A stretch of 64,000 nucleotides of DNA from Brachyhypopomus gauderio (Eukaryota; Chordata; Actinopteri; Gymnotiformes; Hypopomidae). Each line of letters starts with the position of its first letter. Positions within the stretch are counted from its first letter, which is position 1. The stretch spans positions 16,343,611 to 16,407,610 of the forward strand of contig NC_135228.1 of NCBI RefSeq assembly GCF_052324685.1, written 5' to 3'. The notes below the pieces were generated by a model. The model ran no database searches. It was not told the origin of the DNA and saw only the letters and a list, made by a program, of their open reading frames with translations. A program made the position numbers and the translations under genes. Of this stretch, positions 1 to 64,000 are shown piece by piece.

Positions 1-652
1 ATGAATACTTTGGTATTACTAACTTTTTTCTCATACATATGGAATTACATGTTATGTGATCCATTTTTTTCACCTGAGCCACGCCTAAACTGGATTATCA
101 GGTTAAGACAACTCCCTTTGGAAATGTTTTCCACATATCACCTGCATTTAAACTTTACTTGAAATTTGGGAACTTTAATAACCCACCATTCAAACTTATC
201 TCAAAGACATTATTAGAATGTTTTTATTTTCAAAACCTAGTGAGAACACAAGGCCATATCAGTTGTGGTTTATTATTTCCTATTTTGACATTAAACATGA
301 AACATGATACGCTGTACAAAAAAAAATATTTATTTACAAAACCATTACTTTCTTAAGCTTAACAAAACTGAAAAGGCACATTATCTTGTTAAATCTGACA
401 TAGCACTTGTGCTTTGGCATTAAAATTCAATCATACTTTTATACCACAAACAACAAACAAGTGTAAATTTCTCATTGTGGTTCCTCATTATCCTTTGTAT
501 ACTGTGTATATATAAAACAGAAAAGAGTAACATCAGTTCTTACAATTGTCCATCAAGTCCTCATGAAGCCTGTTAAGACTGTTAGTGAGACAGTACTTCT
601 TGGACATCAGATCATAAACGTGTGAGTCCGTTCTGGAAACTCTGGGAACATC
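1..652 (-). other. 3' UTR and flank of first claudin
   Basis: AT-rich sequence directly downstream of the minus-strand claudin stop codon. A minus-strand AATAAA lies at 329-334, which would give a 3' UTR of roughly 330 bases. No other gene is visible. The exact polyadenylation point cannot be read from sequence. Confidence 0.5.
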
Positions 653-1297
653 TCAAACGTAGCCCTTGCCAGAAGGTGCGGAAGCATTGGAGCGAGTAGC
701 AGCGTTGTACTTGGCGGTGTACGCTCCCTCCTCCTTTGGTGGACAGCTACAGCAGAGCAGGCCTCCTCCGATGATCAGGAGAGCGGCAGCTCCCCAGCCG
801 ATGAACAACGAGGCCCCCAGCTCCCTCTTCTGAGCCTGGTTGACTAGGGGGTTGTAGAAGTCCTGGATGATGGTCTGGGCCGTCCAGCACACGGGAATCA
901 GACACAGCAGCCCGGAGATGATGAAGATCACACCCGCCGCCACAGCAACCTTTGCCTTGGACCTCTCGTCCTCCACACAGTTGGTGCACTTCCCTCCAGC
1001 CATGGACAGGAAGATGCCCACGATACCCACGATGATGGAAATGATGGTGAGGGCACGTGCCGCCTGGAGGTCGGAGCTGAGAGCCAGCATGGAGTCGTAG
1101 ACTTTACACTGCATCTGCCCGGTGCTCTGTACCACGCAGCTCATCCAGATGCCCTCCCATGAGGTTTGCGATGTGACAATGTTACTTCCAATGAAGGCCG
1201 TGACCCTCCACATTGGGAGAGCACACACCACAATAACGCCAATCCAGCCGATGACGCCCAGGGCAGCACCCAGCATTTGTAACCCAGCAGACACCAT
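653..1297 (-). CDS. Claudin (claudin-3/4-like), single exon, 214 aa
   Basis: Tight-junction four-pass membrane protein that seals or forms selective pores in epithelial paracellular spaces. The protein has the complete claudin signature in the first extracellular loop: W30, then G-I-W51, C54 and C64. There are four hydrophobic segments (about 7-27, 80-100, 115-137 and 160-182), a second loop with the D-F-Y-N-P-L-V motif, and a short cytoplasmic tail ending in Tyr-Val, the PDZ-binding end that docks ZO proteins. The open frame extends five codons upstream to a GTG, but the first ATG is at 1297 and gives the normal claudin N terminus (MVSAG...), so I start there. It is intronless, as is usual for this subgroup. 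It is transcribed away from two further claudins on the plus strand. Teleosts have many lineage-specific claudins, so no ortholog letter is given. Confidence 0.95.
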   Translation of the reverse strand: MVSAGLQMLGAALGVIGWIGVIVVCALPMWRVTAFIGSNIVTSQTSWEGIWMSCVVQSTGQMQCKVYDSMLALSSDLQAARALTIISIIVGIVGIFLSMAGGKCTNCVEDERSKAKVAVAAGVIFIISGLLCLIPVCWTAQTIIQDFYNPLVNQAQKRELGASLFIGWGAAALLIIGGGLLCCSCPPKEEGAYTAKYNAATRSNASAPSGKGYV

Positions 1298-1312
1298 CTT
1301 GGTTCTTTTCAC

Positions 1313-2499
1313 AGCACCTGCTTCTTCTCTTGCTGTTCAAATTGCGTCTTGCAAATGTGACACCCAGTTTGAAAGCAGATACTATAAAAGAGAAACTTCT
1401 GGGGGTGGGGTCTGTGACACAAGCAATACCTCATAACCTGCCATGCTGGTTTGGTCGTTTCATCCTGTTCCTTATAGAGGATGAGACATTTTAGAGGGTG
1501 ACTCACCATGCCTACACCTTACCTCAAACATATAACACTGTTTTGCTTCAAAACATATTTTCTATTTTACAGTTGAATTGTTCTCATCGAATTGTTTTAC
1601 AAATAAACAATTATTATATCCTAACTGTGTGGACCTTTTTACAAGGCTAAGACTTCATTCCAGATCTACAAGACAAAGGATCAGTGTAAACAGGTGAAGC
1701 CATTATTTGAAAGACTTGAATATATATGGCATGAGAAAGCAGCTTGTAGGATAAAACAATAATTTTCAGTTTGTTTACTAATGGCTTTTAACTCTGGGAC
1801 AACATTTTCCTATAAGCAACACGTGTCTTCATGAAGAAAGTATGAGCTACTTCATCTTCCACAACTTTACCCATGCTAAATAAAACACATGAAAAGTTAT
1901 AAATACTTGAAAAAAAGTTGTTAGATGTTAAAAAATAGAGTTCAAATATGGCTTTGCAGTTTAAAAAGCTGTTAAAAAGCAGTTTAAAAAGCTATCTAAA
2001 GTATCTTGAAAGAGGCAGTTGGTATTGAATGACAGTTTTTTTTAAAGGAAGGGGATGTCTGTCTTACTAAGAGTCAAACAATAGGCAATCAGATCTCTCA
2101 GAATGCGAAGAATTCTATTTTATTTATCGTCGCTGAATACAGCTCAGTGGTATTGTAATGTAAATTTGCGTAGTTCATTGAATACTTTGAGATGTTTTTA
2201 TACATTAGGCATTGAAAATCAAGCTAGTAAATAAAGTAGTAAATTGAAACTTTTTTCTGTGTTAGTTCAAACATGTGTGGAGGATTGTGGGGGAGGAACA
2301 GGTGGAAACTGGTACACACCTGAGCTGGTTGAACTAGTTTCTGAATGTGGAACAGATGAATGTTGACTCACACTGTGTCTAGGCATGACTAAATATGCAG
2401 TTTCAACCTCCAATCAAACAGGTGCCTAGGACTACATCAGAATTTACTAACAAAGAGAAAATGTACCTATTGTACTGGGCGTGGTCTTCTCATGCACTT
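1313..2499. other. Upstream flank of first claudin, no gene seen
   Basis: AT-rich intergenic DNA carrying the presumed promoter and 5' UTR of the minus-strand claudin. No convincing TATA box in the right orientation, no conserved reading frame and no mobile element that I recognise. Confidence 0.4.
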
Positions 2500-2612
2500 G
2501 TTGTTGTTGTTCAAATAATTGTACTTGATAATTGTGTGGGCCGTTCACCAGAAAGGGATCAGACACTCCAGGTATGATGAAAACCACACCCAATACCACA
2601 GCAGCATTCACA
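2500..2612 (-). pseudogene. Decayed claudin fragment
   Basis: The plus strand here resembles the antisense of the intact claudin at about 867-945. Both carry a 'gggccgt-ca' block, then a 'gga-tcagacac' block, then 'atgatgaa-a-cacaccc' followed by an 'acagca' block, in the same order and spacing. Antisense translation shows the same relation: WAVHQKGIRHS here against WAVQHTGIRHS over the real gene. The matching part covers the third membrane segment and the start of extracellular loop 2. Frame is lost and similarity fades on both sides, so this is a dead fragment in the same orientation as its neighbour, probably from a local tandem duplication. Confidence 0.6.
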
Positions 2613-5370
2613 AAGTGGGAAACCGTATAGGCAGTACACTACAAGTCTTGCCAACAAGTGCTTACGCGACCATTGTAGCCCTCACTGTTTTCTATTCTCT
2701 TCCTATTATTTTCCTATTTTCTTAGTTGTTGAGATGCTATAGAGATGCTATAGAACTGATTTAATGTCCGTTTATGCCTGAACTTTAAGTTTTCATCATT
2801 CTGATTAACTATTCTAATATAGACAATAATGCCACCAGTTTTGCCACACCAAATCAAACAGATATTTATTTCATCATGTTCCTTTATTAGTAACATAAGA
2901 CTGGATAGTCATTGGTGATTACTTGGCCGTCCATCAGACACAGCCACTATGAAAACACCTTTGCCTAGGACGTCCCAATTAGACAATAAGACAAATATCA
3001 GACAAACAAGTTACAATTACTTAACAGCAATGCATATATTAAGAGAAAATCTGATATATTTTTCTATCCGAGTCAGGATTCTTGATAATCAACTTATATT
3101 GGAACAAGAATGTTAGACTGACGCACTGAAATAATATAAGATTAAATATTGCCATATAAAGCTATGTTATATGCTCTATGTATATACAATATACAATGTA
3201 TAAACAATGCTGTTTTCTAAAACTCTTCCATGCAAAACGTTTTGATATGCAAATGATTATGAGTAATATGCAAAATGGTGTCTTTGGCGACTGCTAGCTC
3301 ATTTTTTGAGCATGCGTTATACCAGTGCCATAGGGGAGGGGCACGCAAGGCACACATTGCGGCGGGAGAGGGGCTCGAGCTGTGGTGGGGTTGAGGTTGG
3401 GATTTGGGGGTTGGGGGGCAGGAGGTGTTCGTAAATTAAAAGAAATAAAAAGCCGTCCACCTTGTCTCTTGCGATAGGGCTCCAGAATGTCGTGCTACCT
3501 CAATGGTGATATCTATTTCCCATGGAAGAGAGTTGGCAACAGGCCGACATATTCAACGGCTCCTTTGCACTACTGGCACGTTTACAAGTGACCTGATTCA
3601 TGGATGAAGTAAGGGTGTTGGGTGAAACACTAACTTATCCCAGAGAAACTTGCAGGAAATTTTGTATACATGGCAACAACACCGCTGGGAAACATCGACG
3701 CTTAATTCGTACATTGTGGGCGAGATTGGAATTTGAAGAACTTACAACTCTGAATAATTTAGTATATCCCGTTCCCCTAGCACTGGTTTAATTAAATTTA
3801 CGTTTCGTTGGAATTCTTGGCAATGAGTGTCAAAAATGAGTTTGGTCATTACAATACAATTACAAATGACGACTGCAGACTGAAAAAACTGGAAGTTTCA
3901 CACTTCCCGTACTCGAGCGCCCACATGTGACAGCAGGTGACCGACAACCATAATTTAACGTGGGAAGATCACGTCAGGAGTGAAAATCCACCTTGTACGC
4001 GGACCGTAGAACAGTCGTTGGCTACTGCATTACTCTGCCACGCTGGTTTTAACCGTTTCAGCCCAAGCAAAAGTCACACCCTGACGCTGTCAAATAGACA
4101 ATACTCTTCCGCTTTGTGCACTACCCCCTTCAGAAATGAGTTCCGTGTAACGTTCGCATACTACCTGATCAAAGACAAACAATGAAATGATTGAGTGCGC
4201 ATGCGTATAAGAAAAACGTACAAGACAAACAGTCCGTCCAAACAGAAAGTGGTTAAACAGCTTCTTTGGATGAACTGACAGAAAATATTGCTATCCGAGA
4301 GGGAAGTACACTAATCAAGCTTGATCTTATGTCACTGGCAATTACAAAACACCTAGCTTGTGTATTTGGACATGAAAAAAATAAATACATCACGAATCAA
4401 CCCTGGTTGACTTAATCGCATAGTCTGGGTTGACTTGTGGTGTATCTTCTTCACTGCAAACCGCACCGTTCAGTTTTCATCTTATACATTTTGGCTACCT
4501 ACAGTTATGCCATGAATGATGTGAATGGTGTAGTTTGGTGTAGACCTGGAGATGCATGCATAGCTGCTGCGTACACATCTCTGCTAACAGTAAGTCAGTC
4601 AATGTCTCAGACATTGGAAGGAGAGCATGTGAGGGTTCAAATCTAGGATTTACTGGCGGCAGGTTACAGCTGGATTCGGGTTAGAGCTAGGGTTTCACTC
4701 GGCAAGATGGAACAGAACAACCGTAGCTGGAACGAGGTTAGCTCTATTCTCGCCCTGTTGTTTTGGACTTTGCATACGCCAGTTTGAGTTCAGTGTAATC
4801 TTGTATTGACGTTACAATTATATTCACTCAATGAACAATGCAAACAAATGATTGCAGTTACAATTCAATGTTTTATCAAGCAATTAAGACAAATTTGTAA
4901 TAGTGGACATGAATGTTATCAGTTTGTATATTTGTAACTGGTTTATAGTTTAAAAAGGTGGAGAAATGATCAGAGATGAAAGGATAACATCAAAATAAGA
5001 ATTTTCTTTTTTTGTCAGAAAATATTTACTTTTTGTTTACAGTTTGTGTAGGTTTACTGGATAAAATAAGTTTTGCTGTCTCATTGTTAGTGATATACCA
5101 TGTATTTTATATCATTACTTTATCAGTTAAAAACATTCAAGCTCAGTTATACATTAGTACATTTATCATGTAATTCTGAAAGGCTTATTGCATTTTAAAA
5201 ATTATCTTGAATCCCTTCATATATATCCACTCATATATAGTCTACATTAAATTCTTTAATCTATGTTTTCATCTGATTTGTCCTCTGTGGCATCATATAA
5301 AAAAATCATAAGTCACGTGAAACACATAAACCACAGATATCATACTATAGATAATCCTCTACTGCATGGT
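2613..5370. other. Intergenic, no gene recognised
   Basis: Mostly AT-rich. A G-rich patch lies near 3340-3420 and a more GC-balanced stretch near 3900-4200. The short open frames here have no recognisable domains and no splice-site support, so I treat them as chance frames. Confidence 0.35.
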
Positions 5371-5386
5371 GTTGCCATATGGCAAC
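5371..5386. repeat. 16-bp perfect palindrome, copy 1
   Basis: GTTGCCATATGGCAAC, a perfect inverted repeat. The same word is at 7950-7965 and a one-base variant at 5714-5729. The half-sites GTTGCC/GGCAAC resemble RFX X-box halves, though the 4-base spacer is longer than the usual 0-3. It could equally be the end of a small inverted-repeat transposon. Confidence 0.5.
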
Positions 5387-5713
5387 ATACCATTTCTTTG
5401 CAACTTCCTGATGTTTAAAATAAACTTGAATACTGATTGGCTTGTACATAGAAGGTGGGCATTGTTTGAACAAATTATATACTTGGACAACATCATATGA
5501 CATTTATTCCTTCCAAAATCATACTCTTTCCCACGCTGTACTGAGGTCACCTGAAGAAGAGCTACTCAATCTACAACGATTTTGCCAATTTTTTTGTCCA
5601 TTTACAGCATTTAAGAAAATACTGAAAGATCATGTGGTAAGTTATGACTTAATTTTATTGGAACAAGGTTTACATGATGGTAATATTGTCTTTTTATTCA
5701 ATAAATTAGGTGC

Positions 5714-5729
5714 GTTGCCAAATGGCAAC
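5714..5729. repeat. 16-bp near-perfect palindrome, copy 2
   Basis: GTTGCCAAATGGCAAC, one base different from the copies at 5371 and 7950. It lies 343 bases from copy 1, so the pair could bracket a small element, but no target-site duplication is obvious. Confidence 0.45.
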
Positions 5730-5899
5730 ATTACCCAACAAAGGAACTACATAGTCAGTGGAGCCAGACATACACATAGATGGTGAAGGAATAGACAGAC
5801 ATGTTTACAGATATGTTTTTTTTTAACTATATGCTTATTATTTTGTGTACCCTTTTAAAAAGGGTCTAAGTGAATTCCAGCATGGAACTGTAATAGGAT

Positions 5900-6471
5900 C
5901 AAATCAAATCAAATCAAATTTATTTGTATAGCGCTTTTCACAACACATGTTGTGACAAAGCAGCTTTACAAGATTTACAAGGTTAACAATCGTATGGGTC
6001 CAAATCCCTAATGAGCAAGCCAAAGGCGACAGTGGCAAGGAAAAACTCCCTATGATGGTGGGGAATAGGAAGAAACCTCGGGAGGACCAAGACTCAAAAG
6101 GGAACCCATCCTCCATTGAGCGGCCCGTTAACATACAAATTATACAGACGAATACACAAGTCACACACAAATCACACAATCAGACTACGTATAAGGTAAC
6201 TAGAATGAAAATTCTGTGTGTTGATATTGTCAATGTAAATGTCTTGTGATGAATGCCAGGTTTTCATTCCGTTTCAGAGCAGTGATATTGGTATTGTAGG
6301 CTGCAGTGTTACTCCCCAGCTAAACCTCGGAGAAGAAAGATATGTGATGTGGTAAATATGTAGCAGATTAATCAAAGGCCAAAGTAAATAGATAAGTCTT
6401 TAGATGAGATTTAAACATCGAGACCGTGTCTGAGTCCCGAATAAAGGCAGGAAGATTATTCCACAGTTTGT
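5900..6471 (-). mobile_element. 5'-truncated LINE inserted in Tc1
   Basis: Minus-strand 3' end of a non-LTR retrotransposon. The last 34 codons of its reverse-transcriptase ORF are open at 6471-6368 (HKLWNNLPAFIRDSDTVSMF, then KSHLKTYLFTLAFD and stop), a typical fish LINE C terminus. About 470 bases of 3' UTR follow, then a pentamer tail (caaat repeated on +) at 5900-5920 next to the common 'tatttgtatagcgcttttcacaaca' end. It interrupts the Tc1 reading sequence. The 4-base GGAT occurs on both sides (5896-5899 and 6472-6475) as the target-site duplication, and joining the flanks restores continuous Tc1 similarity. Confidence 0.85.
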
Positions 6472-7341
6472 GGATGCCACCTGTGCAAAAATTCCAGTCA
6501 TGTATTTCCTCGCTCCTAAATATTCCATAGTCAACTGTCAGCTGTATTATAAGAAAATGGAAATGTTTTGGAACGACAGAAACTTTATTTACCACGTAAA
6601 CTGATGGAGAGGGGTCAGTGGATACTGAAGCGCATAATGCAAAGAGGTCGCCAACTTTCTGCAGAGTCAGTCACTACAGACATCCAAACTTCATGTGACC
6701 TTCAGATTAGATCAAGAACAGTGCGCAGAGAGCTTCATGGAATGGGTTTCCATGGTCGAGCAGCTGCATCCAAGCCATACATCACCAAGTGCAATGCAAA
6801 GTGTTAGATGCAGTGGGGTAAAGCACGCCACCACTGGACTCTAGAGCAGTGGAGGCGCATTGTCTGGAGTGACGAATCACACTTCTCCATCTGGCAATCT
6901 GATGGACAAGTCTGGATTTGGCGGTACTTGTCTGACTGCATTGTGTGAAGTGTAAAGTTAGCTGGTTTCATGGTGTGGGACATTTTGGACAATTCCATGC
7001 TACCAACTTTGTGGGAACAGTTTGGAGCTGGCCCCTTCCTCTTCCAACATGACTGTGCACCAGTGTACAAATCAAGATCCATAAATACATGGATTGTAGA
7101 GTCTGGTGTAGATGAACTTGACTGGCCTGCACAGAGTCCTGATCTCAACCCGATAGAACACCTTTGGGATGAATTAGAGCGGAGACTGAGAGCCAGACCT
7201 TCTCGTCCAACATCAGTATGTGACCTAACAAATGCGTTTCTGGAAGAATGGTCAAAAATCCCCATAAACACACTCCTAAACCTTGTGGACAGCCTTTCCA
7301 GAAGTGTTGAAGCTGTTCTAGCTGCAAATGATGGACCAACG

Positions 7342-7645
7342 GGGCAGTCATGGCCTGGCGGTTAGGGAACTGGACTTGTGACCGGAGGGTCGTGGGTTCG
7401 ATTCCCAGACAGGCCATGACTGAGGTGTCCTTGAGCAAGGCACCTAACCCCAACTGCTCCCCGGGCGCCGGGCTAGGGCTGCCCACCGCTCTGGGCACGT
7501 GTGATCCACAGCCCCCTAGTAATCACTAGTGTGTGTGTGTGTTCTGACTGCACAGATGGGTTAAAAGCGGAGGACAAATTTCGATTGGGGTGTAAAAATC
7601 ACAATTGACAAAATATGGCACATTTACATTTTTTTTTTTTTTTTA
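7342..7645 (+). mobile_element. tRNA-derived SINE inserted in Tc1 3' end
   Basis: Head with RNA polymerase III promoter boxes: an A-box-like TGGCGGTTAGG at 7356-7366 and a B box GGTTCGATTCCC at 7395-7406. A conserved body with gagcaaggcacctaacccc, a short GT run and an A/T-rich tail ending in a T tract follow. The five bases CAACG occur at 7337-7341 and 7646-7650 as target-site duplication. The flanking Tc1 3' sequence resumes at once (...catattgaaccctatgg). It is a SINE and not a tRNA gene. Confidence 0.85.
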
Positions 7646-7949
7646 CAACGTCATATTGAACCCTATGGTTAGGAATGAGATGTCACTAAAACTCATATGT
7701 GAGTCAAGAAAGGTGTGCGAATACTTTTGGCAATATAGTGTATGTATGCACACATATGGATATGCTTTCATTGCTCCTTCTTGGTATATTTTCAATAAGA
7801 TAAATCAGCTTTTGTTAATGTTTTTTGTTCTTTAACTGTTTATTTCTCACTCATTAATGAATTGTAACATTTTCCAGTGAACAAAACTAATTAAATTCAT
7901 ATATGAAAGTTCTATGATCTGTATGATCTTGTTACCATTGTTGCACAAT

Positions 7950-7965
7950 GTTGCCATATGGCAAC
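7950..7965. repeat. 16-bp perfect palindrome, copy 3
   Basis: Exact copy of the palindrome at 5371-5386, located about 800 bases upstream of the second claudin. See the related finding. Confidence 0.5.
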
Positions 7966-8767
7966 GTATCAAAACATCCCTCTTTAAAATAATAGTTCTA
8001 AAAAAAACTTTTAATATGTAAATATAAGTTCATTTTAAGTGATTAAAACACTGTACCATTTTTTTACATGTTGGTGTAATAATGTGTGTAGTAGAGGGAA
8101 AACAAGTTTTTACTCAATACCTACATACAGACCTAATATAAAACATTAACATATAACATAAAATTTTCTGTTTAATTTGCAATGCCCCAAAGGTACATGC
8201 TAAGTGAATTGAGCTTGGCAGTGTTTATACATTGGAAGGGCTGCTGTCAGTAATTTACCATAATAAGTCTTGTTTTTCAAACCCATCATAATCCATTCTG
8301 TCAGGTAACCATTAACAGCATTTAACAGGGCCAGCCTTGTCATTTCATTATCCTTCAGTTAGTTTCAAGAAACAAGCCTTCGTTAAAATTGTACAAAAAA
8401 AAGTTGACTGAGAGATCAGCCTTGCAGAAGGGCAGCCAATACCAGAACTGTACCTTATCATCTGATAACAGATTGTAGGAAGGTCAGCCTTCATTTCTTT
8501 AAACATTATAAAGATTACAGAGGGCAGATCCACTGAGGCAGAACACACCACCTCATTTTAGACACGCCATGACGGTGATTCAGTGCATGCTACCATACGC
8601 TCTTCAATACTCACCAGCACAATTCTTAATTCACTAGATTTCTGAGGCTCTTTTGAGACTTTGTGATTTTTCCTTGTCTTCTTTTTTTTCTAAATATTTT
8701 TCCTAGCTCATTGAAGAGTAGATAAGTGTGATCAGAGTTAAAACCTTACACGAAATATACAGAAGGT
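7966..8767. other. Upstream flank of second claudin
   Basis: AT-rich DNA holding the presumed promoter and 5' UTR of the claudin at 8768. No clear TATA box close to the start codon and no other gene seen. Confidence 0.35.
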
Positions 8768-9433
8768 ATGGCGGCACTAGGTCTTGAGATAGTGGGAATA
8801 ACCCTCTCGGCTATAGGCTTGATTCTCAGCATCGTGTGCTGTGCCCTTCCCATGTGGAGGGTGACTGCATTCATCGGAACAAACATCATCACAGCTCAGG
8901 TCTTCTGGGAGGGCATCTGGATGAGCTGCGTGGTGCAGAGCACTGGACAGATGCAGTGTAAGGTCTACGACTCCATGCTGGCTCTCCCACAGGACCTGCA
9001 GGCAGCTCGAGCTCTCACGGTAGTCTCCATTACCCTGGGTGTCTTGGCACTCCTCGTCTCAGTGGTGGGTGCCAAGTGCACCAACTGCATTGAGGATGAG
9101 GGGAGCAAAGCGCATGTGATGATTGCGTCTGGGATCACCTTCATCACTGCTGCCATCACCCAACTTGTTCCAGTCTCCTGGTCGGCCAACTCCGTAGTTT
9201 TGGAATTCTATAATCCGGTTGTGCCAGAGTCCCAGAAGATGGAGATCGGTGCCTCACTGTACCTGGGCTGGGCTGCTGCAGTCATGCTCCTGGTAGGAGG
9301 CTCCATTTTGTGCTGCAGTTGTCCACCTAAAGAAAGGGAAATTAAGTATGTTCCTCCAAACCGCATGACTTATTCTTATTCAGCCCACCGCTCAGTGGCT
9401 CCCAGCTCATACAGCAGGAAAGACTACGTTTGA
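8768..9433 (+). CDS. Claudin (claudin-3/4-like), single exon, 221 aa
   Basis: Intact intronless claudin. Signature residues W30, W51, C54 and C64 are present in loop 1, in the same register as the minus-strand neighbour, with the identical stretch [19 protein letters not shown]. There are four membrane segments; loop 2 reads E-F-Y-N-P-V-V-P-E. The cytoplasmic tail is longer and richer in Tyr, Ser and Arg than in the other two (R-M-T-Y-S-Y-S... to K-D-Y-V) and ends in the PDZ-binding Tyr-Val. The start is the first ATG of the frame and gives the normal N terminus. It lies tandem with the claudin at 11068, same strand, 1.6 kb apart. Confidence 0.95.
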
Positions 9434-10914
9434 GAACATCACAACTGCATTATAACAATATTCAGGATACTTTGCCTGCTGTCTTGCGCAAAGACAAATA
9501 ACTATGTGAGTTAAAGAGACCCAAGCTGGAAGTATTTTACTGGCAGTGTGGTTATTATATTACTTTCATATATATATAGCCTATATATATTTATAGATAC
9601 CTTTATTATATAACTTCGTGAAGGATGCTATAAAATGAATACTTATTTGTATTTTTATGACATTCTATTAATATAGTTTTAAAAGTTTTTAAAATACAGC
9701 AAATGCCTCTGGACAAATGATCAAAGTGTAGGTCAGTAGTAGAATTAAGCTTTGGCATTTGTAAATGTGTTGACTCTCATATGTGTATATATCAAACTGA
9801 AGGCATACAAGACATTTTGATAGTTTTGTTAGCTTTGTTGGACTAGCTTGATAATGCAGATGCATCATTATTACTGTGATATAATGTAAAACAAAATTTC
9901 TAATATTTTAAACATTATTATTCATTTATAAAATTATTTAAATTACAATCAAGAAAATGTAGATAAATTAAATAATACAGTATGTGAAAGAGATGGCTGA
10001 ATGCTTATGATGTTCTTAGGCACCTGTTAGCCTAAGCCTCTAATCTAGTCCAGGTAAACTCATTATGATGAGTTTGAAAACATGATATGACAAATTCAAA
10101 TAGATGCATTTCTTAAAAAATCACAGCTTGCCTGAAGACCAGTTAGGTGTTCACACTACTGGAACAAAGATGTTGGGGTGTAACATGAAAATTCAACATT
10201 TAGAGATTATTGAAATATAGATAATCTATTTTTAAATATCTGTTGTTGGCATTTGTCATGTAAGGTATTGTTGATATTTATTTTCAAGTCCTAACTCCAT
10301 ATTGATTTTGTATAAAGTCATAATAAGAGAACTGGACATTATTTATCAAACATATCTTTGTGTATAAATAATATTAATCAATAGAGAGTGTGCAGTGTGA
10401 TACTTGATCTGTGTTTGTGTTACATGCTTTTCGGTACTGATTGTGTCTTAACACTTGTGCAGCACTTAAGTATCAGTGTAAGCTTTCCCACCCCTGTGTA
10501 TTTAAACTGGTTTTAACCTATTTTTAATATAATCTTACATAACATATTTTTTCCACAACAACTCTTTTTCCAAGAAATGATTGGTTTATCTCCAACCAAT
10601 CATCTTTGTTCACACCCACACACCCATATCGAAACTTAATATTTTCTTTATTCTCATTTTTTCTCATAATATTACACCTTGACACACCAGTTACCAGTTC
10701 ATTTGGTTTAGAATGTACCTTTCCTTCCCAGTCTCTTTGTCTTTGTCCAAGATCAACAGCAGTGGTCAGACTGCCCATTGTGTTGTCTTACCGCAGGGCT
10801 GCTCACGGGGGCGGGTGTTATGTTGTATAGGACACCTGCAGACTTCTGCCCTTCTGTTTCATGATGTCATGTGAAGGGCCTCCTCCCTCTCCTCCCTCAC
10901 CTGTTGCATGGGGA
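9434..10914. other. Between second and third claudin
   Basis: 3' UTR of the upstream claudin merging into the promoter region of the next. AT-rich, no additional gene. A pyrimidine-rich stretch (cctcctccctctcctccctcacc) lies at about 10880-10902, just before the TATA box. Confidence 0.4.
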
Positions 10915-10922
10915 ATATAAAG
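10915..10922 (+). promoter_or_regulatory. TATA box of third claudin
   Basis: ATATAAAG in a GC-richer context about 150 bases upstream of the ATG at 11068, so transcription should begin near 10945-10950. The tract ending in tttttttag at 11046 looks like a splice acceptor, so a small 5' UTR intron is possible but unproven. Confidence 0.6.
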
Positions 10923-11067
10923 GGAGCTTGTTTCCACAGTAGCATTACCACATCATACAGCCACTTAGAGAGTGCGTATAGCTTCTGGCAAAATAGAAAA
11001 CGTTTTATATAGAGATTCTAACTTGTCAGCATTGTTGTTTTTTTAGACAAACCTATAAGGAGGCATC

Positions 11068-11709
11068 ATGTCAATGGGAATGGAGATTGGGGGCATTGCC
11101 CTTGGTGTGTTAGGATGGATCATTGCTATTATCACCTGTGCTCTGCCTATGTGGAGGGTCACCGCTTTTATTGGAGCCAACATCGTGACAGCCCAGGTCA
11201 TATGGGAGGGCATCTGGATGAACTGTGTGGTGCAGAGCACTGGACAGATGCAGTGTAAGATCTATGATTCCATGCTGGCTCTTTCTCAGGACCTGCAGGC
11301 TGCTCGGGCCATGACCGTCATCTCCATCGTCCTAGGTGTGCTGGCTTTGATGATCTCCATCATGGGTGCAAAGTGTACCAACTGCATCGAGGACGAGCCA
11401 ACGAAAGCTAAAGTCATGATCATCTCTGGGGTGCTCTTCATCATCGCTGGCATTCTCACAATAATTCCTGTATCCTGGACAGCATCCGCCGTCATCCAGG
11501 ATTTTTACAATCCCATGTTGATATCAGCTCAGCGTAGGGAGTTGGGAGCATCACTCTACTTAGGCTTTGCAGCTGCTGCGCTTCTCCTCATTGGAGGAGC
11601 CATGCTGTGTTGCACCTGCCCCCCAAAAGAAAGAAAATACAACCCCCCCAAAATGGGCTACTCTGCCCCACGCTCCGTCGGTGGCTATGACAAGAAGGAC
11701 TATGTTTGA
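11068..11709 (+). CDS. Claudin (claudin-3/4-like), single exon, 213 aa
   Basis: Intact intronless claudin. Loop 1 has W29, W50, C53 and C63 (one residue earlier than in the neighbours because the N terminus is one shorter). There are four membrane segments; loop 2 reads D-F-Y-N-P-M-L-I, differing from the NP-L/V-V form of the neighbours. The tail reads [11 protein letters not shown]... and ends K-K-D-Y-V, the PDZ-binding end. The first ATG is used; a second Met at residue 3 and another at 5 would change little. Of the three it looks closest to claudin-3/4 overall. A polyadenylation signal AATAAA lies near 12600. Confidence 0.95.
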
Positions 11710-13570
11710 AATGACTGAGAATGAATGAAGAAGTGATGTGGGAAGATGCTTCTCAAAAAGACTCCGAGATGAAGGGACACATTACACTGTCAATATTTGC
11801 TTTGTGATCTATTTGCTGTGTGGTTTTGGAGTTGGTTTAATGGGTGTGCCTGCTGAAAATTTGCAGTGAGAAATACAGACATTGTTAGTCTTCTAAAGTC
11901 TTAAATGTATTACGTGGCAAAATTTGCTTTTGTGACTGAGTAAAACATTTTTGTATTTTTTACTGTTACATTACATAATCAAGTGTGAGTCTTTCTTCTT
12001 GTTTTGTTAAGGAAATAATATGTTTGGAAAACATGTGCAGTATAACTGTGAAAATGTGGTACTTGGTGAAGTAAAATCTTCACTACTGTGGATATGGGAT
12101 GAAAGATAGACATTTCTGATACTGCTTTCAGTATCTTGTTCAACAATTTATGTAAAGCCAAAAGGAAGAGCTATACGTTTGCATATATTTGCTTATGAAA
12201 ATCAGAACTGGGACAGAAACTGAAGATGTGTGTAGAAAGACTACACCTAAACCCTTGTTTATTCCTCTTTTAGTTCTTTATATGCCTTTAAAATAGGGTC
12301 TGAATGGACTTGAATTTCATTGTATTTACATTTACACCTTTATTTATGTTTCAATTGACTTGTAAATTTTCTGTAAGTGAACTGTTAACCATTTTTTTCT
12401 TATATTTCTATGTTTTGCAATAAGGAATACAGGCTATGATCTGTTCATGTATTTCCTTTAGTCATTTACCTTAGTTTGCACTTTTAGCAAAAGTAAAATA
12501 TATTACCTGAAAAACATTGTAATATTATGTATGTACTTACTTTTTTAGAACTACAACAATACAAGTTCCCTAATTAGCATACATATATTCTGTAATATCA
12601 AATAAACTGTATGCTCAACTATTTAAATTTGTACTGGGTAGTACTGAATTACACAATAAGGAACATGCTAGAGTCATATTTTCCAAAAACAGAAACCTGT
12701 GGCACTTTGGAATGCTCATGTTGAATATTCATGTTATTTTTCATATTCCAGGGACTAGATGATATCCTGATTCAACAGGATGCAGTTCATTATTGTAAGT
12801 GATTCTGAAGTCATAGGCTTGCCTCTTCAATTCTGTTGCTCATAGTAACCAATGCAACACACCCTTCTAAAGCACAGTAACCATAGAGACAATACAATTG
12901 GGACCTGATGTCATGTTTGTTGCTTCTTCAAAATGCAACCACTTCAAATGGAAAATTGATCCATTTTCATAACCGTAAAAAGAAAGTTATGCAATTTCTA
13001 CCAGCTGAATGTTCTCAGTATCAGGCATGATTAGGTTTCTGTGATTAGCTGGTTACAAAGGTCAATGTATCTAAGGGAAGAACAACACAATAAATTTAAG
13101 TCTAAAATAGTTAAGGGAATCAATAACGAACGTCCACCTTTGCATTATTTCCATTATTTAGTTCCTCTTTGTCCCTGATGCAAAGTCCAAATGTCCTGTG
13201 TTTGTTCCCATGCCTTGCTTTGACTTTGCTTTCCTGTTAGATAAATAGCTTACTGTATGCTATACATTTTGATCACTTCTGCTGATGCTGAAAGAAGCTA
13301 TCCTGAAATCTATAGAGTAATGTGTATAATCAGAAAGCAGCCCTGAGTGTACAGATACAGTTCAGGGTATTTACTGCATATCTACTATAAAAGAGAAGTG
13401 GCCAAATAAAAATACTTTCCTGAGTTTACAACTTTTAACAGAAAAACATTAACCCAAATAATTTAGAGCTCAGTTTTTTATCTTTTATTTTATTTTAATA
13501 CATTTTTGTGAACTTCCAAGGAGAAACTAAACTGCAGCATGAAGCAGATCGACTCTGTCACCAAGCATCA
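11710..13570. other. 3' UTR and downstream flank, no gene
   Basis: Probable 900-base 3' UTR of the third claudin, ending after the AATAAA near 12600 (caaataaactgtatgc), then AT-rich intergenic DNA without recognisable genes. Confidence 0.4.
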
Positions 13571-13720
13571 AAATCAAATCAAATCAAATCAAATTTAATT
13601 ATATAGCGCTTTTTACAACAGTTGTTGTCACAAAGCAGATTTACAAGTGTCTGACTCCAAGCCCCCAGTGAGCAAGCCAAGTGCGACAGTGGCAAGGAAA
13701 AACTCACTAAAGCAGAGATA
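13571..13720 (-). mobile_element. LINE 3' tail fragment, second copy
   Basis: Contains the caaat pentamer tail, the tatagcgctttttacaaca end and the body words 'gagcaagccaa-gcgacagtggcaaggaaaaactc', all matching the LINE 3' UTR at 5900-6070 in the same orientation. It is 5'-truncated within the 3' UTR, with no reverse-transcriptase codons. Confidence 0.8.
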
Positions 13721-16700
13721 CAGCACTCCAAAGCTGGGGGTTTAACCCTACCCTTGTTTCCAGGAGAGACTTCACCCAAATGGTTTTACAAAAACTCCAT
13801 GTTAGAATTCCAAACAGATGACTGAAAGTAGGACATAAATAATTGGGGGCTTGGGGGGTGGGGAGAGGCAGAGGGAAGAGGATTATCAAGGCACATCTAA
13901 GAGAAGGTGTGGTACGTTTCTGTATATTTTCATTTGGAGAATGTTAGTCTCATCTATAAACTACATATCATCTGTTGCTTTTTTTTCTGGAGTAAGCTCT
14001 TTATTTATGTTATGCTTAAAGTGGGGTGGCACCAGTCTACAGCTGAATTTCAAGTGAACCAAATACATTTAGCTTTAATCCCATTATTTAGATCCTGTCT
14101 ACCTGTGTACAAAATTATTAGCATTAGTAAGATGGCATTTAAACATACCCAAAAATTATGACCATACCATTTTATTTCACAGGTTTATATCTTATTGCTG
14201 TATTGATTTCTTAACGTGTGAATTCTGAGCACGTGTGAAACGATTCTGGATCACCATCAAGAATGCAAGAAAACAGCACAGAATTAGGTCATGTGCACAA
14301 AGTGAAGCTATTAGTCAATTTACTGTACATGTGTCATAGAGGAAGTGTGTATTTGCCCTCAGAGATAGACCGTGGGTAGGAACCGACAACTGCTAATGCT
14401 AGGGAAACAACATGGTGAAAATTAAAACACAGTTAGTCTGAGACTTGATATAATGACTGACAATAGAAAATACACAAAATCCTTTGCAGCTACATTAAAA
14501 CAAATCATATCATTATTCTTAACATAATCTGTAAAATTCTAAATGGTTACTAATATAATGTATATAGTGGATACTTCCACCTTTTAACTACTGTTCCATT
14601 TCAAGTGACGCATAATTTCAGTCTTGATAATGATCATTCATCTTTCAGCTGATGTTGTTAACTACTCTGAAATGTGAACAAAACCACAGGCTTGTATGTG
14701 GTTTCCTCATCAGGTCATTCTGTTACCAATCTATGTCGAGCCAGCAACAGCAAGAGTGTGGTAAGATGATCAGGTTTAGTTTTAGGAACTGCTGGATGGA
14801 ATATAATAATGTCCAAGGAAGAATCTACAAACTGCACAGGAGTGAATGTAAAATGGATGGATATGTTTCGTAAAAAATGTAATAGGTACAATAATAGACA
14901 GACTTCAGCCTGGCGTATAGCTGAAAACAAAAAGGAATAACGAAAGAAAAATCCATGCTGACTAACTAAAGAAGAACTGACTGCCCTGCACTAAACACAA
15001 AGGAAAATAAGAGACTTAAACACTTCCCTACCTCTCTGCCTAGTCATAACAGTCCCGAACACCAAAACACAACACAAACAGCAGCCATCCCTACCCGTGG
15101 TGCACTCTATAAACACTGAACGAATAACTGTACAAATATTGACAGTAACAACAGTACAAAAAAAGGCAATCCAGAATCATAGTACAAAAAACACAACAAA
15201 GTTGAGTACCAATAACAGCAAACAGCAACTAAGTGATCGGTAGAATGCGCGAAAGCCAAAGTGAGGCGAGGCCTTCAGTGTCTAGAACTCTGTTTTATTG
15301 AAGAACTCTTCCGGGTCAGTGTCCGCGGTGCGGTGGGGTGTCGTGGAACAAATACTGTATATAATTCAGGCAAGAATCAGGGACCACAGAAAAGTATGAG
15401 ACTAACACAGAAGACACGGGAATCACAGTGAACTGGAATAATTCATTAAACAACACCAGGAACAAAGAAAAAGCAACCCGCCAACACACAAGACGAAGGT
15501 TATAACACAGCTCTGACACTTCCAGCAAACTATAAGCAAGCTATAATGGCATTCTGCCTAGATGCTGAACCACCAAGGCATAAGGTGGTGGCACAGGACT
15601 TGTATAAGCTAGTGGGTATACTGGAGGCAATCAGAGTGGAAAAACTGGTTGCCCTCCCACAAAAATATCGCTTACTAACTTTGTCAAACAAACAATGGGT
15701 AATGCAGGAATTTACGTGGAGGGAATTCTGGCCCCAGAGAATAAATAATACCAATTCAGTGTCCTAACAAAATCACCACAGTCTCACTATGGATGGACAC
15801 ATTGTCATGGTCATGGTACTCAGAACAATTTGAGCTCCATGATGCCCATTAAAGGATATAAGGTTGCAGATGTGGAACGCACACTTATGTAATACAACCC
15901 CTTAAACATTAATGGAGCATGTACTGTACTATATGTACTGGTGCATATATGTTTATATACTGTGCACAGTATTTGCAACATCACTTCAGTTCCCTTGGGA
16001 ACAGTGTTGCTGAAGGAACAAAGGGATAATAAAGTAAATTCAAATCAATTCCATTCATTTCAGCTAAGGGAATTTCTTACACTTGGTAATGTCTGTTTTC
16101 AAAGGATCAGCGTGGGATTGTTACCATGGAGAATACCACTAGTATACACAAATGGTCAAAGTACAACATGTAACCTAACTGATCAAGCCCCCTGCTAATA
16201 ATCTTAAGAGTTCAGTTTAACAACACTTACAAAAGGTCAGTCATAGAAAGTAACTGATTACATTCGCTTAGGTAACATATATATATAACTACAACCACGC
16301 AACTGATCAGCAAAACCGTGAAGCAGAAGTTCTTTTATGAACTAGCCTATATTTCTTGCTATAAGATTATCTGAAAATTGTATTACACTCATTGAGTCAA
16401 TGAATACTGACCTAGTAATAGCGACCAGTAAATGAGGAATTATTTTATGTGTAGTGTGGGCAAGGGGAGAAAAACATACACATCTCATTAGATACTGCAT
16501 TATCTCGTTTGCCTTATGAAAACCTGAAGATGAGATTATGATTGCCCGTAATTAACATGTACCCGTTTTACTTCCTGTTTTGTAAAGATCTTCACATTTA
16601 GACATTCAACATTATAAAATGAACTTCGTTTTCAGTAGCCGGGGCTCACTTTTCTGTCTTTGACAAGGACGCACGCAACTTCTGCATTTTCTTCTGGCCG

Positions 16701-17685
16701 TGTTTGGATCATTCATCGTAAAGCGTTGATAAACGATCCCAGTAAAGTGATCGGAACCAGACACATCACATGACCGATACTACAACACGAGGTCGCTTAT
16801 TTGCCTAACTTTATGAGGCTTTCTGAAACTCGGTGTTCCGCGGGAGAGTTTCTCTTTTGCGATAAAGGCGAGCAAGCACATAGATTTATATAATATGAGC
16901 AGTCCACATATACAAACGATTGTATATTACCTTTCAGATGGAAGGAAATAACCGAACATCGAGTGATAATTTGTAATTCAGGAATTTGGTAACTTTTGGT
17001 TTGGTTTAGCAATTTGATTCTATTTTATGTGAGTAACTACTGAATAATAGATAATTTGACATGTTTGAAGTCAAATCTTCACTGATAGCAGCCCATTCAT
17101 TGCTGGTACAGTAATCATACATACACAGGTTACATAATGTAGCGATATTTAGATAGATACTCTTGTACTTTAACACAAGTCTTCCACAATCTGTCCCCAC
17201 AAAAGTGTGAAACATTTAAATAGCCTATTGCCTATTCATTAAATCACACTTGAAAGCGCATACACATCAGTGTTCGCTCCAAACTACCTGTTAACACAGC
17301 AGCTTTCGCTCAAGGAAAGCACCAGGTGTGTGTGTGAGATTAGAAAACATTTCATTTGGCATTTGGCAGGAAACGTGTGCGACGTTTTCGGGTTGGTAGT
17401 ACACCCAAAAATAACTATGTGCGGTTTTACTTATAGCCAATCTACTTCCCATCAGTCTGTTGCTATCGCAATTAAACCACATGAAAAAACCCCTGCTTCA
17501 TGTTTGCTGGTATCTGCAGATACGTTCTTTTACTGTGTGTTACTCATTTCTGGCTAAGTGGACGTCTATTACTATATTTCTTAAACTAAATAAATTAAAT
17601 TCTTAATTTTTAAAAATTCTTTCCCATGTTTATAAACACATATAGTTTATAAACTATAGTCACGTCCTGAAAATGAACTAAAACA
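13721..17685. other. Intergenic, no gene recognised
   Basis: AT-rich. A purine- and CA-rich stretch at about 14930-15530 looks like an old repeat but has no diagnostic end. The 73-codon open frame at 15546-15767 has a protein-like composition but no domain I recognise and no splice context, so I do not call it. Confidence 0.35.
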
Positions 17686-18037
17686 CATTGTGAGTTGGTT
17701 TTTCATAGGTTTAATAAGAATTTGTAGAGCTATTCGGTGTGTTTTGTTTGTTTGTATATTCATGTGAGTGGTATAGGACTATGTCGTGATTAACCAAAAC
17801 TGATGTGTAACTGAATAACCTAAGATGCTGCCAGGTGCATTCTAAAAACACTATTTCAGGTTCTTTTTGCTTGTTTTATGTGGCTACCTTTATCTGTGGA
17901 TGTGTATTTTGTGACTGAATGGTATTTTATATTATACTAAACATTTGACTTAACTATTAGGCCTACTATTGAATATATCAGAATAATATATAAATATCTT
18001 ATCTAATATATCTTACGACCGTAAAGTCTATGCTATA
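17686..18037 (+). repeat. Copy of sequence downstream of abhd11
   Basis: About 350 bases closely matching 23220-23578 in the same orientation, from 'cattgtgagttggtttttca' to 'gtctatgctatatgtg', with scattered substitutions and small indels. The two copies flank the abhd11 gene 5.5 kb apart. The start of the sequence after this copy (18038 on) in turn resembles 17417 on ('atgtgcggttttacttat'). Confidence 0.85.
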
Positions 18038-19020
18038 TGTGCGGTTTTACTTATTTACATCTACTTCCCATTGCTTCTCAGTGTTTGTGTTTGCTCTTTC
18101 TGCAGATAGGCTACTTTTCTTTTTCTTTGCGCTCCTCATTTCCCTGCTGTCTGGCTGCTCACCATGGCAACACTGTGCATTCACTGCAGCGTTGCCTATG
18201 GCAGCAAGCATGGAGGACGTGAGCTCTTACACAGTCACTGGCTCCCTCCTCTCTCCAGTAATATGTCAACAAATAGCAGTTAAGCTGACACACTACACAA
18301 TGACGCCTGATATTAAATCACCTGTAATGACTGCACAATGCCGAGAGGCAGGGAAGGGGAATTTGTTGACCGTTAACTTCAAAAGACCGTGTGACAAAAC
18401 TAGCTCAAATTTCACAGCTAGATTTTGTAACCTACATACTGGTCGCGTTGCTAGCCAACACATTTAGTTAGCTAGCTGTTTTATTTGCAGTTTCCACGTG
18501 TTGATGACCTTTATTTAACAAAGACAAAAAGCGTTTTGTTTACTTTAAAAGAACAATGAGACAACTGTGTGCATTTTTTTTTTTTTTGCAAAATAATAAT
18601 CATAAGAAGCAACGTGAGCCAAAAAGAACCTGCGGAGGGAGCAGGTGATCCGTGGGTGTAAAACGCCACCCATCGGTCAGTAGTTCGCTGGAGTAGGATG
18701 GAGAATAGTAACAAAAATAAAGACATAAAGTAGACTATATTTTGGCACGACAAACACTAATTCATCTGAATATGAAACAATATGCCTAAACGTGGCACCA
18801 CTATCGTAGACAAATACACCTGATTTTTACTAACGTCTTTGTGGTCTCTGGCGCCACTATGTGGTTATATGGGGCTAAACTTTGATAGGCAGCAAATACA
18901 CTTTGATATTGTGCCTAGTTCGACATTATTAGTTGGTATTGTTGTCGTCCCTTCCTTGATGAAAGGCCTTGGGTTTAGCGGATTTAGTACTTCAGTACTT
19001 TTCCCGAATCAATTCGTACG
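18038..19020. other. Upstream of abhd11, no gene
   Basis: A frame of 145 codons at 18030-18467 lacks any domain and overlaps the duplicated repeat, so it is not called. A T-rich run lies near 18576. Nothing else recognised. Confidence 0.35.
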
Positions 19021-19150
19021 CACGACGTCATGACGTAGATATCGGCTGGACCGGCGGCGTCATGACGTAGATATCAGCTGGCCGGCGGCGTCATGACGTA
19101 GCAATCAGCTGGACGGCAGCGTCATGACGTAGCTGCTGCACGGCGGCGTC
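19021..19150. promoter_or_regulatory. Tandem CGTCATGACG repeats before abhd11
   Basis: Four tandem units of about 27-32 bases, each beginning with the palindrome CGTCATGACG followed by TAG and a 'cagctgg-cggcg' part. The palindrome is two inverted TGACG half-sites, the CREB/ATF half-site. The first unit starts GACGTCATGACGT, which also holds seven of eight bases of a full CRE. The array ends about 100 bases before the abhd11 start codon in a CpG-rich stretch, so it lies in the promoter. Confidence 0.6.
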
Positions 19151-19254
19151 TTTCCCTGCGTTTAGCCGCACGTCACGACCTTTGAAATCATACACTGAAG
19201 TCAAATGAATGATTTTCTCTGGCTATGGTGGTTCGGGTGTCAAATGTTACTACC

Positions 19255-22200
19255 ATGAGCATCATGTGTCGTGTTTTTACGAAAGGGCTATTGTGCGGAC
19301 GACCACGGCGGCTGTCAGTAATCGGATCTCAGTATTTTTGTAGCGGAGTGTCTCGCCTGGACTGTGTGCGGCGTGACGGCGCCGTCAACTCCGCCAGGTG
19401 TTGACGCGTCTCTCGGGTCGGGCTGTTTTAAACGGGGTCGCGGGGTTTCAAAATGGAAATGTGCCGTAGAAAGTTATACATGCCTCATGGAGTTAAATGG
19501 TGTTTGCATTAAATACACCAATGGCACAGTGAATTGAGAAGGGCAGCTCTTGTATGTCAAGCCATTGCTAAGCTAGAGCTAGCTCGTCAGAGTCACCCTG
19601 ATATGTGGCTGTCTTAGTACGCACATTTATATTTATGATTTCTAAATTAATAAGGTTGTATACCTCTGTGTATCTCTAAAACACTACAAATGTAGCTATA
19701 TTTGACATTTTAAAATGACAATATTCAGGTTTGTAACACGTAGGTTAGTTACTGTCCATATTGGTATCTAATGTATGGTGAGTGAACCAGTTTCTCAGAC
19801 ACTTAATCAAAGTCTTGACTGTGTTGGTTCTTTTCCAGTCCTGTAAACCTGACGTACGACGTGTTTGATGGGAAAGGGGACAGCACCCCTCTCGTTTTCC
19901 TGCATGGCTTGTTCGGGAGCAAATCCAACTTTCACTCTATAGCTAAATCTCTAGTTCAGCGGACAGGCCGGAAGGTATGGGAGATTTGTAGAATTTCTTT
20001 ACTCAGCTTTAAGCATTTCTTGTGGTATCAAAATTAAGGTATAACAATCTATCGTCAGTACCCTGATGTTAATGGGGATGAGTTGTGTATGAAATACGTG
20101 CATGGTTGTCATAATGGGTATAGGGGAATAACATTGCTTAGTACCAACTGTATCTTTGCAAGTGTCCTAATTATACGTTGTCTAGTCAGGTGCTGACAGT
20201 GGATGCTCGTAACCATGGCAAGAGCATACATACCTCGGTTTTAACTTATGAGGCGATGACCAATGACCTCACACATCTGCTTGGCCAGTTGCATATTGGA
20301 AAATGTGTCCTAATTGGGCACAGCATGGGGGGCAAAGTTGCTATGGCTACAGCTTTGTCACAGGTATTACAAATGATTATTGTGGTCATTTAATATAATA
20401 GAGTATTGTTTGTTTACTACTTGTGTATTACCTTCTATGTTCATGTCAGTGTGTGGAAAATAAGCTGCTCTTGTCCATGGCTAGCCTAGTTTGGTGGAGC
20501 GACTTGTTGTGGTAGACATCAGCCCTGCGCCAACATCCGTTCGCACCAATTTTCGTGCCTATATTGAGGCTATGAAGGACGTGAAAATAGCCACTGACAT
20601 CCCACGCTCCACAGCTCGCAGACTGGCAGAAGATCAGCTCAGAAAGCACGTTAAAGTAAGCATTCTTAATTTGATTAGTTCATCAGGTTCTTTTCTTGAG
20701 CAAGCTAACAATACAGTTTCATACATACTGCACATTACAGTCGTTTTCTTTTCAGCTTAGATTGTGAAATCACAAATACTATACCATTTTTGTGTTGGTC
20801 GGACCTTGTATATAGTCTGAAACTTCAAAATAACTTGCAATATTCTGACATCACATGAGATGGGGACTCGAGTTTGGGACTCGGACTCGAGTCGCACTTA
20901 AGTCGCATATACAGTGACTTCAGACTCGACTTAGACTTGCAACTCGACTTGGACTCGTGATTTGAGACTCGTGAACAATCTTTTATTTGTAATGTTCTTT
21001 TGTGTTTCATTTGACAACCTTTCCTCCGCCTGTCTGAATGCTTTTTACTTCCCGCTGACGTAACATTTTCGGCGCGCGGACCCTCGCGCCGGTTGCGACG
21101 CGTCAAGTATTTCGCAAGTGACCGTTGCGCGCGACTCAACACACCGCAAACCTGGCGCTGCGCGCGCCGCTAAACATCGCTATCTTGGCGGCGCTGGTGA
21201 GGACGCTCGCTTCTGTTCCACCATTCATAATAAGTTTTGGGTACAATACAAGTAGCAAATAGAAGAGCAGCAAACTACAGAGTGTGTGGCATAAAAATAC
21301 AGGACGCTGGTTCCACCACATCTACTTTTATTCGCCACCTGAATTTTTTATCTTTTAGAACAAAATATAGCAGATGTTCTACTGAAAGAAGATAATATTG
21401 TAACCAGGAAAATGTCAGTTTTGTTAGAAAAATACTTTTTGGAGAAAAATACGGATACAATACGGATCTGGGGTGGGTACGAACGTTTCGGGAAACCCAC
21501 CCCTGGAAAACATTTGTGTGTGCGTGCACACTTAAAAAAAAAAAATTGTATTTCTTCATTTACCAGTTTAAGCTATTATACATCAGAAGTGTCATAACAG
21601 ACCATTACAACTATACAGTGATTTGCGACTACAGTGTCACTCAAATATTTGGGACTTGACTTGGACTTGAGACTAGACTTGGACTTGAGGTCAAAGACTT
21701 GAGACTTGACTTGGACTTGCAAAAAATGACTTGTGAGCATCTCTGCATATTCATGCTAACAACAATGATGATTTTTATGTTGTTTTCTTTGGTTTGAACT
21801 TGCACCCAGGAGCGTTCGGTTCGACAGTTCCTGCTCACTAATCTCGTGGAGCAGAATGGACATTATGCTTGGAGAGTCAATTTGGAGGCAATATCAAAGC
21901 ACATGGATGACATTATGGGTTTCCCTGAGTTTAACACCACCTATGAAGGGCCCACCCTCTTTCTGGGTGGCAGTAGCTCAGCTTACATAAGGTAACGGGA
22001 ACCAGAGTTTTCGTTTGCTTTGGGTTTTAGATTTTTTTTTTATGGTTCTTGGAAAACAAGATTGCCACATTATCGATTCCAATACAATGTTTTTGCTTAT
22101 AGTATGTTGAAAGTCTATAAAATATCCACTTCTTAAAATGTTCACCTTTTATGATGATGTAGAGTGGATGTCATATATTTCTTAAACTTCCCCATGTTTA

Positions 22201-22508
22201 CTCACATCTTCTGATTAATGAAAATTCATTTTAAAACAGCAGGTTTTTAAGTTATGTGGTCTTCTTCATCCAAAGATATCTCAGTTTGTTCTAAAACTAT
22301 GCTGATCACATTAAATTCTCATGTTTCATGTTCTGTTTCTTCCCCTATTGCTTCTTTGTTGTTTCCTTATAGCTCTGAAGATTACCCAGAAATCCAGCGT
22401 CTCTTTCCTTGTGCAGATATCCAGTACATCCCTGATGCCAGTCACTGGATCCATGCCGACAAGCCTCTAGACTTCATAAGCTCCATCATCACATTCCTGC
22501 AGTCCTAG
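19255..22508 (+). CDS. abhd11: Alpha/beta hydrolase ABHD11, mitochondrial
   Basis: Six coding exons join in phase: 19255-19397, 19839-19974, 20190-20363, 20485-20655, 21810-21991 and 22373-22508, giving 313 aa, close to human ABHD11 (about 315). The N terminus is basic and low in acids (RVFTKGLLCGRPRRLSV), fitting a mitochondrial presequence. The oxyanion-side motif FLHGLFGSKSNF is in exon 2, TVDARNHGKS and the nucleophile elbow GHSMGG (Ser138) in exon 3, and the catalytic His293 of DASHWIHAD in exon 6. ABHD11 is known to associate with the 2-oxoglutarate dehydrogenase complex and protect its lipoylation. The alternative ATG at 19264 would shorten it by three residues. All introns begin GT and end AG. 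Intron 4 holds a large foreign-looking repeat. Confidence 0.95.
20855..21745. mobile_element. Repeat element in abhd11 intron 4
   Basis: Both edges are built from short variants of 'gacttggactcgag' (20868-20975 and 21650-21720). The interior is unusually CpG-rich (about 21060-21190, with several GCGCGC-type words) compared with its AT-rich surroundings. This looks like a non-autonomous DNA transposon with repeated sub-terminal motifs, but I saw no clean terminal inverted repeat or target-site duplication and no transposase. Family unknown. Confidence 0.5.
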
Positions 22509-25144
22509 TGCCCAGGCTAACGCAGACAGGTGGGATCAGTGGTACATGGACAGTGTGAAGTTCGTAGGGCATGGACCAAACTCACATTGTTTGTTTTTAA
22601 AATTAGACCCTGCCCATCTAATGCACAACTTGATCTGTGGTTAGTGTAGTTATTTGAAGTTAAATACGTGTTAACATGTTTTATTTTTAGATTTTCAATA
22701 TGCACTTCTAAACATTCACTGACACTGTATACCTTGGTTTCTCTCTCAAACAGTCATTAGTTTCATAGATATAATTTCCAGCATTTCTGGGCACTGCTTT
22801 GCCCTCAGGCATTGTTTTTCATATTGGAAACCAGTGGAACACTTTTATCATTTTGAACTGGATGACCCCTCTGCCTTTTTTTTAACCAATAAGGTTGGCT
22901 CTGTAGAGAGATGTACACGTGCATTCTTGCAGCATACTATGGAAGATACACTTTCTTTGTTGTAATAGTAAATCCAAAGATTCCTATACAGCAGGGACCT
23001 GGCTTTTCTGGCACTGTTTCTGAGCATGCATGTACCTCTCACTGTCATACAAACATTCATATTATAAGGTGTAATGGAAGTACATTATTTCAATACACAC
23101 CCAGTTCTGTAAAAACTGGTTTTTAAAGGACCAGGGTTCCTTCTCCTGAGCAGGCATCACTTCTTAATACTTTAACTCCAAGAAATATAAAAGGTGTAGA
23201 AATCAGTTATGCACCGTGTCATTGTGAATTGGTTTTTCATAGGTTTAATAAGAATTTGTAGAGCTATTCAGTGTGTGTTTTCCTGTTTGTTTGTATATTC
23301 ATGTGAGTGGCATGTAGGACTATATTGTGATGGGTGTTTAACCAAAACTGATGTGTAACTAAGTAACCTTATATTCTAAGATGCTGCCAGGTACATTCTA
23401 AAAGCACTATTTGTCAGGTTCTCTTTGCTTGTTTTATGTGGCCACCTTTATCTGTGGATGTGTGTCAGTATTTTGTGACTGAATGGTATTTTATATTATT
23501 ATACTGAACATATGACTTATTGGATATATCAGAATAATATATTTATATCTTACGACTGTGATGTCTATGCTATATGTGTCTGTCTAAAAATCATATTTTA
23601 GGTTTATGAGACATGCTGCAGAATTTAACTCCAAATGCAAGTGGGTATTAACTGATTTACCCAAAAATATAATAACTGTATAGACTGCTTGTGTTAGAAC
23701 ATGAGAAGTGTGTAGTAGATACACTGCCAGTGGTCCTTGTTTTGAGGATGGACTGTATTGCAAGAGTGAATGGGTGTGAAGATGGACATGTTAATATGTA
23801 TTTTTTACAAATTATCTTTCTTAAAATGAAATTTACTTTTATCCGCCAATATTCAGTTACCAGCAATGCACATGCATTGTCTTATTTTTGTCTTGTCAGA
23901 GTGGTAATAATGACTAGGAATGCTAGGAGTCTTTTAGGCAGAAAATGGTTTACCTTGGAGTGTTTCCAAGGCTGTGGACTGCTTTGGAAAGCAGGTTTGA
24001 TTGAATGTGTATTTTTGTCCTGCAATGACTGAATATCACAGTCATGCATTTTCATTTAAAACCTAATGATGAATAGGATGACGTCCTATTGATCTCATTT
24101 GTGAAAGTAGATGACTGAAAAACTGCCTATTGTGTTCAGAATGTTATAAACCAGAGCTCACGTTGGACTGTACAGAAATGTGCTAAATTTTAAATTGGTA
24201 GTTCTCAAAATATTTCTACATCATTGTTTTGCAGGCAATGAAAGCCTTGTGTCATTTACGTGGTTTATCCAGTTCACTAATTTAAAGTGTTTTTGTTGGA
24301 TTTGTAGCATTTAAATAATAAGAAATATACAGATGTAAATGTATGGGCAGTTAAAATTAGTATTTGATAAACATTACGTTTAGTATTTTACAATATATTT
24401 ATATCAACCACAATGAAATGTTACATTCTTACAACTGTGCATAAACTCAGTAAAGGGTCTTTTGTGACTAACCATAGACAACATAAAGCTGTGTTCTGTT
24501 GTAGGATCAATTTAAGTTTTATTCTGAGGACCACAGCCTGAAACGCAATTGTTTTAACAGATCTCTGGTTTGTATTGCTAAGGTACTTAAACTAAACCAG
24601 TTGTTGTTGTTGGGCAAGATATGTTGCACAGATGCTCATCAGTCAGCAGTATTTTGTGCCAAGCTTTTAACATGCACAATGTTCTCCACAAGTAAAGTCT
24701 ACCTGTTAAGGTTGTGTGTTCTGTCACATGTTAATCCATAAAACCTGATCAGCTAAAGTTTGTGTGGATGTATTTCTCTTGCATGCAAGCTGGATTCTGT
24801 ATTAAGATATCCAACTAAATAAATGTTCAAGTTTTCTCATCAGTGTGTTCGTGTCACTTAATGATTAATCTAGGATTGTGTGCTTTTACGTGTATGAAGG
24901 TTTTATATCTGAGCATTCATGCTATTCTCCAGGAATAAAAAATTAATTGTACCTCTGTCTTTCACAGAATGTAAATGTTCTTTTAACACATTTTGTGTAA
25001 TTTCTTTAGAAAAGGTGCCAGTCAATGCAAGGAAATACATAATTACATGAATTACATACTGCATATTCGTTTAAAAATATAGTGTGACCTATTTTATAGT
25101 AAACATGCACACTATAATAAACAATGGATTAAAAAAAAGAAAGC
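22509..25144. other. Long 3' UTR of abhd11 and convergent gap
   Basis: AT-rich sequence with no coding signal. The plus-strand AATAAA at 24818-24823 would give abhd11 a 3' UTR of about 2.3 kb, including the duplicated block at 23220-23578. The minus-strand coiled-coil gene ends at 25145, so the two genes converge here. Confidence 0.4.
23220..23578 (+). repeat. Duplicated block, downstream copy
   Basis: Partner of 17686-18037, direct orientation. It lies in the probable 3' UTR of abhd11. The two copies differ by substitutions and several short insertions (for example an extra 'gtgtcag' type insertion here). Confidence 0.85.
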
Positions 25145-28100
25145 TCAGTTCAGAGAGATTGTTTGAAAACTGTCCTCACTGCTTCTGCCCGGGGTCTGAG
25201 ACTCACAAGGGCTGCTACCGGCGGACTGGGCAAAGTTGTCCCGGGATGCCCGAGACGTGCGCCCCCGTCGCAGTCGTTCTTTCCAGCGCTGGGCCACTGG
25301 CGTGTTGGGGGACTGGGAGCCTGAAGTGGATGCTCGGCTGGGGGATGGCGACTGAACTGGGCTCGGTTGTTTAGAGCGCCGCAGTACACCGAAACCTTTG
25401 GGCTTCTTCTGGGTTTGTTCTGCCTGCTGCTGACTCATGACATGGTGGTGAATGATGGTCTGCACATCATCCTGTTAAAATTACAGAACCAGTAATATTA
25501 ACAAAAAACAAAAGCTATGAACCTGGTCAGAATCAGATATTAAGAAGTTATAGCCCCTGAAGGACTGAAAGTGGGGTAGTCATATTTTAATTACAATCTC
25601 AATTAGTAGGAGAAGTTACCAGAATATAATTAAACACATTGGCTCTTGTGTTTTAAGGAACAGTGTTGGAAGCTATGCACAGTCCAGATGGCCATTCTGG
25701 CTCCAGACCCTATAATCCTGCAGTGACACAGCTAGTGCAACCAGCTGCTTCACACCCTTTTGGGCCATACAGTAATCATAGTCTTTGATTTGAGGAATCA
25801 AAATATTTTTGTGAGATTTTTTCTTGTCTATGTTTATTAATAGTTAGAATGATATGCAATTAGATGGGTATAATATTTAGGCACGGATAGGCTGTCTCAG
25901 TTCTGAAAATTAAAAGGCTTAAATTAAAATGTTGAGTGGCACAACATACTTCAAATGTTACCTTTAGCAGGTTCAACCCACCTATACAGTACAGTGTAGA
26001 CTAATATTCAGTGTGACTAGTTTCTAGAGCACCTTTAGCAGGTTCAACCCACCTATGCAGTACAGAGTAGACTAATATTCAGTGTGACTAGTTTCTACAG
26101 CACCTTTAGCAGGTTCCACCCACCTATACAGTACAGTGTAGACTAATATTCAGTGTGACTAGGTTCTAGAGCACCTTTAGCAGGTTCAACCCACCTATAC
26201 AGTACAGTGTAGACTAATATTCAGTACGACTAGGTTCTAGAGCACCTTTAGCAGGTTCAACCCCCCTATACAGTACAGTGTAGACTAATATTCAGTGTGA
26301 CTAGGTTCTAGAGCACCTTTAGCAGGTTCAACCCACCTATACAGTACAGTGTAGACTAATATTCAGTATGATTAGGTTTTAGAGCACCTTTAGCAGGTTC
26401 CACCCACCTATACAGTACAGTGTAGACTAATATTCAGTGTGACTAGTTTCTACAGCACTTTTAGCAGGTTCCACCCACCTATACAGTACAGTGTAGACTT
26501 GTATTCAGTATGACTAGTTTCTAGAGCCCCTTTAGCAGGTTCCACCCACCTATACAGTACAGTGTAGACTAATATTCAGTACGACTAGGTTCTAGAGCAC
26601 CTTTAGCAGGTTCAACCCCCCTATACAGTACAGTGTAGACTAATATTCAGTGTGACTAGGTTCTAGAGCACCTTTAGCAGGTTCACCCCACCTATACAGT
26701 ACAGTGTAGACTAATATTCAGTACGATTAGGTTTTAGAGCACCTTTAGCAGGTTCCACCCACCTATACAGTACAGTGTAGACTAATATTCAGTGTGACTA
26801 GTTTCTACAGCACTTTTAGCAGGTTCCACCCACCTATACAGTACAGTGTAGACTAATATTCAGTGTGACTAGGTTCTAGAGCACCTTTAGCAGGTTCGAC
26901 CCCCCTATACAGTACAGTGTAGACTTGTATTCAGTATGACTAGTTTCTAGAGCACCTTTAGCAGGTTCCACCCACCTATACAGTACAGTGTAGACTACTA
27001 TTCAGTACGACTAGGTTCTAGAGCACCTTTAGCAGGTTCGACCCCCCTATACAGTACAGTGTAGACTTGTATTCAGTATGACTAGTTTCTAGAGCACCTT
27101 TAGCAGGTTCCACCCACCTATACAGTACAGTGTAGACTAATATTCAGTGTGACTAGTTTCTACAGCACTTTTAGCAGGTTCCACCCACCTATACAGTACA
27201 GTGTAGACTAATATTCAGTGTGACTAGGTTCTAGAGCACCTTTAGCAGGTTCAACCCACCTATACAGTACAGTGTAGACTAATATTCAGTGTGACTAGGT
27301 TCTAGAGCACCTTTAGCAGGTTCCACCCACCTATACAGTACAGTGTAGACTAATATTCAGTGTGACTAGGTTCTAGAGCACCTTTAGCAGGTTCAACCCA
27401 CCTATACAGTACAGTGTAGACTAATATTCAGTATGATTAGGTTTTAGAGCACCTTTAGCAGGTTCCACCCACCTATACAGTACAGTGTAGACTAATATTC
27501 AGTGTGACTAGTTTCTACAGCACTTTTAGCAGGTTCCACCCACCTATACAGTACAGTGTAGACTAATATTCAGTGTGACTAGGTTCTAGAGCACCTTTAG
27601 CAGGTTCAACCCACCTATACAGTACAGTGTAGACTACTATTCAGTACAATTAGGTTCTAGAGCACCTTTAGCAGGTTCAACCCACCTATACAGTACAGTG
27701 TAGACTAATATTCGATATGACTATAGTTTCTACAGCACCTTTAGCAGGTTCAACCCACCTTCCAGGCCTCCAGCTCAATGGCCATCTCCAGCCTACTCTG
27801 CACAGCCTCCAGCAGCTGATTGTTCAACAACATCAGTTCTGTCTTACTTTTCAGAAGCTCAGACTCCATAGCTTTTTTCCTGTCAGAAACATTTACATAC
27901 ACAACATGTAAAATTCTTTTCAGCAAGACCATTCCACGTGTGAGTTACATCTATCTGCATTTTGTATTACACTGAATTTACTCACTCCAAAACTATGGAC
28001 TTACTTTGCAAGAGCATCATCCCTGTCCCGTAGAGCTTGCTGTAATATCACTCCATCATCCTCAACCTGCCCATCTTTGGTTTTTCTCTGTGAACGATGT

Positions 28101-29909
28101 TTTTTTCATTAAGACTCCTTTCTGATTCACACAAAGCTGACCGTGGTTTCATAAGATTCACACAGACTGATGCCAGTTCTGCTCAAATGGACAAATTTCC
28201 CCAAAAGCAGAACTGGGGTTTTGCAGGGTCGTGTGCTGCTGCTGAGTGTGAGACTCACATGAGCTGTGTGATTGAAGGCGATCGTGCGTGCTACATTCTG
28301 GAGCTGGAGCAGTGCAGCATCCATTGGGTTGCCCAGAGAGACAGGCTCTGCAGCTGATTCCATATCAGTCAGAGGCAACAGTAGCTTTACTATGGACTGA
28401 ATCTCCTCTGTTACCTATCAATTAATGGAAATAATAATGTACCAAAGTAAGTATACAAAAATAATCCTGAACTTATTTTTATAAAGAATGACACAAGAAT
28501 GGAAAGCTTTAAAATATGCTCTTGAATAAAATGTAGCTACCTCGAATAAAAATAAGTTAGTCAGCAGAGTCTAAATAAAAACAGACTGCATGGAGGAACC
28601 TGTCAATTGGTCTCACCCGTTCTCTTTGCTGACTCCAGATCAGTCCGTCATGACTCTGTTCTTGTAGTTTATCTACCTGAGCCTTTATCTTGAGACTCCT
28701 ACGTCGGGACAGCTCCACCTCCCGACGCACCTGCTTTAACTGCAGGTGTAGAGAATGAGTCAGGAACACACAGGCCACACCTTCTTATTCATATGCATAC
28801 AGTGCCAACCATTTGATGTGCTGTCTATTATAAATTGAACAGTTCACAATTCAGACAACAAACGTGGGCGTATTGCACCAAACATTCTCTTAAATTGCAG
28901 ATGGCAATGCAGAACATAATGTGATAGTCTTGTGGCCATAGCTACTTTAGGATCAGGCTTAGCCCACGTCAAGTACAGGGTGTATACCTACATATACATC
29001 ACCTGAGACCTTGCAAATCCAGATTCCACAATTGGAATCTGAGCATTCCAGCTGACCCTCAAAGAATTCAGTTAACTTGTGTCTTTGGTTCTGTTAGACA
29101 GCATGGGCTAAAATACACGGAATGCAACATTATCCATGTGAAAATGAAATCAAGACAAGGCCAAGACTGAAATGGATACTTTTCAGGATGGTGCCGACAC
29201 ATCTTTAAGTTTTCATAAAGGTAAATAACTCTCTGAATATCCTAATGTCCAGACCACCAGACCAAGATAAACACAAATAGGCCAATAACTAGATCAAGAC
29301 AATTTGTTTTCCTACTATTGACAGATCAGGGCCATATCATCAAAACATCTCTGATTACACAACAGCAACCAAGAATGACTTGATGCAGTATTTCATACTT
29401 CAGGAGAGAACATGCAAAGAGAGGGAATAATAATTCAATAAATAAACCATTAAATATTATGAAAACAAGATAACAGATTCTTAATTGTTATACACAAGGA
29501 ATAAACCCTGTTTCAGGTCTTCCAAAATTATTTTGTGAATGCAAAACCAAGCCTGAACTTAACATTCTCTCACCGTGTCTGACACAGGGCTGGACACTCG
29601 TCTGCGAAGGGGACTCCCACTTCGGAGGAGGTCTGGTAAGGCTTCGTCCAGGTACGCCCGGATGGGCTTATTCAAAGATGGGTCTGGACCCGACTTAAGA
29701 GTCAAGCGCTCCATTCCATCAGCTTGAGCTATCACACCGGGGCTCTCACTGTCCTTATCTTCTACCAGATGCTCCTGGCCCTCGTCCACTACAGAAAGTG
29801 GTACGTTCAAAGTGTTCCTGTTTGTATGCTTGAAGTCAACTTCTTCCATGGAAGAAACACGCCCTGGCTCTGGATCATCCTCACTTATCTTCATTTGTAT
29901 CTGCGCCAT
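25145..29909 (-). CDS. Coiled-coil protein, possibly BICD-like adaptor
   Basis: Six minus-strand exons join in phase: 29909-29574, 28739-28617, 28414-28259, 28087-28005, 27879-27759 and 25471-25145, giving 381 aa. The start is the ATG at 29909 (MAQIQMKISEDD); an upstream in-frame GTG is not used. Residues 1-112 are acidic and disordered with a basic patch (SPLRRRVSSPVS). Residues 113-270 are heptad-rich coiled coil (LKQVRREVELSRRRSLKIK; KKAMESELLKSKTELMLLNN). The C-terminal 108 residues start DDVQTIIHHHV and become Ser/Pro/Arg-rich. The stretch LLEAVQSRLEMAIELEAWKD resembles, from memory, the C-terminal coil of BICD-family-like cargo adaptors (BICDL), so a dynein-adaptor role is a guess. I do not recognise it firmly. 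The gene model itself is well supported by six exons with GT-AG ends. The last intron contains the 71-bp minisatellite. Confidence 0.75.
25960..27760. repeat. 71-bp minisatellite, about 25 copies
   Basis: Tandem array in the last intron of the coiled-coil gene. The period is 71 bases, measured between successive 'cctttagcaggttc' words. Units vary at a few sites ('gtgtgactagg', 'gtacgactagg', 'gtatgattagg', 'gacttgtattc'). A marked variant recurs at 26371, 26726 (5 units later) and 27436 (10 units later), pointing to multi-unit duplication. The array runs up to the splice donor of the exon at 27759-27879, and the sense strand of most units contains AG-GTGGGT, the sequence of that donor. Confidence 0.95.
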
Positions 29910-31192
29910 GGGGTGAGACGTCTTCACTTAGTCTGAAGGTTGCCTGGTGGTCTTGTTGCTGTTGTAGAAGGAGTCAAATGTGCATCAGGGCCCTCCACTG
30001 CCTTGTAGAAGTCCCAGTGGTAGAAACTGCTGAAGTGCGTCGTGTTGTGAGAGGGTGGAAAGACAGGGAAGAATGCCTGCAAACTTGTTTTTCCTGCTCA
30101 CTGAGAGTCAGAAATAGCAAGCTCAACAGGTGACATCACAAAAGTACATAGGCTGGATCTCTAAATCGTGTTCTTTGGTCCTGTTCCATAAAGGCATTGT
30201 CATAAATTAGACTGTAGCTAGGAGACACATGCTCAGACACATTTATGAGATGAGAGAGACACGGGATAATAAAAAGTCTTATAACCAACACCAGATATTA
30301 ACCTGAGCAACTGGCTCATATATTACACAGTGAAAATGTCGAGGGAGTTATATTTGCCAGTTTTGTGCCCTGTTAGAAGCCCACATTAACTACAGCTTGC
30401 ATACATTGTTTTAAAAGCTTGAGGTTTTGCGCAGTGCTACCATTTAGAACATGAGTTGTGTGAGGAATGCTATCCTTTTATTACTGTCTGCCACAACACA
30501 TGGGGACTGAATGTAAAGCTCTGCTGGTGCCCCAGAAGGCACCCGTACTCAAATAACGTTGACACCTTATTTATAGCAAACTGTTCTCCACGCCGGCTGT
30601 GAACCCATGAAGCGCTCTAAGGGTGTAACTGAACAGCAAGTGCAGGTTTATAAACGTGGATTCTCTCTCTCTGTCTCTCAGTTACAGGGACATCAAGGAT
30701 TTAGTTGTTCCACCTTTCTCCACGCAATATTTTGACAGCTCTTTCAGGAACAAAAACTCAACAGAAGACACTTTAAATGTTGGTAGGTAATTTCTAGGTC
30801 TAATGATAAGGTAATGTTGGCAGACAATTGCACGGTTTGACCATTAACTTCACACTTTGAGAGACTTGCTGCTTCCGGTAATTACAAGTACACAAAGTAT
30901 TCTATAAACAAAAGGGTGATCGCTGAAAACATCTTGTAATCTAGAGCATCTTCATAATCAGAAATGAGATGAAAGAGACCCACTCAATGCCAACAGGTGG
31001 AATTACTACTCTGACATTCTGTATTTGATCTGTACTATGCCCACGTGTCCCAGGGGAATGAACACTATAGAAATTGAAATGATGCTTTGTTGTTGTTTAT
31101 TGGTCTGTTTAGCTTTTCTTCCTCCTAAAGTAACAAATTGTCAATGTTAGGATTTCTTTCCGCAGTAAATTCAGATCAGCTGAGTGATTACA
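29910..31192. other. Divergent promoter region
   Basis: Lies between the start of the minus-strand coiled-coil gene and the plus-strand phkg1 start. A splice acceptor-like ttccgcag ends at 31164, so phkg1 probably has at least one upstream non-coding exon in this interval; its position is not clear. No other gene seen. Confidence 0.4.
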
Positions 31193-34100
31193 ATGACTAA
31201 AGCGGAGGATATTCCAGAATGGGTGGGTGGACAAGAATTCTACCATAAATATGAACCCAAAGAGATCGTAGGAAGGTAAAGGTTCAAAGCACAGAATTTC
31301 AAAAGAAGAACAAAACCCACAATCACTTGAGATGCAAGGAGAAATGAATGAACATGCCATATCAAAGTTTAAAGGTTTAATTACTTTGTCTTTTGTTTCA
31401 GAGGAGTGAGCAGTGTGGTTCGTCGCTGTGTGGACAAGCGAACCAAGCAGGAGTATGCAGTAAAGATCATAGACATCACCGCGTCTGACAAAATGACTCC
31501 CCAGGAGACAGAAGAGATTCGAGAGGCTACGGTAAAAGAGATTGACATCCTTCGGAAAGTTTCCGGACAAAAGAACATAAGTATGCCATCCCAGACTGCA
31601 CAGAAAAAATGACAAAATGTACTCTGTATGAGCACTAGGCAACATACTGAATGATCCCAGAGTTGTGTTAGATTACCCAGCAGATTTTGTCTCTTAACAG
31701 ACTCTTAAGAGACTATATTCTCTCACTTGTTCCTCCACTGGACAAAATGTTTTAATACTAAAAGATAATTGGTCCTTAAATATTATAAATGTCGGAACAT
31801 TACAGTAGGTTCTGTGGTCATCAAAACAATTATGTACGCTTTTTAAAAAGAAAAAACAACCCAACAAACAGACAAATAAAAATGCACAAGGCACTGTATT
31901 TAGGGTTTGCCCTATTTCCTTCCTTACAGTACAACTGAAAGACTGCTTTGAGTCCAGTGCCTTCTTCTTTTTAGTTTTTGATCTGTGAGTATGACTGTTT
32001 TACACTCTCTCTCTCTCTGCACATTTGTCAGTTTCAAATGTCCTTTAGCTTTGGTACTGAACTATATTAAACATGCTTGTGTTTTCATGTTTCATAGCAG
32101 TAGATGGCCTTGAGCATGTTTACAAGTGTTTAGCTGTTCTAACTGTCCAGGAAGGAGCCAGAAAGAAAACAAACCCTTCGGTTACAAACATAAGCGGCTA
32201 AAAAGTCTTTTTTTCCTTCTTCCGTCTCTAGTACACACAGAGCATGTGGTCTTCCTGACACTCACGTGTCCTCATCCACAAATAGTACAAGCAAATCTAA
32301 TCGCAGTTTCTTAGGAATGGTTCCCCCCCTCCTTCTCCCTCATATGTACTACCAGTGTAACTATATCCACTGGGAGTCTCTTCCCATGACTTCCTCTCCA
32401 TCGTGTCAGGCACACCAAAGAAAGCAGCGGACATCCCATAGTAAAAACAAAAAGGCAGATATGACACCTTGTACAACTCCTGTTGTTTATATGACCAACT
32501 CTTCTGACAGGATGAAGAGAGGAGAACTGTTTGATTACCTCACAGAGAAAGTGACTCTGAGTGAGAAAGAAACCCGGTGATATATCTCTACCAACTTTTC
32601 ACATTATCTTATGCCATTTTTTTGTTATGGAATTTCAGCAATGTGAAAGTCACATCTTTCTGGAAAGAGAAGAGATGCTTTTTTAAGAGCTTACGGTATA
32701 CATGTTTGCCTTAAGCAAAAATATTTTCAGTGCCTGCTTGATTTGACATACTGCCAAACAAGACAGACTGTAGAACTGGCTTTTTTTTGTTTTTAATGTA
32801 ATGGTTAATACTTTCAAAAATTATTATCACGTAACACAGCCCATTTTTTCATTATCCAGCAATGGTTAAAGTTACTGTTATCATATAAACACATAATTCT
32901 TCAATTCAACTTAATATCTCAACTCACTGTTGCTGCAAAGCTCAGTAATATCTGTGGCTAGATCATTGTGATTTCTTGCTGCTGACAGGAAGATCATGCG
33001 TGCTCTCCTGGAAGTGGTGCAGTTTCTTCATGCTCACAGCATTGTACACAGGGACCTTAAGCCAGAGAACATCCTGCTGGATGATAACATGAACATTAAG
33101 CTGACAGACTTTGGCTTCTCTGTCCAGTTAGAACCTGGACAGAGGCTGAAAGGTGAGTCTTTCTGATGACATTTAGGCCAACATTGCACGACTAGGAAGA
33201 ATAATAGTACATTTCCTGGGCTGGGAGTGGTACACAAGAATAGGTCCAGTGTGTCCATATGTATGTGGTTGAGTAAGGTACATTGTCATGCAGTTATTCC
33301 CTTGTTTCTTTTCAGAGGTGTGTGGTACCCCAGGGTATTTAGCTCCCGAGATCATAGAATGCTCTATGGACCCCTGTCACGCTGGTTATGGGTCTGCTGC
33401 TGACCTGTAAGTACATGAGGCGCGACTATATGAGCTAGTATATTAGAAGAATTTGATTCTATTCACTAGCACTAGTTACTGTGACTGTAACAGGGACATT
33501 TAATTCATTCAGGGTTGCAGTTTCTACAAATCTTGCTTAATACCCTTTGTGTCACCTGCGTTAATAAGGTTATTTCTTGGTTAAGTTGGTATTGTTAGCG
33601 TTATGCAAGGTTTGACAGGAAAAAAACAACATATTGGGGCCCTTAATGAACCGAGGTAACACCTTTATCCAAAGCAACTTACCATTGTGACAATTGTGAA
33701 AAGAAAGAAGCAGTCATACCACAATGCAGAGCATACCTCTATGGACATTTTAGAGGTTTTGTAGCCAGTGTTTGATTGTGTGTGTGTCCCACTGTAGCTG
33801 GAGTTCTGGGGTGATCATGTACACTCTGCTGGCAGGATCTCCACCATTTTGGCACAGAAAGCAGATGTTAATGCTGCGAATGATTCTGGCTGGGAAATAT
33901 GACTTCAGCTCTCCGGAGTGGGACGACCGCTCTGACACCGTCAAGGACCTGGTGTGCCTTACTGGCCAATTTAACAGATCTGAATAACCGTGAAACAGTA
34001 ACATAGTTCAGGATGTAGCAGGTACTTGTGGTACCTGGGCTAAGTGACAGAAGCATGCCTTGTAATACAGTGTTCCTGCAGATCTCCAGGTTACTGGTGG

Positions 34101-34685
34101 TGGACCCACAGAGGCGCTACACAGCTGCAGAGGCCCTAAACCACGCCTTCTTCCAGCAGTACGAGGTTGCAGAGGTCCGACATTTCAGTCCTTATAGGAA
34201 GTTCAAGGTAGGGAGGGAAAGGAATGAACATCTTTTGGCTCCTACATAAGTGTTCTTATTTGTATGTGTCCTACAAAGTAAAATAACCACATGGTCAGTG
34301 AAAACAGCTCTAAGAAAAGGCACGTGTAGTAATTTAATAACATTATTAATACAAATGGCAAAGAAGCTTTAGTATATAAAAATATCTATATTTTAAACAT
34401 GGTTGTTTAATTTTACAGGTTATTTGCCTGACTGTACTGGCTACCATGCGCATTTACTGCAGCTACCGCCGGGCCAAACCTGTTACTAAGGAAGTGATTC
34501 GCAGTGACCCTTATGCCATCAAACCACTACGGAAGATGATCGACGCCTGTGCCTTTAAGATCTACGGACACTGGGTGAAGAAAGGGCAGACTCAGAACAG
34601 AGCAGCCCTGTTCGAGAACACTCCCAAATTCATCTTGCTGTCTATCGCAGCTGAGGAGAATGATATGTCCCTGAGGACTCTGTGA
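31193..34685 (+). CDS. phkg1: Phosphorylase kinase catalytic subunit gamma 1
   Basis: Ser/Thr kinase that, in the phosphorylase kinase holoenzyme, activates glycogen phosphorylase. Nine coding exons join in phase: 31193-31275, 31402-31580, 31930-31984, 32511-32576, 32989-33152, 33316-33406, 33798-33951, 34082-34207 and 34419-34685, giving 394 aa (human about 387). The kinase domain has the Gly loop GRGVSSVV (27-34), catalytic Lys49 (YAVKI), HRDLKPEN with Asp150, DFG Asp168, the constitutively acidic activation segment E-V-C-G-T-P and the APE motif. Exon 9 encodes the calmodulin-binding regulatory tail (VKPV-like ...[40 protein letters not shown]). The tail matches the muscle-type PHKG1 better than PHKG2. 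It converges with sumf2, with 490 bases between stops. Teleosts often have two copies, so a or b is not assigned. Confidence 0.95.
33645..33685 (-). repeat. SINE tail fragment
   Basis: The minus strand reads a 'taagttgctttggataaagg' type word, the conserved 3' end of many fish tRNA-derived SINEs. Too short to type. It sits in intron 6 of phkg1. Confidence 0.4.
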
Positions 34686-35051
34686 GACAACCTTTACCTC
34701 TGGAGCTGTTCAGGGAAGAAAAATCTGAATGACGTGACAATAGTTAGTGTAGGACTATATTAACACACAGAATGGCACATAGAGCAGCTAGCAAAGGTGA
34801 AGTCACATATCTCCAAAGGAATTTCATACCCATTCTGGTACAGTTTCTGCCTTTTCTTAGGCTTAATGAACATGAGGGAGGAGCTTAAATTGGATCTGTA
34901 AGCCACTAGGGGGCATCAGCTCACACAAAATTATAAACTACAAAGTGTTTCAAATGACAAAATATATGTATAATGCATTTTGTCTATGGTTTAAGTAACA
35001 TAAGAAAAGCAGAAAGGAAAATGGAGGAATGTTTGTGTTCAAAAGCTGCTT

Positions 35052-35057
35052 TTTATT
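35052..35057 (-). terminator. Polyadenylation signal of sumf2
   Basis: Minus-strand AATAAA about 120 bases after the sumf2 stop codon, in the short convergent gap with phkg1. Confidence 0.5.
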
Positions 35058-35175
35058 CCACAATGTTCAGTGGAAATAATGCACACGAGTAATGTCTAGT
35101 TCTGGTCTCCACAGGAGAGAAATGTATTATTAATACCATAATGTATGACAGGCATCATATATTCAATTGTCTTCT

Positions 35176-37313
35176 TCATAGCTCAGTTGTTCCTTTACTC
35201 CTGCCTTTCTTGGTCTTGTAGTCTGAAGCGCAGCGAAAGCCAAGATTGTCTGATGCCGAATCTGGCGTGTTCCCCATTCTACAGAAATGATCAAGGCAGG
35301 CAATCATTCAACATAACCCACTGTTCAAATATAAAACATAAAAATAATCAAGTCAGCCAATAAAATGCACAGAGGAAGCTGACAATATGTAATAAATATC
35401 ACAAGATTGCACAGTTAGGGGAAGTTCCGACTGACCGGGTGGTGACACGTGCCCTGTGATTGGCTGATCCATCCGCTGTGTCTATCCAAGATGCACCACG
35501 CAGGACATACATGGTCTGGGCAGAAGGGAAGGGTGTGGAGGTCCACTCCCACACATTACCCAGCATGTCAAACAATCCTGAAACAATGTGGAATAGCACC
35601 TCATCAAGTCGAACAAAAAGCAAGATATTTAAACAGAATTAGAGAAAATCTCGTTCTTTCCTGTAGTGAAAGGTTCTTTGTTCTTGTTTTTTGCATTGCA
35701 TGTCCCTATGCAGATGTGTAGAGCATGGTTGGGTACCATAATTATTCTGTGGGGGAAATGCAGTCACAGGAGCTGTGCCATGAAAACCATCCTCTGCAGT
35801 GTCCCCATCTGGGAACGAACCCTACAGTGAGAATGTGATAATTTCACTAATAAACAAACAAAAACACAAAAACATGGCTCTTTTTACACAAAAACATGGC
35901 TGCACAGACCTGCCACAAGTTGGACCGATTCTGGAGGTATTTGTTTCCCCATGGGTATGTCCTCCCTTGAACACATAATCGTATTATCATCATCATTTTA
36001 AACAACGTAAAAATCAGTGCAAAAATTAAGATGAAGAACCCAAGGAGTAGAGAGGTCAGTGGAGCAGTGGAATAACGGCTAGTTACCATCAAGACCTCCC
36101 CGAGCAGCCATTTCCCACTCCTCTTCTGTGGGCAGCCTCCTCTTCTTCCACTCACAGTAGGCCTGTGCATCGTTCCAGCTGACCTGGACCACAGGGTAGT
36201 CTAGCTGAGCACTGATTCCAGAGCCTGGTCCTCTGGGCTTACAGTCAGTAAAAAGAAAGATTGTGACCGATGAGTTAAATTCTTATGCTTCAATGATTTA
36301 AGTACATTGAACATGTCTTAACACAATTTATAGAAATAATAACATATGAAAGCACCAGAACTACAAATAACAATATTAACAATATAAGAAATAACAATAA
36401 AAACTATTTTCTGTAATTAGCATCAAGAAATTAGCTAAGTACCTGTCTCCAAAACACTCTCTCCACTGGCATCCACCAGGGTGCAGACTAAAAAAAAGAA
36501 CATAGTTTACATTTGAGATAAAAGTCCTTTTGAACACGAAAATCAACAAGACCACCTTTCTAATCCTCCATTGTGTTCATACCTCAATTTTCTGTGTGAT
36601 CTTGCTTTTCATCTCCTCAGACACAAAATCCTGGAACACGAAACTCCAACCAAATGTTTCAGCCTCTGTTTTATATTTTTGTGACTTGACAAACTCCCTG
36701 GATGAAAAATAATTATGTGAAAAAAGTAGGGAATAATGATATGTACACATTTCCCAACCTCTTTACATTGTTTAAATGATATCTATATATAGAAGGAGTG
36801 TGGTATTCGTTATCATCTTATAGTTGATCTATTTGCGGTGTGAAATAATTTGATGAAATGCAAAAACAATACTATGATTAGCAAATAATAAACTGACAAA
36901 AAATAATTCCTGAAATGCGTTTAGTATTTCAACAAGTGACATATCTAATATCAGAACAGCTCTTTATATAAAAAATTACGTTTTTAATGTCTGACAAATA
37001 CCTGAAATCGGAGTTGGTAACAGGGTATTTGTCCATCACAAACGACTGGACTGTCACAGCTCTGGTAGGCGACTCCCCGTCCCGGCCATCGGCGGCATTC
37101 GTTCCTATCTTTATTTTTCCACCGGGAATCAATACCATATTTTCATCAACTGCAGAGGGAGAAAATGCGTGGCAAATAAAGGCACTATTCAGACATGCAT
37201 AATTACGTTAACTTTATGGTAGCACGATCACATACTTTTAACATCTCACCTTTAACACACAGCATACTCCACAGAAACGTAAAGATAATGGTAGTAAAAA
37301 AAATCATAGCCAT
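35176..37313 (-). CDS. sumf2: Sulfatase-modifying factor 2 (FGE paralogue)
   Basis: Nine exons join in phase: 37313-37250, 37149-37002, 36697-36583, 36487-36443, 36237-36087, 35965-35910, 35821-35737, 35577-35436 and 35278-35176, giving 302 aa (human about 301). The N terminus is a signal peptide ([20 protein letters not shown]), followed by the FGE fold with [41 protein letters not shown] and GNVWEWT. Like known SUMF2, it lacks the paired catalytic cysteines of SUMF1: the aligned part reads [19 protein letters not shown], so it should not itself make formylglycine. SUMF2 is an ER-lumen protein that binds SUMF1 and sulfatases; the C-terminal T-T-E-L here resembles the mammalian KDEL-like end. 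It starts 950 bases from tmem179b on the opposite strand, suggesting a shared promoter. Confidence 0.95.
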
Positions 37314-38265
37314 TATGAAGCTGTGTTCAAACCAGCATGAAACGTGCACAATTCCACAAATGTGTGTTTCATCTGAATCTTCAATGGTAAAAGTTAAAAC
37401 ATTGGTATTTAAATGTTACACCAAAAATGTTTTAAAACTTAGCAACGTGCAACAATGAAAAACTTTTACTTTGGCGTCTCTGCACGCAGCTACTTCCTGT
37501 TTCTGGCTATAGCCTCGTTAATAGCGCCACCTACAGTTCTGGAGCAGAGTTCCCCGTAACGAGTGCGAGGTTCATTAGCGCCACAGAAAAAATATTTATG
37601 TGCTAAATGACACAGACGATAGAACAGGCGATGATCAGATTCTAAGATTTGAATTTAGTTTTTTTTTACGGTAAATGTATAAATGAAACTTGAAATTTAC
37701 CACTTTGTGAACAGGCTATTATAGGAAATTGTGCGCATAAGTGATTTCATGGACGCATTTTAAATCGAATCATTCAGCAGCATTTTTGTGTAAATCTGTA
37801 CAGTTTATCCTGGTGAATCAATTTAGGGGCTTGTATTATATTATTGCCATTAGTCTCTCATAAGAGCTGGTTGTCCTGGGTACGTAAGTCGTGTCTGTGG
37901 AGTTTTCATTTATATGTACCGTCATTTAAAACTTGAAGATTAGACTTCAACTTTCCACATGACAAGTGACACGAGTTACACAAGTGAGAAGTGGAAGTGT
38001 ACAAATAGCAACCAAAATGAGTCAAAAGTTCAATAGTTTTCATAAACAATACGAGTATTAGGCCTATACAGGATCCAGTGCATTCTTAAGGTAATAGATA
38101 TACTCATGCGTCTCTAACGGTCCTCAGTTACTGAAAAGCAACATTGTTGGAGGAGAGAGGGCTGACACTGGAGAGTGTTGTGACAGTTCAGAACCACCCT
38201 AAGCGGGTTTTTTTTGTGCATTTTTTTGGATCACTACTTCTCTGAGCTTGGGTGAGTGATAGAGC

Positions 38266-38806
38266 ATGTTCGTGATGGGAATATCGTGGCTGCTAACGCT
38301 GGAACTGGTTCTGTACGCGGGGTGTTTAATCTGCGGGATAATAGCCGCGGCCTCGGTGACCATAACCCAGGTAGGACGGGACGCCCACATTCATGTAGTG
38401 CGACGTAGTTTACTTTTAAAAGTCTTAAAAGTTGTAGCATTGCGAAATTGAATAAACTCTTAAAATTTACTCGTAAAGCTTAACACTTCCTTTAATTAAA
38501 TAATAATTATTAGAATAATATTTAATTTAATATATAATCTTGTAATTTATTTCCAAACTACAGATTATACATTGTGTGTCAGTTAAAGTCACTGCAGACT
38601 AATGTTGAAATGTAGCTGACAGACATTAAAAAAAATTATATTGAGTCGATATTTGTTTTTTTTTTTGTTTTTGTTTTTTTTTTTTGAAGCATGAATGGAC
38701 TGTGTATTGATTTTTTTTGTCTTGTGACTAATAACCTATGGTTCCACATTATGCTTCATTGGTGTCAGATGGTTTAGCAAAAGAAAAAAAGACAGCTGCT
38801 CACTAT

Positions 38807-38878
<72 letters not shown>

Positions 38879-38955
38879 GGAAAAGGAAATGTAATACTCA
38901 GTGTCACACAGCTAAAGAATTTGTATTCCAGTTAAATCTACAATTGAAAATGTAG

Positions 38956-38994
<39 letters not shown>

Positions 38995-40204
38995 AGACAT
39001 TTGTATGCGATACATTCACTTTTGTGTTTGTGTATTTTCATTTAAGATCATTTATAATGTGATGTCTGTAGGGCCACTTTGCAGGACTGTGCATCCTCTA
39101 TGGCACCATCCACTATAACACATCTGGACATTCCTTGACAGTAGAAAGCACCAGTTCTCCCTCACTCTGCCATTTTGTGTCAGCCATCTCAGTGTGTGTG
39201 GCCATTTACTGCTTTTCCCTCATACTCTACTGGATCTACGCAGGCTGTGTGGATAAAGAAGTGAAAAGGTGACTATACTTAAAGAAATGTGTCTCAGTAC
39301 AGCAAGCTGAAGAACTCACTGAGTCATTTGAGATGTCCTGTATGTTAGAGTAAAAAGTGATTTTTAGCCATCAACATCTGTTTAATTATTATTATTATTT
39401 AAAATAATATTTTAAAATATTGACACTTTGTTTGTTTGTCCTCTAGGGGGAGTATGTGGCTGAATGTGTCTTTAGGGATGTCTGGACTCCTTATGTTTTT
39501 ACTGGTGGTGTCAGGGTGTGTTCTCAGAACTGGCAGAGACAGTCTGTGTGGCTCTGCTCTCCACAATGTTCCATCTTTAAGCAGGTGCAGTCACTCACTT
39601 CCTAAGTCTTTTCTCTAGTTTTGAAAAATGTATATTACTATATATTTCATTCTGGGTTTACATATTTGATCACGGTTTATGTCAATGACCAAAAAGCGCA
39701 TTTGTTTTAGTTGTGAGGATGCACAGAATCAGACCTGGGCCAGTCCCTACACAGGGAATGAGTTTTACTCAGGACTACACAGCGCTGAGGTGCCATTCCA
39801 CACCAATCACACCACACTCCTCACAAACTTCTCTTCTATTCTAAATATTTCTCAGCCATGAACAGTGGTGAAGGTGTTCTGCTCATTTGATACACAAGTC
39901 CCTTCAGAGGAGAAACTAATGATGAAAACTGCACCCAAAACAAGCTCTGTATGACCAGAATGCTATATAAAACACTATTAAAGAAAGCATTTGCTGAAAA
40001 TCAGTTTAAGCTGCTCCATTTCTGAGTTGAGAGTTGACAGCTGTGTTTCCCTCCCCTCAGAGGTCTGTGTGGGTGAGTTTCTTCTTCTGGCTGCTGGTCA
40101 TGGCTGTTGTGGTGGTTCAGAGACGCCAGGCTGTGGAGGAGGACACCATGTGGAGCCGTGCGGAGACAGAACCCTTCTTCCACCGCCCGGCCCGTACCTT
40201 GTGA
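38266..40204 (+). CDS. tmem179b: Transmembrane protein 179B
   Basis: Five coding exons join in phase: 38266-38370, 39072-39268, 39447-39584, 39711-39789 and 40061-40204, giving 220 aa (human about 219). There are four membrane spans: WLLTLELVLYAGCLICGIIA, a second around HFVSAISVCVAIYCFSLILYW, a third MWLNVSLGMSGLLMFLLVVS and a fourth VSFFFWLLVMAVVVVQ. The family hallmarks are the ILYGT loop, SLCHFV and a Cys-containing loop before FYSGLHSAE. The tail ends ETEPFFHRPARTL. The function of TMEM179B is poorly known. Met4 could be the real start. The last 40 coding bases and 3' UTR are partly duplicated at 43.8 and 44.2 kb. A polyadenylation signal is at about 40347-40352. Confidence 0.92.
38808..38874. 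repeat. Compound (GT)n(GA)n microsatellite
   Basis: About ten GT followed by more than twenty GA units in tmem179b intron 1. A second run, (TG)n, lies at about 38958-38993 in the same intron. Confidence 0.95.
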
Positions 40205-40930
40205 CCTCGCCAGTCCTTCATACCACAGTTATTAGGGACTGGTTAGTTGAGATGGCCATCAGATCAGTTTCTATAGTTATCTTCTTCCCTGAACATAAGG
40301 TACAGATTTTCTGGAAAGTCATTTTAAATATCTTGCAAAAGAACAAAATAAAACACCAAAAGGTTGATTTGTTATTAACAATTGAGCATTTATAATTCCG
40401 TGCAAAATGTTCAAATTCTTTAAAAGTAATCGGATTACAATTTGGATTATAATTGTCACAGATTCCAGAGAGATATTTTTAAACTATTTGTGCAAACCAG
40501 TATGCTCTTAAGTCACATTTTCACGTCACATTTAACTGGAATACTATACAGAAATCTGTTGGGATGGCTACAAGCTTCCATCCGTTCCTCCTCACAGATT
40601 TACTCCAGCTTGTTCAGGTTGGTTAGATGACAGTCATGGAGTCATTTTTCAAGTACTAACAAAATTCGTGATGGGACTGAGATATGGACCTTTACTAGAC
40701 TAGAACATTTTCCTACATGTTGCTCAACCACCACTGTGTTGCTTAGTGCTTGGGATCATTGTCTTGCAGAAAGGTGGAGTTTTTTCCAGCTTTAGGTTTT
40801 TTGCCTAAGGAATGTTGTATCTCCTTAGATATGTATTGTGCATCCTCATCTGATGACCAGTCCCTGCTGGGGGAAAGCATCCCCACAATACGATGCTGCT
40901 GTCCTCTCTGTAACTCGTTAAACATGACTG
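40205..40930 (-). mobile_element. Tc1-like transposon remnant, first copy
   Basis: Minus-strand degenerate Tc1 transposase beginning immediately downstream of tmem179b. The recognisable part at 40930-40743 reads GMLSPSRDWSSDEDAQYISK then KPKAGKNSTFLQDNDPKH, the conserved QQDNDPKH region with the second catalytic Asp. Downstream, near 40560-40620, come codons matching the family's C-terminal 'LNELE-FCKEEW' part. It is frame-broken and the terminal repeats are not clear. The 5' side runs into the 32-bp minisatellite. Confidence 0.7.
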
Positions 40931-41395
40931 CTATACTCTCTGTAACTCGTTAAACGTGACTGCTGTCCTCTCTGTAACTCGTTAAACATGACTGCTGTCC
41001 TCTCTGTAACTCGTTACACATGACTGCTGTCCTCTCTGTAACTCGTTAAACATGACTGCTATACTCTCTGTAACTTGTTAAACGTGACTGCTGTCCTCTC
41101 TGTAACTCATTAAACGTGACTGCTATACTCTCTGTAACTCATTAAACGTGACTGCTGTCCTCTCTGTAACTCATCAAACGTGACTGCTGTCCTCTCTGTA
41201 ACTCGTTAAACATGACTGCTGTCCTCTCTGTAACTCGTTAAACGTGACTGCTGTCCTCTCTGTAACTCATCAAACGTGACTGCTGTCCTCTCTGTAACTC
41301 GTTAAACATGACTGCTGTCCTCTCTGTAACTCGTTAAACATGACTGCTGTCCTCTCTGTAACTCATTAAAGTTGACTGCTGTCCTCTCTGTGGCT
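40905..41395. repeat. 32-bp minisatellite, about 15 copies
   Basis: Unit 'gactgctgtcctctctgtaactcgttaaacat' type, period 32, with variants ctatactct, gttaaacgtg and catcaaacg. The minus strand of the unit reads SYREDSS/ELQRGQQ, the same codons found just before the Tc1 IILWGCFSPAGTG region at 44860-44885, so the unit comes from the transposon. Confidence 0.92.
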
Positions 41396-42552
41396 TTCCT
41401 CACACATCGCTGCTTTCTCTGATGCTGCATTTTGAGGGACTGCCTAGTCTAGACAATGACTGGGTGGTACAATGTGTCTTCTGTTTCCTTATGATTGATC
41501 CAGCAGTCCTCACAGTGATATCAAACACTTGGGTATCATCTTGTAGCCGTTTCCTTGCTAATGCATGTGCATCACGTCATCTCTAATTTCTCTGAGCTGA
41601 ATCTCTAATCACTTCATCTCCGATTCCCTTAGAATGCTCTTTGAACTTCATTTTCGTCACTTTTTTCCAGAGTCCCAGTCTGATCATTGGTATGTGAAAT
41701 GAAGGGGAATGGAAAATGTGAACATTTTAATGATTCACAGACAGTCCAATTGTAAGATAAATGTGTTCATAAGGAAATATCCGTCACGTCAGTAAACTTG
41801 GTTACGTAATGACAGTTTCACTTACTAATTCATGTCACAGAATGTTTGTCATTTGTAATTCAAATCTGATTTCTTTATATTGTTTGATTTGATTTTAACA
41901 GAAGTACATTGTGAATTAAATGTGAATGTTAATAAAATGTCCTAGAGGAATTGACTACTTTTACAACCTATTCTTCCTATAACCCTTAAGTTCTTATGTA
42001 AGTGATGTAACTATGACTGTATCCATATGTTGTCTAAAGAAAGTTTGATTATCAGAATATAATGATACTTGTTTATCAACATATTCTGATGTTTATTTAT
42101 GTATGGTGTTTTACACAGTATGACCTTCCACCTGAAGATTTAACAAACAGCTCATGGTTTTCTGATGCTGAAGGGACCCACTGTTCTGATTTATTCTAAC
42201 CAAACTGCAATAACATTTAACATTTGCTATAACAAACTAGCGTGTACTGACAATAATAATTCTGTGCAACAGTACGCTGCGTTGTGCACCCCAGTCATGG
42301 CCTCCTCCCTGCAGGAGGTGGTGCTCTCCATGCTGCAGCTCAGAGACGCCCTTGGCCTGGTTATCCACCCTAGTGTCCACCAGCACTCCGTGTTTTGTGC
42401 ATGTCGGCCGTGTCCCGTGTCGGCCCATGTCGGCCGTGTCCTCTGGGCAGCACTGGCCCAGGATCTGGACCTCAGAGCAGCCGGAGCAGTGAGCTGCCCA
42501 CGCTGCTCCAGACACAGTGTCTGTGCAGCCGCAGACGGCAGACTCCCCCCCA

Positions 42553-42598
<46 letters not shown>

Positions 42599-43449
42599 GA
42601 AGCCAGCTGGTCCTGGGACAACATCACTGCCGCCCTCAGGGCTGCTGGAACAGGGATAGGGTGTGCAAGTGTCTGCCAAACGAGATTTTGGCTTGCTAAA
42701 CCTAAAATGTTAAAACAGACAGCATAGTGCATCAGTATTAGGAACCACTTCAGGTCGAATGCGTACATCAGTTGAGTACAGTTGTAATACATATGCCATA
42801 AAGCATGGGTTTAGTTGAAATGCTCTTAAGCGAAGCAATGTGAATTTTCCGTGAGTCCCCATTACTGTCACCAGGAAAACAAATTCCAGTATTCCCAGAG
42901 ATGCCGTGACCTAAATCTACGACAGCAGCACCAGCCTGAATCACCAGCAGGCTCAGCAGTGGGAACATCCAGCTTACTGCTCAGCTTATCCCATCTTCAC
43001 TCTACCAAACTCCTCACACACCAACACCTCACCTTCATTCCAGAGGCATGCAGTAAAGTAGCACTCTCATGATGTCATCTATAATCATTATGTCTGCATT
43101 ATATACAACAGACCTTTAACGACACAATTATCTCACAACCTTGAATAAAAGTGGCAAACTAATGCACAATAAACCGGCTGGTAGGAAACTAGATTGTATT
43201 GTTAACTTACTGAACTTGACAGTCATACAAATTTCCCATATTACATTATTCATATGAATTCGGTATGGACAGTGTTGCTTCAGTACGCTGCCCAGGGTAA
43301 ACACTGTCATTAAACGAGTACACGACTCTGAAGGCTCATGTACTAGGGAAGCACACTGCAGAGCAATGTTTGCTTTATTACCTCAGCCACTTGTCCTTGA
43401 CAGTCCTCCATACAATGAAGTAATTTCCAGGGCATGTGAGCTTCTATTC

Positions 43450-43484
<35 letters not shown>

Positions 43485-43732
43485 CGTCTCTCGAAGATAA
43501 CCGTACAGTATAATTTAAGCATGTTCCATTTTGTGCAAATCGGTACTAACCAGTACTAAGTAGTTAGTACATTTAAGGAGTTTAGCATAGTTAATTGGAA
43601 TTAAAGTAAAAAATTATATTCTCATGTATTTATATTCATAAATATTCTGACCCATGGACCAACATTCTTGAGTTATTATAAAGGAAAAAATCTGACATTA
43701 CATGGTCACTTTCTCCCTCTTTCAAAGACAAT
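41396..43732. other. Intergenic with GC-rich island
   Basis: AT-rich except for 42270-42660, which is distinctly GC-rich, open over 164 codons on the plus strand (42165-42659) and interrupted by a (CA)n run at about 42553-42597. No domain is recognised on either strand. It may be an exon or pseudogene of something I cannot name. A C-run plus (TC)n microsatellite lies at 43450-43484. Confidence 0.35.
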
Positions 43733-44967
43733 CATACAGTAGAATTTTATGTACCTCCTCATACCTTCCTTAAAAAAGGAAAAAGGGAAAACAAATTTTC
43801 ATGCTTTGACAGAACCCTTCTTCCACCGCCTGGCCCGTACCTTGTGACCTCGCCAGTCCTTCATACCACATTATTATTATTATTATTATTAGGGACTGGT
43901 AGTGTTGAGATGGTCATCGGATCAGTTTCTAGTTATTCCCTTTACCTGAACATAAGTGATGTGAGAGTCATTAAAGCAGTGACTGCTGTCCTCTCTGTAA
44001 CTCGATAAACGTGACTGCTATACTCTCAAACTCGTTAAACGTGATTGCTGTCCTCTCTGTAACTCATTAAAGGTGACTTCTGTCCTCTCTGTAACTCGTT
44101 AAACGTGACTGCTATACTCTCTGTAACTCGTTAAACGTGACTGCTATACTCTCTCCAACTCGTTAAACGTGATTGCTGTCCTCTCTGTCACTCATTAAAC
44201 GTGACTGCTGTCCTCTCTGTAACTCGTTATACCTTGTTACCTCGCCAGTCCTTCATACCACAGTTATTAGGGACTGGTTAGTTGAGATGGCCAAAATATC
44301 TTGCAAAAGAACAAAATAAAACACCAAAAGGGTGATTTGTTATTAACAGTTGAGCATTTACAATTCCATGCAAAATGTTTAAATTCTTTAAAAGCAATCA
44401 GATTACAATTTGGATTATAAATGTCACAGATTCCGGACAGATATTTAAAAATTATTTTTGCAAACCAGTATGCTCTTAAAGTAACATTTTCACGTCACAT
44501 TTAACTGGAACACTATACAGAAATCTGTTGGGATGGCTACAAGCTTCCATCCGTTCCTCCTCACAGATTTACTCCAGGTTGTTCAGGTTGGTTAGATGAC
44601 AGTCATGGAGTCATTTTTCAAGTACTAACAAAATTCGTGATGGGACTGAGATATGGACCTTTACTAGACTAGAACATTTTCCTACATGTTGCTCAACCAC
44701 CACTGTGTTGCTTAGTGCTTGGGATCATTGTCTTGCAGGTGGAGTTTTTTTCCCCAGCTTTAGGTTTTTTGCCTAAAGAATGTAGTATCTCCTTAGATAT
44801 GTATTGTGCATCCTCTATCTGATGACCAGTCCCTGCTGGGGAAAAGCATCCCCACAATATGATGTTGCTGTCCTCTCTGTAACTCATAATCATACAGTAG
44901 AATTTTCTGTACCTCCTCATACCTTCCTTAAAAAAGGAAAAAGGGAAAACTAATTTTCATGCTTTGA
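43733..44967. repeat. Rearranged copy of the tmem179b 3' region
   Basis: Mosaic of blocks also present at 40.17-41.4 kb. 43809-43847 repeats the last coding bases and stop of tmem179b (T-E-P-F-F-H-R-L-A-R-T-L), followed by its 3' UTR with a (TTA)n expansion. 43976-44230 is a second 32-bp minisatellite of about eight units. 44230-44292 is a third piece of the tmem179b end, in which the stop TGA has become TTA. 44293-44885 repeats the Tc1 remnant. 44890-44967 repeats 43733-43807 itself. No open gene results. Confidence 0.85.
44693..44885 (-). mobile_element. Tc1-like transposase remnant, second copy
   Basis: The minus strand reads SYREDSNIILWGCFSPAGTG followed by EDAQYISKEILHSLGKKPKAGEK, closer to an intact Tc1 reading frame than the copy at 40743-40930. 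It is frameshifted right after, where the conserved DNDPKH should be. It is part of the duplicated block, not an independent insertion. Confidence 0.8.
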
Positions 44968-46835
44968 TATATATACTCCAACAAATAATCACATATGTTT
45001 TACCCAACAATCTCCATTACCCAACAATCTCATTAGCAACAGTGTTGCAGTGATGAGTAAAAGAACTACTCAGGAAACACACTGCTAAAGGTTTGATTTT
45101 ATTTATATGACCTCCATGATAACTGTCGTCATCATCATAATCATCATCATCGCCATCATCAACATCACCACCATCACAGAGTGTTCAGTGCTAGTTGGAG
45201 TAGTAGCAGTCATTAAATTTGTAGCAGAGTCCTGTTGTTAAACAGGGCAGCGTTCAGTATGTGCTTTGGGTGTTGTGGTCGTCTCCAATTGGTCAGGACT
45301 TTCTTCCTACATTCCTCAGTGTTACGTTCAGCTACACAACAGTCAGACTTTCTTCACACTATTCCCTGCAGTCTGTAAAGCAGATGAGGAGTTGTGTGTG
45401 CTAGTGAGCCTTGCAGATCTACTAGGTAAATTAAGTCTCAACTGACTACTTGCAAGATGGTCTTTTAATCTGTGTGGCAACTCTGCACAGTGTAATTGTG
45501 GACCATGGCTTGTGTTTTCATAGGCAATTATGTGCTTCTCACTAGTGCGAGTCATTAGACTTTATAGTGGGCCTCTTCTGTATTATTCTAAATGAATCAG
45601 TCATGGTTTCTAAAGGTCAGCTTTGTATGAACTTAAAAGATAAAAGCTGCCAATACCCCAGCAGTACAGGGAGCACTAGATGTGAAGAGTAACGGACACG
45701 TCGGTGTTTGAAGCGGTCTCGTTAATTCAGATTATTATGGAATTATCACTATGGAACATTACAGTTACAACTGAGGTTAGGTTAGTAATATTTTTGGATT
45801 ATTCCTATATAATATATGTCGTGTTTCCTTCTGAGACCAGGCTAAGGTGTCCCCACCTTGTATGCAAATCATATGTGTTTTGAAGAATAACACTGTATTA
45901 TAGCCACAGTGTATTTTTGCTCGTGGTGGGCGTGGCGCTGAAGAGAGACATCGTTAAGGCATGCATCAGTGGAGCCAAGAGCACCCAGCCGCAGCAAGGC
46001 AAGTAAAAAATAATAATAAAAAAAACATGACGGTACAGAAGGGTTGAAGCACAAGTACAAACAGTAAGGGATTCATCAGACCACTTCCTGTTCTAGCAAA
46101 TCTGTACCATCTCTCTCCTGCTTCCCATTAAAAAAAGAACAGACTCTGTTCCCCTGAGATCTTGTTAACTTTTTTATGTCTGTTCTTAATTCTTCAATTC
46201 AACTTAAATCAACCGAAGTCAGAGACCATCACCTCTGCAGTATAACTAAAGTTATACTTCTGCTCTCTAAATAGTAGCATTAGGCTAATGTCTGTTTCAA
46301 AATGTAGCATGGACTACATTACGACTTTTAGGTTGCTATGTTTGGAATGTCTTCACAAAGTGATCAGATATAGTGATCCAGCATTTTGTAAACTACAATA
46401 CTCCTAATGTGACAAATGGGTTACACAGACTGATTGTGCATGTTCTCATTGATGAAGGTGTTATGCCTCGGCATAGAATAATAGGATACTGATCTCTAAT
46501 GATTCATGCCTATGGTGATTCTCTGTAGGATCGGTCCATGTCAACCGACACTGGCATGGAATGACCCATAGTTACCATATTCTCATTTAATCCCTACAAT
46601 ACTCTGTACATTCACTGACATTTGAGTTGTTCTTCAGGGCTACCCTCACCTTTCCTAATAATCAACCATTCAGGTTTCAACTTACTACTTCCTGGGGTAT
46701 TGATCTTTCTTCTGCCAGCCCCTAGCATTCTTACACTCTATTCTGTTGCTTTTAATTCACTTACCTGCAAACCTCCATGTGTCCCTCACATACCTGTGCA
46801 ATGCTAATCTACATTCCTCTAACCAGCCTCACCTA
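44968..46835. other. Intergenic, no gene
   Basis: AT-rich. An imperfect (ATC)n trinucleotide run lies at about 45130-45178. The part next to 46836 is probably the 3' UTR of tmem151a. No coding signal. Confidence 0.4.
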
Positions 46836-56030
<9,195 letters not shown>

Positions 56031-57372
56031 TCTCAATCGTTTCCTTCTCTTTGACTTACATATGCTATTACTGCAGATATGTCCTGGATCCAAACAGCCA
56101 TGCTGTCCAGCGTCGGGACCTTGCTGCGATGCATCTTACCCCATCTCACAGATATTATGCAATGTTTTCTCCGTCAGTACTATCCGCGGCGAACATGCAT
56201 TCTCTACGCAAAAACGAATGCGTGCTTCTTCTCCCGTTCACATCGCCTTGATGATTGTGCCACCGAACAAAGCAAAGGTTGTTGTCATGTCAGTTATTCG
56301 CCGGTTGCCCTGAAGGCGCGTACAGGACAGGAAACAGCAGGTAACATGCACCGTTACGCTCGACTTCCTTTCACCCTATATGGCGAGACCACGGTACGCT
56401 CGGAGGAAAAAAAAAACCAACTGCAGGAGTGCGCGTGCGGCGCCCGTCTCTCCTCGCGCTCATCCACGCTACGCAGCTGCGCGAGCTGTTCGCGCGCGCT
56501 CTCCGCAGCTGGGTGAACGCAGTTAATACACGGTGACCTTAGGCTGCCGTCGTCTCGAGTTCCCCCCTCCTCGAATGCCGTTTAGCCTCCCCGACGAGTC
56601 TTTTTTAATTTGATCAAACACGAAAAGTGGCCGGGGTAAGGAAGATAACACAGGTGATATAGGTCACACACACTTCACTATGTTAGCCTACCTGATAAAG
56701 TCACACTCAGCACATCGTGCACACTGACGTCATCCCTAAACGCACCTTCCTTCTGCTGAATATACGATGTCCGTGTTGCCCTGGTGGGTTATAGTAAATC
56801 GACGTGCGTTTAAACGTTCATACGATCTCGTTTTCGAAATTATCGACGGAACGTAAAAGAAAACCATCATATAGTAACATTGTGTTGCCTGCAACAGACT
56901 ATCGAAAACAGACCAGTAGTTTAACAGAGCAGTAACGCATTTTACCACCAAAAAGCAGCAAGCAATATTTACAATATTTACTTTCGAGGTGGCCCTCGTT
57001 AAACAGATTCAGATTCAGTACTGACTCTGACACATCCGGGCCACTAGGCGGCATCATAATAGCGGTTTCAAAACGTGAAGAAGCATCAACGGGAAAAGTG
57101 AAATTTAAAAGTTTGTTATAATATTTTCAGACAGTGCAGTTCCACAACAGTTTTAATTATTATGACTTTACTGATTTATTATTTTGTATCCCATGATTTT
57201 AGCTGCTTCAACGATGAATGAAACGAACTGAAAGGAATTGTCCATTGCTTAAAAAATTAATCTACAAGTGCACTGAACAAAAATTATTAATGGTGCCTAA
57301 AGAAACATGTTGTTATATACGAATGATTTATCATATATTATGATAGTTTGCCAGGGTTATAGCATGCCAGCA
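56031..57372. other. tmem151a promoter and ovol1 3' flank
   Basis: The 56280-56560 part is CpG-rich (runs such as gcgcgcgc and several cgcg words), consistent with a CpG-island promoter for minus-strand tmem151a. The long frames on the plus strand here are products of that base composition. The part near 57180 has a minus-strand AATAAA that may serve ovol1. Confidence 0.5.
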
Positions 57373-59894
<2,522 letters not shown>

Positions 59895-61868
59895 TTCTGT
59901 GCTTTTTATTGCGCAAGAATATAGAACCTTCGCACAGCAAGGTTGTTTTAATCGATCAGTTCATTGACAATAAGGTGTATCACTTCTGGTCACACCTTTA
60001 AAGCTCAGCTAAAACTGTCACAATTCAGTCTCTTCCTGTATTGTTATCCGGTCAAAGTCGATTGATGATCGACGAATTTTGTTGTAAATTGTGCAGAATC
60101 GATGTTTTATCCAGTTCACGTGCTAAAATCGTCGTTTACACTTTACGCAACGAAACCAGGTAAGCCTCGCGCATGCGCGTAAAGTTAACGGTGTCAACCC
60201 AGTAAAGTGAAGTAAACCTTCAAGCCAAACCGGTTTTCTCTCCAACTGCCCTGCATGCACCAACAGCATTCGAAATTATTTTTTGTCACACGCAAAACTG
60301 ATCAAATTGAATAAAGAATCTAAACTAAGAGTAGTCTTTCCACTGGTTTAAACAAATGAGAACCGTTCGACAATCAGGGTGTGGCTCGCTTTTAAATAAC
60401 GTGTATTCTGAGGGTGTGGGTTTATTTAGAGCAATTACTAGAACAGTAGGCATTGTTTGGGGCGAATTAACTATCAGGCGGGGCGATGGGGTGGGGCCCC
60501 ACAAGTCACTAAGTCACATCAATTCTAACATTAAGCAACATTTGAAGATTTTTTTAAACTTTATATAAGCTTACTGCTTCACCTCCAGTGTGGCCTTTAG
60601 AGAAATTAATCAGATAATAATAATAAAAAAACTATTGTCATGGCATTAGTAATGTAAATACATGATAATAGTTCTTCCAGCCTCATCTTCATACCTCCTT
60701 ATTTTGTTTGAAATGTGAAAGGTTAATATTTTGTAAACATATATTTCTAGTTATTTCGTAGGCATACCCAGATATTCACATGCATATCCACAACTGTATT
60801 CAAATAAGCCCTAGGCATCAGCGTTTTTGAGATCTGATAAGATTTATTTAGGAGACAATAGGCAGCAGCCTAAGCCAACCAGCATCTCTAAGAGTAAACA
60901 TGCACGTCCTCCCCCACCTGTGTGTTCATGAATTAAACAAACATAGCTACAAATAAATTATTTGAAGATGTTGAGATGCTATTAAATAATGTAAATCAAA
61001 CATGCCTGGTCTGCTTTGCTCATGCCTTGTGCATCGTAGACCTTACCGTTTATCCTCTGTGCTTGAGGATATGGACAAATCAGTTAATCCAACAGGCTAC
61101 TGAGAATCAAATAAAAGATGAAGAAGCAGTTGCTGAAACAACTGATATAAAGCCCGTGCTCTGGCTGATCACAGGCTGCATTAATACTGGTCTAATAGGT
61201 CTAATAAGGCAAAGTAAGACAAGGCAAGTTTGTTTGTATATACGCAGTGGCAATTCAAAGAGCTTCAAACGGACATATATCTCAGTATGCAATATACTTA
61301 TTGTTTAAATTCTTCTATAAGAAGAATAAATAAAGCCAGAATAATGACGTACATCTTATAGACAAAAACTCTTTAGTTGACTTCAGGTTATCAGACACCA
61401 TAACTCGGACGGTGATTTGAGTCATTCGTTGGATTATGTGAATGAAAATTACACGAAAATATAAAATGAAATATTTAGGCCTTATAACCAGTAATCTTTA
61501 GCCAACAAGGAGAATTATCTGCCAATACAGTGAGATACTTTTACTTAAGAACATTAATAAAAAAAAATAAAAACAACTAGAAATAAGTTACATGATTTTA
61601 CACAATAATTTAAATATTTCCACTAGATTTAAGATTTTTCATATGCAAAGATGTCAGTTTTTGCAATGTACGTGTTTTTTGGACTAGAGCAGTTTCCGTA
61701 GTTTAAGCAAAGAAGAATATGGCGGCGGCCATTGAGGCGTTTTTATAAGGAAACTGACAATACTGTAGCTGTATAGCGTAACATTCATTAACGTAATCCA
61801 TTCATAAACTACAACCTCGTGAGGTTAGGGAGAAAAATCGCAAGCAGTTCAAAGAGGCAGACCTAGCT
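59895..61868. other. Divergent region between ovol1 and tmem223
   Basis: Contains both promoters. Near 61720-61745 the sequence atatggcggcggccattg carries a YY1-type GCCGCCAT core and CpGs, a plausible tmem223 promoter. The 110-codon frame at 60976-61308 has no recognisable domain. No other gene. Confidence 0.4.
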
Positions 61869-62762
61869 ATGGGGTTTCATGTGTTATTTACAGCGCGTGC
61901 CTGTCGCACCTATTTCGCTGGATTAACCCACCGATTGACATGTACGCCATGTGTACAGCAGTTTATGCCCTTGTCTAAGCGGTATGTGCAAAATATCACC
62001 GACTATCCAACTTTCTTGAATCATCTGAGATGGGGATTACCTAAACCTCAAGGGCAACTTCGCGCGCTCCCCAGTAAACCTGTGCGGAATGTCCGCTCTT
62101 TCACATCAACAGCTGTGGTGAAGGATGTTGTGCTGTTTGAACATGACCGAACGCGCTTCTTTAGGTTCTTGGCAATGTTTTGTGGAGGGCAGTTTCTATT
62201 CTGGACTTACTTGGCCTATTTTGCGTTCACTGGCCTTCGAAACACTCAAAAAAGTAGTAAAGACTCTCGAAAAGTCAAAGCCGACTTGGGACTTTTCAGT
62301 TTTGACATGAACCTCGGATCTAATGCTTGGAGATTTGGATTCACATTCGGATGTCTTGTCATCGGTAAGCTCTAAAGGAAGTATTAAACCTGACAACCAG
62401 TCTGGTCAGATAATTTGTAGCCAGTTTATTTTCCCCTCTCAGCCTATATAGCTAGCTGGAAAAATAATATTAACTTTACTGTTTGCATGTTTGCCAGTTT
62501 CTTAAGTGATCAACAAGATCCTGAAGGGCATCCCATTTCTTGAAAAGTTTATGACTAATGTAGCAAATGAATAAACTATTAGAAACTGTGTATGGTGAAT
62601 ACTTGTGCTCCAATGAACACAGATCAAACCATTGACTTTCTTTTTTTCTTCTTTGTTGATTATTTTAGGCAAGTGAAATTAGTTTTTGTTAGTTCTGAAG
62701 GATGAGTGAAGATTTGATTTAATAAACAAGAAAAACTCTCAAGACATTAACCACACCCCCTC

Positions 62763-62819
<57 letters not shown>

Positions 62820-63120
62820 AGCAGGAGCAATTGTTGGTCTGGGAGTGCTGTTCAGCCGTCGCTCCGTCAGTCGTGTGATACTGCATAAGGGAGGTGGAAG
62901 GGTGACTGTGTCTACCCAGTCACCCCTGGGAGTTAGGAATGCATGGCACCTCACAGTGCCTTTAAATCAAGTGGCTTGTTATGCCCATAGACAGGAATCG
63001 CCCTCTTTCATCCCTCTCAAAGTAAAAGACCACAAGTTCTACTTTCTTTTGGACAAAGAAGGAACACTAAACAACCACAGACTGTTTGATGTCACTGTTG
63101 GGGCCTACAGACATCTATAA
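61869..63120 (+). CDS. tmem223: Transmembrane protein 223, mitochondrial
   Basis: Two exons: 61869-62364 and 62825-63120, joined in phase 1, giving 263 aa. The N-terminal 90 residues are basic and Arg/Thr-rich without acidic patches (mitochondrial presequence), longer than in human TMEM223 (about 202 aa). The core reads KDVVLFEHDRTRFFRFL, a first span MFCGGQFLFWTYLAYFAF, and a second span FTFGCLVIG/AGAIVGLGVLF formed across the splice junction. A C-terminal domain with RSVSRVILHKGGGRVTV and KDHKFYFLLDKEGTLNN follows. TMEM223 is an inner-membrane protein implicated in COX1 translation and complex IV assembly. The intron ends in a (CTAT)n microsatellite directly before the acceptor. A polyadenylation signal lies at 63157-63162. 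Confidence 0.93.
62762..62820. repeat. (CTAT)n microsatellite at splice acceptor
   Basis: About fourteen CTAT units that end four bases before the tmem223 exon 2 boundary (...ctatctatagcag). They occupy the position where the polypyrimidine tract and branch point should be. Confidence 0.95.
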
Positions 63121-63239
63121 ATGACAGATCCTTCAGGGCTGTAAACTGCAGTGTCCAATAAATGTAAATATTTTACTGAACTGCTTTTGGGAGTTTTTTA
63201 TTTGCAGTCTTACACTTCAACATACTGCCCAAGATGTGC

Positions 63240-63323
<84 letters not shown>

Positions 63324-64000
63324 TTTGTTTAATGTAGACATTACTTTACATGCCTTCTGATAAAAATTGCTGCTGGATAGGAGCATAATTAATATTAAGG
63401 GAAATATTGAGGACAGCAGACATTTTGGTGACACCTTAGTAGAATAACTGTATTTATGTAATCCCAGCACAGTTCTCATTGAGTAAGCAGTCTCATAAAC
63501 AGATGGCCTAGATTTCAAAGGTTTTCAAAATCCAGATGTGTGCTAAAATGAGCTACGTGAGCTGTTAAAGATGCAGTTGATAGGGGTTTTCCATTCAAAA
63601 TACGAGGTCAGAAACTTTTTTGGAATCTTGAAACAAAAATTCACTTCCATTATCATAATGAAATTGGATAAGATACTATAAAATATATTTAACCGGTACC
63701 TTCAGACTGCTGTACCATTTCTGGACTATTTGACGAACTGCTAGGTCCTACGCCTTTAAAGCGTTGCTGAGACATTACAGTGAGTCACTGGCATCCTTGA
63801 GAGTCACTAACCAGTATTTGTCACTAGCTATGGAAGCTTCCAAAGGGGCTTTTCAAAACCCCACCCTAAGGACGTTTTATATTTATTGGAAAAAAATACT
63901 ACGAAAATATACAAATAAACAAGGTCGTGAATGCAGTAGCGTCCAGAAAGCAATAATTTATGACACATTTTAAGGATGACCGACATGGCTATTCTTAATA
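63121..64000. other. 3' flank of tmem223, no further gene
   Basis: Short 3' UTR ending after AATAAA at 63157-63162, then an (AT)n run of about 75 bases at 63243-63318, then AT-rich intergenic DNA to the window end. The 69-codon frame at 63764-63973 has no recognised domain. Confidence 0.5.

Follow-up and report, generated by a model that had tools for sequence, protein, structure and literature searches.

The stretch of DNA analysed here (referred to as the window) represents 64,000 nucleotides of the Brachyhypopomus gauderio genome, and includes a BICDL-like gene on its minus strand, the final coding intron of which harbours a tandem array. The splice sites of this host gene were deduced from the sequence and its reading frame. 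The penultimate coding exon (27759..27879, minus strand, 121 nt), delimited by its translation (KKAMESELLKSKTELMLLNNQLLEAVQSRLEMAIELEAWK, terminating in MAIELEAWK), by its acceptor (TTTCTGACAG/G, the slash indicating the junction) and by a phmmer comparison with PDB, ends in phase 0 at position 27759, where the coding strand reads CTGGAAG/GTGGGTTGAACC. The last coding exon (25145..25471, minus strand; DDVQTIIHHHV as its first residues), placed by sequence, follows the acceptor TTTTAACAG/G and is closed by the stop codon TGA at 25147-25145. When the last exons were joined and compared with PDB by phmmer, BICD family-like cargo adapter 1 was retrieved (E 2.4e-17), while a Pfam search with the exon parts supplied yielded nothing above the family cut-offs (sub-threshold IL32, E 0.1). 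The host intron, as delimited by the predicted splice sites and the limits provided by TRF, extends over 2287 bp (25472..27758, minus strand), 1799 bp (79%) of which belong to the array (25960-27758), the intron minus array amounting to approximately 490 bp. Past the array, the intron contains an AATAAA hexamer (25833..25838, minus strand; found by sequence) and an ATTAAA starting at 25591.

The array itself (25960..27760, minus strand), defined by TRF and by dissection into units, has a period of 71 bp, 25.3 copies, a match of 93% and a score of 3052, which is far beyond chance, and it consists of head-to-tail units within the range of roughly 10-100 bp that characterizes a minisatellite. Read in the coding orientation, it opens with a 73-bp unit adjoining the exon, after which come 24 units, each of 71 bp, and lastly a partial unit of 24 bp, and the dissection revealed that every unit bears AG/GTGGGT or a variant thereof. 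On the coding (minus) strand, the start of the array is the real 5' splice site (..CTGGAAG/GTGGGTTGAACCTGCTAAAGGT..), predicted from the sequence as AG/GTGGGT at 27753..27760 (minus strand) with its GT at 27758-27757, and because the two coincide the donor is part of the array unit. The overlap between array and exon is restricted to AG, being the final two exon bases. An earlier note on this DNA had described the array as starting flush with the exon donor, a claim which is borne out by the end of the exon at 27759 and by the AG/GTGGGT found there.

Among the 26 octamer positions of the array, 21 (the real donor and 20 decoys) correspond to AGGTGGGT, four to AGGGGGGT and one to AGGTGGGG. The 21 occurrences of AGGTGGGT, all inside the array and on the minus strand, account for its full number in the window, the remainder of which contains none on either strand. 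The same note had counted about 21 of 25 units as intact and four as altered to a C/G run: the number of intact octamers stands, the total has to be corrected to 26 positions, and the four altered units are those with AGGGGGGT, to which the single further variant AGGTGGGG is to be added. Unit dissection furthermore identified a 24-bp end copy (AGGTGGGTTGAACCTGCTAAAGGT) on the exon side (27737..27760, minus strand) and an identical one where the array terminates away from the exon (25960..25983, minus strand), the far-end partial unit thus repeating the opening 24 bases of the array; one simple duplication event involving a 71-bp segment does not suffice to explain these identical ends. One 142-nt stretch of two units was found to be structurally unremarkable (z of -0.66 for the RNA fold and +0.90 for the DNA fold), inverted repeats of at least 12 nt within 25400-28200 are limited to one 13-nt pair, and the window produced no Rfam match at the gathering score.

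The strength of the donor-like sites was estimated as a duplex energy with the 5' end of U1, using what we take to be its sequence and a program that leaves the pairing register unforced. The real donor yielded -9.9 kcal/mol, and 20 of the 25 decoys yielded -9.8 or -10.9 kcal/mol, being either stronger than the real site or weaker by no more than 0.1 kcal/mol, while one of the remaining decoys scored -9.2 and four scored -6.0 kcal/mol. That 20 decoys equal or exceed the real donor is supported as far as U1 pairing energy alone is concerned; when the remaining GTs on the minus strand of the window (3790 in number) are considered, 0.37% attain the energy of the real site. The intron opens in phase 0 with GTG GGT TGA, the in-frame TGA representing the third codon, and for this reason any decoy employed as a plain alternative donor would add an immediate stop to the reading frame. 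Use of the first decoy (GT at 27684..27685, minus strand) is predicted to generate an exon of 194 nt in which 64 nt separate the stop from the new junction, and use of the second an exon of 265 nt in which this distance is 135 nt. By the general rules of nonsense-mediated decay (NMD), such decoy-extended products with a premature stop would be NMD substrates.

The relationships among the 24 full units, which comprise 14 distinct sequences, were assessed by comparing units at lags of 1-15. Mean identity is highest at lag 15 (0.967), followed by lag 5 (0.953) and lag 10 (0.952), and ranges from 0.928 to 0.938 at the remaining lags; when the order of units was shuffled, a procedure which covered lags 5 and 10, the observed identity was equalled in 36 and 147 of 5000 shuffles, respectively. 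The longest exact self-matches measure 235 bp at lag 15, 192 bp at lag 5 and 173 bp at lag 10, against at most 131 bp at any other lag of this range. The combination of top identity and longest self-matches at lags 5, 10 and 15 shows that blocks of five units were copied, and the three lines of evidence (lag identity, shuffles and exact self-matches) uphold the higher-order period of five units that had previously been proposed. Inspection by eye showed that the first unit differs in length and carries several private changes, and that a T variant at unit position 9 is carried by units 0-2 and again by the final pair (24 and 25); the odd first unit and the variant shared by both ends fit an array with old edges and a younger interior. 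The columns corresponding to the donor show no greater conservation than other columns: among the 71 eight-column windows, 34 (including the donor's own) are as invariant as the donor octamer or more so. The degree to which the decoys are conserved accordingly provides no evidence for selection.

The refuting case named in the earlier note, a dispersed match of the 71-bp unit, was sought throughout the 796.5-Mb assembly and was absent. A 301-bp query that encompassed the exon edge and part of the array gave 11 matches and a 215-bp array query gave 12, all of which (self-matches included) map to the array locus, in a search that passes over very common words and scores one candidate place each time. 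These results are strong but not complete evidence that the unit is restricted to a single locus, and a dispersed satellite family was rejected on the same grounds, the unit having no other loci in this search, in which common words are skipped. Elsewhere in the window, the best match to a 143-bp array query was 12 bp long (E 0.40). The window contains further repeats: at 40896-41391 and 43979-44229 arrays of one 32-bp unit lie in two copies of a repeated element, with a 596-bp stretch beside them that is 94.8% identical between the copies, and a translated piece ending in FLQDNDPKH resembles a Tc1/mariner transposase. At 19026-19150 a unit of about 31 bp is repeated in tandem, with four occurrences of the palindrome CGTCATGACG, which is presumably CRE-like; exon-like reading frames on the plus strand lie downstream.

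For comparison, homologs of the host gene were retrieved from the same genome by protein searches, so that the comparison set consists of paralogs, of which, the searches scoring best candidates only, there are at least three. A BICDL paralog on a different chromosome (contig C19) has an exon (8948415-8948540) of 57% identity and a last exon (8947057-8947305) that is weak when taken alone (E 0.04), and a third homolog on contig C7 displays 43% identity (E 0.0017). The PDB matches to BICD family-like cargo adapter 1 have E values of 2.4e-17 for the gene in the window and of 5.9e-14 and 9.8e-6 for the two other homologs, whereas matches on contigs C12, C14 and C3 (E 2.7 to 7.2) were not significant and were excluded from the homolog count.

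At the homologous donor of the C19 paralog lies an array of 75 bp x 7.9 copies with a 92% match (C19:8947852-8948431, corresponding to L040:938-1517). Its real junction reads AACTGGAGGCCTGGCAG/GTACGT, and the unit takes in the tail of the exon: in the seven further units the exact match with this tail extends over 17, 17, 17, 8, 8, 8 and 1 nt, such that six of the seven repeat 8-17 exon bases along with the donor. Five of these further units have GTGCGT as their donor, one has GTGCAT and the last has GTAAGC, and the U1 pairing of these donors (-6.8 to -8.0, with -7.9 for the real site) is weaker than that of the sites in the window array. The intron portion of the C19 unit is abundant in CCCTAA-like words. 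A genome search with the unit returned its own locus only (4 of 4 matches). The 71-bp and 75-bp units are without detectable similarity, their alignment score being reached by 559 of 1000 shuffles. In the C7 homolog, the corresponding donor is strong (U1 pairing of -12.2), the intron measures 131 bp, and an array at this position is absent. The start of the C7 intron (GTGGGTGAACC) is akin to that in the window (GTGGGTTGAACC), a resemblance which, being equalled by 211 of 5000 shuffles, was dismissed as at most a hint of the ancestral donor. Separate arrays at the homologous donor are thus present in two of the three BICDL homologs found.

The abundance of minisatellites in this genome was estimated from a 200-kb sample consisting of 20 loci of 10 kb, located at 2.00-2.01 Mb of contigs C1-C20. 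Arrays with a period of 20-200 and at least three copies occupy 15.9% of this sample, and, on slightly wider limits, 3.4% once the five of 20 loci with at least 20% cover are removed and 1.4% of the window minus the 71-bp array. Very large minisatellite tracts are located in L018, L034, L032:6695-10000 and L035:6275-8779, and two of the 20 loci are almost entirely array. Among 26 arrays derived from the 20 loci and the window, two (including the window's own array) had a strong U1 site when both strands were considered, compared to 4.6 expected from shuffles. Donor-like sites are thus not over-represented in arrays, and there is no support for a genome-wide rule by which donors seed repeats. 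One of the 26, L036:2273-2706 (in C20:2000001-2010000; 111 bp x 3.9), which falls below the U1 threshold, contains an exon-like tail followed by CAG/GTGATA in its unit, and was rejected as a third donor array owing to a frame break in the exon-like stretch and the lack of a PDB match.

The array in the window is best explained as a donor-anchored intronic minisatellite, which lies over the predicted donor of the penultimate exon and probably grew from the donor-proximal stretch. Two structural features expected of a donor-anchored variable number tandem repeat (VNTR) of the ABCA7/IFI6 kind are present, namely an array that begins at the exon's own (predicted) 5' splice site and units bearing donor-like sites of similar strength, as judged by U1 pairing. 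The proposed sequence of events would commence with tandem duplication of the donor-proximal stretch within the host gene, and growth would then have occurred by unequal exchange or slippage, in part as blocks of five units. Such an array may be tolerated because the exon-proximal donor is intact and would be the usual winner through exon definition. By analogy with ABCA7, splicing would be mostly correct, some use of the first decoys would lengthen the exon and halt translation at once, producing an NMD substrate, and longer arrays would possibly lower expression. Since the unit shares AG alone with the exon, the origin of the window array from the donor region rests on its flush start and on its absence elsewhere. 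The earlier proposal of a duplication that started at the exon edge is supported by these two observations and, indirectly, by the C19 units that include exon tail. The presence of the C19 array at the homologous donor suggests that this exon edge may be prone to such duplication.

Several other explanations have to be weighed, of which the most probable concerns the paralog pair and does not conflict with donor-based growth: neutral minisatellites may have landed on two donors by coincidence in a minisatellite-rich genome. An array that covers a donor must begin near the exon edge because a longer coding extension would be purged, and arrays at large hold no excess of donor-like sites (2 of 26 as compared to 4.6 expected). 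How remarkable a second donor array would be depends on the cover assumed: at the full 15.9% of the 200-kb sample it is less so, whereas at 1.4-3.4%, the values obtained on the other limits, an array over the homologous donor of the second gene would be expected in only a few per cent of cases. We consider coincidence to be as likely as not, and it remains a serious rival as regards the pair. That both arrays descend from one array older than the gene duplication would account for the shared intron, the shared donor and the near-equal periods (71 and 75 bp), but is very improbable considering that the units are dissimilar (559 of 1000 shuffles score as high), that their register with respect to the exon differs (AG alone in one, up to 17 nt in the other) and that the C7 homolog, with its intron of 131 bp, is without an array at the donor.

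Two further alternatives attribute a role to the repeated donors. In a telescripting scenario, the array would be a selected element that recruits U1 against premature intronic polyadenylation, and the 20 decoys with strong U1 pairing energy and the location of the AATAAA, 143 nt past the last decoy and 1920 nt from the real donor, are in keeping with this; the protective range of U1 in Drosophila has, according to the portions of the source consulted, a median of about 500 nt (PMC4889658). Nevertheless, the donor columns are without excess conservation, and if the array were removed the AATAAA would lie approximately 120 nt from the real donor, from which it follows that the array itself creates the gap to be bridged. 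As far as can be judged from sequence, the AATAAA and ATTAAA past the array would permit but not support such a role, which we regard as exceedingly doubtful. An equally slim chance is accorded to recursive splicing, in which each unit would act as a zero-length exon AG/GT and the intron would be removed stepwise with the mRNA unchanged. With the exception of the variants listed above, the units do read TATAG/GTGGGT, and at the one junction considered (27685), 12 of the 20 bases before the AG are pyrimidines, as compared to 8-14 of 20 at the gene's five acceptors; on the other hand, inspection by eye showed neither a continuous pyrimidine tract nor a clear branch site, and the intron is just 2.3 kb long.

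Growth of the window array from its donor remains the preferred reading, and a further-reaching interpretation of the pair would be that minisatellites are born repeatedly at the donor of this BICDL exon, where two paralogs independently made arrays of decoy donors, by seeding at the junction or by retention for the tuning of expression. This interpretation is tentative and rather unlikely. If it were true, a property of the sequence or one linked to transcription would seed duplication at the junction or, alternatively, a poison-donor array would repeatedly be retained, its length tuning the expression of the adapter. The BICDL pair constitutes a natural replicate, in which two arrays unlike in sequence and length share one donor while a third homolog is without an array, and, unless the pair is coincidental, splice donors can seed minisatellites. 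The three BICDL genes, when followed across species, would offer a test of exon edges as birthplaces of repeats, as well as of how a donor is chosen among some twenty equal sites. No array at a BICDL donor was encountered in the literature, in queries that did not contain the gene name, and its absence from print is not claimed.

A number of published systems, each taken here from parts of the source cited, bear comparison with the window array. The VNTR in intron 18 of human ABCA7, the first two bases of which are the canonical GT of the exon-18 donor, is a C-rich, length-polymorphic repeat of a 25-bp unit (23.7 units in the reference), and has been reported to increase Alzheimer risk (PMC5954066). 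A donor situated one unit further on is usable and causes one-unit retention, a frameshift and a premature stop, and with increasing length of the VNTR the skipping of exon 19 increases and expression decreases, while one-unit retention is constant and NMD is unaffected (PMC5954066). The two arrays are alike in starting at the donor of an exon and in their number of units (23.7 in ABCA7 and 25.3 here), but differ in that effects on splicing were measured for the 25-bp unit of ABCA7, whereas the 71-bp unit described here occupies the last coding intron and was studied by sequence alone; furthermore, the next exon is in this case the last coding one, and skipping it would require another 3' end. 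The minisatellite of human IFI6 (6-16/G1P3) is reportedly, to go by its title, also the subject of a paper by Turri (1995). In IFI6, two downstream units are used as donors, giving rise to three mRNAs (PMC4526556), and it thus resembles the window array in that repeat units of a minisatellite supply several splice donors, yet differs in that those downstream donors are in use, whereas decoy use is predicted here to lead to an immediate stop. Other cases are more remote. At the 5' end of MSTN-2 intron 1 of the sea bream Sparus aurata a block of about 150 bp occurs in one or two copies (PMC3045353), which is similar in that a repeat block opens an intron of a fish gene, and different in its dimensions (about 150 bp x 1-2), repeated donors not being described in the parts of that source consulted. 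Tandem duplication of AGGT-bearing DNA is a route of intron gain by which new donor/acceptor pairs are created (PMC3443670), whereas the repeats in the window sit within an existing intron and no new one is apparent. The consulted parts of a report on worm minisatellites near alternative exons (PMC4039745), and of PMC2915984, PMC5126111 and PMC12783039, contain nothing decisive for the window array. A donor-anchored design is thus already known from ABCA7 and IFI6, and it is its recurrence in sister genes that is the unexpected and interesting part.
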